Of a stretch of 51,739 nt of DNA, positions 1 to 51,739 are shown in pieces. Position numbers and translations under genes: made by a program. The stretch comes from Alphaproteobacteria bacterium (GTDB lineage Bacteria > Pseudomonadota > Alphaproteobacteria > Rhodobacterales > Rhodobacteraceae). The notes under the pieces are model-generated. The model was not told the origin of the DNA. It saw only the letters and a list, made by a program, of their open reading frames with translations, and did no database searches. The stretch is taken from NCBI GenBank assembly GCA_003697125.1, contig RFGB01000300.1, forward strand, positions 1 through 51,739, written 5' to 3'. How positions within the stretch are numbered: the stretch's first letter is position 1; every line of letters starts with the position of its first letter.

Positions 1-77
1 AGGAGCGCCTGCGCTTCGCCATCCGCGAAGGCGGCCGCACCGTCGGCGCGGGCGTCGTCTCCAAGATCATCGAATAG
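1..77 (+). CDS. tuf: Elongation factor Tu, C-terminal end (partial)
   Basis: Only the last 24 codons are inside the window, reading from position 3 to a TAG stop at 75-77. They encode RFAIREGGRTVGAGVV followed by SKIIE, the highly conserved C-terminal strand of EF-Tu domain 3. EF-Tu is the GTPase that carries aminoacyl-tRNA to the ribosomal A site. Its place directly before rpsJ is the usual bacterial str-to-S10 junction, which supports the call. The gene is cut by the window edge, so its start and G domain cannot be judged. Confidence 0.96.
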   Translation, partial: ERLRFAIREGGRTVGAGVVSKIIE

Positions 78-99
78 AAGCGGCGCGACGCCGCAGATG

Positions 100-121
100 C
101 GGCCGGGGGCTGCCCCGGCCG
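100..121 (+). terminator. GC hairpin between tuf and rpsJ, possible terminator
   Basis: A perfect 9-bp stem (CGGCCGGGG at 100-108, CCCCGGCCG at 113-121) with loop GCTG lies 23 bases after the tuf stop. It is followed by TTCGCTTT, a poor U-tract. It could end or attenuate tuf transcription before the S10 operon, or only protect a processed mRNA end. Termination is uncertain. Confidence 0.4.
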
Positions 122-161
122 TTCGCTTTGACAGGAAACCGTGGGCCCGAGAGGCGATACG

Positions 162-476
<315 letters not shown>

Positions 477-489
477 GGGAGAGGGGCTG

Positions 490-1200
490 ATGCGCTCCGG
501 TGTGATCGCACGCAAGCTGGGGATGACCCGGCTTTTCACCGAGGACGGCCGGCAGGTGCCGGTGACGGTCCTTCACATGGACAATGTCCAGGTCGTTGCG
601 CAGCGCACGGCCGAGCGTGACGGCTACACGGCCGTCCAGCTCGGCGCGGGCAGCGCCAAGCCGAAGAACGTGACCAAGCCGATGCGGGGCCATTTCGCCA
701 AGGCCCAGGTCGCGCCGAAGCGCAAGATCGTCGAGTTTCGGGTCAGCCCCGAGAACCTGATCGAGGTGGGCGCGGAGCTTGCCGCCGACCATTTCGTGCC
801 GGGGCAGAAGGTCGACGTGGCCGGGACCTCGATCGGCAAGGGCTTCGCCGGGGCGATGAAGCGGCACAATTTCGGCGGGCTGCGCGCCAGCCACGGCGTG
901 TCGATCTCGCACCGCAGCCATGGTTCGACCGGCCAGTGCCAGGATCCGGGCCGGGTGTTCAAGGGCAAGAAGATGGCCGGCCACATGGGCTCGGTGCGGG
1001 TGACGACCCAGAATCTCGAGGTGGTGCGCACCGATCCCGAACGTGGCCTGATCATGGTGAAGGGTGCCGTGCCGGGGTCGAAGGGCGGCTGGGTCACGAT
1101 CCGCGACGCGGTGAAGGTCGCCCCGCCCAAGGATCTGCCGCTGCCGGCGAAGCTGCGTGCGCCGGCGCCGGCCGCTCCGGCTGGGGAGGATGCGGAATGA
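490..1200 (+). CDS. rplC: 50S ribosomal protein L3
   Basis: 236 residues. L3 is one of the first proteins to bind 23S rRNA during 50S assembly and reaches the peptidyl-transferase centre. The N-terminus [16 protein letters not shown] is the classic L3 start. The central loop with [20 protein letters not shown] is the conserved segment carrying the glutamine that is methylated in some bacteria. The frame is open from 445, but GGGAGAGGGGCTG before ATG 490 decides the start. An alanine/proline-rich C-terminal tail is typical of alphaproteobacteria. It overlaps rplD by ATGA. Confidence 0.97.
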
Positions 1201-1817
1201 AGGCCGAGGTTGTTACCCTGGATGCCGGGACGGCCGGCGAGGTGGAGCTGAGCGACGCGGTGTTCGGGCTGGAGCCGCGGGCGGACATCCTGCACCGCGT
1301 GGTGCGCTGGCAGCTGGCGAAGCGTCAGGCCGGCACCCACAAGACCAAGGGCCGGTCCGAGGTGCACTACACCACGCGCAAGATGTATCGCCAGAAGGGC
1401 ACCGGCGGTGCCCGCCACGGCAACCGCAGCGTGGTGCAGTTCCGGCACGGCGGCACGACCAAGGGCCCGGTGCCGCGCAGCCATGCCCATGACCTGCCCA
1501 AGAAGGTGCGGGCGCTGGGCCTGAAGATGGCGCTGTCGGCAAAGGCCGCGGCCGGCGGGCTGGTGGTGGTCGATTCGCTGGCCATCGGCGAGGCGCGCAC
1601 CCGGGCGCTGCGCGAGCGGCTGGAGAAGCTGGGCCTGTCGCGGGCGCTGATCATCGACGGGGCCGAGGTGGATGCGAATTTCGCCCGCGCCGCGCGCAAC
1701 CTGGAAGGCATCGACGTGCTGCCCAGCCAGGGTGCGAATGTCTATGACATCCTGCGCCGGGAAAAGCTGGTGCTGACCCGGGCGGCCATCGAGGCGCTGG
1801 AGGCGCGGCTGGCATGA
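1197..1817 (+). CDS. rplD: 50S ribosomal protein L4
   Basis: 206 residues. L4 binds 23S rRNA and extends a loop into the exit tunnel. That loop is recognisable by [15 protein letters not shown] near residues 61-75, the site where macrolide-resistance changes occur in other species. ATG 1197 overlaps the rplC stop (ATGA), indicating translational coupling, and the gene overlaps rplW at its end in the same way. The much longer open frame from 936 lies inside rplC and is a shadow. In enterobacteria L4 autoregulates the S10 operon; nothing here shows this directly. Confidence 0.97.
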
Positions 1818-2110
1818 GCACGAAGCCCGAGCATTACGACATCATCCGCCGTCCGGTGATCACCGAGAAGGCGACCATGGCCTCGGAAGGGGGCGCGGTC
1901 GTGTTCGAGGTGGCCCGCGACGCGACCAAGCCGCAGATCAAGGAAGCGGTCGAGGCGCTGTTCGGCGTCAAGGTCAAGGCGGTGAACACCCTTGTGAGCA
2001 AGGGCAAGGTGAAGCGGTTCCGCGGCCGTCCCGGCCGCCGGGCCGATGTGAAGAAGGCCTATGTGACGCTCGCCGATGGGGCAACCATCGACGTGACCAC
2101 CGGCCTGTGA
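1814..2110 (+). CDS. rplW: 50S ribosomal protein L23
   Basis: 98 residues, normal length. L23 sits at the exit of the polypeptide tunnel and docks trigger factor and SRP. The start [20 protein letters not shown] and the segment [20 protein letters not shown] are diagnostic. It starts inside the rplD stop (ATGA overlap), so the two are probably translationally coupled. A 25-base gap with CGGAAGACAGCAAG precedes rplB. Confidence 0.96.
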
Positions 2111-2135
2111 CCCCGAACAGACGGAAGACAGCAAG

Positions 2136-2969
2136 ATGGCGTTGAAGACATACAAGCCCACGACGCCAGGCCAGCGCGGGCTGGTTCTGATCGACCGTTC
2201 GGATCTTTGGAAAGGTCGCCCGGTCAAGAGACTGACGCACGGTCTCTCGAACAAGGGCGGCCGGAACAATACCGGGCGGATCACCGTGCGTCACCAGGGC
2301 GGTCGGGTCAAGCGGCTCTACCGCATCATCGACTTCAAGCGGCGCAAGTTCGACATGCCGGCGGTGGTCGAACGGATCGAATACGATCCGAACCGCACCG
2401 CCTTCATCGCGCTGATCCGGTATCAGGATGGCGAACAGTCCTATATCCTGGCGCCGCAGCGCCTGGCGGTGGGCGATCAGGTGGTCTCGGGCGCGCGGGT
2501 GGACGTGAAGCCCGGCAACGCGATGCCGTTCACCGGCATGCCGGTCGGGACGATCGTGCACAATGTCGAGCTGAAGCCCGGCAAGGGCGGGCAGATCGCG
2601 CGGGCCGCCGGGACCTATGCCCAGTTCGTCGGCCGCGATGGCGGCTATGCGCAGCTGCGGCTGTCCTCGGGCGAGCTGCGCATCGTCCGGCAGGAATGCA
2701 TGGCCACGGTGGGCGCGGTGTCCAATCCCGACAACGCCAACCAGAATTTCGGCAAGGCCGGGCGCATGCGGCGCCGTGGCGTGCGTCCGACGGTGCGCGG
2801 CGTGGCGATGAACCCCATCGATCACCCGCATGGCGGCGGCGAGGGCCGGACCTCGGGCGGCCGTCATCCCGTGACCCCCTGGGGCAAGCCGACCAAGGGG
2901 CCGAAGACCCGGCGCAACAAGGCCACGGACAAGTACATCCTCCGGTCGCGGCACCAGCGGAAGAAGTAG
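2136..2969 (+). CDS. rplB: 50S ribosomal protein L2
   Basis: 277 residues. L2 is a primary 23S rRNA-binding protein needed for subunit joining and peptidyl-transferase activity. It has the RNA-binding core ([19 protein letters not shown] near residue 43) and the conserved C-terminal [20 protein letters not shown], which holds the near-universal histidine of the family. The KKLYR-like motif appears as KRLYRIIDF. The gene follows rplW by 25 bases and precedes rpsS by three. Confidence 0.98.
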
Positions 2970-2972
2970 CAC

Positions 2973-3251
2973 ATGGCACGTTCAGTCTGGAAGGGTCCGT
3001 TCGTCGACGCCCACGTCCTGAAGAAGGCGGCGAAGGCGCGGGAATCGGGCCGCAATGAAGTGATCAAGATCTGGTCGCGGCGCTCGACGATCCTGCCGCA
3101 GTTCGTCGGGCTTACCTTCGGCGTCTATAACGGGCACAAGCATATCCCCGTCAGCGTCACCGAGGAAATGATCGGCCAGAAATTCGGCGAATACAGCCCG
3201 ACGCGCACCTTCTACGGGCATGCCGCCGACAAGAAGGCGAAGCGGAGGTAG
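2973..3251 (+). CDS. rpsS: 30S ribosomal protein S19
   Basis: 92 residues. S19 lies in the 30S head, partners S13 and contacts A-site t[22 protein letters not shown] and KTWSRRST-like [15 protein letters not shown] are signature regions, and [11 protein letters not shown] occurs as [11 protein letters not shown]. It starts three bases after the rplB stop, its ribosome-binding site lying within the end of rplB (CGGAAGAAG). Two bases separate it from rplV. Confidence 0.97.
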
Positions 3252-3253
3252 AG

Positions 3254-3634
3254 ATGGGCAAGTCGAAGAACCCCCGCCGAGTGGCCGAGAACGAGGCGAT
3301 GGCCAAGTCGCGCATGCTGCGCGTCAGCCCGCAGAAGCTGAATCTGGTCGCCCAGATGATCCGCCGCAAAAAGGTGGACCGCGCGCTGGCCGACCTGACC
3401 TTCTCGAAGAAGCGCATCGCCGCCGACGTGAAGAAGTGCCTGCTCTCGGCAATCGCCAATGCCGAGAACAATCACGGGCTTGACGTCGACAGCCTTGTGG
3501 TGGCCGAGGCCTGGGTCGGCAAGAACCTGGTGCTGAAGCGGGGCCGTCCCCGCGCCCGCGGGCGCTATGGCAAGATCATGAAGCCCTTCAGCGAGATCAC
3601 TATCAAGCTGCGGCAGGTCGAGGAGGCGGCGTAA
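3254..3634 (+). CDS. rplV: 50S ribosomal protein L22
   Basis: 126 residues. L22 lines the exit tunnel with its long beta hairpin, here around [22 protein letters not shown], followed by [12 protein letters not shown]. The N-terminus [19 protein letters not shown] is conserved. The gene overlaps rpsC by one base (TAATG), so the two are probably coupled. GGAGGTAG before ATG 3254 is a strong ribosome-binding site. Confidence 0.97.
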
Positions 3635-4338
3635 TGGGACAGAAGGTCAACCCCATCGGCCTGCGCCTGCAGGTCAACCGCACCTGGGACAGCCGCTGGT
3701 ATGCCGACAGCAAGGATTTCGGCCGGCTGCTGCACGAAGACATCCGCATCCGCAAGTTCATCCGCGAGAGATGCGGGCAGGCCGGGATCAGCCGGATCAT
3801 CATCGAACGTCCGCACCGCAAGTGCCGGGTGACGATCCACGCCGCGCGGCCGGGGGTGATCATCGGCAAGAAGGGTGCCGACATCGAGAACCTGCGCCGC
3901 GAGGTCGCGAAGCTGACGCCGTCCGAGCTGCACCTGAACATCGTCGAGGTGCGCCGGCCCGAGATCGACGCCTATCTTGTCGGCGAGAACATCGCCCAGC
4001 AGCTCGAACGCCGGGTGAGCTTCCGCCGCGCCATGAAGCGCGCGGTGCAGAACGCCATGCGCATGGGCGCGCTGGGCATCCGGGTGAACCTGTCGGGGCG
4101 GCTGGGCGGCGCCGAGATCGCGCGCACCGAATGGTATCGCGAAGGGCGCGTGCCGCTGCACACCCTGCGCGCCGACATCGATTATGCGGTCGTCGAGGCC
4201 AAGACCGCCTATGGCGTGATCGGCATCAAGGTGTGGATCTTCAAGGGCGAGATCATGGAACATGATCCCTCGGCCCGCGACCGTCGGCAGTCCGAGGTGC
4301 AGGAAGGGGCCGCGCCCCGCTCGCATCGCGGCGCCTGA
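3634..4338 (+). CDS. rpsC: 30S ribosomal protein S3
   Basis: 234 residues. S3 forms the mRNA entry channel with S4 and S5. The N-terminus [20 protein letters not shown] is diagnostic. A KH domain holds the GKKG loop ([18 protein letters not shown] near residues 75-92), and the C-terminal domain has the [20 protein letters not shown] signature. The last 30 residues form a charged alphaproteobacterial-type tail. It starts within the rplV stop. Confidence 0.97.
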
Positions 4339-4352
4339 GGAGGGATTGAGCG

Positions 4353-4766
4353 ATGCTGCAGCCGAAGCGCACCAAGTTCCGCAAGATGCACAAGGGCCGC
4401 ATCCACGGCCAGGCGAAGGGCGGATACGAGCTGAATTTCGGGTCCTACGGGCTGAAGGCGATCGAGCCCGAGCGCATCACCGCCCGGCAGATCGAGGCCG
4501 CGCGGCGCGCGATGACCCGCCACATGAAGCGCCAGGGGCGGGTGTGGATCCGCATCTTCCCCGATGTGCCGGTCTCGAAGAAGCCCACCGAGGTCCGCAT
4601 GGGCAAGGGGAAGGGCTCGGTCGAATACTGGGCGGCCAAGGTCAAGCCGGGCCGGATCATGTTCGAGCTTGACGGTGTCGGCGAGGATGTGGCAAGGGAG
4701 GCGCTGCGTCTGGCAGCCATGAAGCTGCCGGTCAAGTGCCGCTTCGTCCAGCGCGAGGACTGGTGA
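4353..4766 (+). CDS. rplP: 50S ribosomal protein L16
   Basis: 137 residues. L16 organises the A-site tRNA elbow contact in the 50S subunit. [19 protein letters not shown] is the conserved N-terminus. [21 protein letters not shown] and [18 protein letters not shown] are the L16 signatures, which include the arginine hydroxylated in some bacteria. GAGGAGGGAT upstream is a strong ribosome-binding site. A hairpin-containing gap of 75 bases follows before rpmC. Confidence 0.97.
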
Positions 4767-4767
4767 G

Positions 4768-4791
4768 CCTGGCCCCGCCCGGCGGGGCAGG
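4768..4791 (+). other. GC hairpin in the rplP-rpmC gap
   Basis: GCCCCG (4772-4777) pairs with CGGGGC (4783-4788), and CCT (4768-4770) can extend the stem with AGG (4789-4791) across a bulged G. No U-run follows directly (TATTGGAATTTT comes next), so an mRNA stabiliser or processing element is as likely as an attenuator. Confidence 0.45.
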
Positions 4792-4841
4792 TATTGGAAT
4801 TTTCGGCGGGAGAGACCGCCACTCGGAAGGGAATGCGTGCG

Positions 4842-5042
4842 ATGGACGCCGCCGAGCTGAGGAACCGGACGCCCGACCAGCTGCGCGATCAGCTGGTGGC
4901 GCTGAAGAAGGAGGCCTTCAACCTGCGCTTCCAGCAGGCGACGGGCCAGATCGAGAACACCGCGCGCATCCGTCAGGTGCGGCGCGACATCGCGCGGGTG
5001 AAGACCGTGCTCAACGAGATGGCCCGCAAGGCGGCCGTCTGA
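4842..5042 (+). CDS. rpmC: 50S ribosomal protein L29
   Basis: 66 residues with this start. L29 lies next to L23 at the tunnel exit. [18 protein letters not shown] leads into the conserved [15 protein letters not shown] and ARVKTVLNE segments. Three in-frame starts compete: TTG 4794, ATG 4833 and ATG 4842. GGAAGG at 4825-4830 is well spaced for 4842 and too close for 4833, and the family N-terminus fits 4842, though 4833 (three residues longer) remains possible. Confidence 0.93.
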
Positions 5043-5058
5043 TCGGGGGCGACGAGAG

Positions 5059-5298
5059 ATGCCGAAGCGGCTGTTGCAGGGCAGGGTGGTCAGCGACAAG
5101 AACGACAAGACGGTCACGGTCCTTGTCGAACGGCGCTTCACCCACCCGATGATGGAGAAGACCGTGCGTTCGACCAAGAAGTATCGGGCCCATGATCCGG
5201 AGAACGCCTGCAAGGTGGGCGATGTCGTCTGGATCGAGGAATGCGCGCCGATCTCGAAGATGAAACGCTGGATGGTCAGGACCGACCTGTCGGCCTGA
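5059..5298 (+). CDS. rpsQ: 30S ribosomal protein S17
   Basis: 79 residues, typical length. S17 is an OB-fold primary binder of 16S rRNA in the 30S body. [21 protein letters not shown] and the [19 protein letters not shown] segment are diagnostic, and [17 protein letters not shown] matches the C-terminal signature. GGCGACGAGAG precedes the ATG. A 55-base hairpin-containing gap follows before rplN. Confidence 0.96.
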
Positions 5299-5307
5299 CC
5301 GTCCGGA

Positions 5308-5340
5308 ACCTGCGAAACCGCGGGGCTGGTCCCCGCAGGT
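5308..5340 (+). other. Competing hairpins in the rpsQ-rplN gap
   Basis: GCGGGG (5320-5325) pairs with CCCCGC (5331-5336) around loop CTGGT. Alternatively ACCTGCG (5308-5314) pairs with CGCAGGT (5334-5340). The two stems share the right arm, so they are mutually exclusive. The right arm ends next to the rplN ribosome-binding site (GGGAGAAAACAG), which makes an effect on rplN translation possible. No U-tract. Confidence 0.4.
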
Positions 5341-5353
5341 CGGGAGAAAACAG

Positions 5354-5722
5354 ATGATCCAGATGCAGACCAATCTGGATGTCGCTGACAATTCCGGCGC
5401 GCGCCGGGTGCAGTGCATCAAGGTTCTGGGCGGATCCCATCGCAAATATGCCAGTGTCGGCGACGTGATCGTCGTCTCGGTCAAGGAGGCGATCCCGCGC
5501 GGGCGCGTCAAGAAGGGCGACGTGCGCAAGGCGGTGATCGTGCGCACCGCCGCCCCGGTGCGCCGCGAGGATGGCAGCATCATCCGCTTCGACCGCAATG
5601 CGGCGGTGATCCTGAACAACCAGGGCGAGCCGGTGGGCACGCGCATCTTCGGCCCCGTGGTGCGCGAGCTGCGGGCGAAGAACTTCATGAAGATCATCAG
5701 CCTGGCGCCGGAGGTGCTGTGA
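5354..5722 (+). CDS. rplN: 50S ribosomal protein L14
   Basis: 122 residues, the usual length. L14 sits at the subunit interface (bridge B8) and is the docking point of silencing factor Rsf[20 protein letters not shown] is the conserved start, and the repeat [20 protein letters not shown] carries the family signature. The stop TGA overlaps the ATG of rplX by one base (TGATG). Confidence 0.97.
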
Positions 5723-6036
5723 TGGCGGCCAAGCTGAAGAAGGGTGACCGGGTGATCGTCCTGACCGGCAAGGACAAGGGCCGCGAGGGCGAGATCCTCG
5801 AGGTTCGTCCCAAGGAAGGCCGGGCGATCGTGAAGGACGTGAATGTGGTGGTCCGCCACACGCGCCCCTCGCAGACCAGTCAGGGCGGACGCATCCGCAA
5901 GGAGGCGCCGGTCCACCTGTCGAATCTGGCGCTGGTCGATCCCAAGCTTGGCGGTCCCACTCGGGTCGGCTTCCGCTTCGAGGATGGGCGCAAGGTGCGC
6001 TACGCCAAGAAATCCGGGGAGAAGATCGATGGCTGA
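5722..6036 (+). CDS. rplX: 50S ribosomal protein L24
   Basis: 104 residues. L24 is an assembly initiator of the 50S subunit with a KOW motif, here [20 protein letters not shown] near residues 4-23. Residues 40-65 ([19 protein letters not shown]) are conserved. It starts at the A of the rplN stop and overlaps rplE by 8 bases, so rplN, rplX and rplE are probably translationally coupled. The maximal open frame from 5413 lies within rplN and is ignored. Confidence 0.96.
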
Positions 6037-6580
6037 CTACACGCCGCGTCTTCTTCAGCATTACCGTGACGCGGTGCGCCCGGCGCTGAAGAGCGAGTTT
6101 TCCTACCGCAACGAGATGATGATCCCGCGGCTCGACAAGATCGTGCTGAACATGGGGATCGGCGAGGCGGTTTCGGACAGCAAGAAGATCAAGTCCGCCC
6201 ATGACGACCTGATGGCCATCGCCGGCCAGAAGCCGGTGATCACCAAGGCGCGCAAGTCGATCGCGGGCTTCAAGGTGCGCGAGGGGATGCCGCTGGGCGT
6301 CAAGGTGACGCTGCGCCGGCAGCGGATGTACGAATTCCTCGACCGGCTGGTCACCGTCGCGCTGCCGCGGGTGCGCGACTTCCGCGGCGTGTCGGGCCGG
6401 TCCTTCGACGGGCGCGGCAACTACGCGCTGGGGCTGAAGGAACACATCGTCTTCCCCGAGATCGACTTCGACAAGGTCGATCAGGTCTGGGGGATGGACA
6501 TCGTGATCTGCACCACCGCCCGGACGGACGCCGAGGCAAAGGCGCTCCTGAAGCATTTCAACCTGCCGTTCCTGAACTGA
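6029..6580 (+). CDS. rplE: 50S ribosomal protein L5
   Basis: 183 residues. L5 binds 5S rRNA together with L18 and contacts P-site t[17 protein letters not shown] leads into the conserved [33 protein letters not shown] and [18 protein letters not shown] blocks. ATG 6029 lies within the end of rplX, preceded by GGGGAGAAG. The frame is open further upstream to 5843, but that part overlaps rplX and lacks similarity. Confidence 0.97.
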
Positions 6581-6593
6581 GGCGGAGGCAGAC

Positions 6594-6899
6594 ATGGCAA
6601 AGAAGAGCATGATCGCCCGCGAGGCCAAGCGCGCCCGCCTGGTGCAGAAATACGCGGCCAAGCGTGCGGCGCTGAAGGCGCGCGCGCTGGACGAGAATCT
6701 CGACATGGCCGAGCGGTTCAAGGCGCGGCTGAAGCTGGCCGAGCTGCCGCGCAACTCGTCGCCCACCAGGCTGCGCAACCGCTGCCAGGTGACCGGGCGG
6801 CCGCGGGCCTATTACCGCAAGCTGAAGATGTCGCGCATCGCGCTTCGGGACTTCGCCTCGTTCGGGCAGATCCCCGGCATGATCAAGTCGAGCTGGTGA
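6594..6899 (+). CDS. rpsN: 30S ribosomal protein S14 (zinc-free long form)
   Basis: 101 residues, the long S14 form. S14 is in the 30S head near S19. [17 protein letters not shown] and the C-terminal [21 protein letters not shown] are conserved. Only one cysteine remains in this region, so the zinc-ribbon CxxC pairs of the short C+ form are absent and the protein is the zinc-independent type. It follows rplE after a GGCGGAGG ribosome-binding site. Confidence 0.97.
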
Positions 6900-6912
6900 G
6901 GGGAGCGCAGGG

Positions 6913-7305
6913 ATGAACGATCCTCTTGGCGACATGCTGACCCGCATCCGCAATGCGCAGATGCGCGGCAAGTCCAGCGTGCGCAGCCCGGCCTCGAAGC
7001 TCCGGGGATGGGTGCTCGACGTGCTGCTGGCCGAAGGCTACATCCGCGGCTATACCCGCGACGACAGCGTGCCGGCGCGCCCGGAATTCGTGATCGAGCT
7101 GAAGTATCACGACGGCGCCCCGGTGATCCGCGAACTGAAGCGGATCTCCAAGCCCGGGCGCCGGGTCTACAAGGCGGTGAAGGACATGCCCAGCGTGCGC
7201 AACGGGCTGGGCGTGGCGATCGTCTCGACGCCCAAGGGCGTCATGTCCGACGCCCAGGCACGCGCCGACAATGTCGGCGGCGAAGTGCTCTGCACGGTGT
7301 TCTGA
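6913..7305 (+). CDS. rpsH: 30S ribosomal protein S8
   Basis: 130 residues. S8 is a primary 16S rRNA binder; in E. coli it is the translational repressor of the spc operon. [17 protein letters not shown] is the conserved start, and [22 protein letters not shown] near the C-terminus contains the S8 signature. GGGGAGCGCAGGG precedes the ATG. A repressor site was not identified. Confidence 0.97.
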
Positions 7306-7315
7306 GGAGGGCGGG

Positions 7316-7849
7316 ATGTCTCGCATCGGAAAGAAGCCGGTTCCCGTCCCGAACGGGGTCACCGCGAAGGTCGAGGGGCAGAGCGTCTCGGTGAAGGGGC
7401 CGAAGGGCGAGCTGCGCTTCACCGCGACCGACGATGTCTCGATCGAGATGCAGGACGGCGCGCTGAGGGTCGTCCCGCGCGGCAGCTCCAAGCGGGCGCG
7501 CCAGCAATGGGGCATGTCCCGCACGATGATCCAGAACCTGGTCACCGGCGTGACGACCGGTTTCCGCAAGGAGCTGGAGATCAACGGCGTCGGCTATCGC
7601 GCCGCGGTCCAGGGCAAGGTGCTGAAGCTGTCGCTGGGCTACAGCCACGATGTCGACTTCCCGATCCCCGACGGGATCGCGATCACCTGCCCCAAGCCGA
7701 CCGAGATCGTGGTCGAGGGGATCGACGCGCAGCAGGTGGGCGAGGTTGCGGCCAACATCCGCAAGTGGCGCAAGCCCGAGCCATTCAAGGGCAAGGGCGT
7801 GAAGTACAAGAACGAATACATCTTCCGCAAGGACGGCAAGAAGAAGTAG
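7316..7849 (+). CDS. rplF: 50S ribosomal protein L6
   Basis: 177 residues. L6 has two related RNA-binding domains and lies near the sarcin-ricin loop and factor-binding site. [15 protein letters not shown] is the conserved start, and the C-terminal signature is [20 protein letters not shown]. The open frame reaches 7271, but that region overlaps rpsH and GAGGAGGGCGGG lies directly before ATG 7316. Confidence 0.97.
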
Positions 7850-7859
7850 GGCGCTGGGC

Positions 7860-8219
7860 ATGGCAACGAAGAAGCTGGAGCTGTTCCGCAAGCGCGCGAT
7901 GCGCGTGCGCCGGCAGCTGAAGAAGGTGGCCAGGGGCAAGCCGCGCCTCAGCGTGCACCGTTCCACCCGAAACATCTCGGCGCAGATCATCGACGACAGC
8001 CGCGGGGTGACGCTGGCCGCCGCCTCGACGCTGGAACCTGCACTGGGCCTGCGCTCGAAGAAGTCGGTCGAGGCCGCGGCGCGCATCGGCGCCGAGATCG
8101 CGGCCCGCGCCCGCGCCGCCGGAGTCGAGGAGGTGGTCTTCGACCGCGGCGGGTATCTCTACCATGGCCGCCTGAAGGCGCTGGCCGATGCCGCCCGCGA
8201 GGGCGGTCTGAAGTTCTGA
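7860..8219 (+). CDS. rplR: 50S ribosomal protein L18
   Basis: 119 residues. L18 delivers and anchors 5S rRNA in the central protuberance. The basic N-terminus ([20 protein letters not shown]) and the core [19 protein letters not shown] are typical, and the family C-terminus [19 protein letters not shown] is present. It starts ten bases after the rplF stop. Confidence 0.97.
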
Positions 8220-8229
8220 GGAGGCACGC

Positions 8230-8799
8230 ATGGCACGGGAAGACAGCCGCGGGGGCCGGCGTGACCGCCGCGACCGTGACGACAGCCCCGAATTCGCCGA
8301 TCGCCTGGTCGCGATCAACCGCGTCTCGAAGACCGTGAAGGGCGGCAAGCGCTTCGGCTTCGCCGCGCTTGTGGTGGTGGGCGACCAGAAGGGCCGCGTC
8401 GGCTTCGGCAAGGGCAAGGCGCGCGAGGTTCCCGAGGCGATCCGCAAGGCCACCGAGCAGGCCAAGCGGCAGATGATCCGGGTTCCGCTGCGCGAGGGGC
8501 GCACCCTTCACCACGACATGGAAGGCCGGCACGGCGCGGGGCGCATCATCATGCGCGCCGCCCCCCAGGGCACCGGCATCATCGCCGGCGGTCCCATGCG
8601 CGCGGTGTTCGAGATGCTGGGCGTCCAGGACGTCGTCGCCAAGTCGATCGGCACCCAGAACCCCTACAACATGATCCGCGCCACCATGGACGCGCTGCGC
8701 AAGGAATCGAGCCCGCGCATGGTCGCCCAGCGGCGCGGGCGCAAGGTCTCGGACATCCTGCGGCGCGACACCGGTCCGGCCGAGCAGGCCGAGGCCTGA
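8230..8799 (+). CDS. rpsE: 30S ribosomal protein S5
   Basis: 189 residues. S5 belongs to the mRNA entry site and affects decoding accuracy. The dsRNA-binding-like N-terminal domain holds [20 protein letters not shown], followed by [17 protein letters not shown] and the [20 protein letters not shown] segment. The family signature spans residues about 35-70. An acidic/basic N-terminal extension ([15 protein letters not shown]) is normal in alphaproteobacteria. GAGGAGGCACGC precedes the start. Confidence 0.97.
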
Positions 8800-8809
8800 G
8801 GAGGGAGCC

Positions 8810-8998
8810 ATGGCCAAGACCATCGTCGTCAAGCAGATCGCCAGCCCCATCCGCCGCCCGGCGGTGCAGCGGGCCACGCTGAAGGGGCTGGGGCTGAACA
8901 AGATGCACCGGGTGCGCGAGCTGGAGGACACGCCCGCGGTGCGCGGGATGGTGAATTCGATCCCGCATCTTGTGAAGATCATCGAGGAGCGCGGCTGA
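8810..8998 (+). CDS. rpmD: 50S ribosomal protein L30
   Basis: 62 residues, the small bacterial form. [17 protein letters not shown] and [19 protein letters not shown] match the L30 signature. It lies between rpsE and rplO, its standard place, with GAGGAGGGAGCC before the ATG. A 64-base gap with a strong hairpin follows. Confidence 0.95.
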
Positions 8999-9016
8999 GG
9001 CCGCACTGGGCCGTGG

Positions 9017-9042
9017 GCGGGGGGCGCGACGCATCCCCCCGC
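9017..9042 (+). other. GC hairpin in the rpmD-rplO gap
   Basis: GCGGGGGG (9017-9024) pairs perfectly with CCCCCCGC (9035-9042) around a 10-base loop. The rplO ribosome-binding site (GGGGAGAGG) follows about ten bases later. No U-tract, so this is probably not a full terminator. Confidence 0.45.
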
Positions 9043-9062
9043 ATCCGGCGGGGAGAGGCGTC

Positions 9063-9542
9063 ATGCGACTGAACGAACTGAAGGACAATCCCGGGGCGCG
9101 CAAGCGGCGCAAGCGGGTCGGGCGCGGCCCGGGCTCGGGGATGGGCAAGACCTCGGGCCGCGGGATCAAGGGCGCCAAGGCGCGCTCGGGAACCGCAATC
9201 AACGGCTATGAGGGCGGGCAGATGCCGATCTACCGGCGCCTGCCGAAGCGCGGATTCGACAACAGCGCCTTCGCCCGCCGCTATGTGATCATCAATCTCG
9301 GCATCCTCGAGAAGTTCATCGAGCGCGGCCGCATCGATCCCGCCCAGCCGGTGACCGAGGAGGTGCTGCGCGCCAGCGGCGCGGTGGGCCGGGTCGGCGA
9401 CGGCGTGCGGCTGCTGGCCAAGGGTCGGCTGACCCGCAAGCTCGACATCGAGGTGACCGGCGCGTCCAGGGCCGCCATCGCCGCGGTCGAGGCGCTGGGC
9501 GGCACGGTCACCCTGACCGGGGTGCCCCGCGCGGCGGAATGA
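9063..9542 (+). CDS. rplO: 50S ribosomal protein L15
   Basis: 159 residues. L15 is a late assembly protein of the 50S subunit. [22 protein letters not shown], the glycine-rich [14 protein letters not shown] and [15 protein letters not shown] are diagnostic (residues 1-65). The C-terminal domain [20 protein letters not shown] is also typical. It is the last ribosomal gene before secY. Confidence 0.97.
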
Positions 9543-9546
9543 CGCT

Positions 9547-9568
9547 TGCGCCGCCGCGCGGCGGCGCA
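9547..9568 (+). other. 22-bp perfect palindrome in the rplO-secY gap
   Basis: TGCGCCGCCGC (9547-9557) is followed directly by its reverse complement, GCGGCGGCGCA (9558-9568). A second small hairpin, GGCCCG-TTT-CGGGCC, lies at 9592-9606 just before the secY ribosome-binding site. The palindrome starts four bases after the rplO stop. Neither stem has a U-tract. A role in differential mRNA stability or as a processing site within the operon is possible. Confidence 0.5.
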
Positions 9569-9628
9569 TAGGTCGGGCGAGGTAGGGACGCGGCCCGTTT
9601 CGGGCCCTCCATTGGCCGGGAGTGGATC

Positions 9629-10972
9629 ATGGCATCGGCTGCCGAACAGATGGCTGCCAACCTCAGCTGGTCGACCTTCGGGAAGGCCAAGGAACTTCAG
9701 CAGCGGATCCTGTTCGCGCTCGGGCTGCTGATCGTCTATCGCATCGGCACCTATATTCCGGTTCCGGGGATCGACGCCGCGCAGCTGCGCGCCTTCTTCG
9801 AGACGGCGCAACAGGGCATCGGCGGCGTCCTGAACATGTTCACCGGCGGGGCGATCAGCCGCATGGCGATCTTCAGCCTCGGCATCATGCCCTATATCTC
9901 GGCCTCGATCATCGTGCAGCTGGTGGCGGCGATGTATCCGCCCTGGGAACAGCTGAAGAAGGAGGGCGAGCAGGGCCGCAAAAAGCTCAACCAGTATACC
10001 CGCTACGGCACGGTGCTGCTGGCCACCGTCCAGGCCTATGGCATCGCGGTGGGGCTTGAGGGGCAGGACCTCGCCACCGATCCCGGCTGGTTCTTCCGCG
10101 CGTCCTGCGTGATCACGCTGGTCGGCGGCACGATGTTCCTGATGTGGCTGGGCGAACAGATCACCGCCCGCGGCATCGGCAACGGCATCTCGCTGATCAT
10201 CTTTGTCGGCATCGTGGCGCAGCTTCCCGGCGCGCTGGCGCGCTTCTTCGAGCTGGGGCGCACCGGACAGCTGGGCGCGCTGCTGATCCTGGGCGTGATC
10301 GTGATGGTGGTGGCGGTGGTCACCTTCGTCGTGTTCATGGAACGGGCGCTGCGCAAGATCGTCATCCAGTTCCCGAAGCGCCAGGTCGGGATGAAGATGT
10401 ATGACAGCTCGTCGTCGAACCTGCCGATCAAGGTGAACCCGTCGGGCGTGATCCCGGCGATCTTCGCCTCGTCGCTCCTGCTGCTGCCGACCACGGTGAC
10501 CGCCTTCTCGGGCCCGGATGCGACCGGCATCATGAGCTGGATCGCCGCCTTCCTCGGGCGCGGCCAGCCGCTCTACTTCGTGCTCTACGCCGTGCTGATC
10601 GTCTTCTTCACCTATTTCTACACCCAGAACGTCGCCTTCAAGACCGAGGACGTGGCCGAGAACCTGAAGAAGCAGGGCGGTTTCGTGCCCGGCCTGCGGC
10701 CGGGTGCGCGCACCGCGCAGTATCTGGACTATGTGGTGACCAGGATCCTGGTGATCGGCTCGGCCTATCTGGCGGCGGTCTGCCTGCTGCCCGAGGTGCT
10801 GATCTCGCGCACCGCGGTGCCGTTCTATTTCGGCGGCACCTCGCTTCTGATCGTCGTCTCGGTGACCATGGACACCATCAACCAGGTCCAGTCGCACATG
10901 CTGGCGCATCAATACGAGGCGCTGATCGAGAAGTCGCGCCTGCGTGGCAAGGGACGGGGCAGGCGGAAATGA
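9629..10972 (+). CDS. secY: Protein translocase subunit SecY
   Basis: 447 residues, about ten membrane helices. SecY is the channel of the SecYEG translocon in the inner membrane. Conserved features include the plug/TM2 region (GIGGVLNMFTGGAISRMAIFSLG), TM3 IMPYISASIIVQLV, the KLNQYTRYGTVLLATVQAYG segment and the cytosolic loop QGGFVPGLRPGARTAQYLDYV, whose arginine region contacts SecA and the ribosome. A start from ATG 9629 is supported by GGGAGTGG. It ends in an ATGA overlap with adk. Confidence 0.98.
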   Translation: MASAAEQMAANLSWSTFGKAKELQQRILFALGLLIVYRIGTYIPVPGIDAAQLRAFFETAQQGIGGVLNMFTGGAISRMAIFSLGIMPYISASIIVQLVAAMYPPWEQLKKEGEQGRKKLNQYTRYGTVLLATVQAYGIAVGLEGQDLATDPGWFFRASCVITLVGGTMFLMWLGEQITARGIGNGISLIIFVGIVAQLPGALARFFELGRTGQLGALLILGVIVMVVAVVTFVVFMERALRKIVIQFPKRQVGMKMYDSSSSNLPIKVNPSGVIPAIFASSLLLLPTTVTAFSGPDATGIMSWIAAFLGRGQPLYFVLYAVLIVFFTYFYTQNVAFKTEDVAENLKKQGGFVPGLRPGARTAQYLDYVVTRILVIGSAYLAAVCLLPEVLISRTAVPFYFGGTSLLIVVSVTMDTINQVQSHMLAHQYEALIEKSRLRGKGRGRRK

Positions 10973-11631
10973 ACATCATCCTTCTGGGCCCGCCGGGGGC
11001 GGGCAAGGGCACCCAGGCCAGGATCCTGGCGGATCGCTTCGGGCTGGTGCATCTGTCCACCGGGGACATGCTGCGCGCATCCCAGGCGGCGGGCACCGCG
11101 GTCGGGCTGGAGGTGCGCGACATCATGGCGCGCGGCGACCTGGTCACCGACGACATCGTGATCCGCCTGATCGAGGAGGAGTTCGACAAGGGCGCGTCGA
11201 TCGCCGGCGCGGTGTTCGACGGTTTTCCGCGCACCCTGGGCCAGGCCGATGCGCTGGGCATGATGCTGGAGCGGCGGGGCGACCGGCTGGATGCGGTGAT
11301 CGAGATGCGCGTCGATGACGAGGCGCTGATCGCGCGGGTCACCGGGCGCTTCACCTGTGCCAGCTGTGGCGAGGTGTATCACGAGCGCACCCGCCGGCCG
11401 AAGGTCGACGGGGTGTGCGACAAGTGCGGCGGCACGCGCTTCGTGCGCCGCGACGACGACAACGAGCGGGCGATGCGCCATCGGCTCTATACCTACTATC
11501 GCGACACGGCCCCGCTGATCGGCTATTACTATGCCAAGGGGCTGCTGCGCAGCATCGACGGGCTGGGCGAGATCGAGGAAGTCGCGGCGCGCATCGCCGC
11601 CGCGCTGCCGAAGGCCGAGGCGCGGCCGTGA
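10969..11631 (+). CDS. adk: Adenylate kinase (Cys4 zinc-lid form)
   Basis: 220 residues. Adenylate kinase interconverts ATP + AMP and 2 ADP in the cytosol. The P-loop GPPGAGKGTQA lies at residues 7-17, followed by STGDMLR and the DGFPRT motif of the AMP site. The LID is the long form with two cysteine pairs, CASC (near 129-132) and CDKC (near 149-152), expected to bind zinc; E. coli Adk lacks these. ATG 10969 overlaps the secY stop, the usual alphaproteobacterial order. Confidence 0.98.
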   Translation: MNIILLGPPGAGKGTQARILADRFGLVHLSTGDMLRASQAAGTAVGLEVRDIMARGDLVTDDIVIRLIEEEFDKGASIAGAVFDGFPRTLGQADALGMMLERRGDRLDAVIEMRVDDEALIARVTGRFTCASCGEVYHERTRRPKVDGVCDKCGGTRFVRRDDDNERAMRHRLYTYYRDTAPLIGYYYAKGLLRSIDGLGEIEEVAARIAAALPKAEARP

Positions 11632-11745
11632 TCGGGCTTGACCATGGCGGCCGCGCCCATATAGTGCGCCGTCTGTTCATGGCGAGTCGCTCAGCGGACA
11701 TCTTGAGGGGCGGTCGGGGTGCGCGCGGGCGGTGGCCCGCGGCTG

Positions 11746-11762
11746 TTGCCCCGGCGGGGCAA
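11746..11762 (+). other. Hairpin upstream of rpsM
   Basis: TTGCCCC (11746-11752) pairs with GGGGCAA (11756-11762) around loop GGC. It lies 20 bases before the GTG start of rpsM in a 151-base gap after adk and is followed by the ribosome-binding region GAGGAACGGAG. It may influence rpsM translation or mark a processing site; no U-tract. I see nothing else in this gap beyond a possible promoter-like ATATAGTG at about 11659. Confidence 0.4.
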
Positions 11763-11782
11763 TGAGGAACGGAGACTGACAG

Positions 11783-12151
11783 GTGGCACGCATAGCGGGC
11801 GTCAACATTCCGACCGGCAAGAGGGTGCCGATCGCGCTCACCTATATCCACGGCATCGGCCATGCCACGGCGAAGCAGATCTGCGAGGCGACCGGGATTG
11901 CCGAGAACCGGCGGGTCAATGAGCTGTCGGACGCCGAGGTTCTGGCGATCCGCGAATACATCGACCGGCACCTGACGGTCGAGGGCGACCTGCGCCGCGA
12001 GGTGGCGATGAACATCAAGCGGCTGATGGATCTGGGCTGCTATCGCGGGCTGCGCCATCGCCGCGGGCTGCCGGTGCGCGGCCAGCGCACGCACACCAAT
12101 GCGCGCACGCGCAAGGGTCCGGCGAAGCCGATCGCCGGCAAGAAGAAGTAA
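11783..12151 (+). CDS. rpsM: 30S ribosomal protein S13
   Basis: 122 residues with a GTG start. S13 forms bridges to the 50S subunit and contacts P-site tRNA. (M)[21 protein letters not shown] with the helix-two-turn-helix segment is diagnostic, as is the C-terminal [20 protein letters not shown] and [13 protein letters not shown] tail. The GTG is the only start fitting the family N-terminus; GGAGACTGACAG precedes it. Confidence 0.97.
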
Positions 12152-12163
12152 GGGGAGCCGGAG

Positions 12164-12556
12164 ATGGCCAGAGAGAAGCGTGCAGCCCCCAAGCGCCGCG
12201 AGCGCAAGAACATCGTCTCGGGCGTGGCGCATGTCAATTCCTCCTTCAACAACACCAAGATCCTGATCTCCGACGCCCAGGGCAACGCGATCGCCTGGTC
12301 CTCGGCCGGCGCGGTGGGCTTCAAGGGCTCGCGCAAGTCCACCCCCTATGCGGCGCAGGTGGCCGCCGAGGATGCCGGCCGCAAGGCGATGGAGCACGGG
12401 ATGCGCACGCTGGAGGTCGAGGTGCAGGGCCCGGGCTCGGGCCGCGAATCGGCCCTGCGCGCCCTGCAGGCGATCGGTTTCACCGTCACCGCGATCCGCG
12501 ACGTGACGCCCATCCCGCACAACGGGTGCCGCCCGCCGAAGCGCCGCCGCGTCTGA
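12164..12556 (+). CDS. rpsK: 30S ribosomal protein S11
   Basis: 130 residues. S11 shapes the mRNA exit and interacts with S7. The conserved [21 protein letters not shown] and the C-terminal [22 protein letters not shown] are unmistakable; the [13 protein letters not shown] signature lies near residue 88. It starts 12 bases after the rpsM stop with GGGGAGCCGGAG as ribosome-binding site. Confidence 0.98.
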
Positions 12557-12569
12557 CATTCCGGAATCC

Positions 12570-12586
12570 GCTGCCGGGCCCGCAGC
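12570..12586 (+). other. Short hairpin in the rpsK-rpoA gap
   Basis: GCTGC (12570-12574) pairs with GCAGC (12582-12586), just after the rpsK stop, in a 112-base GC-rich gap. The stem is short and has no U-tract. The rest of the gap holds only the rpoA ribosome-binding site (GGAGGAC). Confidence 0.3.
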
Positions 12587-12668
12587 AGCCCCGCGGCGGG
12601 CTCCCTTACGTTTCCTCGGGTGCCCGCGCCCCCCGGATCGGGCGCGCGGCTGGAATGGAGGACGACAC

Positions 12669-13685
12669 ATGATCCGCAACAACTGGCAGACACTGATCCG
12701 CCCCCAGCAGCTCGTGGTCCGTCCCGGCGCCGATCCCCGGCGCAGCGCGGTCGCGATTGCCGAGCCGCTGGAACGCGGTTTCGGGCTGACCCTGGGCAAC
12801 GCCCTGCGCCGCGTGCTGCTCAGCTCGCTGCAGGGCGCGGCGATCACCGCGGTCCAGATCGACGGGGTGCTGCACGAATTCTCCTCGGTGCCCGGCGTGC
12901 GCGAGGATGTCACCGACATCGTGCTGAACCTGAAGGGCGTGGCGCTGAAGATGGAGGTCGAGGGGCCGCGGCGGGTGACCCTTGCCGGCAAGGGGCCCGG
13001 CGTGGTGACCGCCGGCGACATCCAGGTGACCAACGGGATCGAGGTGCTGAACCCCGAGCATGTGATCTGCCATCTGGACGAAGGCGCCAGCGTTCACATG
13101 GAGCTGACGGTGAATGTCGGCCGCGGCTATGTGCCCGCCGATCGCAACCGCCCCGAGGATGCGCCGATCGGGCTGATCTCGGTCGACGCGCTCTACTCGC
13201 CGGTGCGCAAGGTCAGCTACAAGGTCGAGCCCACCCGCGAGGGGCAGGTGCTGGACTATGACCGGCTGACCATCTCGGTGGAGACCGACGGCTCGGTCAC
13301 GCCCGAGGATGCCATCGCCTATGCCGCCCGCATCATCCAGGACCAGCTGTCGATCTTCGTCAATTTCGAGGAACCCGACGTCCAGACCCGCACCGACACC
13401 GCCGACGAGCTGGAGTTCAACCCGATCCTGCTCAAGAAGGTCGACGAGCTCGAGCTCTCGGTCCGCTCGGCCAACTGCCTGAAGAACGACAACATCGTCT
13501 ATATCGGCGACCTGATCCAGAAGACCGAGGCGGAGATGCTGCGCACGCCCAATTTCGGGCGCAAGTCGCTGAACGAGATCAAGGAGGTTCTGGCCACCAT
13601 GGGCCTGCATCTGGGCATGGAGGTGGTGGACTGGCCGCCCGAGAACATCGAGGAACTGGCGAAGAAATACGAGGATCAGATCTGA
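12669..13685 (+). CDS. rpoA: DNA-directed RNA polymerase subunit alpha
   Basis: 338 residues, normal for alphaproteobacteria. The alpha dimer nucleates RNA polymerase assembly, and its C-terminal domain binds UP elements and activators. The N-terminal domain carries [23 protein letters not shown] near residue 33. After a linker near residues 235-250, the alpha-CTD shows [22 protein letters not shown] and [13 protein letters not shown], including the conserved DNA-contact arginine and asparagine region. GGAGGACGACAC precedes ATG 12669. Confidence 0.99.
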
Positions 13686-13691
13686 CGCCGC

Positions 13692-13711
13692 CCGGCCGCC
13701 CGCGCGGCCGG
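13692..13711 (+). other. GC hairpin in the rpoA-rplQ gap
   Basis: CCGGCCGC (13692-13699) pairs perfectly with GCGGCCGG (13704-13711) around a 4-base loop, six bases after the rpoA stop. No U-tract. The remaining gap (109 bases in all) holds an AAGGAGG run at 13742-13748, too far from rplQ to serve it, and the rplQ ribosome-binding region GGAGACGAAGAG. Confidence 0.45.
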
Positions 13712-13794
13712 ATGCGCGCCCGGCATCGGGCAATCCCGCCCCAAGGAGGGCCGGCAACGCACCGGCCCGGACAAAGCACAACGGAGACGAAGAG

Positions 13795-14214
13795 ATGCGC
13801 CACGCCCGCGGATATCGCCGCCTGAACCGCACCCATGAACATCGCCGCGCGATGTTCGCCAACATGGTCTGTTCGCTGATCGAACATGAACAGATCCGCA
13901 CCACCCTGCCCAAGGCCAAGGAGCTGAAGCGGATCGCGGAAAAGATCATCACCCTGGGCAAGCGCGGCGACCTGCACGCCCGGCGCCTCGCCGCCGCCGA
14001 GATCCGGCAGGAGGCGGCGGTGAAGAAGCTGTTCGACGTGCTGGGCCCGCGCTATCGCGACCGCCAGGGCGGCTATACGCGGGTGCTGAAGGCCGGCTTC
14101 CGCTATGGCGACATGGCGCCGATGGCCATCGTCGAGCTGGTCGACCGCGACCCCGCCGCCAAGGGCGCGGCCGACCGGGCACGGGCCGAGGCCGAGGAGG
14201 CCGCCGGGGACTGA
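13795..14214 (+). CDS. rplQ: 50S ribosomal protein L17
   Basis: 139 residues. L17 surrounds the tunnel exit. [20 protein letters not shown] and [21 protein letters not shown] are the family hallmarks, and [21 protein letters not shown] closes the core (about residue 117). An alanine-rich acidic C-terminal tail follows, as in other alphaproteobacteria. It is the last gene of the alpha operon and sits before a clear terminator. Confidence 0.97.
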
Positions 14215-14233
14215 ACCCGCCCGATCGCGCGGC

Positions 14234-14264
14234 AAGGGCCCGGGACGCAGCGCCCGGGCCTTTT
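14234..14264 (+). terminator. Intrinsic terminator of the ribosomal protein operon
   Basis: AAGGGCCCGGG (14234-14244) pairs with CCCGGGCCTTT (14253-14263; one G-T pair) around loop ACGCAGCG, followed by TTTTCCTTT. An 8-bp pure GC core plus a U-run is a textbook Rho-independent terminator, 20 bases after rplQ. It is the only hairpin with a true U-tract in this half of the window. Confidence 0.85.
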
Positions 14265-14288
14265 CCTTTCCGCCGCCGGCCCTATCCT
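14261..14288 (+). promoter_or_regulatory. Putative rarA promoter giving a leaderless mRNA
   Basis: TTTTCC (14261-14266) and TATCCT (14283-14288) are spaced 16 bases and resemble sigma-70 -35 and -10 boxes. The -10 box ends six bases before the ATG at 14295, so transcription would start at or next to the start codon. No Shine-Dalgarno sequence exists before the ATG. The -35 overlaps the U-tract of the preceding terminator. Confidence 0.5.
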
Positions 14289-14294
14289 GCCGCC

Positions 14295-15605
14295 ATGGCC
14301 GATCTGTTCGATTCCGCGCCCGATACCGCCCCGGGCGCCCCCCGCCCGCTCGCCGACCGGCTGCGCCCCGCCCGGCTGGCCGAGGTGGTCGGGCAGAACC
14401 ATCTGCTGGGGCCCGATGGCACGCTGACCAGGATGCTGGCCGCGGGGCTGCCGTCGCTGGTGCTGTGGGGACCGCCGGGGGTGGGCAAGACCACCATCGC
14501 GCGGCTGCTCGCCGCCGAGACCGCGCTGGAATTCGTGCAGATCAGCGCGATCTTCACCGGGGTTCCCGAGCTGCGCCGGATCTTCGAGGCGGCGCGGATG
14601 CGCCGGGCGCAGGGGCGCGGGACGCTGCTGTTCGTGGACGAGATCCACCGCTTCAACAAGGCCCAGCAGGACAGCTTCCTGCCGCACATGGAGGATGGCA
14701 CCATCGTTCTGGTGGGCGCCACCACCGAGAATCCGTCCTTCGAGCTGAACGCCGCGCTGCTGTCGCGGGCCCAGGTCCTGGTGCTGCACCGGCTTGACGA
14801 TGCGGCGCTGGAGGCGCTGCTGGTGCGTGCCGAGGCGGCGACCGGGCCGCTGCCGCTGACGGCCGAGGCGCGCGCGATGCTGCGGGCGATGGCCGACGGC
14901 GACGGGCGGGCGCTCATCAATCTGGTCGAACAGCTCGCCGGCGCCGAGGGGCCGCTCGACCCCGCGGCGCTGGGCGCGCGCCTGTCACGGCGCGCCGCGG
15001 TCTATGACAAGACCGGGGACGGGCATTACAACCTGATCTCGGCGCTGCACAAGTCGGTGCGCGGATCGGACCCGGACGCCGCCCTCTACTGGCTGGCGCG
15101 CATGCTGGAAGGGGGCGAGGATCCGCGCTATCTCGCCCGGCGCATCACCCGGATGGCGATCGAGGATATCGGCCTGGCCGATCCCGCGGCCCAGCGCATC
15201 TGCCTTGACGCATGGGAGATCTACGAGCGGCTGGGCTCGCCCGAGGGCGAGCTGGCGCTGGCCGAGGCGGTGATCTATCTCGCCCTGGCGCCGAAGTCGA
15301 ACGCCGCCTACACCGCCTTCGGCGCGGCGCGCGCCCTGGCGCGCCGGTCGGGATCGCTGCCGCCGCCGAAGCACATCCTGAACGCCCCCACCCGGCTGAT
15401 GCGCGAACAGGGCTATGGCGCCGGATACCGTTACGACCATGACGCCGAAGACGGGTTCTCCGGCCAGGACTACTTTCCCGAAGGCATGCAGCGCCCGGCA
15501 TTCTATGCCCCGGTGGAGCGGGGGCAGGAACGCGAGATGCGCAAGCGCCTGGCCTGGTTCGCGCGGCTGCGCGCGGAGCGCGGCCGCGCCGGGGGCGGCG
15601 GCTAG
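14295..15605 (+). CDS. rarA: Replication-associated recombination protein A (RarA/MgsA)
   Basis: 436 residues, normal length. RarA is a AAA+ ATPase of the clamp-loader-like family acting at stalled replication forks. The N-terminus PRPLADRLRPARLAEVVGQNHLLG is typical. Walker A GPPGVGKTT lies at 59-67 and Walker B LLFVDEIHRFNKAQQ at 112-126; a GATTENPSFELNAALLSR sensor-1/arginine-finger region follows. The C-terminal tetramerisation domain contains YDKTGDGHYNLISALHKSVRGSD-type sequence and PKSNAAYTAFGAA. Its TAG stop shares the CTAG at 15602-15605 with the convergent gene. Confidence 0.95.
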   Translation: MADLFDSAPDTAPGAPRPLADRLRPARLAEVVGQNHLLGPDGTLTRMLAAGLPSLVLWGPPGVGKTTIARLLAAETALEFVQISAIFTGVPELRRIFEAARMRRAQGRGTLLFVDEIHRFNKAQQDSFLPHMEDGTIVLVGATTENPSFELNAALLSRAQVLVLHRLDDAALEALLVRAEAATGPLPLTAEARAMLRAMADGDGRALINLVEQLAGAEGPLDPAALGARLSRRAAVYDKTGDGHYNLISALHKSVRGSDPDAALYWLARMLEGGEDPRYLARRITRMAIEDIGLADPAAQRICLDAWEIYERLGSPEGELALAEAVIYLALAPKSNAAYTAFGAARALARRSGSLPPPKHILNAPTRLMREQGYGAGYRYDHDAEDGFSGQDYFPEGMQRPAFYAPVERGQEREMRKRLAWFARLRAERGRAGGGG

Positions 15606-16372
15606 AGGCCCCACTTCGCCCGGGTCTGGTCGAAGAACCCGCTGATCTGCTTGATCTTGATCCAGTTGTTCACATAGTTGATCCAGACCTGATCATCCTG
15701 CGGCAGCAGCATGGCGATCAGCGAGGGCGAGCGCGGTTCCGTGTTCGCCACCCGCACCACGCCGAACTTCTCGGCCAGCGTCGCCCCCTCGATGTTCGAG
15801 GTGATGAACACGTCCGCGCGACCGGCGATCACCTCCTGAAAGCCGCGCGCCGGGGCCTCCACCACCTTTACCTGCGCGGCGGGGAACCATTCCTTGATCA
15901 TGTCGTGGAAGGTCGTGCCCAGCTCGGTCGCGACGATCACGTCGGGGCGGTTGATCGAGGCCCAGCCATCGAAGCGGCCGGCCTTGTCGGGCATGGTGAA
16001 GGGGTAGATGTCGGCGGTCAGATAGCTGTCCGAGAACCCCGCCACCTTCATCCGTGCCGGTGAGATCGAGGCCGATCCGGTGACGTGATACTTGCCGGTC
16101 ACCACCCCGTTGACCAGCGTCTTCCAGTCGGTGGGCACGAATTCGACCCGGACCCCAAGATCCTTGGCAAGTTCGGTCATCACGTCGATGTCGAAGCCCT
16201 TGTAGCTGTTGGTCGCCGGGTCGCGCACGCTCATCGGGTTCCAGTCGCCGGTCGTGCCGACCTTCAGAACCCCCGAATCGAGGATCTGATGCAGCGCCGA
16301 CTGCGCCTGCGCCGCCTGCATGCCGGCCAGCGTCAGCATCGCCGCCGCGGCGACTCCGTGGATCAGCTTCAT
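15602..16372 (-). CDS. Polar amino-acid type ABC transporter substrate-binding protein
   Basis: 256 residues. A Sec signal peptide ([20 protein letters not shown], cleavage near AQA 23) precedes an SBP family 3 fold: [16 protein letters not shown], then [22 protein letters not shown], the usual ligand-binding entry. It is expected in the periplasm, feeding the ATPase and permease genes at 16507 and 17223, which lie divergently across a 134-base gap. The family takes up amino acids and related acids; the ligand here cannot be read from sequence, but the neighbouring acyl-CoA dehydrogenase and CoA-transferase hint at a carboxylic acid. SBP-family dehydratase-like relatives (cyclohexadienyl dehydratase) also have this fold. 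Confidence 0.85.
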
Positions 16373-16459
16373 TCTCGCCTCCCTGTCTGGTTCCGCGCCG
16401 ACTCAACACCGAATCCCCCACGCCCGCAATCAGGACCTGTCGGAGTGGCAGAATCGTGT

Positions 16460-16465
16460 TAGGGT
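16460..16465 (+). promoter_or_regulatory. Possible -10 box before the ABC ATPase gene
   Basis: TAGGGT at 16460-16465 matches the TAGGGT used before dnaE in this window. A -35 at the right distance (CTGTCG, 16437-16442) is weak. It would give a leader of about 35 bases before ATG 16507. The 134-base divergent gap 16373-16506 must also hold the promoter of the minus-strand binding protein, which I could not locate. Confidence 0.3.
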
Positions 16466-16506
16466 CGGCCCGCTCAGGCCAACAGGACGGTGACCGCGCC
16501 CGGCGC

Positions 16507-17226
16507 ATGCAGAACGCGATCGAGATCAGGGGCCTCGTCAAGCGCTTCGGCGACTTCACCGCCCTGACCGGGGTGGACCTGACCGTCGCGCGGGGCGAAA
16601 GGGTGGTGATCTGCGGCCCGTCCGGATCGGGCAAGTCGACCGTGGTGCGCTGCATCGCCGGGCTGGAGATTCCCGATGGCGGCAGCATCCTCGTGGATGG
16701 CCACCCGGTGGCGCAGTCCCGCCCGGGCGAGGTCGGGATGGTCTTCCAGCAGTTCAACCTGTTTCCGCATCTGACCGTGCTGGAGAACCTGATGCTGGGG
16801 CCGATGAAGGCGCGGGGTCTGTCGCGCGCGGCGGCCGAGGCGCGGGCGCGCGCGCTGCTCGAACGGGTCCACATCCCCGAACAGGCCGACAAGCGCCCCG
16901 CCCAGCTGTCGGGCGGCCAGCAGCAGCGCGTCGCGATCGCGCGTTCGCTGTGCATGGAACCGCAGATCATGCTGTTCGACGAGCCGACCTCGGCGCTCGA
17001 TCCCGAGATGATCGCCGAGGTGCTGGACGTGATGGTCGAGCTGGCCGAGGAGGGCATGACGATGATCGTGGTCACCCATGAAATGGGCTTCGCCCGCAAG
17101 GTCGCCGACCGGATGGTGTTCATGGACCGGGGCGAGATCGTCGAGCAGGGGCCGCCCGGCCCCTTCTTCGCCGCGCCGCGGTCGGAACGCTGCCGCGCCT
17201 TCCTCGACAGGATCCTGCGGCATTGA
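16507..17226 (+). CDS. Polar amino-acid ABC transporter ATP-binding protein
   Basis: 239 residues, typical for GlnQ/HisP-type ATPases. Walker [10 protein letters not shown] lies at 37-45, Q-loop [17 protein letters not shown] at about 79-95, signature LSGGQQQR at 134-141, Walker B IMLFDEP at 154-160 and the H-loop [10 protein letters not shown] near 189. The PAAT-specific phrase FNLFPHLT supports amino-acid import. The frame is open from GTG 16456, but [16 protein letters not shown] at ATG 16507 is the family start; its Shine-Dalgarno is weak. The stop overlaps the TTG start of the permease. Confidence 0.92.
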
Positions 17227-17981
17227 GACGGCTGGCCCCCTTCCTGCTGTTGCCGCTCCTCGCCGGCTGCGCCGCCAGCCAGGCCTGGGGATGGTATGTC
17301 ATCGACCCCACCACGCCGCAGGGTCTGACCAATGTGCGCTTCCTGCTGGGCGGGATGGGCGAGACGGTGCTGATGTCGGTCCTCGCCGCGGCCGCCTCGA
17401 TGGTGCTGGGGCTGATGGTGGCGCTGCCCGCCCTGTCGGGGCACCGCGCGCTGCGCATCGTCAACCGCGTCTATGTCGAGCTGATCCGCTCGATCCCGCT
17501 GCTGCCGATGCTGTTCTGGGTGTTCTACGGCCTGCCGCTGCTGTTCCGGGCGATGGGCCTGTCGATCCCCATCGACCCCTTCTGGGGCGCGGTGATCACG
17601 CTGGCGCTGTCCGACAGCGCCTTCACCGCCGAAATCTACCGCGCCGGAATCCAGGCGGTTCCGCGCGGCCAGGCCGAGGCGGCGCGCACCATCGGCCTGT
17701 CGCGCGTCCAGACGATGCGCTATGTCATCCTGCCCCAGGCGATCCGCCGCATCCTGCCGCCGCTGGCCAACCAGTTCATCTATATCGTCAAGATGTCGGC
17801 CTTCGCCTCGGTCATCGGCATGCAGGAACTGACCCGGCGGGCGAACGAGCTTGCCGTCACCGAATACCGCCCGCTGGAAATCTACAGCTTCCTGATCCTC
17901 GAATATCTGGCCCTGGTGATGGTGATCTCGGCCGGGGTGCGCTGGCTGGAACGACGCATGGGCGCGGACGAAAGGGGCTGA
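17223..17981 (+). CDS. Polar amino-acid ABC transporter permease
   Basis: 252 residues. His/Glu/Gln/Arg/opine family permease with about five to six membrane helices. The EAA loop [29 protein letters not shown] (here split: [12 protein letters not shown], then [15 protein letters not shown]) contacts the ATPase encoded just upstream. The start appears to be TTG 17223 overlapping the ATPase stop (TTGA), with no nearby in-frame ATG. The N-terminal helix reads [16 protein letters not shown], which resembles a lipobox but is probably just a membrane segment. Together with the divergent binding protein it completes one importer. Confidence 0.88.
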
Positions 17982-17985
17982 TGCC

Positions 17986-18014
17986 TTGCGCAGCCCGCGC
18001 CGCGGGGCTAGTCC
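17986..18014 (+). promoter_or_regulatory. Sigma-70-like promoter before the acyl-CoA dehydrogenase gene
   Basis: TTGCGC (17986-17991) and TAGTCC (18009-18014) are separated by the optimal 17 bases. Transcription would start near 18021, downstream of the first in-frame ATG at 18018 and upstream of ATG 18042, which has a GGAAG ribosome-binding site. This favours the shorter protein start and suggests that the dehydrogenase and CoA-transferase genes have their own promoter. Confidence 0.5.
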
Positions 18015-18041
18015 GGGATGGGGTCGGAAGCGGGGGGCACC

Positions 18042-19199
18042 ATGGCCGAGGGAGAGGATCTGGCGGCGATCCGCGCCGGTGTGGCGAAGCTGTGCGAGGC
18101 GTTTCCCGACGCCTACTGGCGCGAGCTGGACCGCGCGCGGGCCTATCCGGAGGATTTCGTCCGGGCGCTGACCGAGGCGGGCTATCTTGCCGCCCTGATC
18201 CCCGAGGCGTATGGCGGCTCCGGCCTGTCGCTGCGCGCGGCGACGGTGATCCTGGAGGAGATCCACGCCCAGGGCGGCAATGCCGCCGCCTGCCATGCCC
18301 AGATGTACATCATGGGCGCGATCCTGCGCCACGGCTCGGAGGAACAGAAGGCCGAATATCTTCCCCGCATCGCCAGCGGAGAGCTGCGCCTGCAGGCCTT
18401 CGGGGTGACCGAGCCGAGCTCGGGCACCGACACGCTGTCGCTGCGCACCACCGCCCGGCGCGAGGGCGACCGCTACATCATCAATGGCCAGAAGATCTGG
18501 ACCAGCCGCGCCGAACATTCCGACCTGATGCTGCTGCTGGCCCGCACCACCCCGCGCGAGGCGGTGGCGCGGCGGACCGACGGGCTGAGCGTCTTTCTGG
18601 TCGACATGCGCGCGGCCCGCGGCCACGGGCTGACCATCCGCCCGATCCGGACGATGATGAACCACGCCACCACCGAGGTCTTCTTCGACAATCTCGAGGT
18701 GCCGGCCCGGAACCTGATCGGCGAGGAGGGGCAGGGCTTCCGCTACATCCTCTCGGGCATGAATGCCGAACGCATCCTGATCGCCGCGGAATGCATCGGC
18801 GATGCGAAATGGTTCATCAGGCGCGCGCGCGACTATGCCAATGCCCGCGTGCTGTTCGGCCGGCCGATCGGCGCCAATCAGGGGGTGCAGTTCCCCATCG
18901 CGCGCGCCTATGCCCAGATGCGCGCGGCCGAGCTGATGGTGCACCACGCCGCCGGGCGCTACGATGCCGGTGACGCGGCGGGCGAGGAGGCCAACATCGC
19001 CAAGCTGCTCGCCTCCGAGGCATCCTGGGCCGCCGCCGACATGTGCGTGCAGACCCATGGCGGCTTCGGCTTTGCCGAGGAATACGATGTCGAGCGCAAG
19101 TTCCGCGAGACCCGCCTCTATCAGGTCGCGCCGATCTCGACCAACATGATCCTGGCCTATCTGGGCCAGAACGTGCTGGGATTGCCCCGCAGCTATTGA
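18042..19199 (+). CDS. Acyl-CoA dehydrogenase family protein
   Basis: 385 residues from ATG 18042 (ATG 18018 would add eight). FAD-dependent alpha,beta-dehydrogenase of acyl-CoA thioesters. Visible landmarks are GYLAALIPEAYGGSGLS (residues about 44-60), the FAD signature LQAFGVTEPSSGTDTLSL, the NGQKIWTSRA strand, and the C-terminal helix QTHGGFGFAEEYDVERKFRETRL. Where short-chain members have the catalytic YEGT glutamate, this protein has LYQVAPISTNM, a subfamily variant, so the base must lie elsewhere or the reaction differs. It probably forms an operon with the CoA-transferase 24 bases downstream. Confidence 0.93.
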   Translation: MAEGEDLAAIRAGVAKLCEAFPDAYWRELDRARAYPEDFVRALTEAGYLAALIPEAYGGSGLSLRAATVILEEIHAQGGNAAACHAQMYIMGAILRHGSEEQKAEYLPRIASGELRLQAFGVTEPSSGTDTLSLRTTARREGDRYIINGQKIWTSRAEHSDLMLLLARTTPREAVARRTDGLSVFLVDMRAARGHGLTIRPIRTMMNHATTEVFFDNLEVPARNLIGEEGQGFRYILSGMNAERILIAAECIGDAKWFIRRARDYANARVLFGRPIGANQGVQFPIARAYAQMRAAELMVHHAAGRYDAGDAAGEEANIAKLLASEASWAAADMCVQTHGGFGFAEEYDVERKFRETRLYQVAPISTNMILAYLGQNVLGLPRSY

Positions 19200-19223
19200 G
19201 CCGCGGCAGCAGGGGAGGGCCGG

Positions 19224-20330
19224 ATGCGTCCGCTGGAAGGGCTTCTCGTCGTCTCGCTGGAACAGGCCGTCGCGGCGCCGATGTGCTCGTCGCGCCTGGC
19301 GGATGCCGGGGCGCGTGTCATCAAGATCGAGCGGCCCGAGGGCGACTTCGCCCGCGGCTATGACGACACGGTGAACGGGCTGTCGAGCTATTTCGTCTGG
19401 CTCAACCGCGGCAAAGAATCGATCTGCATGGATCTGGCGCGCCCGGAGGAACGCGCGCTGCTCGGCCGGATGCTCGCCCGCGCCGACGTGTTCATCCAGA
19501 ACCTGCGCCCGGGCGCGCTGGATCGCCTGGGCCTCTCGCGCGAGGAACTGGCGCGTGCCAATCCGCGGCTGATCATGCTGTCGATCACCGGCTATGGCGA
19601 AAGCGGGCCGATGGCCCGGCGCAAGGCCTATGACCTGCTGATCCAGGCCGAATCGGGACTGGCCAGCGTGACCGGCGGCCCCGAGGCGCCGGCGCGGGTC
19701 GGCATCTCGGTGGTGGACATCGCCACCGGCCATGCCGGATACGAGGCGGTGCTGGAGGCGCTGATCGCCCGCGGCATCACCGGACGGGGGGCCGATATTC
19801 GGCTGTCGATGTTCGACGTCATCGCCGACTGGATGGCGGTGCCGCTTCTGCAGCACGAGGGCGGCCGCACCCCGCAAAGGATCGGCCTCGCCCATCCCTC
19901 GATTGCCCCCTACGGCGTGTTCCGCACCGGGGATGGCGTCGATCTGCTGATCTCGATCCAGTCCGACCGCGAATGGCGCGCCCTGGCCGAACGGGTGCTG
20001 GACCGTCCGGAACTGGCCGGGGATCCGCGCTTCGCCACCAATGTCGCCCGGGTCGCCAACCGCCCCGACACCGATGGCCTGGTCGCCGCCGCCTTCGCCC
20101 GCCGCCCGATGGCGGCGCTGGTCGCGGCGCTGGAGGCGGCGGGAATCGCCTTCGCGACGGTGAACGACATGGCGGGGCTGTCGCGTCATCCGCATCTGCG
20201 CCGGGTGCGGGTGGACACGCCCGCCGGCCCGGCGGCGATCCCCGCGCCCCCCTTCGGCGACCGGCCGCTCGGCCCGGTTCCCGACCGCGACGCCCATGGC
20301 GCGGCGATACGGCGCGAATTCGCCGGCTGA
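19224..20330 (+). CDS. CaiB/BaiF family (class III) CoA-transferase
   Basis: 368 residues. Family III CoA-transferases move CoA between carboxylic acids. The N-terminal Rossmann region reads PLEGLLVVSLEQAVAAPMCSSRL-type sequence, with DAGARVIKIERPEGDFARGYD and VWLNRGKESICMDL. The catalytic aspartate is expected at Asp165 in VVDIATGH, aligned with the GDSGTG motif of formyl-CoA transferase. GGAGGG precedes ATG 19224. It likely loads the acid handled by the adjacent acyl-CoA dehydrogenase. The substrate is unknown. Confidence 0.93.
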   Translation: MRPLEGLLVVSLEQAVAAPMCSSRLADAGARVIKIERPEGDFARGYDDTVNGLSSYFVWLNRGKESICMDLARPEERALLGRMLARADVFIQNLRPGALDRLGLSREELARANPRLIMLSITGYGESGPMARRKAYDLLIQAESGLASVTGGPEAPARVGISVVDIATGHAGYEAVLEALIARGITGRGADIRLSMFDVIADWMAVPLLQHEGGRTPQRIGLAHPSIAPYGVFRTGDGVDLLISIQSDREWRALAERVLDRPELAGDPRFATNVARVANRPDTDGLVAAAFARRPMAALVAALEAAGIAFATVNDMAGLSRHPHLRRVRVDTPAGPAAIPAPPFGDRPLGPVPDRDAHGAAIRREFAG

Positions 20331-20334
20331 GCGC

Positions 20335-20348
20335 TTGACCCCGATCAA
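20335..20348 (+). promoter_or_regulatory. FNR/DNR-type box upstream of the globin gene
   Basis: TTGAC-CCCG-ATCAA (20335-20348) fits the TTGAY-N4-ATCAA consensus of the FNR/FnrL/DNR regulators with both half-sites intact. A possible -10, CATGCT at 20371-20376, would put the transcription start at about 20383, which places the box centre at -41.5, the classic class II activation position. The globin ATG is 63 bases after the box. Regulation by low oxygen or nitric oxide is inferred, not shown. Confidence 0.72.
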
Positions 20349-20411
20349 GGCGGGCTGCGGCCCGGCCGGCCATGCTGGCCATGGGCGATTCCTTGCGGGG
20401 AGGGCGGGCGC

Positions 20412-20825
20412 ATGAATCTCGACCCTGCGGAAAAGGCGGTGCTTCGCGACAGCTTCGCCGCGCTGCAGCCATATGCCGAACAGGCGTCGGTGGAATTCTA
20501 CGAGACCCTGTTCGAGCTGGACCCCCGTCTGCGCGGCCTGTTCCGCGACGATCTTCAGGGGCAGGGGATGCGGTTCATGACCGCGCTCGGGCTGGTGGTC
20601 GGGCTGCTCGACGATCCCCAACGGCTGCAGCGCCGGCTGCAGGATCTGGGGCGCGCCCATGCCGCCTTCGGCCTGACCGCGCAGGACTACCAGACCATGT
20701 CCGAGGCCTTCTACATCACGCTGCGCCAGACCCTGGGCCCGGAGCTTGCCCCCGAGGCGGGGCGGGCGTGGCGGCGCGCCTTCACGATGATGTGCGAGGC
20801 GATGCTGGCGGCGGGGCGGGACTGA
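20412..20825 (+). CDS. Single-domain globin
   Basis: 137 residues, one globin fold without reductase or sensor domain. It most resembles bacterial single-domain (Vitreoscilla-type) globins. Tyr30 in VEFYETLFELDP is in the B10 region, Phe44 in LRGLFRDD suits CD1, Gln51 in LQGQGMRF may be the distal E7 residue, and His83 in LGRAHAAFGL is the expected proximal heme ligand. Likely role: oxygen binding or nitric-oxide dioxygenation in the cytosol, needing an external reductase. The FNR/DNR box upstream supports low-oxygen or NO control. Its last 44 bases overlap the convergent gene at 20782. Confidence 0.85.
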   Translation: MNLDPAEKAVLRDSFAALQPYAEQASVEFYETLFELDPRLRGLFRDDLQGQGMRFMTALGLVVGLLDDPQRLQRRLQDLGRAHAAFGLTAQDYQTMSEAFYITLRQTLGPELAPEAGRAWRRAFTMMCEAMLAAGRD

Positions 20826-21708
20826 AGCCGGCCCGATCCTCAGCCATGGCGATCAGCCGCGCGCGCAGCGCGTCGCCCCCCTTCAGGCGGTATTCCTCGG
20901 GCGGCAGCGCCTCGAGCGCGGCGCGCATCGCGTCCAGCTCCGCGGCGGTCAGCCCGTCCAGCGGCGCGCACAGCGTCCGTATCCCGAACACCACCGCCCC
21001 GCTGCGCGGCAGGCGCATCAGGGTCTGCCGTTCCACCCGCAGCCACAGCCGCGCGGCGCGGACGTCGCGGCGGCCGGGATCATCCTCGCGCGCGGGCTGG
21101 AACAGGGCGGGGTCGTTGTGGATCACCCAGTTGGCCCGCCAGAGCGGCCGGCCGGGGCGGATCGCGTCGAACAGCCGCTGCACCCGCGCGCCCAGCGCCT
21201 GTGCGTAGAAGGTCACCGGGCGGTGGATGCGCAGAAGGCCCCGGTCCATCTTCTGCGCCAGCGTCCATCGCGCGGGAAAGCACAGCACCCCGCCGGCGAG
21301 GCGATGCTCGGCCAGCCCCTCGGGGCGGTCGAGCAGCAGCAGGTCCTCCTGCACGAGGCGGCCCGCGACCACAAGCGGATCGCCGCCGCGCGGGATGGTC
21401 ACGCCGTCGGGCCGGGTCACCCGGTCCGGGCCGATCCGGTAGCCCGGATCCGCCGCCAGCGCGTCGAGCAGCAGCGCCACAAGCTCGGCCGCCGCCGCCT
21501 CGGCACCGGGCAGAAGCGCCATCACCTCGGCGGGGCGTTCGGCGATCAGGCGGTCGCGCTCGGCCATCTGGGCCGCGAAGGTGGCGTCGCGCATCAGCCA
21601 GTCCGCCGGGTCCAGCGGCTGCACCCCGGGGCCGCGGGTCATCCGCGGGTCCATGAAGGGCAGGAGGGGCAGGCGGGGCAGATGGGTGGGCGGCAGGGGA
21701 TCGGTCAT
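20782..21708 (-). CDS. Heme-dependent oxidative N-demethylase alpha-like protein (DUF3445)
   Basis: 308 residues from ATG 21708, which overlaps the stop of the methyltransferase (ATGA). FMDPRMTRGPGVQPLDPADWL near the N-terminus, VQEDLLLLDRPEG, KMDRGLLRIHRPVTFY and ANWVIHNDPALFQP are characteristic of the family that includes the heme subunit of dimethylamine monooxygenase (DmmA) and fungal heme-dependent N-demethylase. Partner subunits (DmmB/DmmC-type reductases) are not adjacent. With a methyltransferase and a 2-oxoglutarate oxygenase in the same operon, the substrate may be an N-methylated small molecule. Family recognition is from sequence pattern only. Confidence 0.78.
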   Translation of the reverse strand: MTDPLPPTHLPRLPLLPFMDPRMTRGPGVQPLDPADWLMRDATFAAQMAERDRLIAERPAEVMALLPGAEAAAAELVALLLDALAADPGYRIGPDRVTRPDGVTIPRGGDPLVVAGRLVQEDLLLLDRPEGLAEHRLAGGVLCFPARWTLAQKMDRGLLRIHRPVTFYAQALGARVQRLFDAIRPGRPLWRANWVIHNDPALFQPAREDDPGRRDVRAARLWLRVERQTLMRLPRSGAVVFGIRTLCAPLDGLTAAELDAMRAALEALPPEEYRLKGGDALRARLIAMAEDRAGFSPAPPPASPRTSS

Positions 21709-22913
21709 GGCACGGTGGTGTAGTGCAGGCGGTTGAAGCCGGTCAGCCCGCGATGGACCGGCCCCCACAGCGCCATGAAGCCGAACCAGTCGAGCCCCGC
21801 CGCTCCGGCGATGGCGCCAAGGCTGCGCCCCGCGCCGATGCGCGCGATCAGCGGCGCGGCCGCGGCCGGGACGGCGATGCGGTGGGTGATCTCGCCATAG
21901 CTGATCGCGATCTCGCCCCTAGCGGCCACGGTGCGCGCCAGCGCCGCGGCCGGCAGCCCGTTCAGCCTGGGCACCGCCTGCGGCGTGGGGCGGGCCATGG
22001 CCGTTCCGGCCCGTGCCGCGGGGGCGAGATAGGCGACATGCATGCGGATGTCGCCCGCCAGCCTTTCGCCCAGCGCCAGCCTCTCCAGCGGTCCCAGCCT
22101 TGCGAGGCGTTCGCGGAAGGCGGGGGTGTCGGGCAGCATCCGCGCCGGGTCGTAGCGGCCCGGTTCGGTCAGCGAGACGAGTCCGAGGCCCGCGGCATCG
22201 GCCATGGCGACCAGCTCGCCGATCTCGAAGGGGCGATCGCGGGCATTGAGCAGCAGGTCATGCAGCCCGGCATCCGAGGCCTGATGGTCCGACAGGTGCG
22301 GATTGCGCAGGAACCAGTTGGTGGGGGGCAGCGCGGCCAGCGCCTGGCGGGCCAGCGCCACCCGCTCGGCGGGCGGATCCTCGCCCATCAGGGCCGCGAA
22401 GGCCTGCTGCAGCGGATAGACCCCGGTGCGGCCATGGGGGGCATAGACCATGATCCCCATCCCGCCGCCGGGCGACAGCACCCCGGCCAGCGCGGCCAGC
22501 CCCGCCGCGGGATCGGGCAGGTGATGCAGCACCCCGCAGCAATCGACATAGTCGAAGGGCCCGGGCGGCGGGTCGCACAGATCCCCGGTCAGGAAGGTCA
22601 TCCCCGACAGCCCCCGTGCCGCGGCGCGCGCCTCGGCGATGCGGCGTGCGGCCTGCGAGAGGTCGAGATAGACGATCTCGGCCGGGCAGCCGGCATCCTT
22701 CAGCTGCTGGGCCAGCTGGATCAGCCCGTCGCCGGTGCCCCCGCCCGCGACCAGCGCGCGGAATGGCCGGCGCCAGTCGCGCCGCCCGCCGAACAGGTAG
22801 TGGTCGATCTCGAACAGCGCCGAGGGCGAACCCACGACCAGCCGCCGCGCCTCGTCGGCCGGGTCGCGTTCCGGATAGGGGAAGGCCTCGTACTGGGCGC
22901 GCAACGGGTCCAT
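21705..22913 (-). CDS. Class I SAM-dependent methyltransferase with C-terminal extension
   Basis: 402 residues. N-terminal MDPLRAQYEAFPYPERDP is followed by a Rossmann methyltransferase domain: motif I LVAGGGTGDG at 54-63, acidic post-I EIVYLDLSQ, FLTGDLCDPPPGPFDYVDCC and the post-II VLHHLPDP. After about residue 290 comes an extra domain of roughly 110 residues (EIAISYGEITHRIAVP, WGPVHRGLTGFNRLHYT) of unknown role. The open frame reaches 22982, but that part overlaps the upstream gene. It starts eight bases after the oxygenase stop and overlaps the demethylase-like gene. The methyl acceptor is unknown. Confidence 0.85.
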   Translation of the reverse strand: MDPLRAQYEAFPYPERDPADEARRLVVGSPSALFEIDHYLFGGRRDWRRPFRALVAGGGTGDGLIQLAQQLKDAGCPAEIVYLDLSQAARRIAEARAAARGLSGMTFLTGDLCDPPPGPFDYVDCCGVLHHLPDPAAGLAALAGVLSPGGGMGIMVYAPHGRTGVYPLQQAFAALMGEDPPAERVALARQALAALPPTNWFLRNPHLSDHQASDAGLHDLLLNARDRPFEIGELVAMADAAGLGLVSLTEPGRYDPARMLPDTPAFRERLARLGPLERLALGERLAGDIRMHVAYLAPAARAGTAMARPTPQAVPRLNGLPAAALARTVAARGEIAISYGEITHRIAVPAAAAPLIARIGAGRSLGAIAGAAGLDWFGFMALWGPVHRGLTGFNRLHYTTVP

Positions 22914-22921
22914 CGGCCGCG

Positions 22922-23719
22922 TCAGCCGTCGGCCGCGCCGCGCAGCCCGTCCTTGCCCGCCTCGCCCGGCTGGCTGCGCCACTGCACGATCAGCGTGTCG
23001 CGCACCCCCGCGCTGCCGGGGACCAGCTCGCGCCCGTGCCAGCTGACCCGGCCCGGGGCGTCGTTGACCGCGAAGGCATAGGCGCTGTTCGGCCGGTAGG
23101 GGAAGCGCTTGACCTCCCGGAAGGGCCGGCCGGCCAGTCGGTCGATCAGCGAGCCGCGCTGATAGAGCGACGTGCCCAGCCCCTCCTGCTCGGGGCCGTG
23201 GGGGAAATAGAACTGCATGGTCACCACCCTGGGCTGGCCGTCGGGGTGGGGCTTGATCTCGTAATCCTCCGTGTCGCGCACCAGCATCAGCACCGGCCAG
23301 CCGGGCTGGTCGGCCACCTCCTCGGGGCGGACGCCGAGCCGGATGGCGATGTCGCGGCTCAGCTTGCGGTAGACCGCGCGGCGGACCGCGTCGCTGCGCA
23401 GGGCGGCGGCGATGTCCTCCCAGAAGGGGCGGCGTTCGGCGTCGATCCGCGCCATCTCGGGCCCGGCCAGATAGAGCCGGTCGCGGGTCGAGCTGCCGTC
23501 GGCGCGTTTCCAGCGCCGGGGGTTGAGCGGCAGATAGGCCTCCTTCGCGGGAAGCTTCGCCATCAGTTCGGCATAGACATCCTCGGGCAGGATGCCCTCG
23601 ATGTAGAAATGGTCGAAGGGATCGTGCTCGACCTCGGTCGCATCCACCGCGGCCGCGACATGCGCGGCGATGCGCCGGGCCCGCGCGGTCAGCCCCTCGG
23701 CAATCCTGTCTTGCTGCAT
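22922..23719 (-). CDS. 2-oxoglutarate/Fe(II)-dependent oxygenase-like protein
   Basis: 265 residues. The likely facial triad is His158 and Asp160 (KPHPDG) with His228 (SWHGREL), and Arg240 (GVRDTLIVQW) is placed to bind 2-oxoglutarate. Strands such as VVTMQFYFPHG support a double-stranded beta-helix core, and the N-terminus (DHFYIEGILPEDVYAEL) looks like prolyl-hydroxylase-type relatives. GAGGGAGGGG precedes ATG 23719, deciding against the 31-residue longer frame. First gene of a three-gene operon with a methyltransferase and a heme N-demethylase-like protein. Substrate unknown. Confidence 0.75.
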   Translation of the reverse strand: MQQDRIAEGLTARARRIAAHVAAAVDATEVEHDPFDHFYIEGILPEDVYAELMAKLPAKEAYLPLNPRRWKRADGSSTRDRLYLAGPEMARIDAERRPFWEDIAAALRSDAVRRAVYRKLSRDIAIRLGVRPEEVADQPGWPVLMLVRDTEDYEIKPHPDGQPRVVTMQFYFPHGPEQEGLGTSLYQRGSLIDRLAGRPFREVKRFPYRPNSAYAFAVNDAPGRVSWHGRELVPGSAGVRDTLIVQWRSQPGEAGKDGLRGAADG

Positions 23720-23749
23720 GCGCCCCTCCCTCGCGGCCCGCCTGGCGGC

Positions 23750-23755
23750 GTTATA
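23750..23755 (-). promoter_or_regulatory. Likely -10 box of the oxygenase-methyltransferase-demethylase operon
   Basis: On the minus strand TATAAC (23755-23750) is a near-consensus -10 and stands out in very GC-rich surroundings. The -35 region 17 bases upstream (TCGCCT) is poor, so an activator may be needed. Transcription would start near 23743, about 24 bases before the ATG. The 76-base gap after the ABC permease makes this a separate transcription unit. Confidence 0.5.
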
Positions 23756-23795
23756 GCGCGCGCGGGCCGGACAGGCGAGGGGTGCGCGGCGCGGT

Positions 23796-24725
23796 TCAGC
23801 GCGCCGCGACACCCTTGCCGTAATGGCGTTCGATGCGGGCCTGCACCGCCTCGAAGGCCATCGACAGGATCCAGTAGATCACCGCCGCGGCGATCAGCAT
23901 CTCGACATACTTGAACTCGGCCTTGCCATGGGTGCGGGCCATGTACATCAGGTCCCATGCGCCCAGCACCGAGACGAGGCTCGAATCCTTCAGCATCGCG
24001 ATGAACTGGTTGCCGGTGGGCGGGATGATCAGCCGGATCGCCTGGGGCAGGATGACCAGGCGCATGATCTGGCCGGGCTTCAGCCCCAGCGCGCGCGCGG
24101 CCTCGGTCTGGCCGGCGGGGATCGCCTGGATTCCGGCGCGGAAGATCTCTGCCATGTAGGCGCCATAGCACAGCGACAGGGCGATGATCGCGCTGGGCAC
24201 CGGGGTCAGCACCACGCCCAGCTGCGGCAGGCCCAGATAGATCAGCAGGATCTGCAGCAAGAGCGGCGTGCCGCGGAAGAACGAGATGTAGAAGGTCGCG
24301 ATCCCCACCGCGATGCCGTTGCCCGACAGGCGCGCCAGCGCCGCGATTAGGGCGATGATGGTCGAGACGGCGATGGCCACGAAGCAGATGAACAGCGTCA
24401 GTGCCGCGCCGATCAGGAAGCCGCGGTTGAGTTCGGTTCCGACCAGATAGGGAAGCCGTGACCAGATATAGGCGTAGGAGAGGTTGAAGCTCCAGAAGAA
24501 CAGTGCGAACAGCGCGGCGAGCTCGATCCAGGCGATCACGATCTGGATGCGGAAGGGTAGCCGGCCCACCACCCAGACATTGGCCACCAGCACCGCCGCG
24601 ATCAGGATGCGGCTCGACCAGGCATCGCCGGTCAAGGCCGAGAAGTCGAAGGGCAGCAGCACCACCAGGGCGGCGAGGAAACCCGCCGCCCAGGGCGCCG
24701 CCTGCCGGGCGTCCGGCGCGGTCAC
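23796..24725 (-). CDS. Amino-acid ABC transporter permease
   Basis: 309 residues with a GTG start. The first 100 residues contain about three extra membrane helices (LAALVVLLPFDFSAL, ILIAAVLVANVWVVG, WIELAALFALFFW), followed by the conserved HisM/GlnP core: GAALTLFICFVAIAVST, FYISFFRGTPLLLQILLIY and the EAA loop GQTEAARALGLKPGQIMRLV with LPQAIRLIIPP. It starts four bases after the binding-protein stop, so the two are co-expressed. No ATPase gene follows; the ATPase must be encoded elsewhere or borrowed. Confidence 0.9.
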   Translation of the reverse strand: MTAPDARQAAPWAAGFLAALVVLLPFDFSALTGDAWSSRILIAAVLVANVWVVGRLPFRIQIVIAWIELAALFALFFWSFNLSYAYIWSRLPYLVGTELNRGFLIGAALTLFICFVAIAVSTIIALIAALARLSGNGIAVGIATFYISFFRGTPLLLQILLIYLGLPQLGVVLTPVPSAIIALSLCYGAYMAEIFRAGIQAIPAGQTEAARALGLKPGQIMRLVILPQAIRLIIPPTGNQFIAMLKDSSLVSVLGAWDLMYMARTHGKAEFKYVEMLIAAAVIYWILSMAFEAVQARIERHYGKGVAAR

Positions 24726-24729
24726 GGCG

Positions 24730-25557
24730 TCACTTGGTCAGGTCGACGCCATACCATTTCTCCGACAGGGCCGAGAGCGTCCCGTCGGCATGCATGGCGG
24801 CGACGATCTCGGCAATGCGGGCGCCGAATTCCGGATCGCCCTTGTCGATCGCCACCGACAGCGGTTCCAGGAACAGCGGATCGCCGACGATCTTGACGGG
24901 ATAGCCGTTGCGGATCGCCGCGGTGATGGTGGGCAGGGCGGTGATCACGGCATCGAGCCTGAGCCCGTCGCCGAGCCGCAGGTCGTCGAGCGCCAGCGAG
25001 TCGGTGTCATAGGTGCGGATCTCGGCATCGCGGATGCGATAGCTGAAGGGCGGGGCGCCGACCGCGTCGATCTCCAGTGCGCCCTTGAGATAGGCCTCAT
25101 AGGTCGTGGCCACGCCCACCCCGATCACCTTGCCCGAGGCATCCTCGGGCGCGCGGATGGTGGTGTTGGCCTCATGCACCGCAAGCGATGCCGGCGTGTA
25201 GTAGTAGATCGCCGGAAAGTCGAGCACCTTGGCCCGCTCCTTGGTGGGGGTCATCGAACCCACCGAGATGTCCCAGCGCCCGGACCAGTTGCCCGCGGTG
25301 ATCACGTCCCAGCCGGGTGTGACGAATTCGATGCGCACGCCAAGCCGCTTCGCGATCTCGGTGGCCACGTCGATGTCGAACCCCTCGAATTCGTTGTTCG
25401 CGTTCAGCGAGGATTGCGGCGGGTATTCCGGATCGGTCGAGCAGACCAGCACCCCCTTCGACAGCACCCGGTCCAGCACCTCGCCGGCCTGCGACGCGAT
25501 CGGAACCAGCGCCGCGACGAAAGCCAGCGCGGCCGAGGACAGCCAGTTCATCTTCAT
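24730..25557 (-). CDS. Amino-acid ABC transporter substrate-binding protein
   Basis: 275 residues. Signal peptide MKMNWLSSAALAFVAALVPI with cleavage near SQA24. The mature SBP family 3 sequence shows VLVCSTDPEYPPQSSLN, FEGFDIDVATEIAKRLGVRIEF and GRWDISVGSMTPTKERAKVLDF, where the arginine of the TKERAK motif normally holds the ligand alpha-carboxylate. GGGAGAC precedes ATG 25557. The frame stays open to 26190 through arsR-arsC on the other strand, which is a shadow. Ligand unknown; an amino acid is likely. Confidence 0.9.
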   Translation of the reverse strand: MKMNWLSSAALAFVAALVPIASQAGEVLDRVLSKGVLVCSTDPEYPPQSSLNANNEFEGFDIDVATEIAKRLGVRIEFVTPGWDVITAGNWSGRWDISVGSMTPTKERAKVLDFPAIYYYTPASLAVHEANTTIRAPEDASGKVIGVGVATTYEAYLKGALEIDAVGAPPFSYRIRDAEIRTYDTDSLALDDLRLGDGLRLDAVITALPTITAAIRNGYPVKIVGDPLFLEPLSVAIDKGDPEFGARIAEIVAAMHADGTLSALSEKWYGVDLTK

Positions 25558-25583
25558 GTCTCCCTGTTGAACCCGTGTCCCCG

Positions 25584-25611
25584 ACCATACAGCGCGGGGC
25601 GGTTCGATCAA
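25584..25611 (-). promoter_or_regulatory. Promoter of the amino-acid ABC genes
   Basis: On the minus strand TTGATC (25611-25606) and TATGGT (25589-25584) are spaced 16 bases, good sigma-70 boxes. Transcription would start near 25577, about 20 bases before ATG 25557. The promoter lies back-to-back with the arsR operator, 16 bases away. Confidence 0.6.
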
Positions 25612-25626
25612 CGGGCGCCGCGGATA

Positions 25627-25655
25627 TTGCAACCCTGCAAGAAGGGTTGTAGCAA
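25627..25655 (+). promoter_or_regulatory. Putative ArsR operator (inverted repeat)
   Basis: TTGC-AACCCT (25627-25636) and AGGGTT-GTA-GCAA (25643-25655) form an imperfect inverted repeat around six bases. It lies immediately before the arsR start, the usual site of ArsR autorepression, and may overlap a weak -10 (GATATT at 25623-25628). The right arm also covers the AAGG ribosome-binding site. Confidence 0.55.
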
Positions 25656-25661
25656 GGCCGC

Positions 25662-26036
25662 GTGACCGAACCCGAAGCCATCGCCGCCCTCGCCGCCCTG
25701 GCCCATCGCGACCGGCTGGCCGCCTTCCGGGCGCTGGTCGCCGCCGCGCCGGAGGGGCTGGCCTCGGGCGCGCTGGCCGCAAGGCTGGGCATTCCGCCCA
25801 CGCGGATGAGCTTCCACCTCGCGGCACTGGCCCGCGCCGGGCTGGTCGCGGCCAGCCGGCAGGGCAGGCAGGTGCGCTATGGCCTGGTCGATTCGCGGAT
25901 GCGCGCGCTGCTGGCCTTCCTGATGGCGGATTGCTGCGCGGGCCGGCCCGAGCTGTGCGGCGTGGCGCTTGCCCCCGGCGCGCCCTGGGCGGCGGGCCGA
26001 TGCACCGCCCCCGCCGATGACGGAGACGCGCAATGA
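25662..26036 (+). CDS. arsR: ArsR-family metalloregulator
   Basis: 124 residues with a GTG start. Winged helix-turn-helix repressor; LAARLGIPPTRMSFHLAALARAGLV (recognition helix about residues 38-62) followed by the wing SRQGRQVRYGLV. The classic CVC-type cysteines in the recognition helix are absent. Instead Cys91, Cys92 and Cys99 (DCCAGRPELCG) lie near the C-terminus, like the Acidithiobacillus-type ArsR that binds As(III) there. Overlaps arsC by ATGA. A palindrome directly upstream suggests autorepression. Confidence 0.88.
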   Translation: MTEPEAIAALAALAHRDRLAAFRALVAAAPEGLASGALAARLGIPPTRMSFHLAALARAGLVAASRQGRQVRYGLVDSRMRALLAFLMADCCAGRPELCGVALAPGAPWAAGRCTAPADDGDAQ

Positions 26037-26530
26037 CCGAGCCCCTGTCGGTGCTGTTCCTGTGCACGGCGAATTCGGCCCGCTCGATCATCGCCGAGGC
26101 GGTTCTGAACGCCGAGGGTCGCGGGCGGTTTCGCGCCTTCTCGGCCGGTGCCCGCCCGGCGGGGCGGGTCAATCCGCTGGCCATCGCCACCCTTGCCGAG
26201 GCGGGCTATCCCGTCGCCGGGCTGGACTCGAAGTCCTGGGACCGGTTCGCCGGTCCCGGCGCGCCGCGGATGGATGCGATCATCACCGTCTGCGACCAGG
26301 CGGCCGGCGAGCTCTGCCCGATCTGGCCGGGCCATCCGGTCACCGCCCATTGGGGCCTGCCCGATCCGGCGGCCGTCACCGGCGCCGAGGCCGAGCGCCG
26401 CGCGGCCTTCGCCGCCACGCTTGCCGCGCTGCGCCGGCGCATCGGCGCGCTGGTGTCGACGCCCGGGCTGTCCGCCGACCCGGCCCGGCTGCGCGCGCGG
26501 CTTGCCGCGATCGGTCAGGCCGAGGGCTGA
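26033..26530 (+). CDS. arsC: Arsenate reductase, low-molecular-weight phosphatase type
   Basis: 165 residues. Reduces As(V) to As(III) in the cytosol using thioredoxin-type electrons. The P-loop is CTANSARS (Cys11 and Arg17, the CX5R motif). Cys87 and Cys95 (TVCDQAAGELCP) fit the redox cysteine pair of the Staphylococcus pI258-type enzyme, and Asp111 in GLPDPA is the general acid. It starts in the arsR stop. No arsenite exporter is next to it. The last 16 bases overlap the convergent CDF gene. Confidence 0.9.
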   Translation: MTEPLSVLFLCTANSARSIIAEAVLNAEGRGRFRAFSAGARPAGRVNPLAIATLAEAGYPVAGLDSKSWDRFAGPGAPRMDAIITVCDQAAGELCPIWPGHPVTAHWGLPDPAAVTGAEAERRAAFAATLAALRRRIGALVSTPGLSADPARLRARLAAIGQAEG

Positions 26531-27444
26531 GCCTCCGCACCGCCCGCCCGGTCGCGCTCGGAACAGGCGCCGGGCCTTTCGGCCTGCAGCGTGGCATGGG
26601 CGATGCCGAATTCCTCGCGAAGCCGGGCGCGGGCCGCGGCGGTGATCGCCTCGGCCTCCTCCCAGCGATCCGGGGCGATCACCAGATGCGCCTCGACCGA
26701 GCTGCGATGCTCGTCGATCTGCCACAGATGCAGGTGATGCACCTCCTCGACGCCGGGCAGGCCGGCAAGGCGTGCCCGCAGCGCCTCGGGACCCGGACCG
26801 GGCGGCGTGCCCAGCATCAGGATGCGCAGCACCGGGCCGAGCGCGGCCGCCGCCTGCCACAGGATCCATCCCGCCACCATCAGCGTCACCAGCGGATCGG
26901 CAAGCCGCCAGTCCCAGATCAGCACCATCGCCCCGGCGACGATCACCGCCACCGAACCCAGCGCATCCGCGACATTGTGCAGGAAGGCCGCGCGGATGTT
27001 CAGGCTGTCGCGCGCCATGGCGCGGGTCAGCAGCGCGGTCACGGTGTCGATCACCAGCGCCAGCGCGGCAATCAGCACCACGGTCCAGCCCTCGACCGGG
27101 GGCGGATCGACCAGCCGGGCCAGCGCCTCGGCCACCAGCCACAGCCCCAGCACCAGAAGCGCCAGCAGGTTGACGAAGGCCGCGATGACCTCGGCCCGGC
27201 CATAGCCGAAGGTCATGCGCCCGTCGGCCGGCCGGCGCGCGATGCGTCGCGCCCCCCAGGCCAGCAGCAGCGCCACCGCGTCGGACAGATTGTGCAGCGC
27301 ATCGGCGATGAGCGCCAGGCTGCCCGAGAACAGCCCGCCCGCGACCTGCGCCAGCGTCAGGCCCAGATTGACCGCGATCGCCAGCGCCAGCCGGCGCCCG
27401 CCCGCATCGGTTCCGTGCCGGTGGTGGTGATGCATGCCCGCCAT
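26515..27444 (-). CDS. CDF-family divalent metal cation exporter (ZitB/CzcD-like)
   Basis: 309 residues. Six membrane helices and a cytosolic C-terminal domain. The transport-site residues are in TM2 (IADALHNLSDAVALLLAW: His and Asp four apart) and TM5 (RAAFLHNVADALGSVAVI). Such His/Asp sites favour zinc. A histidine-rich start (MAGMHHHHRHG) may bind metal. The C-terminal domain contains GVEEVHHLHLWQIDEHRSSVEAHLV. GGAAGGGG precedes ATG 27444. It runs toward arsC and is separated from the upstream BMP gene by a strong hairpin. Confidence 0.92.
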   Translation of the reverse strand: MAGMHHHHRHGTDAGGRRLALAIAVNLGLTLAQVAGGLFSGSLALIADALHNLSDAVALLLAWGARRIARRPADGRMTFGYGRAEVIAAFVNLLALLVLGLWLVAEALARLVDPPPVEGWTVVLIAALALVIDTVTALLTRAMARDSLNIRAAFLHNVADALGSVAVIVAGAMVLIWDWRLADPLVTLMVAGWILWQAAAALGPVLRILMLGTPPGPGPEALRARLAGLPGVEEVHHLHLWQIDEHRSSVEAHLVIAPDRWEEAEAITAAARARLREEFGIAHATLQAERPGACSERDRAGGAEAQPSA

Positions 27445-27466
27445 CGATCCGGCCCCTTCCGGCAGG

Positions 27467-27492
27467 GCGGCGCCCCGGGGGCGGGGCGCCGC
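27467..27492 (-). other. Strong hairpin between the BMP gene and the CDF gene
   Basis: GCGGCGCCCC (27467-27476) pairs perfectly with GGGGCGCCGC (27483-27492) around six bases. It starts seven bases after the stop of the last purine-operon gene on the minus strand. Without a U-run it could act in Rho-dependent termination or protect the operon 3' end. Confidence 0.5.
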
Positions 27493-27498
27493 GGTGAC

Positions 27499-28584
27499 CT
27501 ACCTTGGCAGGCTGTCGGTGATTCCCTCGACATAGAAATCCATGCCGAGAAGCGTGGCATCGTCGGCCGTCTCGCCCGGCGCCAGCCAGGGCGAGCCGTC
27601 CTGCTTGCGGATCGGTCCGGTGAAGGGGTGCAGCCGGCCCGCGGCGATGGCGATCGCCGCATCCATGGCCTGCTTGCGCACCTCGAAGGGGACGCGGTCC
27701 GAGAAGCCGCCGATCTCGGTCATGCCGCTGGCGATCCCGCCCCAGGTGTCGGTGCTCTCCCAGGTTCCATCCAGAACCGCCTTGGCGCGGGCGATGTAGT
27801 AGGGGTTCCAGTTGTCGATGATCGAGGACAGCCGCGCATTGGGGCCGAATTCGCGCATGTCCGACGCCTGACCGAAGGCGTAGATCCCCTTCTCCTCGGC
27901 GATGGTCATCGCCGCGGGGCTGTCGGTGTGCTGCATCAGCACGTCGCAGCCCTGCTCGATCAGCGCGTTGGCGGCATCGGCCTCCTTGGCGGGGTCGAAC
28001 CAGGTCGAGACCCAGACGATCTTGAACTGCACCTTCGGGTTGACCGAGCGGGCGGCGAGGAAGGCCGCGTTGATCCCGCGCACCACCTCGGGGATGCGGA
28101 AGGAGGCGATGTAGCCGATGGTGTTGGTCCGCGTCATGTGCCCGGCGATCAGGCCGATGACATGGCGCCCTTCGTAGAAGCGGGCGGAATAGGTCGAGAC
28201 ATTGGGCGCGCGCTTGTAGCCGGTGGCGTGTTCGAACTTCACGTTCGGGAACTGGCGCGCGACCTTGATGACCTGATCCATGTAGCCGAAGGAGGTGGCG
28301 AAGATCAGGTCGGCGCCGCTGCGGGCCATCTGGGTCAGCACGCGCTCGGCATCGGGGCCTTCGGGCACGCTTTCGACATAGCTGGTCTCGACCCGCTCGC
28401 CCAGCGCGGCCTCGACCGCCTTGCGCCCCTGGTCATGCTGATAGGACCAGCCGAAATCCCCCACCGGGCCGACATACATGAAGGCGGCCTTGATCTTCTG
28501 CTTCGCCTGGGCGCGCACGCGGGCCGCACCCAGCGCCAGCGCGGCGGCGGTGCCGGCCATCAGCGTTCTGCGGGTGATGTTCAT
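27499..28584 (-). CDS. BMP-family (nucleoside/purine) ABC transporter substrate-binding protein
   Basis: 361 residues. Twin-arginine-like signal MNITRRTLMAGTAAALALGA with cleavage near residue 24-26. The mature part belongs to the basic membrane protein family (KIKAAFMYVGPVGDFGWSYQHDQG), whose members bind nucleosides or purines. GYIASFRIPEVVRGINAA and TWFDPAKEADAANALIEQG are typical. AGGAGGAATGCG before ATG 28584 decides the start. It is the last gene of the operon with xanthine dehydrogenase, so a purine or its nucleoside is the probable ligand. Confidence 0.92.
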   Translation of the reverse strand: MNITRRTLMAGTAAALALGAARVRAQAKQKIKAAFMYVGPVGDFGWSYQHDQGRKAVEAALGERVETSYVESVPEGPDAERVLTQMARSGADLIFATSFGYMDQVIKVARQFPNVKFEHATGYKRAPNVSTYSARFYEGRHVIGLIAGHMTRTNTIGYIASFRIPEVVRGINAAFLAARSVNPKVQFKIVWVSTWFDPAKEADAANALIEQGCDVLMQHTDSPAAMTIAEEKGIYAFGQASDMREFGPNARLSSIIDNWNPYYIARAKAVLDGTWESTDTWGGIASGMTEIGGFSDRVPFEVRKQAMDAAIAIAAGRLHPFTGPIRKQDGSPWLAPGETADDATLLGMDFYVEGITDSLPR

Positions 28585-28609
28585 CGCATTCCTCCTGTCG
28601 CGGTTCATT

Positions 28610-29500
28610 TCAGCCAGAAGCATCGAACACCCGGCCCAGGCAGGCGGGCGCGCCCAGCGCCGCGCGGCTGCGCCCGGCCGAGATCAGGACCAGCACGAGG
28701 ATGGTCATCAGATAGGGCGCCATCGACATCCAGGCCGACCCTATCCCCAGCCCCAGCGCCTGCAGGTTCAGCTGAAGGATGGTGACGCCACCGAACAGCC
28801 AGGCCCCCAGCACCACCCGGGCGGGGCGCCACGAGGCGAAGACGACGATGGCCAGCGCGATCCAGCCCGCCCCGGCGGTCATCCCCTCGGTCCATTGCGG
28901 CACGCGCACCAGGCTGAGATGCGCGCCACCCAGCCCCGCGCAGGCGCCCCCGAAGGCGATGGCCGCCAGCCGGATCGCCACCACCGGATAGCCCAGCGCG
29001 TGGGCGGCATCGTGGTTCTCGCCCACCGCGCGCAGGATCAGCCCGGGGCGGCTGCGGGCCAGGAACCACCATACCGCGCCGGCCAGCGCCAGCCCCAGCG
29101 GCACCATCACGTCGATCTGCCCGGCAAGCCGGGTGGCGGGGGGCGGCTTGATACCGGAATAGGGCTGCCCGATCAGCGCCGCCAGACCCAGCCCGAACAT
29201 GGTCAGCGCCAGCCCGGTCGCCACCTGATTGGCCAGCAGGATCTGGGTCAGGAGCCCGAACAGCAGCGCCAGCGCCGCCCCCGCCGCCGCCGCCGCCAGG
29301 AAGCCCAGCGCCGGGCTTGCCGTGGCCACCGCGGCGGCGAAACCCGCGATGGCGCCGATGATCATCATGCCCTCGACGCCGAGGTTGAGCACGCCCGAGC
29401 GCTCGACGACCAGCTCGCCCATGGCCGCCCAGATCAGGGGCGTCGCCGCGGCGAGCAGGCTGGCGAGCAGCAGCAGCGGGTCGAGTGCGGCGAGATCCAT
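28610..29500 (-). CDS. Nucleoside-type ABC transporter permease (second)
   Basis: 296 residues, branched-chain permease fold (YufQ/NupC-like). ATPLIWAAMGELVVERSGVLNLGVEGMM is the hallmark start of this permease subgroup (shortened here: GELVVERSGVLNLGVEGMM). About eight to nine helices; ENHDAAHALGYPVVAIRLAAI resembles the EAA-like loop. ATG 29500 overlaps the stop of the other permease by one base (TGATG). Pairs with that permease, the double ATPase and the BMP protein. Confidence 0.9.
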   Translation of the reverse strand: MDLAALDPLLLLASLLAAATPLIWAAMGELVVERSGVLNLGVEGMMIIGAIAGFAAAVATASPALGFLAAAAAGAALALLFGLLTQILLANQVATGLALTMFGLGLAALIGQPYSGIKPPPATRLAGQIDVMVPLGLALAGAVWWFLARSRPGLILRAVGENHDAAHALGYPVVAIRLAAIAFGGACAGLGGAHLSLVRVPQWTEGMTAGAGWIALAIVVFASWRPARVVLGAWLFGGVTILQLNLQALGLGIGSAWMSMAPYLMTILVLVLISAGRSRAALGAPACLGRVFDASG

Positions 29501-30564
29501 CACCTTGCCCTCCGCACCAGGCGCAGCCGATAATGCACCAGCAGGTTCACCGCCAGAAGCGCGAAAAGCAGCATGCCGCGGAAGGTCTCGTTCGCCGCCG
29601 CGGGAATGCCCAGGACATATTGCGCCTGTTCCCCGCCGACATAGGTCAGCGCCATCACCGCGCCGGCCAGCAGGATGCCCAGCGGGTCCAGCCGGCCGAG
29701 GAAGGCGACGATGATCGCGGTGAAGCCGTAGCCCACCGGCAGCGAGGGCGCCAGCTGGCCGGCGGGCCCGGCGGCCTCGAACATCCCCGCCAGCCCCGCC
29801 GCCGCGCCCGACAGCGCGAGGCAGATCACCGTCATCCGCCCCGCCTCGACCCCGGCGAAGGCCGCCGCGCGCGGCGCCTCGCCCAGAAGCCGGCTGCGAA
29901 AGCCGAACAGGTGGCGGCGGCTGACGAAGGCGGCCAGCGCCACCGCGATCAGCGTGACCGGCACGCCCAGATGCACGCGGCTGCCTTCCAGCACCAGGGG
30001 CAGCAGCGCGCTGTCGTGGAAGTTGCGCGACAGCGGGAAGTTGAAGCCCTGCGGGTCGCGCAGCGGCCCCGAGACCATGGCGATCAGGAACTGCTCGGCA
30101 ACATAGACCAGCATCAGGCTGACCAGGATCTCGGATGCGTTGAACCGCGTCTTCAGGATCGCGGGGATCAGCGCCCAGCCCAGCCCCGCCAGGATTCCCG
30201 CCAGCGCCATCAGCGGCAGGAGCCACAGACCGGGCACGTCATGGAAGGCCAGCGCCACCGCCCCCGCGGCCAGTGCGCCCATGATGAACTGCCCCTCGGC
30301 CCCGATGTTCCACACCCCGGCGCGGAAGCCGAAGGACAGCCCCAGCGCGATCAGGACCAGCGGCGTGCCCTTCACCAGAAGCTCGGTGCGCGAATAGCCA
30401 TCCAGCAGCGGATCGACGAAGATCACCCGCATCGCCGCCACCGGATCCTTGCCCAGCGCGGCGAAGAGAAGCCCGCCCAGCAGCAGCGTCAGCAGCACCG
30501 CCGCCAGCGGCGTCAGCGCCTGCATCGCCCGCGACGGTTCCGGCCGGGGCTCAAGCCGCAGCAT
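29500..30564 (-). CDS. Nucleoside-type ABC transporter permease (first)
   Basis: 354 residues, YufP/NupB-like. TELLVKGTPLVLIALGLSF followed by RAGVWNIGAEGQFIMGALA is the diagnostic block (residues about 61-99). Roughly nine to ten helices. GEAPRAAAFAGVEAGRMTVI fits the ATPase-contact loop. The start at 30564 overlaps the ATPase gene by 14 bases; an in-frame ATG at residue 14 (MQALTPLAAV) is an alternative start just beyond that overlap. Confidence 0.9.
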   Translation of the reverse strand: MLRLEPRPEPSRAMQALTPLAAVLLTLLLGGLLFAALGKDPVAAMRVIFVDPLLDGYSRTELLVKGTPLVLIALGLSFGFRAGVWNIGAEGQFIMGALAAGAVALAFHDVPGLWLLPLMALAGILAGLGWALIPAILKTRFNASEILVSLMLVYVAEQFLIAMVSGPLRDPQGFNFPLSRNFHDSALLPLVLEGSRVHLGVPVTLIAVALAAFVSRRHLFGFRSRLLGEAPRAAAFAGVEAGRMTVICLALSGAAAGLAGMFEAAGPAGQLAPSLPVGYGFTAIIVAFLGRLDPLGILLAGAVMALTYVGGEQAQYVLGIPAAANETFRGMLLFALLAVNLLVHYRLRLVRRAR

Positions 30565-32065
30565 CGTCGCCCCCTTCGGCCGCGCCGCCCAGCATCAGGC
30601 CGATCTCGTCCACCGTCAGCCCGGCGGTGGACCGCACCGCGCTGAGCCGCCCGCCGACCAGCGCGGCGAAGCCGGTGGAGATCTCCATCAGCTCGTCAAG
30701 ATCCTGGCTGATCACCAGCACCCCGGTTCCCGATGCGGCCAGATCGACCAGCGCCCGGCGGATGGCGGCGGCCGCCGCGGCATCGACCCCCCAGCTCGGC
30801 TGGTTGACCGCCAGCACCGCGGGGCGCTGCAGGATCTCGCGCCCGATGACGAATTTCTGCAGATTGCCGCCCGACAGCGATCGCGCGGCGTGATCCACCC
30901 CCGCGCAGCGCACGTCGAAGGCGGCGACAATTGCCCGCGCGAACTCCGCCGCCGCGCCCCAGCGGATGATCCCCGCCCGCGCCAGCCGCATCCGCACCAG
31001 CCCCGAGATCAGCGCATTCTCCACCAGGGTCATGTCCGGGGCGGCGGCATGGCCCAGACGCTCCTCGGGCGCGGTGCACAGGCCCAGACCGCGCCGCGCT
31101 TCCGGGCCCAGAGGCCCGATATCGGTTCCTGCCAGCAGGATCTGCCCCGGGCCGGCGCGCCGTTCGCCCGACAGCGCGGCCAGAAGCTCCTCCTGCCCGT
31201 TGCCGGCCACCCCGCCGATGCCGAGGATCTCGCCCTCGCGCAGCGTCAGCGAGATGTCGCTAAGCGGGGTGCCGAAGCGCCCCGGCGCGGGCAGGGTCAG
31301 CCCGCGCAGTTCCAGAAGCGTGCGGGTTCCCGCCCGCCCGGCCCGGGCGGGGGGCGCCAGCACGGCGCCGACCATCATCTCGGCCAGGCTGCGGGCGGTC
31401 TGGGTGCGCGGGTCGCAAGTCGCCACCACCCGCCCCCCGCGCAGGATGGTGGCGCGGTCGCACAGCGCGCGGATCTCCTCGAGCTTGTGGGAGATGTAGA
31501 GCACCGCCACCCCTTCCGCGGCCAGCCGGCGCAGGGTGGCGAACAGGGTCTCGACCTCGCCCGGCGTCAGCACCGATGTCGGCTCGTCCATGATCAAGAG
31601 GCGCGGGCCCTGCAGCAGGCAGCGGACGATCTCGACCCGCTGGCGTTCGCCCGCCGACAGCGTGCCCACCGCCCGGTCGGGGTCGAGCGGCAGGCCATAG
31701 GCGGCCGACACCTCGGCGATGCGCCGGGCCAGCCCGCGCATCGGCGTGGCCGGCCCCAGGCCCAGCGCGATGTTCTCGGCCACGCTCAGCGCCTCGAACA
31801 GGCTGAAATGCTGGAAGACCATGGCGATTCCCGCCGCCCGCGCCGCGGCGGGGCCCGCCGGGGCATAGGGCCTGCCGTCCAGGGTCATGCGTCCCGCGTC
31901 CGGGCGCACGAGGCCGTAGATCATCTTGACCAGCGTCGACTTGCCCGCACCGTTCTCGCCCAGAAGCGCGTGGATCTCGCCCGGGGCGATCGACAGCGAC
32001 ACCCCGTCATTGGCCCGGACGCCGGGATAGTCCTTGGTCAGCCCCTCGATGGTCAGAAGGCTCAT
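30551..32065 (-). CDS. Nucleoside-type ABC transporter, double ATP-binding protein
   Basis: 504 residues with two ABC domains in tandem (sugar/nucleoside importer type). First domain: Walker A GENGAGKST at 36-44, signature LSAGERQR, Walker B LLIMDEPTSVL. Second domain: degenerate Walker A GVAGNGQEELL, signature LSGGNLQKFVIGREI, degenerate Walker B VLAVNQPSWG where the catalytic glutamate is not conserved. Such asymmetry is normal in this family. ATG 32065 overlaps the stop of the BtuF-like gene. Confidence 0.94.
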   Translation of the reverse strand: MSLLTIEGLTKDYPGVRANDGVSLSIAPGEIHALLGENGAGKSTLVKMIYGLVRPDAGRMTLDGRPYAPAGPAAARAAGIAMVFQHFSLFEALSVAENIALGLGPATPMRGLARRIAEVSAAYGLPLDPDRAVGTLSAGERQRVEIVRCLLQGPRLLIMDEPTSVLTPGEVETLFATLRRLAAEGVAVLYISHKLEEIRALCDRATILRGGRVVATCDPRTQTARSLAEMMVGAVLAPPARAGRAGTRTLLELRGLTLPAPGRFGTPLSDISLTLREGEILGIGGVAGNGQEELLAALSGERRAGPGQILLAGTDIGPLGPEARRGLGLCTAPEERLGHAAAPDMTLVENALISGLVRMRLARAGIIRWGAAAEFARAIVAAFDVRCAGVDHAARSLSGGNLQKFVIGREILQRPAVLAVNQPSWGVDAAAAAAIRRALVDLAASGTGVLVISQDLDELMEISTGFAALVGGRLSAVRSTAGLTVDEIGLMLGGAAEGGDDAAA

Positions 32066-32865
32066 GCCGCCGCCTCCGCGCCGGCGCGGGCGGCATCGAT
32101 GGCCTGCGCCACCGCCGCCAGCCCGTCGGTCAGCACCGCGGGTCCGGGGGCGAGAAGGATCGGCGCGCGGATCTCGGCGATGCGTCCCGCGCGCACCGCC
32201 GGCACCGCCTGCCAGCCCGGCCGGTCACGGATGCGTTCGGGGCGCACCCGTCGCCCGCACCAGGACGCGATGATCAGTTCGGGGGCGCGGGCGATCACCT
32301 CGGCATCGGTGACGATGCGCTCGCGCGCCGTGGCGGCCCGGGCGCGGTCGGCGAAGATGTCGCGCCCCCCCGCCAGCGCCACCAGCTCCGAGATCCAGCC
32401 GATCCCGGCGATCATCGGCCGGTCCCATTCCTCGACATAGACCGGCAGCGGCGGCAGGCCGCGGCGCGGGGCGGCCACCGCCTCGATCCCGGCCTCAAGC
32501 CGCGCGATCAGCGCCGCCGCCCGCGCCTCGGCCCCGACCAGCGCGCCCAGCGTGGCGATCATCGCCAGGATTCCGGCGATGTCGCGCTGGTTGAAGGCGT
32601 GCACCGCCACCCCGGCCCGGATCAGCGCCGCGGCGATGTCGGCCTGGATGTCGGAATAGACCAGCACCAGGTCGGGATCGAGGGCGAGGATCCGGGGCAG
32701 GTCGGCCGAGGAGAAGGCGCCGACGCGGGGCTTCTCGCGCCGCACCCGGGCGGGGCGGACGGCATAGCCGGTCACGCCGACGATCCGGGCCTCCTCGCCG
32801 AGGAGGTAGAGGGTCTCGACCGTCTCGGCCGACAGGCAGACGATGCGCCGGGGCAGGCGGGTCAT
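32062..32865 (-). CDS. BtuF-like (class III) binding protein without signal peptide
   Basis: 267 residues. MTRLPRRIVCLSAETVETLYLLGEEARIVGVTGYA-type start (quoted in part: RIVCLSAETVETLYLLG) and the helical-backbone metal receptor fold (DLPRILALDPDLVLVYSDIQADIAAAL). BtuF/FhuD relatives carry cobalamin, heme or siderophores in the periplasm, but this one has no signal peptide or lipobox and would be cytosolic. It overlaps xdhC and the ATPase gene by ATGA on both sides, so it is co-translated with the xanthine dehydrogenase maturation factor. A role in cofactor handling is conceivable; function unknown. Confidence 0.8.
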   Translation of the reverse strand: MTRLPRRIVCLSAETVETLYLLGEEARIVGVTGYAVRPARVRREKPRVGAFSSADLPRILALDPDLVLVYSDIQADIAAALIRAGVAVHAFNQRDIAGILAMIATLGALVGAEARAAALIARLEAGIEAVAAPRRGLPPLPVYVEEWDRPMIAGIGWISELVALAGGRDIFADRARAATARERIVTDAEVIARAPELIIASWCGRRVRPERIRDRPGWQAVPAVRAGRIAEIRAPILLAPGPAVLTDGLAAVAQAIDAARAGAEAAA

Positions 32866-33899
32866 GCCGCGCCCCCCGCATCCGCGCCCCCCGCATCGGC
32901 GCCGCCGGTCTCCGCGCCCTGCCCGGCGTCCCCGGCGCCCAGTGCCAGAAGCTGCGCCGCGACCCCGATGGCGATCGCCGCGGGCGCCTTTCCCAGCGCC
33001 TTGTCGCCGATGGGGCAGACCAGCCGGGCGATGGCGGCCTCGCCATGGCCCAGCGCCCTGAGCCGCGAGCGGAAGCGCGCGGCCTTGCTGTCCGAGCCGA
33101 TCAGCCCCGCCCAGCGGAACGGCCGGGCCAGGATGCGGTGGCAGATCTCCAGATCCAGGGCATGGGAATAGGTCATCACCAGATGCGCCGCATCGGGCCC
33201 GCCCAGCGCCACGGCGTCGGCGGGGTTGGCCGCCACCAGGCGTTCGGCATGGGGCGGGATCGTCGGCGGGAAGCGCTCGGGCGCGTCATCGACCCAGACC
33301 ACCTGCCAGTCCAGCCCCTCCAGCACCCGCACCACCGCCCGCCCGACATGGCCCGCGCCGTAGAGGAACAGCCGTCGCGCCGGCCGGGCCCAGGCTTCCG
33401 CGATCCAGCCGCCCGCGAGCCGGGGTGCGTCCTGCGCCGTGCCCTGCCGGGCGGCGCGGGCCAGGGCGCGGGCGCCAAGGGGGATGCGCGGCCCGTCATG
33501 CCCGGGGTCCGCCGGCGGCAGGCCCGGGGCGAGAGGCCGGGCGAATATCGCCGCCCCGCGCGCGCGCAGCGCGGCGATCGCGTCGATCTCGGCCGGGCCG
33601 AAGCGCTCCAGCACCAGCCGCACCGCGCCGCCGCAGCACTGCCCCAGGGCCGGCCCCAGCGGCAGGCGCATCTCCTCGCGCGCCCAGGGGCGGGCCTCGG
33701 CCAGAAGCGCCCGCGCCCGCGCCGCGGCCTGCCATTCCAGCGCGCCGCCGCCGATCGTTCCCTCTGCGCCGTGCGGGGTCAGGATCATCGCCGCCCCCGG
33801 CTCGCGCGGGGCCGAGCCCTCGACCGCGGCCACGACCACGCGCACCGCGGCCCCCGACCGGGCCACCGCCGCCGCAAGGCTGTCGGGATCGAAGCTCAC
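32862..33899 (-). CDS. xdhC: Xanthine dehydrogenase accessory protein XdhC
   Basis: 345 residues with GTG start overlapping the xdhB stop (GTGA). XdhC binds molybdenum cofactor, promotes its sulfuration and inserts it into XdhB. The N-terminal domain has VAAVEGSAPREPGAAMILTP and GTIGGGALEW; LGPALGQCCGG contains the cysteines thought to hold Moco. The Rossmann-like C-terminal domain reads RRLFLYGAGHVGRAVVRVLEG, and AHLVMTYSHALDLEIC matches the family. The tail after about residue 325 is a GGADA repeat with no counterpart I recognise. Confidence 0.94.
   Translation of the reverse strand: MSFDPDSLAAAVARSGAAVRVVVAAVEGSAPREPGAAMILTPHGAEGTIGGGALEWQAAARARALLAEARPWAREEMRLPLGPALGQCCGGAVRLVLERFGPAEIDAIAALRARGAAIFARPLAPGLPPADPGHDGPRIPLGARALARAARQGTAQDAPRLAGGWIAEAWARPARRLFLYGAGHVGRAVVRVLEGLDWQVVWVDDAPERFPPTIPPHAERLVAANPADAVALGGPDAAHLVMTYSHALDLEICHRILARPFRWAGLIGSDSKAARFRSRLRALGHGEAAIARLVCPIGDKALGKAPAAIAIGVAAQLLALGAGDAGQGAETGGADAGGADAGGAA
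32869..32913 (-). repeat. 15-bp tandem repeat in the 3' end of xdhC
   Basis: GCGCCCCCCGCATCC (32869-32883), GCGCCCCCCGCATCG (32884-32898) and a diverged GCGCCGCCGGTCTCC (32899-32913) follow each other. On the minus strand they encode the Gly-Gly-Ala-Asp-Ala tail of XdhC. In-frame slippage would change only tail length. Confidence 0.7.
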
Positions 33900-36175
33900 C
33901 AGCGCACCCCCCGCAGCCGGTCCACCGCGGCCAGCAGCCTTTCCGGCGTGGACGGGGCGTCCAGCGCCGGATAGTCGCGCCCGCAGGCGGCCACCGCATC
34001 GGACAGTGCCAGCCAGGCCGAGATTCCCAGCATCAGCGGCGGCTCGCCCACCGCCTTGGAACGGTAGATGGTCTCGGCGCGGTTCTCCCCCTCCCACAGC
34101 GCGATGCGCAGATCGCGCGGGCGATCGCCGCAGGCGGGGATCTTGTAGGTCGATGGCGCATGGGTCATCAGCCGGCCGCGGGCGTCCCAGACCAGCTCCT
34201 CCATGGTCAGCCAGCCGGCACCCTGGACATAGCCGCCCTCGATCTGGCCGCGGTCGATCGCCGGGTTCAGCGAGCGGCCGCAGTCATGCAGGATGTCAAC
34301 GCGCAGGATGCGGTTTTCGCCGGTCAGGGTGTCCAGCGCCACCTCGGTCACCGCCGCGCCCCAGGCGAAGTAGAAGAATGGCCGGCCCTGGCCGCGGCGG
34401 CGGTCCCAGTGCAGCCCCGGCGTGGCGTAATGGCCGGTGGCCGACAGCGACACGCGGGCCGCCCAGGCCTCGCGGGCAAGCTCGGCGAAGGGGATGCGCT
34501 CGGATCCGATCTCGACCATGCCGCCGCGGAAGCGGATCCGGCCCGGATCGGCCTGCCAGCGTTCCGCGGCGAAGGCGACCAGGCGGTCGCGGATCGTCTC
34601 GCAGGCGCGCCGGCAGGCCATGCCGTTCAGGTCCGACCCCGAGCTGGCCGCGGTGGGGCTGGTGTTGGGAACCCGCGCGGTGCTGGCCGCGGTGATGCGG
34701 ATTGCCGAGAGATCGAGCCCGAACACCTCGGCGGCGACCTGCGCCACCTTGACGTTCAGGCCCTGGCCCATCTCGGTCCCGCCATGGCTCAGATGCACCG
34801 AGCCGTCGGTATAGACATGCACCAGCGCGCCGGCCTGGTTGAGATGGGTCAGCGTGAACGAGATGCCGAACTTGACCGGGGTCAGCGCGATGCCGCGCTT
34901 GATGATCGGGCTTTCGGCGTTGAAGGCGCGGATCTCGGCGCGCCGGCGGGCATAGTCGGCGGTCTCGGCCAGGCGTTCGATCAGCGCGGGGCCAAGGGGG
35001 TCCTCGACCTCCTGGCCATAGGGGGTGCGGGTGCGCCCCGGGGCATAGAGGTTGGCCCGCCGCACCTCCAGCGGATCGCGGCCCAGCGCATGGGCGACAT
35101 GATCCAGCGCCCGTTCGATGCCCAGCATCCCCTGCGGGCCGCCGAAGCCCCGGAAGGCGGTGTTGGAGCAGGTGTTGGTCCTGAGCCGTTCGGAACGGAT
35201 GCGCACATGGGGCAGGTGATAGGCGTTGTCGGCGTGCAGCATCGCGCGGTCGGCGACGGCCAGCGACAGGTCGCGGCTGAAGCCGCAGCGCAGGAACTGC
35301 TCGAACACCGCGCCATGGATCCGGCCGCGATCGTCGAAGCCCACCCGATAGCGGATGCGGATCTCGTGGCGCTTGCCGGTGATGCGGAAATCGTCGTCGC
35401 GGTCATAGCGCATGCGGCATGGCCGGCCGGTCAGGCGCGCGGCGACCGCGCAGGCCACCGCCGGGGCGTTGCCCTGGCTCTCCTTGCCGCCGAAGCCCCC
35501 GCCCATGCGGCGCACCTCGACGGTGACCTGGGCGAAGGGCACGCCCAGCGCCTCGGCGACCTTGTGCTGGATCTCGGTCGGGTGCTGGGTGGAGGACAGC
35601 ACGGTCATCTCGCCCCCCTCGCCGGGGATCGCCAGCGCCGCCTGACCTTCCAGATAGAAATGCTCCTGCCCGCCGGCCTCGACCACCCCTTCCACGACAT
35701 GGGGGGCGGCGGCGATCGCCGCCTCGGGATCGCCGGCGACCCATTCCAGCGGCTCCTCCAGCCGGCTGCCCGCGGCCAGCGCGTCATCGATGGTCAGGAT
35801 CGCGGGCAGGTCGTGATAGGTGACCTGCGCCTGCCGCGCCGCGCGGCGGGCGGCGAGGTGGCTGTCGGCGACGACAAGGAAGATCGGCTGGCCGTGATAG
35901 AAGACCTCCGGCCCGGCCAGAAGCGGTTCGTCATGGGCGCCCGGCGAGACGTCGCAGGGCCCGGGCAGGTCGGATGCGGTCAGCACCGCCACCACGCCCG
36001 GCTGGGCGCGCACCGCCGAGAGGTCCATCGCCACGAGTCTTGCCCGCGCCCGTTCGGACAGGCCGAAGCACAGATGCAGCGTGCCCGGGGGGGCGGGGAT
36101 GTCGTCGGTATAGCGGGCGCTGCCGGTGACATGGCCGCGGGCGCTGTCATGGGGCAGGGGGCGATGGACGCTCAT
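33896..36175 (-). CDS. xdhB: Xanthine dehydrogenase, molybdenum-binding subunit
   Basis: 759 residues (R. capsulatus XdhB is of similar size). It oxidises hypoxanthine to xanthine and urate at a sulfurated Moco. MSVHRPLPHDSARGHVTGSARY is the typical start. Moco and substrate motifs include RMGGGFGGKESQGN, FLRCGFSRDLS, NTAFRGFGGPQG and HGGTEMGQGLNVKVAQVAAE. The catalytic base is Glu711 in KAVGEPPLMLG. A stop-free frame extends far upstream through xdhA, but ATG 36175 overlaps the xdhA stop (ATGA). Works with XdhA as a heterotetramer. Confidence 0.96.
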   Translation of the reverse strand: MSVHRPLPHDSARGHVTGSARYTDDIPAPPGTLHLCFGLSERARARLVAMDLSAVRAQPGVVAVLTASDLPGPCDVSPGAHDEPLLAGPEVFYHGQPIFLVVADSHLAARRAARQAQVTYHDLPAILTIDDALAAGSRLEEPLEWVAGDPEAAIAAAPHVVEGVVEAGGQEHFYLEGQAALAIPGEGGEMTVLSSTQHPTEIQHKVAEALGVPFAQVTVEVRRMGGGFGGKESQGNAPAVACAVAARLTGRPCRMRYDRDDDFRITGKRHEIRIRYRVGFDDRGRIHGAVFEQFLRCGFSRDLSLAVADRAMLHADNAYHLPHVRIRSERLRTNTCSNTAFRGFGGPQGMLGIERALDHVAHALGRDPLEVRRANLYAPGRTRTPYGQEVEDPLGPALIERLAETADYARRRAEIRAFNAESPIIKRGIALTPVKFGISFTLTHLNQAGALVHVYTDGSVHLSHGGTEMGQGLNVKVAQVAAEVFGLDLSAIRITAASTARVPNTSPTAASSGSDLNGMACRRACETIRDRLVAFAAERWQADPGRIRFRGGMVEIGSERIPFAELAREAWAARVSLSATGHYATPGLHWDRRRGQGRPFFYFAWGAAVTEVALDTLTGENRILRVDILHDCGRSLNPAIDRGQIEGGYVQGAGWLTMEELVWDARGRLMTHAPSTYKIPACGDRPRDLRIALWEGENRAETIYRSKAVGEPPLMLGISAWLALSDAVAACGRDYPALDAPSTPERLLAAVDRLRGVRW

Positions 36176-37572
36176 GCCGCCCCCCATCCGGCAAGCCGCG
36201 TCTCGCGCAGCGGGCGGCGCTCCTCCTCGAAGCAGCGGCGCAGCAGGTTCCGTGCCACCCTGAGCCGGTAGCCCGCGCTGGCGCGGTGGTCCGAGATCGG
36301 CCGGAAGTCGCTGGCGAAGGCTTCGGCCGCCGCCGCGATGGTATCCTCGGTCCAGGGCCGGCCGGCCAGCGCCGCCTCGACCGCGCGGGCGCGCCTGGGC
36401 GTCGCGGCCATGCCGCCGAAGGCGATGCGCGCCGAGGTGACCACGCCACCGGTCAGGCCGATCGCGAAGCATCCGCAGACCGCCGAGATGTCCTGGTCGA
36501 ACCGCTTCGAGACCTTGTAGCAGCGCAGCCGCGGCGTGCCGGGCGGGATCAGGATGCTTTCGACGATCTCGCCCGGGCGGCGGTCCTGGCGCCGGTAGTC
36601 GAGGAAGAAATCCTCCAGCGGCAGCTCGCGCGTGCCTTCCGGACCGAGGAGCCTGAGGGTTGCGCCGAGCGCGATCAGCGCCGGGGCGCCATCGCCGATC
36701 GGCGAGCCGTTGGCGATGTTGCCGCCGATGGTCGCGGCGTTCCTGACCTGGACCGAGCCGAAGCGGCGGATCAGCTCGGCAAAGTCGGGATGCCGGCCGG
36801 CCATCAGCCCGCGCAGCCGGCCCAGCGTCACCCCCGCCCCGATGCGCAGGCCGGCCGGCGTCTCCTCCACGCGCGCCAGTTCCGCCACCCGGTGCAGGAA
36901 CACCACCGGGGGCAGGCTGCGCAGCTCCTTGGTCACCCAAAGCCCGACATCGGTCGCGCCCGAGACCGGCAGCGCCTCGGGATTGCGGGCCAGATGAGCG
37001 CGGAGCGAATCGAGCCCCGCGGGCAGGAACCCGCCCGCCAGCGCGATGTCCTCCCCATGGGCCAGCGCGGCGAGCCGCCCGGCATCCTCGGCCAGCCATG
37101 GCGCGGCCGGCGCGTCGGCGGCATCCTCGGCCGCGGCGACGATCGGCCCGTATCCGGTGCAGCGGCACAGATTGCCCGCCAGCACATTGTCCCAGTCGCG
37201 CCGGCCCTGGTGGCGGGCGGCAACCAGCGACATCACGAAGCCCGGCGTGCAGAAGCCGCATTGCGAGGCATGGCGCGAGACCATCGCCTGCTGCACCGGA
37301 TCGGTGCCGCCCAGGCCTTCGACCGTGCGCACCGCCCGCCCCTCCAGCTGCGGCAGGAGCAGGATGCAGGCATTCATCGCCTCGACCACCGGGCGCCCCC
37401 CGGAAAGATGGGTCACCGCCACGGTGCAGGCGCCGCAGTCGCCCTCCGCGCAGCCCTCCTTGGTGCCGGTCAGCCCCTGCCCGCGCAGCCAGTCGAGCAG
37501 CGTCGCCGTGGCCGGGGCGGATTCGATCCGCACCGGGCGGCCGTTCAGAAGGAAGCTCAGCGTCCGGCGCAT
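36172..37572 (-). CDS. xdhA: Xanthine dehydrogenase, iron-sulfur/FAD subunit
   Basis: 466 residues. Passes electrons from the Moco of XdhB through two [2Fe-2S] clusters and FAD to NAD+. The plant-type cluster uses Cys41, Cys46, Cys49 (CAEGDCGACT) and Cys69. The second cluster uses Cys104, Cys107 (CGFC) and Cys135, Cys137 (CRC). The FAD domain has GSVQVRNAATIGGNIANGSPIGD (partly shown: RNAATIGGNIANGSPIGD). ATG 37572 gives MRRTLSFLLNGRPV, the family start; 12 further codons upstream are unlikely. First gene of the eight-gene minus-strand purine operon. Confidence 0.95.
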   Translation of the reverse strand: MRRTLSFLLNGRPVRIESAPATATLLDWLRGQGLTGTKEGCAEGDCGACTVAVTHLSGGRPVVEAMNACILLLPQLEGRAVRTVEGLGGTDPVQQAMVSRHASQCGFCTPGFVMSLVAARHQGRRDWDNVLAGNLCRCTGYGPIVAAAEDAADAPAAPWLAEDAGRLAALAHGEDIALAGGFLPAGLDSLRAHLARNPEALPVSGATDVGLWVTKELRSLPPVVFLHRVAELARVEETPAGLRIGAGVTLGRLRGLMAGRHPDFAELIRRFGSVQVRNAATIGGNIANGSPIGDGAPALIALGATLRLLGPEGTRELPLEDFFLDYRRQDRRPGEIVESILIPPGTPRLRCYKVSKRFDQDISAVCGCFAIGLTGGVVTSARIAFGGMAATPRRARAVEAALAGRPWTEDTIAAAAEAFASDFRPISDHRASAGYRLRVARNLLRRCFEEERRPLRETRLAGWGAA

Positions 37573-37710
37573 CGCCCCCCCGCATCCATGCAGGCCCCGC
37601 GCGTGCACATGCCCGGCCGTGACATCGGCGCCTCTCCTCCCTCCACGGCCCTCGATCAGGCATCATCGCGGGGCGTATTGCAAGGGGGGCGATCGGGCCG
37701 GTTTGCCGCC

Positions 37711-37739
37711 TTTCCCGCCGCGGCCGGGGCGGCTAGGGT
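37711..37739 (+). promoter_or_regulatory. Putative dnaE promoter giving a leaderless mRNA
   Basis: TTTCCC (37711-37716) and TAGGGT (37734-37739) are spaced 17 bases. The -10 ends six bases before ATG 37746, so the transcript would start at the start codon; no Shine-Dalgarno sequence is present. The 173-base gap to xdhA also contains, on the minus strand, TTGCAA (37681-37676) that could be the -35 of the purine operon, with a poor -10. Confidence 0.5.
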
Positions 37740-37745
37740 CGCGCC

Positions 37746-40700
37746 ATGACCGGCCCGCGATTCATCCATCTGCGCGTCCATTCGGCCTATTCCCTGCTGG
37801 AGGGTGCGATCCACCTGAAGGCGCTGCCGAAGCTGTGCCTGGCCGAGTCCATGCCGGCCGTGGCGGTCACCGACACCAACAACCTGTTCGGCGCGCTGGA
37901 GTTTTCCGAGACCGCGGTGGCTGCGGGCATCCAGCCGATCATCGGCTGCCAGCTGTCGGTGGCCTGGGCGCGACCCGCGCCAGGCCAGCGGGCGCCGGCC
38001 CCGGCGCCGGTGGTGCTGCTGGCGCGCGACGAGGCGGGCTATGCCAACCTGATGCAGCTGTCGAGCCGGGCCTTCCTCGACAACGGCGCCGAGGCGCCGC
38101 ATGTGCCGCTGGCGCTGCTCGAGGCCCATGCCGGGGGGCTGATCTGCCTCACCGGCGGCGCGGGCGGGCCGCTGGGGCGCCTTCTCGCCGACGGCCGGGC
38201 GGCCGAGGCCCACGACCTCGCCCGGCGGCTCGCCCGCGCCTTTCCCGACCGGCTCTATGTCGAACTGCAGCGCCACGGCTCGGACGGCGCGCTGCGCACC
38301 CCCGCCGAGCAGGCGACCGAGCCCGGGCTGGTCGCGCTGGCCCATGATCTCGACCTGCCGCTGGTGGCGACGAATGATGTCCACTTCGCCACCCCCGACA
38401 TGTTCGAGGCCCATGACGCGATGCTGTGCATCGCCGAGGGCAGCTATGTCGACCAGACCGCGCCGCGCCGGCGGCTGACGCCGGAACACTGGTTCAAGGG
38501 GCAGGATGCGATGGCGGCGCTGTTCGCCGACCTGCCCGAGGCGGTGGAGAACACCGTCGAGATCGCGCGCCGCTGCGCCTTCCGCCCGCGCCGGCGCAAG
38601 CCCATCCTGCCGCGCTTTGCCGAAGACGAGGTCGAGGAGCTGCGCCGCCAGGCGCGCGCGGGGCTTGAGGCGCGGCTGGCCGGGGGCGCGCTGGCCGCCG
38701 CGCGCGAGGAATACGAGGCGCGCCTTGCCTATGAGCTCGGGGTCATCGAGCAGATGGGATTCCCGGGCTATTTCCTGATCGTGGCCGACTTCATCAAATG
38801 GGCCAAGGCCCGCGGCATCCCGGTGGGCCCGGGGCGCGGTTCGGGCGCGGGCTCGCTGGTGGCCTGGGCGCTGACCATCACCGATCTCGACCCCCTGCGC
38901 TATGGCCTGCTGTTCGAACGCTTCCTGAACCCCGAGCGCGTGTCGATGCCCGATTTCGACATCGACTTCTGCATGGACCGGCGCGAGGAGGTGATCGCCT
39001 ATGTGCAGCAGAAATACGGCCGCGACCGGGTGGCGCAGATCATCACCTTCGGCGCGCTGCTCTCCAAGGCCGCGGTGCGCGATGTCGGCCGGGTGCTGCA
39101 GATGCCCTATGGCCAGACCGACCGGCTGGCCAAGATGATCCCGGTCGAGGGGGTCAAGCCGGTCTCGATCGCCCGGGCCATCGCCGAGGAGCCGCGCCTT
39201 GCCGAGGAGGCCCGCCGCGAGGAGGTGGTCGCGCGCATGCTGGACATCGCGGGCCGGATCGAGGGGCTTTACCGCAACGCGTCCACCCATGCCGCGGGGG
39301 TGGTGATCGGCGACCGCCCGCTGGTCGAGCTGGTGCCGCTCTACCGCGATCCGCGCTCGGACATGCCCGCCACCCAGTTCAACATGAAATGGGCCGAGGC
39401 CGCGGGGCTGGTGAAGTTCGATTTCCTGGGGCTGAAGACGCTGACCGTGATCCAGAACGCGGTCGACATCCTGAAGGGACAGGGGGTAGAGGTCGACATC
39501 GCCAAGATCCCCCTCGACGACCCGAAGACCTTCGAGCTCTACGCCTCGGCCCAGACGGTGGCGGTGTTCCAGGTGGAATCGACCGGCATGCGCGAGGCGC
39601 TGCGCCAGCTGATGCCCACCTGCATCGAGGACATCGTGGCGCTGGTCGCGCTCTACCGTCCCGGTCCGATGGAGAACATCCCCAAGTTCTGCAACGTGAA
39701 GAACGGGCGCGAGCCGCGCGACCGCCTGCATCCGCTGATCGATGACATCCTGGACGAGACCCAGGGCATCATCGTCTATCAGGAACAGGTGATGGAGATC
39801 GCCCGCCGCATGGCCGGCTACAGCCTGGGCGGCGCCGACCTGCTGCGCCGGGCGATGGGCAAGAAGATCCCCGAGGAGATGGCCCGCGAAAGGCCCAAGT
39901 TCATCGCCGGCGCCGTGGCCAATGGCGTGCCCGAGGCGAAGGCGGCCGAGGTGTTCGACCTGCTGGAGAAGTTCGCCAATTACGGCTTCAACAAGTCCCA
40001 TGCCGCCGCCTATGCGCTGGTCAGCTACCAGACCGCCTGGCTGAAGGCCAATCACCCGGTCGCTTTTATGGCCGCGGTGATGAACTGCGACATCCACCTG
40101 ACCGACAAGCTGAAGACCTATGCGCAGGAGGTGCGCCGGCTGGGCATCCCGCTGCTGCCGCCCTGCGTCAACCGCTCGGGCGCCATGTTCGCGGTCGAGG
40201 ACGGCGCGATCCCCTATGCGCTGGGCGCGCTGAAGAATGTCGGACCCGAGGCGATGCGCCTGATCGAGGCCGCGCGCCGCAAGGGCGGGCCGTTCCGGTC
40301 ATTGTTCGACCTCGCGCGGCGCGTCGAGCTGAAGCGGATCGGCAAGCGCCCCCTGGAGATGCTGGCCCGGGCCGGGGCGATGGATGCGCTGGAGCCCAAC
40401 CGCCGTCGGGTGTTCGAGGGGCTGGACGCCCTGATCGCCTATTCCGCCGCGGTGCACGAGGCGCGCGAATCGGCGCAGGTGTCGCTGTTCGGCGAAACCG
40501 GCGCCGACATCCCCGAACCGCGCCTGCCCGATGTCGATGACTGGCTGCCGATGGACCGGCTGGCGGGCGAGCTCGGCGCGGTCGGGTTCTACCTCTCGGG
40601 CCACCCGCTGGATGACTACATGGGGCCGCTGCGCCGGCGCGGGGTGATCTCCCATGCCGAACTGGTGGCGCGGGCCGCCCAGGGCGCCACCGTTGCACGC

Positions 40701-41180
40701 ATCGCCGGCGCCGTCGCCGCCCGGCGCGAGCGCAAGTCCGCCCGCGGGCGCCGGTTCGCCTTCGTCGAGCTGTCCGACCCCAGCGGGCCCTACGAGGTGA
40801 CGGTGTTCTCCGAGACGCTGGAGGCCGCGCGCGACCAGCTGGAACCGGGCCAGGCGGTGGTGCTGACCGTCGATGTCCAGACCCAGGGCGAGGAGTTGCG
40901 GCTTCTGGCGCGCAAGGTCGAGCCCGCCGACGCGGTCGCCGGGCGGGCGGCCGGGGGCGGCCTGCGCATCTTCGTGGTCGACATCGGCGCGATCGAGGGC
41001 ATCCGCCGCCGCCTGTCCGAGGCGCCCCCGGGGCCGCGCGGCCCGGTGCGTCTGGTGCTGACCCATCCCGACCTGCCCGGAGAGGTCGAGATCGCGCTGG
41101 CCGAGTCCTGGCCGGTCGGCCCCGCGGTGCGCGGCGCGCTGAAGACCGCCCGCGGCGTGCTGCATGTCGAGGAGCTGTGA
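37746..41180 (+). CDS. dnaE: DNA polymerase III alpha subunit
   Basis: 1144 residues, normal for DnaE1. Replicative DNA polymerase catalytic subunit. The PHP domain starts FIHLRVHSAYSLLEGAIHL. The palm carries the catalytic aspartates in PDFDIDF (Asp403, Asp405), with PVGPGRGSGAGSLVAW before it and FITFGALLSKAAVRDVGRV-like IITFGALLSKAAVRDVGRV after. The clamp-loader/fingers part includes GIIVYQEQVMEIARRMAGYSLGGAD-type sequence and NYGFNKSHAAAYALVSYQTAW. A helix-hairpin-helix and an OB domain (VTVFSETLEAARDQL) end the protein. The ImuC-type paralog would be shorter, so this is the main replicase. Confidence 0.97.
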   Translation: MTGPRFIHLRVHSAYSLLEGAIHLKALPKLCLAESMPAVAVTDTNNLFGALEFSETAVAAGIQPIIGCQLSVAWARPAPGQRAPAPAPVVLLARDEAGYANLMQLSSRAFLDNGAEAPHVPLALLEAHAGGLICLTGGAGGPLGRLLADGRAAEAHDLARRLARAFPDRLYVELQRHGSDGALRTPAEQATEPGLVALAHDLDLPLVATNDVHFATPDMFEAHDAMLCIAEGSYVDQTAPRRRLTPEHWFKGQDAMAALFADLPEAVENTVEIARRCAFRPRRRKPILPRFAEDEVEELRRQARAGLEARLAGGALAAAREEYEARLAYELGVIEQMGFPGYFLIVADFIKWAKARGIPVGPGRGSGAGSLVAWALTITDLDPLRYGLLFERFLNPERVSMPDFDIDFCMDRREEVIAYVQQKYGRDRVAQIITFGALLSKAAVRDVGRVLQMPYGQTDRLAKMIPVEGVKPVSIARAIAEEPRLAEEARREEVVARMLDIAGRIEGLYRNASTHAAGVVIGDRPLVELVPLYRDPRSDMPATQFNMKWAEAAGLVKFDFLGLKTLTVIQNAVDILKGQGVEVDIAKIPLDDPKTFELYASAQTVAVFQVESTGMREALRQLMPTCIEDIVALVALYRPGPMENIPKFCNVKNGREPRDRLHPLIDDILDETQGIIVYQEQVMEIARRMAGYSLGGADLLRRAMGKKIPEEMARERPKFIAGAVANGVPEAKAAEVFDLLEKFANYGFNKSHAAAYALVSYQTAWLKANHPVAFMAAVMNCDIHLTDKLKTYAQEVRRLGIPLLPPCVNRSGAMFAVEDGAIPYALGALKNVGPEAMRLIEAARRKGGPFRSLFDLARRVELKRIGKRPLEMLARAGAMDALEPNRRRVFEGLDALIAYSAAVHEARESAQVSLFGETGADIPEPRLPDVDDWLPMDRLAGELGAVGFYLSGHPLDDYMGPLRRRGVISHAELVARAAQGATVARIAGAVAARRERKSARGRRFAFVELSDPSGPYEVTVFSETLEAARDQLEPGQAVVLTVDVQTQGEELRLLARKVEPADAVAGRAAGGGLRIFVVDIGAIEGIRRRLSEAPPGPRGPVRLVLTHPDLPGEVEIALAESWPVGPAVRGALKTARGVLHVEEL

Positions 41181-41183
41181 CGC

Positions 41184-41211
41184 TGGCAGCACTTGGCCGG
41201 TGCTGCTGCCA
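41184..41211 (+). terminator. Possible weak terminator after dnaE
   Basis: TGGCAGCA (41184-41191) pairs with TGCTGCCA (41204-41211) around 12 bases, three bases after the dnaE stop, followed by AGTTATTGT. The U-tract is poor. The rest of the 131-base gap is the most AT-rich stretch nearby (TTATTGTGATGACGTCAATTTTTT) and contains the palindrome TGACGTCA at 41223-41230; it probably carries the usg promoter. Confidence 0.4.
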
Positions 41212-41311
41212 AGTTATTGTGATGACGTCAATTTTTTCGCCACACTCTTGTCGGAAGATCGGAATCGCCGCAAGCTGGCGGCACTGGACCCGATCAGACG
41301 GAGGCCCATGT

Positions 41312-41581
41312 ATGGCGATCAGCGAGATCGAGCTTATGTTGCAGGGTCACGGGTTGCTGACCGCGCAGATCTTCTATCGCATGCCCGACCACCGGAACAT
41401 CCTGCAGACCTTCCTCTGGCAGGAGTATGACCAGGCGCCCGAGTTCCCGCGCCTGCGCCGGTTCCTGGATTTCTGGCAGCGCAATCTCGACGGACCGCTG
41501 CATTCGGTGGTCTACACCCATCAGAGGCTGATCCGCCCCGGAGAGTGGCGCAAGGTGGACGGGGAATTCACCCTGCACTGA
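41312..41581 (+). CDS. usg: Usg family protein
   Basis: 89 residues. Small conserved alphaproteobacterial protein of unknown function. MAISEIELMLQGHGLLTAQIFYRMPDH, LQTFLWQEYDQAPEFPRLRRFLDFW and LDGPLHSVVYTHQRLIRP are the family blocks (each quoted in part elsewhere: FYRMPDH, WQEYDQAPEFPRLRRFLDFW). GGAGGCCCATGT places the start at ATG 41312; the open frame to 41177 has no similarity. It stands alone after dnaE and is convergent with a membrane protein gene. Confidence 0.85.
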   Translation: MAISEIELMLQGHGLLTAQIFYRMPDHRNILQTFLWQEYDQAPEFPRLRRFLDFWQRNLDGPLHSVVYTHQRLIRPGEWRKVDGEFTLH

Positions 41582-41604
41582 ACCGCAGCGGCCACCTGCC
41601 CGCA

Positions 41605-41634
41605 GCCCGCCCGCGCATCGGCCGCCGGGCGGGC
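41605..41634. other. Hairpin in the convergent usg/membrane-protein gap
   Basis: GCCCGCCCG (41605-41613) pairs with CGGGCGGGC (41626-41634) around 12 bases, between the two convergent stops. It could serve both directions; neither side has a U-run. Confidence 0.4.
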
Positions 41635-41669
41635 GGCACGGGGCGCGCGGCCAGGCGCGGCCGGCCGCC

Positions 41670-42092
41670 TCAGGTGAAGGTCAGCACCGCAAGCACCACC
41701 GCCAGAGCCGTGGCCAGCTGCGCCACGCCGCCCAGCGCCGCCATCCGCCCCGGCGGGGGCGTGCCCCCCGCCGCCGCCGCCCGGGCGGCCGTGTGGCCCA
41801 TCGCCATCACGATCAGGGTCAGCACCGCGACGGTCGCGATCTTCAGCCAGAAGCTGGTCGGCTGGCCCGTGAAGCCCCCATGGATGGCATAGGTCATCCA
41901 GATCCCGGTGATCCACAGCACCGCCAGCGCGATCGCGGTCCCGACGCTGATTCGCCTCTGGATCGCGCCCAGCAGCTCCCGCGCCGCCGGCTCGGCCGCC
42001 ACCGTCCGGCGCCCGATGATGCCCTGCGCAAAGCCGCCACCGACGCCGATGCCCATGGCCAGAAAATGCAGGATCTTCAGAATCTCGATCAT
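41670..42092 (-). CDS. Small integral membrane protein of unknown function
   Basis: 140 residues with four predicted membrane helices at about 5-25, 48-70, 82-102 and 118-138. Histidines at 9, 71 and 100 lie at helix ends, and the layout resembles CopD/heme-copper-type small membrane proteins, but I do not recognise the family. GGAAGGG precedes ATG 42092; an ATG nine codons upstream (42119) is possible. It stands between usg and hisS on the opposite strand. Confidence 0.7.
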   Translation of the reverse strand: MIEILKILHFLAMGIGVGGGFAQGIIGRRTVAAEPAARELLGAIQRRISVGTAIALAVLWITGIWMTYAIHGGFTGQPTSFWLKIATVAVLTLIVMAMGHTAARAAAAGGTPPPGRMAALGGVAQLATALAVVLAVLTFT

Positions 42093-42193
42093 CGGGCCCT
42101 TCCTCGCCAGCAGCCGCATGACCGAACGCGGCGCGCCGGCACGATCGTGATCACCTCCGCCCGCCGGTTCAAGCGCAATTTCGCCGGCGGACC

Positions 42194-42213
42194 GGCCGGG
42201 CATCGGCCCGGCC
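42194..42213 (+). other. Hairpin upstream of hisS
   Basis: GGCCGGGC (42194-42201) pairs with GCCCGGCC (42206-42213) around ATCG in the 184-base gap between the divergent membrane-protein gene and hisS. It lies before the hisS promoter, so it is not a leader attenuator. The 8-bp palindrome GTGATCAC at 42147-42154 could be an operator. Confidence 0.35.
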
Positions 42214-42219
42214 TGCGGC

Positions 42220-42248
42220 TTGCCGCGGCGGGGGCCATCCGTTAGGAA
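42220..42248 (+). promoter_or_regulatory. Putative hisS-hisZ-hisG promoter
   Basis: TTGCCG (42220-42225) and TAGGAA (42243-42248) are spaced 17 bases. Transcription would start near 42255, leaving a leader of about 22 bases that includes the GAAGGGGG ribosome-binding site. No attenuator or T-box fits in so short a leader. Confidence 0.5.
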
Positions 42249-42276
42249 ACGCCCGGATTTCCCGAAGGGGGTGGCC

Positions 42277-43779
42277 ATGGCGAAGGACAGGGCGGGCAGG
42301 ACGCGCCGGCCGCGGGCCGAGGCGCCGCGCGGCTTTCGCGACTGGTTCGGGGCCGAGGTCACGGCCCGCGACGCGATGCTGCGCCGCATCACCGAGGTCT
42401 ACCACCGTTACGGCTTCGATGCGCTGGAGACCCCGGCGATCGAGACGGTGGAGGCGCTGGGCAAGTTCCTGCCCGATGTGGACCGCCCCAACGAAGGCGT
42501 CTTCGCCTGGCAGGACGAGGGCGAATGGATCGCGCTGCGCTATGACCTGACCGCGCCGCTGGCGCGCGTGGCGGCGCAGTATCGCAACGAGCTTCCCTTC
42601 CCCTATCGCCGCTATGCCACCGGCCCGGTCTGGCGCAACGAGAAGCCCGGGCCCGGCCGCTTCCGCCAGTTCTGGCAGTGCGATGCCGACACGGTGGGCG
42701 CGCCCGGCCCCGCGGCGGATGCCGAGATCTGCGCGATGCTGTGCGACGCGCTGGAGGCCGCCGGCATCCGCCGCGGCGACTATGTCGTGCGGATCAACAG
42801 CCGGCGGGTGCTGAACGGGGTGCTGGAGGTGGCGGGCCTTCTGGATCCGCGCGACCCGGACCGCCGCGCCGCCGAACGCGGCATCGTCCTGCGCGCCATC
42901 GACAAGCTGGACCGGCTGGGCGAGGCGGGGGTGCGCGCGCTTCTGGGCGAGGGTCGCCGCGACGAGAGCGGGGATTTCACCCGGGGCGCCGGGCTGGGGC
43001 CCGCCCAGGCCGACATCGTGATGGGCTTCCTCTGCGCCCGGGGCAGGGACGGGGCGGCGACGCTGGCCGCGCTCGGCGGTCTCGTCGGCAGCTCCGCCAC
43101 CGGCCGGCAGGGGGTGGACGAGCTGGAACAGATCGCCGGCCAGCTGGCGGCCCTGGGCTACGGCGCCGACCGCATCGTCATCGACCCCTCGGTGGTCCGC
43201 GGGCTCGGCTATTACACCGGCCCGGTCTACGAGGCCGAGCTCACCTTCGAGATCACCGACGAATCCGGCCGACCGCGCCAGTTCGGATCGGTCGCCGGCG
43301 GCGGGCGCTATGACGATCTGGTCAAGCGCTTCACCGGGCAGGAGGTGCCGGCCACCGGCGTCTCGATCGGGGTGGACAGGCTGATGGCCGCGCTCGCGGC
43401 CTCGGGCCGCGCGGCGCCGCCGGAACCCGGCCCGGTGGTGGTGACGGTGATGGACCGCGACCGCATGGCCGATTATGCCGCAATGGCCGCCGAGCTGCGC
43501 GCCGCGGGCATCCGCGCGGAAGTCTATCTCGGCAATCCGCGCAATTTCGGCAACCAGCTGAAATATGCCGACCGGCGCGGCAGCCCGGTGGCGGTGATCG
43601 AGGGCGCGGACGAACGCGCCCGCGGTGTGGTGCAGCTGAAGGATCTGGGGCTCGGCAAGCGGCTGGCCGCCGAGATCGCCTCGCACGAGGACTGGCGCGC
43701 CCAGCCCGCCCAGACCGAGGTGCCGCGCGCGGGGCTGGTCGCCGCGGTGCGCCGGATCCTCGACCGCGCCGGCGGCTGA
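42277..43779 (+). CDS. hisS: Histidyl-tRNA synthetase
   Basis: 500 residues. Class II synthetase charging tRNA-His. [22 protein letters not shown] and [17 protein letters not shown] form motif 1. Motif 2 is [21 protein letters not shown], with the [10 protein letters not shown] block before it. Histidine-specific motifs [14 protein letters not shown] and GGGRYDDLV and an anticodon-binding domain ([21 protein letters not shown]-type) follow. FRQFWQ rather than FRQFHQ points to the alphaproteobacterial HisRS lineage. ATG 42277 has a good ribosome-binding site; GTG 42271 is less likely. Four bases separate it from hisZ. Confidence 0.95.
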
Positions 43780-43783
43780 ACGG

Positions 43784-44926
43784 ATGCTGGCCGCGCGCGC
43801 CCATCTGCCCGACGGCCGGCTGGGGCCGGGCCTGGCGCGGCTGACCGCCGAGATCGCCCGCCTGATGGACGCCTTCGCCGCCGCCGGGGCCACCGCCGTC
43901 GATCCCCCCGCCCTGCAGCCGGCCGACATCCTGCTCGACCTCTATGGCGAGGACATCCGCGCCCGGGCCTATGTGGTGCGCGACCCGGCCCGGGGCGAGA
44001 TGATGCTGCGCCCCGACTTCACCGTGCCGGTGGTGCGGATGCACATGGCCCATGGCGCCGAGCCCGCGCGCTATGCCTATGCCGGGCCGGTCTGGCGCAT
44101 GCAGGAACCCGGCAGCCCCCGGCCCAGCGAATATCTCCAGGCGGGATTCGAGATCTTCGGCGCCCCGGACCCGGCCCAGGCCGATGCCGAGGTCTTCGCG
44201 CTGATCCGCGATCTGGTCGGCGCCGATGCGGCGCTGGTCGAGACCGGCGACATGGGCGTGCTGGCCGCGGCGGTCGAGGGGCTGGACACCGCGCCCCATC
44301 GCCGCGCGGCGCTGCGCCGCCATCTGTGGCGGCCGGCGCGGTTCCGCCGCCTGCTGGAACGCTTCGGCGCCGGCCATGCCGCCGAGACCGCGGCACGCGC
44401 CGCGCTGCTGGCCCGCGTCGCCGCCGAGGGGGCGCCCGCGGTGATCGCCGCCGCGGGGCCCGAGATCGGCCTGCGCGGCGCGGCGGAGGTGGCCGAACGC
44501 CTCGCCCGGCTGGCCGAGGAGGCGCGCACCCCGCCGCTCTCGGCCGAACAGGTGGCCGGGATCGAGGCGGTGCTGGCCATCTCGGCCCCGATGGAGGCGG
44601 CGCTCGGCCAGCTGCGGGCGCTCGCGCTGCCGGGGCTCGGCCCCGCCTGCGACCGGATCGAGGCCCGGATGGAGGCGCTGGCCGCGCGCGGCATCGACGC
44701 CGCCGCCCTGCCCTTCGCCACCAGCTTCGGCCGCACGACGCTGGAATACTATGACGGCTTCGTCTTCGGATTCTCGGCACCGGGACGGCCCGATCTGCCG
44801 CCGGTCGCCCAGGGCGGCCGCTATGACCGGCTGACCGAGGCGCTGGGCGGCGGGCGGCGCCTGCCCGCGGTCGGCGCCATCATCCGGCCCGAGGTGCTGC
44901 TGGCCGCGCGCGGGTGTCCGGCATGA
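43784..44926 (+). CDS. hisZ: ATP phosphoribosyltransferase regulatory subunit HisZ
   Basis: 380 residues. A synthetase-like protein without tRNA charging activity that activates short-form HisG in the first step of histidine synthesis. Class II-type blocks are DPPALQPADILLDLYGED, ARGEMMLRPDFTVPVVRMH, YAGPVWRMQEPGSPRPSEYLQ (partly shown: GPVWRMQEPGSPRPSEYLQ) and the final GGRYDRLTEALGGGRRLPAVG. It lies between hisS and hisG and overlaps hisG by ATGA, supporting complex formation of the two products. Confidence 0.93.
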   Translation: MLAARAHLPDGRLGPGLARLTAEIARLMDAFAAAGATAVDPPALQPADILLDLYGEDIRARAYVVRDPARGEMMLRPDFTVPVVRMHMAHGAEPARYAYAGPVWRMQEPGSPRPSEYLQAGFEIFGAPDPAQADAEVFALIRDLVGADAALVETGDMGVLAAAVEGLDTAPHRRAALRRHLWRPARFRRLLERFGAGHAAETAARAALLARVAAEGAPAVIAAAGPEIGLRGAAEVAERLARLAEEARTPPLSAEQVAGIEAVLAISAPMEAALGQLRALALPGLGPACDRIEARMEALAARGIDAAALPFATSFGRTTLEYYDGFVFGFSAPGRPDLPPVAQGGRYDRLTEALGGGRRLPAVGAIIRPEVLLAARGCPA

Positions 44927-45639
44927 CCCTGCGCATCGCCCTGCCGTCGAAGGGCCGGCTTCAGGCCCAGTGCATCGCATGGTTCGCCGAACGCGGCATC
45001 ACCATCGCCCGCACCGGCGGGGAACGCGAATATGCCGGCCGCATCGAGGGGGTGGCGGGCGCCGAGCTGGTGCTGCTCTCGGCTTCCGAGATTCCCCGCG
45101 CGCTGGCCGAGGGTGCGGCCCATCTGGGCATCACCGGTCAGGATCTGGTGCGCGAACAGATCCCCGACTGGGCCGGGCGGCTTGGCGAACTGGCGCGCCT
45201 GGGCTTCGGGCGGGCCGATCTGGTGCTGGCGGTGCCCGCCTTCTGGGTCGATGTCGAACGCGTCGAGGATCTGGACGCGGTGGCCGCCGCCTTCCGCGCC
45301 CGCCATGGCCACCGCCTGCGCATCGCCACCAAGTATCACCGCCTCGTGCGCGGTTTCCTGCGCGCCCATGGTGTCGCCGATTATCGGCTGATCGACAGCC
45401 AGGGCGCCACCGAGGGCACGGTCAAGAATCGCGCCGCCGAGGCGATCGCCGACATCACCACCACCGGCGCGACCCTGCGCGCGAACCATCTGAAGGTGCT
45501 CTCGGACGGGCTGATCCTCGCCAGCCAGGCGGCGCTGTTCGCCGCGCGCGGCGCCCGCTGGGACAACGATGCCCATGCCAGCCTGGCCGAGCTCGCCGGC
45601 CGGCTGGGCCTGACGGGGGCCGCGCCGCTGCCGGACTGA
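44923..45639 (+). CDS. hisG: ATP phosphoribosyltransferase, short form
   Basis: 238 residues, the short form that lacks the C-terminal regulatory domain and needs HisZ. It condenses ATP and PRPP, the committed step of histidine synthesis. MTLRIALPSKGRLQAQCIAWF is the family start. GITGQDLVREQIPDW and the PRPP loop IADITTTGATLRANHLKVL near the C-terminus are diagnostic. ATG 44923 overlaps the hisZ stop; GTG 44914 would add three residues. Confidence 0.95.
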   Translation: MTLRIALPSKGRLQAQCIAWFAERGITIARTGGEREYAGRIEGVAGAELVLLSASEIPRALAEGAAHLGITGQDLVREQIPDWAGRLGELARLGFGRADLVLAVPAFWVDVERVEDLDAVAAAFRARHGHRLRIATKYHRLVRGFLRAHGVADYRLIDSQGATEGTVKNRAAEAIADITTTGATLRANHLKVLSDGLILASQAALFAARGARWDNDAHASLAELAGRLGLTGAAPLPD

Positions 45640-45646
45640 ACCCGCC

Positions 45647-45668
45647 GCATGCGGGGCCGCCCGCATGC
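45647..45668 (+). other. Hairpin after hisG
   Basis: GCATGCGGG (45647-45655) pairs perfectly with CCCGCATGC (45660-45668) around GCCG, seven bases after the hisG stop. No U-tract, so Rho-independent termination is doubtful. The rest of the 183-base gap to the panC-like pseudogene shows nothing I can name. Confidence 0.45.
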
Positions 45669-45822
45669 CGGGTGGTCGCCGCAGGGACGGGTGCCGCGCC
45701 GCTGCCGGGCCGACCCCGCCAGCCGCGCGCCCGGCCCCTGCCTTCGGTCGGCCGCGACCATGCCACATTGGCCCGCCATTCCCCCATGGTGCCCTCGGGT
45801 CCGCCAAGCGGGAGCGCCGGCC

Positions 45823-46652
45823 ATGCTGCACGATATCGCGCTGATGCAATCCCCCGTCCGGTTGCGCGACATGGTGCGCGACTGGCAGGCGGCGGGCGCC
45901 GAGGTGGCGCTGATGCCGGTGCTGGGGCCGGTGCATGGCGGGCATCTGGCCATGATCCGCGCGGCGCGCGCGGCGGGGCTGCGGGTTGCCGCCTGCCCGG
46001 TCGATGTCTCGGACAGCTGTCTGCCGCGCGATCCCGAACGCGACGCCGCGCTGCTGGAACGGGCCGGCGCCGATGCGGTGGTGGCGCCCGACAGCGGGCT
46101 GCACGGCGCGGCGGGGCGGCTGAGGCTGCGGCCATGCTGGCTGCCGAGGTGTTGTGCGGGCGGGTGGAGCAGGGCTGCTTCGACCGGGCGGTGCGGGTCA
46201 CGCTGCGGCTGGTCGAGCGCAGCGGGGCCGATTGCGTCCTGCTGTCGGACCTGAACTGGCAGTTCTGCGTGATCTTCGCCCGGATCCTGGGCGATCTCGA
46301 CCTCGGCGCGGTCCCGCGCATCCTGCCCGCGCCGCGCGATGCGGCGGGGCTGCCGCTGAGCGCGGAGCTGGCCGCGCTGGACCCGCCGGCGCGGCGCCAG
46401 GCCGAACGCTTCGCCCGGGTCATGGACGACACCGCCCGGGTGATCCGGCTGGGCGCCGATCCCGCCATCGCCTGCCGCGGGGCGCGCGCGCGTCTGGCCG
46501 ATGCCGGGATCGCCGCGGTGGATTATCTGGAGATGCGCCATGCCGCGACGCTGGCCCGGGTGCAAGATCCGCGCCTCGAGGGGCCGGCGCGGCTGTTCGG
46601 CGCGGTGCGGCTTCGGGGGCTTCGGCTGATCGACAGCCGGCCGCTGCCGTGA
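45823..46652 (+). pseudogene. Frameshifted, degenerate pantoate-beta-alanine ligase-like gene
   Basis: The first part (ATG 45823 to about 46115) aligns with the PanC N-terminus: EVALMPVLGPVHGGHLAMIRAARA holds the HxGH motif and ERAGADAVVAPD follows. The homology then continues in the frame one base back, from about 46134 (MLAAEVLCGRVEQGCFDRAV) to the stop at 46652, where GLRLIDSRPL matches the PanC end. A loss of one base (or gain of two) near 46100-46134 explains this; the segment normally in between is also shortened. Active-site regions NPxQF, GEKDxQQ and SSRN are replaced by VDVSDSC, LSDLNWQ and LSAEL. Panto-thenate synthesis is therefore not expected from it. Confidence 0.75.
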
Positions 46653-46662
46653 GGGGCGGCCG

Positions 46663-47700
46663 TCAGCCCGTCAGGGGCACCACCCTGTCGGGCGGGATGG
46701 CAAGCCGCGCCTCGGCCCCGGGAACCAGGGCGGGCGGCGCGCCGCCGGGCAGGCTGGCGCGCAGGGCGGTGCCGTGGCGCTCCAGATGCAGGATCGTGCG
46801 GGCCCCGGCAAAGATCCGCGCGGTGACGGTGGCGGTCAGCGCGGTCCAGCCCTCGGGCGCGGATCCGTCCGGGGCAAGCGTCACCGCCTCGGGCCGGATC
46901 GCGACCATCCGCGCGGGGGCCGGCGCGCGCAGGATGGCGCCGTCGGGCAGGCGCAGCCCCTCGGGCACCGCCTCGCCGGTCAGGATGTTGGCCGCGCCCA
47001 GGAATTCCGCGGCGAAGCGGGTGCGCGGGGCGGCGTAGAGCGTCTCGGGCGGGCCCTCCTCGACCAGCAGGCCATCGCGCAGGATGCCGATGCGGTCCGA
47101 CAGCGTCAGCGCCTCCTCCTGATCATGGGTGACGAAGATGGTGGTCACGCCGACCTCGCGCTGGATGCGCTTGAGCTCGACCTGCATCTCCTCGCGCAGC
47201 GCCTTGTCGAGCGCCGACAGCGGCTCGTCCAGAAGCAGGACCCGCGGCCGGGTGACGATGGCGCGCGCCAGCGCCACCCGCTGGCGCTGCCCGCCCGACA
47301 GCTGGTGCGGGCGCCGCTCGCCCAGGCCCTGCAGGCGCACGAGCGCCAGGGCCTCGGCCGCCCGCGTCGCGCGTTCGGCCCGCGGCACGCCCGCCGCACG
47401 CAGGCCGAAGGCGACATTCTCCGCCACGGTCATGTTGGGAAACAGCGCATAGGACTGGAAGACCATGCCGATGCGCCGCCTTTCCACCGGCATGCGCGCC
47501 ACATCCTCGCCGCCGATCTCGACCCGGCCCGAATCGGGATGCTCGAAGCCGGCAATGATGCGCAGCAGGGTGGTCTTGCCGCTGCCCGACGGCCCCAGCA
47601 GCCCGAAGAATCCGCCATCGGGAAAGTCCAGGCTAATTCCGGCCAGCGCCTCGGCCCCGGCGAACCGCTTGCGGATCCCGCGCACCGCCACCCCTGCCAT
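46663..47700 (-). CDS. Spermidine/putrescine-type ABC transporter ATP-binding protein
   Basis: 345 residues, PotA-like. Walker A GPSGSGKTT lies at about 36-44, Q-loop VFQSYALFPNMTVAENVAFG, signature LSGGQRQRVALARA, Walker B VLLLDEPLSALD and H-loop IFVTHDQEEALTLSD. A C-terminal TOBE domain (MVAIRPEAVTLAPDG onward) follows. ATG 47700 overlaps the stop of the second permease by one base (TGATG). Last gene of the minus-strand operon. Related families import polyamines, opines, Fe(III), thiamine or 2-aminoethylphosphonate; substrate here unknown. Confidence 0.93.
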   Translation of the reverse strand: MAGVAVRGIRKRFAGAEALAGISLDFPDGGFFGLLGPSGSGKTTLLRIIAGFEHPDSGRVEIGGEDVARMPVERRRIGMVFQSYALFPNMTVAENVAFGLRAAGVPRAERATRAAEALALVRLQGLGERRPHQLSGGQRQRVALARAIVTRPRVLLLDEPLSALDKALREEMQVELKRIQREVGVTTIFVTHDQEEALTLSDRIGILRDGLLVEEGPPETLYAAPRTRFAAEFLGAANILTGEAVPEGLRLPDGAILRAPAPARMVAIRPEAVTLAPDGSAPEGWTALTATVTARIFAGARTILHLERHGTALRASLPGGAPPALVPGAEARLAIPPDRVVPLTG

Positions 47701-48482
47701 CAGCGAACCTCTCCGAACCGCGCCAGCCGCGCCACCAGAAGCATCAGCGCCATCGACAGCCCGATGACGATGGTCGAGACGGCGTTGACCTCGGGCGTGA
47801 AGCCCTTGCGGATCGCGGCGTAGATCTCGACCGGAAGCGTGGTGTCCCCCGGCGCGGCCAGGAAATAGCTGATCACGAACTGATCGAAACTGACCGCGAA
47901 GGCGAACAGCGCCGCGGCGATCACCGCCGGGGCGAGATAGGGAAGCGTCACCCAGGCCGCGACCTGCCAGGGCCGGGCGCCCAGGCTGCGCGCCGCTTCC
48001 TCCAGCGCGGGGTCGAAGCCCTTCAGCCGCGCCCCGACCACGATCACCACATAGGGAATGGCCAGCGCCACATGGCCCACCACCACCGCCGGGCTGCCGC
48101 GCGGGATGCCGAGGAAGTAGAAGAACACCAGCATCGCGGTGCCGGTGATCAGCCATGGAATCGCGATCGGCGGATACAGCGCGGCCTGAAGCAGCGCGCG
48201 GCCGGGAAAGCGGTGCCGGTGGAGCCCGATCGCCGCCGCGGTGCCCAGCGCCGTGGCGATGGCGGTGGTGACCAGCGCGATCCAGACCGAGTTCCACGCC
48301 GCCTGTTTCAGCGCCGCATTGCCCATGAGCGCCGCATACCAGCGCGTCGAGAACTCCACCGGCAGCCGGTAGAAGGGCGAGGCGTTGAAGCTCATCGCCG
48401 CCATCACCAGGATGGGCAGATAGAGGAAGGCGAGGGTGAGGATGAGCCAGCCCCGCCCGATGGCGTTGAGGACCGCGGTCAT
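47700..48482 (-). CDS. Spermidine/putrescine-type ABC permease (PotC-like)
   Basis: 260 residues, six helices. LTLAFLYLPILVMAAMSFNAS is the usual first helix, and the EAA loop is DPALEEAARSLGARPWQVAAWVTLP (shown in part: LEEAARSLGARPWQVAAWV). ATG 48482 overlaps the PotB-like stop (ATGA). The frame is open far upstream inside the PotB-like gene, which is a shadow. Confidence 0.92.
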   Translation of the reverse strand: MTAVLNAIGRGWLILTLAFLYLPILVMAAMSFNASPFYRLPVEFSTRWYAALMGNAALKQAAWNSVWIALVTTAIATALGTAAAIGLHRHRFPGRALLQAALYPPIAIPWLITGTAMLVFFYFLGIPRGSPAVVVGHVALAIPYVVIVVGARLKGFDPALEEAARSLGARPWQVAAWVTLPYLAPAVIAAALFAFAVSFDQFVISYFLAAPGDTTLPVEIYAAIRKGFTPEVNAVSTIVIGLSMALMLLVARLARFGEVR

Positions 48483-49312
48483 TGCGACCGCCTCAGGATC
48501 GGGGCGGCCGCGGCCAGCACCGCCAGCACCACCGCCAGCAGGATGAACGACAGCGCCGCGCCCAGCGGCCAGTTGAAGACGGCGGTGAACTGATCCTCGA
48601 TCACCGTGCCGAAGAAGGTTCCCGCCCGCCCGCCAAGGATGCGCGGCTCCATGAAACTGCCCACCACCGGCACGAAGACCAGCACCGCCCCCGCCGCCAG
48701 CCCCGGCAGCGACAGCGGCAGCACGATGCGCCACAGGATCATCCGGCGCGATGCGCCCAGGCTGCGCGCGGCCTCGATCAGCCGCTGGTCGATCGCCTGC
48801 ATGGCGACATAGCCGGTCAGGATCACATAGGGCAGATAGCTGTGCACCAGCCCGATCACCACCGCCCACCACGAGAACATCAGGTTCACCCGGACATCCC
48901 AGGGGAGGATGGCATTCACCGCCCAGTCCAGCACCCCGCCGCCCCTGAGCGCGATCGCCCATGAGAACACGCGCACCAGCCCGTTGGACCAGAAGGGCAG
49001 GATCACCAGAATGAACAGCGCCTCGCGCCAGCGCCCGCGGATGGTGCGCGCCAGGACCCAGGCGCAGGGCGCCCCGATCAGGAGGCACAGGCCGGTGACC
49101 ACCGCCCCCAGCTCCAGCGACCGCCACAGGAGCTGCGCATAGAACGGGCGGGCGAGGAATTCGGCATAGTTGTCCAGCGTCAGGGTCCAGGCCCGCCCGC
49201 CCACGGGGATGTCCGAGACGAGGCTGAAGAAGCCCATGGCCGAGAGCGGCAGGAACACCGCCAGCGTCAGCCACAGATAGGCCGGCGCCAGAAGCGGAAC
49301 GGGCCCGCGCAT
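48479..49312 (-). CDS. Spermidine/putrescine-type ABC permease (PotB-like)
   Basis: 277 residues, six helices. MRGPVPLLAPAYLWLTLAVF and the periplasmic LTLDNYAEFLARPFYAQLLWRS are PotB-like. LPFWSNGLVRVFSWAIAL matches the conserved LPFWTSxLVRxYAW block, and the EAA loop reads LIEAARSLGASRRMILWRIVLP. It follows the binding protein by 19 bases and overlaps the PotC-like gene. Confidence 0.93.
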   Translation of the reverse strand: MRGPVPLLAPAYLWLTLAVFLPLSAMGFFSLVSDIPVGGRAWTLTLDNYAEFLARPFYAQLLWRSLELGAVVTGLCLLIGAPCAWVLARTIRGRWREALFILVILPFWSNGLVRVFSWAIALRGGGVLDWAVNAILPWDVRVNLMFSWWAVVIGLVHSYLPYVILTGYVAMQAIDQRLIEAARSLGASRRMILWRIVLPLSLPGLAAGAVLVFVPVVGSFMEPRILGGRAGTFFGTVIEDQFTAVFNWPLGAALSFILLAVVLAVLAAAAPILRRSQ

Positions 49313-49331
49313 CCCCCGGCCCCGCCGCCGG

Positions 49332-50375
49332 CTACTGCGCCGCGGCCTTCAGTTCCTGCCACAGGGCCAGGAACCGTTCGCGGTCGGCGTCGCTGACCGG
49401 CTTCATGATCTCGACCCGGGCGATGTTGGCGGGATCGCCCAGCACGCGGCGGTTGAAGGCATCCTCGGGCAGCGCGGCGGCGGCCTTCAGATTGGCCGAG
49501 GCCGGCGCGCCCACCTCGGTGTCCCACTTCACGTAGAATTCCGGGTCGATCATCCAGTCGATGAAGGCCTTGGCCGCCTCGACATTGGCCGAACCCGCGG
49601 GAATCGACAGCCCGTCCAGCCAGCCGATGGCGCCTTCCCTGGGGATGACGAACTCGACCGGCAGGCCGAAATGGGTCTTCGAACGCGCGGCGGAGCCCGA
49701 CCAGTAGGTGGCGACGTCGAATTCGCCCGCGGCGAGGAACTGGTTCCAGTCATTCTCGGACGACCAGAAGACGCGGATCTGCGGCATCAGCCGGGCCAGA
49801 CGGTCGCGCACCGCGTCCAGGTCGCGGATGTCGTTGATGCTCTGCCCGGTGACAAGCGCGGCGAACTGCACCGATTCCAGCGCGTCGTCGCGCCAGCCCA
49901 CCCGCCCCTTCATCGCGGGATCCCAGAACACCTCCAGGCTGTCGGGCCGGTCCATCGCCTCGGTGTTGTAGGCGATGCCGGTGACGCCCCACACCCAGGC
50001 CACGCCCCAGACCTTGCCGTCGAAGGCCAGTTCCGGATTGCCGGCCAGATTGGGCGCCAGATCGGCGACATTCTTCATGCCGGCGGTGTCGATGGGCTGG
50101 ATCAGCCCCTCGGCCGCCGCCTGCCGGGTGAAGGCGGAATTGATCAGCACCACGTCATAGGCGCCGGGATTGGTGCGCAACCGGGTCAGCATCTCCTGTT
50201 CGGAGTTGAAGTAGTCGTGCACCACGGTGTGGCCGGTGGCCTTCTCGAAGGCGGCCACCGCCCAGGGCTCGTCGGTGCCATAGCCCTTCCAGTTCAGCAC
50301 GCGGATCTCGGCCGCTTGGGCGCCGGCGGCCAGCGCGATGGCGCCGGCGATTGCGATGGCTGCGGTTCTGGTCAT
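49332..50375 (-). CDS. Spermidine/putrescine-type ABC substrate-binding protein
   Basis: 347 residues. Signal peptide MTRTAAIAIAGAIALAAGAQ with cleavage near QAA22, then the PotD/PotF start EIRVLNWKGYGTDEPWAVAAFE. Conserved blocks are FNSEQEMLTRLRTNPGAYDVV, GKVWGVAWVWGVTGIAYNTEA (partly shown) and EFDVATYWSGSAARSKTHFG. The four acidic/aromatic residues that bind polyamine amino groups in PotD could not be confirmed by eye. GGGAGAGGAAAG precedes ATG 50375. The neighbouring kinase and ADP-ribosylglycohydrolase suggest a ribosyl-type ligand. Confidence 0.9.
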   Translation of the reverse strand: MTRTAAIAIAGAIALAAGAQAAEIRVLNWKGYGTDEPWAVAAFEKATGHTVVHDYFNSEQEMLTRLRTNPGAYDVVLINSAFTRQAAAEGLIQPIDTAGMKNVADLAPNLAGNPELAFDGKVWGVAWVWGVTGIAYNTEAMDRPDSLEVFWDPAMKGRVGWRDDALESVQFAALVTGQSINDIRDLDAVRDRLARLMPQIRVFWSSENDWNQFLAAGEFDVATYWSGSAARSKTHFGLPVEFVIPREGAIGWLDGLSIPAGSANVEAAKAFIDWMIDPEFYVKWDTEVGAPASANLKAAAALPEDAFNRRVLGDPANIARVEIMKPVSDADRERFLALWQELKAAAQ

Positions 50376-50403
50376 CTTTCCTCTCCCTGTCGGTGTTGCG
50401 GGG

Positions 50404-51321
50404 TCAGTGCCGCGCCGGGCCGCGGGCCAGGAAGGCCCGCGTCTCGGCAAGCGTCGGTGCGGTGGCCGGGCCTTCATGCATCGTCGAGATGGCCGCGGCG
50501 GCATTGGCAAGGCGCGCGGCCGAGGCGGGATCCTCGCCCCGGTCCAGCGCGGCGAGAAAGGCGCCGGCATGGCAGTCGCCCGCCCCGGTGGTGTCGATGG
50601 CGCGCACCGGCAGGCCGGGCAGGTGCAGCGCGCCGGTCCCCGTCGCCAGCCAGCATCCGCGCGGGCCGTCGCGCACAACCGCGCCCTGCGCCCGCGGGCA
50701 CAGCGCGCGCAGCGCCTCGACCGCGGCGGCGGGGTCGTCGATGCCCACCAGCGCCGCGGCCTCGGCGCGGTTGGCGCTGATCCAGTCCGCGCGGGCCAGC
50801 ACCGCGCGCAGGAGCGGGGCGGGGATCGTGGCCACGATCGGCGCGGGATCGAAGAACAGGCGCGTGCCGGCGGGCAGCGCGGCGGCGTGGCTGGCCAGCG
50901 CCCCCGCCCCCGCCCCGGCAAGGGAGTAGCCCGACAGCATCGCCCAGGGCGCGGCGGGCAGGCCGGCAAGCGCCTCGGCGGTCAGCCGGGTCTCGGCGCC
51001 GGGCACCGAGACGAAGCTGCGCTCGCCCGAGGGTTCGACCAGCACGACGCAATTGCCCTGATCGACGGGCAGGGGCGGGATCAGCGGCCGCGCCCCCTCG
51101 GCCTCCAGCGCCGCGGCGACGATACCGGCGAAGGGGCCGGTGCCGATGCCGCCGCCATAGGCCGCCGCCATGCCCTGACGGCGCGCCGCGGCCAGCGCGT
51201 TGAACCCGCCGCCGGCGTGGGCGGCGAAGGCGGTGGCGACCACCTCGGCCCCCTGGGCGGGCAGGCCGGGGACGCGATAGACCAGGTCGCACACCGCGCC
51301 GGAAAGCTGGATCAGGCGCAT
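50404..51321 (-). CDS. PfkB-family carbohydrate kinase
   Basis: 305 residues, ribokinase fold. GGGFNALAAARRQGM near residue 37 is the substrate-side glycine motif, and DTTGAGDCHAGAFLAALDRG near residue 240 contains the ATP-site anion hole and catalytic Asp (GAGD). Likely phosphorylates a sugar or nucleoside. Its start overlaps the stop of the ADP-ribosylglycohydrolase gene by ten bases, and it precedes the ABC binding protein by 28, so it is part of the transporter operon. Substrate not deducible. Confidence 0.92.
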   Translation of the reverse strand: MRLIQLSGAVCDLVYRVPGLPAQGAEVVATAFAAHAGGGFNALAAARRQGMAAAYGGGIGTGPFAGIVAAALEAEGARPLIPPLPVDQGNCVVLVEPSGERSFVSVPGAETRLTAEALAGLPAAPWAMLSGYSLAGAGAGALASHAAALPAGTRLFFDPAPIVATIPAPLLRAVLARADWISANRAEAAALVGIDDPAAAVEALRALCPRAQGAVVRDGPRGCWLATGTGALHLPGLPVRAIDTTGAGDCHAGAFLAALDRGEDPASAARLANAAAAISTMHEGPATAPTLAETRAFLARGPARH

Positions 51322-51739
51322 GCCGTGCCCCGCATCGCCAGAAGCCCCTCGACCAGCGGGCCGGGTCGCAGCCCGTTGACCCGGGTGACGGTCTCGACCG
51401 CCCGGGGCGGCAGCGCCCCGCCGCTTGCGGCCGCCACGCTGCCGGCGATGGCGCCGATCGTGTCGGTATCCCCGCCGATATTGGCCGCCATCAGCGCCGC
51501 CTGCCAGGGGTCGCCCCGCGCCGCGGCCACCAGCCCCAGCGCGGTTGCGACCGATTCGGTGGCCAGCACCCCGGTGCCGATCGCCGCCGCCAGGCGGCCG
51601 GGCTCGGCGATCTCCAGCGCAAGGCGGATGCGGGCGGCGATCTCGGCCCCGGCGACCCAGGCGCCGCGGGCGGCGGCGGCCTCGGCCGCCGACAGCCCCT
51701 CGGCCAGCGCGGCGCGCCAGTCCGCCCCGGCGATCGCGG
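51312..51739 (-). CDS. ADP-ribosylglycohydrolase family protein (5' end outside window)
   Basis: The C-terminal 142 codons are present; the frame runs open to the window edge. AANIGGDTDTIGAIAGSVAAA is the second metal-binding signature (GGDTDT) of the DraG/ARH family, and RPGPLVEGLLA follows near the end. Members use two magnesium or manganese ions to cut N- or O-glycosidic bonds to ADP-ribose, and some act on related ribosides. The stop lies ten bases inside the kinase gene. The upstream metal site and start are outside the window. Confidence 0.88.
   Translation of the reverse strand, partial: AIAGADWRAALAEGLSAAEAAAARGAWVAGAEIAARIRLALEIAEPGRLAAAIGTGVLATESVATALGLVAAARGDPWQAALMAANIGGDTDTIGAIAGSVAAASGGALPPRAVETVTRVNGLRPGPLVEGLLAMRGTACA

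Follow-up and report, generated by a model that had tools for sequence, protein, structure and literature searches.

A methyltransferase and a HODM/DmmA-like protein recur as neighbours, and one genus has added an oxygenase

Do an oxygenase, a methyltransferase and a heme-oxygenase-family protein that are encoded side by side form one enzymatic unit, or is the conserved core of the locus smaller? The question is raised by the window, i.e. the whole stretch of 51,739 nucleotides that was analyzed, in which the three genes follow each other in this order on the minus strand at 20782-23719. The first gene (P0001, 22922..23719) encodes a 2-oxoglutarate/Fe(II)-type oxygenase of 265 amino acids, the second (P0002, 21705..22913) a class I SAM-dependent methyltransferase of 402 amino acids (MT) and the third (P0003, 20782..21708) a HODM/DmmA-like protein of 308 amino acids (HD), which belongs to a short subfamily. 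The initial annotation of the three genes described a gap of 8 nucleotides between the oxygenase and MT genes and an ATGA start/stop overlap of the MT and HD genes; both were found on the minus strand, at 22914..22921 and 21705..21708 respectively. The annotation also gave the set its own -10 element. The letters TATAAC are indeed present on the minus strand (23750..23755, read from 23755 to 23750), but a consensus scan of 20300-24800 returned 0 promoter-like sites against 0.3 expected, and a consensus sigma-70 promoter ahead of the oxygenase gene is thereby ruled out. Because of this empty scan, and because 76 nt separate the oxygenase ATG from the end of an upstream ABC-permease gene, a promoter belonging to the three genes is unproven. 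HD is flanked in the window by the MT gene and a convergent globin gene. Neither a dmmB/C/D gene nor a reductase gene adjoins it there, in agreement with the annotation, which had noted that the dmmBC partners are missing.

The oxygenase is a genus-level addition to MT and HD. Matches to it occur in five of the 325 family genomes and are strong only in the window and in one congener; the other three lie on different contigs from, or more than 1 Mb away from, the MT and HD genes of the same genome. Among the sequences searched, only two genomes gave relatives above 50%, that of a congener and an alphaproteobacterial one from a metagenome. The annotation had looked to conservation of the three-gene order in related genomes. 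This order is present in 1 of the 325 genomes, the window itself, so that such conservation fails for the triplet; the three genes as a recurrent cassette were rejected on the same distribution. From the proposed unit of three enzymes the enzyme types and the linkage of MT to HD survive (25 of 74 genomes), while the linkage of the oxygenase does not. Neighbours could be read at 11 loci of oxygenase relatives, and a methyltransferase gene adjoins the oxygenase in five of them (G001, L072, L100, L101 and L214 from Aquicella). None was seen beside L099, L102, L212, L220, L221 or L222, the last four of which were judged by translation alone rather than by profile; L006-L009, with too little flank, stand outside this count.

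The putative iron/2OG residues of the oxygenase, which the annotation had listed, form an HxD...H...R set: His158 (codon 23246-23248, minus strand), Asp160 (23240-23242, minus), His228 (23036-23038, minus) and Arg240 (23000-23002, minus). They are invariant in all 11 aligned oxygenases, the window protein included, and the iron triad proposed from a single sequence thus holds in the alignment. One further sequence, L010, was omitted from it since it is without the H/D/H/R residues and was judged no true relative.

MT and HD, by contrast with the triplet, belong together, and their recurrence as neighbours exceeds chance. They are same-strand neighbours in 25 of the 74 family genomes that carry MT, with MT first in 11 cases and HD first in 14. 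The overlap is exactly 4 nt in 17 of the 25 pairs, among them the window; nine of these have one order and eight the other. A quick MT tree requires at least three changes of order among the 25 pairs. On the same tree, adjacency to HD changes 11 times, compared with a mean of 20.9 after shuffling (least 14 in 200). Co-occurrence of the two genes in the 325 genomes is only weakly above chance (p 0.034). The methyltransferase assignment itself agrees with the annotation: the window protein keeps motif I as VAGGGTGDG and matches Methyltransf_12 at 1e-15, and in 24 MT sequences AGGGTGD (the SAM-binding motif I) is invariant and Methyltransf_12 is found in every member. A plasmid search for MT gave no match; the Indioceanicola plasmid region is without annotation.

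HD had been described as a DUF3445/DmmA heme subunit. The family is right, as the 308-residue protein matches PF11927 (HODM_asu-like) at 3.4e-57, with 194.3 bits against a curated cut-off of 25, and PDB 5lte (HODM) at 2.3e-14. The identification with DmmA itself is rejected. Nine residues (D122, W148, L150, H162, R191, R224, E226, Q228 and F241) do not vary among the 57 aligned short forms, and three long DmmA-like forms have them as well; the codon of His162 lies at 21223-21225 of the minus strand. Lys153 (21250-21252, minus strand) is likewise fixed in all 57 short forms, whereas the three aligned long forms and 5lte have Asp in this column. The same Asp occurs in the eight long forms for which the stretch was displayed, three being the genes already aligned. 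Of the nine genomes sampled with a long DmmA-like form (G087 was counted as a short form), six also contain a short form. By its residues HD is a subfamily separate from DmmA, and an invariant Lys where DmmA has Asp hints at a negatively charged substrate. The AlphaFold models have a pLDDT of 41.1 for HD and a mean pLDDT of 45.4 for the oxygenase, the latter built from a two-row alignment; at these values the heme and substrate pockets are read from sequence only.

The clearest context clue is dddP, a DMSP-lyase gene whose product makes dimethyl sulfide from DMSP; as a clue it favours methylated sulfur compounds no less than N-methylated ones. In 19 of the 74 MT loci the gene is encoded on the opposite strand no more than 2.3 kb away; 16 of these also have HD, so that dddP is near 16 of the 25 MT/HD pairs. 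No other gene neighbours HD on its 5' side as often (15 of 31 loci). In a separate set of 33 genomes with dddP, HD is divergent from it within 477 bp in 24, and in a 25th MT stands between the two. Over the 325 genomes the co-occurrence of HD and dddP (152/26/88/59, with dddP but no HD in 26 and HD but no dddP in 88) gives a Fisher p of 2.7e-7, uncorrected for kinship, and that of MT and dddP is not above chance (p 0.18). The congener G001 carries dddP divergent from its oxygenase and MT genes; a partial gene 3' of MT in this genome has no Pfam match and was identified by a 48% match to the gene of G303. The window's genome contains neither a dddP ortholog nor a cupin DMSP lyase (PF16867), and a role in DMSP metabolism is therefore unproven there.

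A palindrome, AAAMCGACMTG-N4-CAKGTCGKTTT, was present 78-86 bp before dddP in nine of 39 dddP-divergent intergenic stretches at a threshold of at least 16 of 22 matches (shuffled sequences gave an expectation of 0.00). This count is inflated, since these same sequences had served to derive the pattern by eye. Since it is absent from the window and reaches 16 matches in only one of 13 loci with MT but without neighbouring dddP, the window among them, we treat it as dddP's own operator.

The most likely explanation for the locus is a pair of proteins that processes methyl groups, to which a hydroxylase was added. In its full form, with a translationally coupled core of MT and HD (a heme-PAS oxygenase), a 2OG/Fe(II) oxygenase contributed by this genus and a pathway for a methylated substrate, we favour it tentatively. 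Of this, the data show the gene families, the residues, the reading-frame overlap and the recurrent dddP neighbourhood in relatives. HD would bind heme and oxidize its substrate, most likely by an oxidative demethylation with release of formaldehyde from a small methylated compound other than dimethylamine. MT may act on the substrate or the product of HD, and the pair would set the extent of methylation. The relatives with dddP may have this pathway tied to DMSP and methyl-sulfur chemistry. The organism of the window, which is without dddP, would have retained the pair and placed a hydroxylating step in front of it. Several observations speak against this explanation: dddP and cupin DMSP lyases are missing from the window's genome, HD and dddP each occur without the other (88 and 26 of 325 genomes), MT co-occurs weakly with HD and no more than by chance with dddP, 49 of the 74 MT genes were not found next to HD, and no reductase gene adjoins HD in the window.

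Some of the same data could be read, in a narrower version of what the annotation proposed, as an operon for the synthesis or recycling of a small N-methylated compound that has nothing to do with DMSP, in which HD is a demethylase of a secondary amine (not dimethylamine), MT its N-methylating partner and the oxygenase a second oxidative step. The solved structure 5lte is HODM, an oxidative N-demethylase; 22 genomes, among the 45 loci compared, have a glnA-like gene no more than three called genes from HD, which would suit the release of nitrogen; and the missing DMSP lyases of the window's genome also fit. However, Lys is fixed where DmmA has Asp, the commonest 5' neighbour of HD is dddP, and HD has no adjoining dmmB/C/D in the window, so we consider this reading rather unlikely.

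It is unlikely too that the three genes share no pathway at all and merely keep an inherited chromosomal order, with HD as a heme-PAS sensor or redox protein and the oxygenase as a glycan or peptide hydroxylase inserted by chance. In many genera HD and dddP are often found in the same conserved block of the chromosome, together with glnA and further genes, and some of the adjacency is therefore plain inheritance. Furthermore, 49 of the 74 genomes showed no adjacency of MT to HD, a few of the contigs concerned being short, and FkbM methyltransferases adjoin oxygenases of the wider family in four loci, some of them near glycan or flagellin genes. Inheritance of one arrangement does not, however, produce a 4-nt overlap in both gene orders (17 of 25 pairs), and the family residues of HD are fixed in 57 of 57 sequences.

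It is improbable that the short HODM-like proteins encoded divergently from dddP supply missing oxidative steps of methyl-sulfur chemistry in this bacterial family, either turning the DMS made by DddP into methanethiol and formaldehyde or into DMSO, or oxidizing DMSP itself to DMSOP, with MT balancing the methyl groups; the window would then hold a derivative that has gained a hydroxylase and lacks the lyase. Equally improbable is a pair that writes and erases protein methylation, MT as a protein-lysine methyltransferase and HD as the oxidative remover of lysine N-methyl groups: methyl-lysine is a secondary amine, as is dimethylamine, the MT family profile matches 8hkr (a protein lysine methyltransferase by its depositors' name) at 1e-36 over positions 38-319, well past the SAM domain, and the coupling to HD occurs in both orders, but the last ~80 MT positions are outside this match, homology does not fix the substrate, and HODM is a small-molecule enzyme.

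HD is a concrete candidate for the oxidation of DMSP to DMSOP and for related questions, and the coupled MT is a second candidate enzyme of the same unit. Two papers count dddP as one of the most common DMSP-lyase genes of marine bacteria (PMC5395565, PMC13360808), and the recent review among them states that the gene for the oxidation of DMSP to DMSOP is not known (PMC13360808). Searches of the literature on DUF3445, N-demethylases and dddP listed no recognisable paper that joins dddP to a divergent gene of the heme-oxygenase family; the available portions of PMC6214176 and PMC6320622, from the DUF3445 literature, have no bearing on MT, HD and dddP.

Compared with known systems, the oxygenase family has the HxD...H...R set in common with 2OG/Fe(II) oxygenases (PF13640; PDB 9blq, 9ei6), and the profile from its 11 members matches the solved hydroxylase 9blq at 2.7e-9. 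The window protein by itself, unlike those enzymes, matches no 2OG model in Pfam (E up to 1) or NCBIfam; five of the 11 members match PF13640 (E up to 0.01), the window protein not among them. MT has in common with 8hkr the SAM domain and the region that follows it, e.g. SDxxLxDxxL and a YTVEE-like stretch, but the relationship is remote (the window protein by itself matches at 2.7e-16), and a protein-lysine acceptor would be based on homology. With the HODM alpha subunit and DmmA, the dimethylamine monooxygenase (5lte; PF11927), HD shares the whole-domain profile and the D, W, H, R, RxExQ and F positions. It differs from them in Lys153 for Asp, Phe144 for Thr (Cys in 5lte) and Asp101 for Leu/Met, and in its setting, paired with MT instead of adjoining dmmB/C/D and, in relatives, beside dddP. 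In the DddP DMSP-lyase locus of the family (NCBIfam NF043017), relatives of HD and MT are the divergent neighbours of dddP; while the window's genome is without that gene, its congener G001 has dddP beside the oxygenase and MT.

In the Rhodobacteraceae examined the conserved unit is the pair of a SAM methyltransferase (MT) and a protein resembling HODM/DmmA, the heme-dependent oxidative demethylase of dimethylamine (HD); it is not the triplet that also includes the 2OG/Fe(II)-type oxygenase. In the window all three genes are on the minus strand: the oxygenase gene at 23719-22922 (265 aa), the MT gene at 22913-21705 (402 aa) and the HD gene at 21708-20782 (308 aa). The first two are separated by 8 nt, and MT and HD overlap by an ATGA. 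Between the end of the upstream ABC permease gene and the first base of the oxygenase gene lie 76 nt; therefore co-transcription is possible. The region has genes for ABC transporters of the polar-amino-acid type on either side (23796-26190, minus strand, and 15602-17981). A single-domain globin gene (20412-20825, plus strand; PF00042, 3.2e-15) is convergent with HD, whose 3' end it overlaps over 44 nt. The window also contains the genes for ribosomal protein L2 and SecY (2136-2969 and 9629-10972, plus strand), so the operon is not far from a ribosomal protein cluster.

The assignment of the third protein to the DmmA heme family was confirmed by its match to PF11927 (HODM_asu-like, 3.4e-57), the only such match in the window's genome. 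HD also matched the solved HODM structure 5lte (2.3e-14 alone, 2.2e-25 with the family profile). We read 60 sequences of the HD subfamily (short forms), dropped three with stops and compared the remaining 57 with three long DmmA-like proteins. Residues D122, W148, L150, H162, R191, R224, E226, Q228 and F241 are fixed in all of them; since His162 is the only fixed His of the alignment, it is the putative heme ligand. In contrast, K153 and F144 of the short forms correspond to Asp and Thr in the three long proteins, and D101, present in 54/57 short forms, corresponds to Leu/Met. Asp occupies the Lys153 column in all eight long forms whose stretch was compared, and in 5lte. On these differences the identification of HD as DmmA was rejected. 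Of nine genomes carrying a long form, six have the short form too (G087 counted as short form). The sequences point to heme-PAS oxygenase chemistry on a substrate other than that of DmmA. Alternatively, the locus may handle an N-methylated metabolite, as DmmA does, although the residues listed separate HD from DmmA.

The second gene product belongs to the class I SAM methyltransferases (Methyltransf_12, 1e-15). Its family profile matched 8hkr (1e-36, positions 38-319), which the depositors named a protein lysine methyltransferase. MT and HD may be a write/erase pair for protein lysine, a less likely reading that has this match on its side and the small-molecule chemistry of HODM to weigh against it.

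Searched by itself, the window oxygenase matched none of the 2OG models of Pfam or NCBIfam. The iron/2OG residues proposed in the initial annotation (H158, D160, H228, R240) held up, being the same in all 11 aligned sequences including the window's; five of the 11 match PF13640. The family profile matched the solved hydroxylase 9blq (2.7e-9) and 9ei6, a prolyl-4-hydroxylase-type domain (9e-4). The closest relative outside the genus (L072, 53%), from an alphaproteobacterial metagenome-assembled genome, lies in tail-to-tail orientation to a gene for an FkbM methyltransferase, close to glycosyltransferase and acyltransferase genes. The same pairing occurs in L100, L101 and an Aquicella lusitana plasmid; flagellin genes are annotated close to the Aquicella pair, and a gene near the L100 pair scored marginally below the Pfam flagellin cut-off (22.6 vs 23 bits). 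No methyltransferase gene was seen adjoining the relative in six other loci. These loci point to a hydroxylase that in some cases acts beside a methyltransferase and was recruited in the window ahead of a different one.

The view of the three genes as a conserved cassette was not borne out. Among 325 family genomes (324 genera, the window's own genome included) the oxygenase was matched in five, strongly only in the window and its congener G001 (69%). In G001 the oxygenase and MT genes, with the DMSP-lyase gene dddP divergent upstream, are followed at the contig edge by an endonuclease/exonuclease/phosphatase-type gene (L073, 3-401). This gene does not match HD; it matches, at 48%, a phosphatase-type gene of G303, whose MT/HD pair is closely related to that of the window. 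As the G303 gene sits between MT and HD, an HD gene in G001 may be located past the end of its contig; PF11927 had no match in the G001 genome (84% complete). The phosphatase-family gene of this MT/HD neighbourhood matches PF03372 (1.7e-25 in L153, 6129-7043).

MT matches with E-values below 1e-40 came from 74 of the 325 genomes, and all 74 loci were inspected. HD is its same-strand neighbour in 25, with MT first in 11 and HD first in 14; the overlap is exactly 4 nt in 17 of these pairs, split nine to eight between the two orders. On a quick MT protein tree, HD adjacency requires 11 changes (shuffled mean 20.9, least 14, 200 shuffles), and gene order among the 25 pairs at least three. Inherited position alone hardly explains the linkage, because it outlasts order swaps with the overlap kept. 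However, HD was not seen alongside MT in 49 of the 74 loci (a few on short contigs), and the association by presence only is weak (p 0.034). The 49 loci fit the possible rival reading that the genes share no pathway, but the overlap kept in both orders argues against it.

Of 101 genomes, 33 have a DddP above the curated cut-off. In 24 of these, dddP has a short-form HD gene divergent from it at no more than 477 bp; in a 25th, G005, MT lies between the two. In 19 of the 74 MT loci dddP is found on the other strand at a distance of up to 2.3 kb, and 16 of these 19 contain HD as well. The 325 genomes comprise 152 with dddP and HD, 26 with dddP only, 88 with HD only and 59 with neither (Fisher p 2.7e-7, with no correction for kinship); no such link was seen in them between MT and dddP (p 0.18). 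The association of dddP with HD should not be over-read: many genomes have HD but lack dddP, the two genes often sit together with glnA and others in one block, and the genome of the window lacks both dddP and cupin DMSP lyases (PF16867). A palindromic operator-like site lies about 80 bp before dddP between dddP and HD or MT, for example in L171, L077 and L128; it was found at 16 or more of 22 matches in 9/39 intergenic stretches and is absent from the window. G005 carries two dddP genes above the cut-off on one contig (L074), their starts about 4 kb apart, and five cupin DMSP-lyase matches elsewhere.

Gene families, residues, overlap and neighbourhood were observed directly. In the function we propose, HD would oxidise a methyl group of a small methylated compound, MT would work on this compound or its product, and the oxygenase would contribute a hydroxylation. 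For relatives that carry dddP, this compound plausibly belongs to the DMSP/DMS pool; DMSP chemistry is the bolder, testable reading of the pairing. The component enzymes are of known kinds. Since no link between dddP and the HODM-like heme-protein family was recognised in the portions seen of the open-licence literature (including PMC5520151, PMC5395565, PMC13390433, PMC13360808, PMC6214176 and PMC6320622), their pairing is, as far as the searches go, new.
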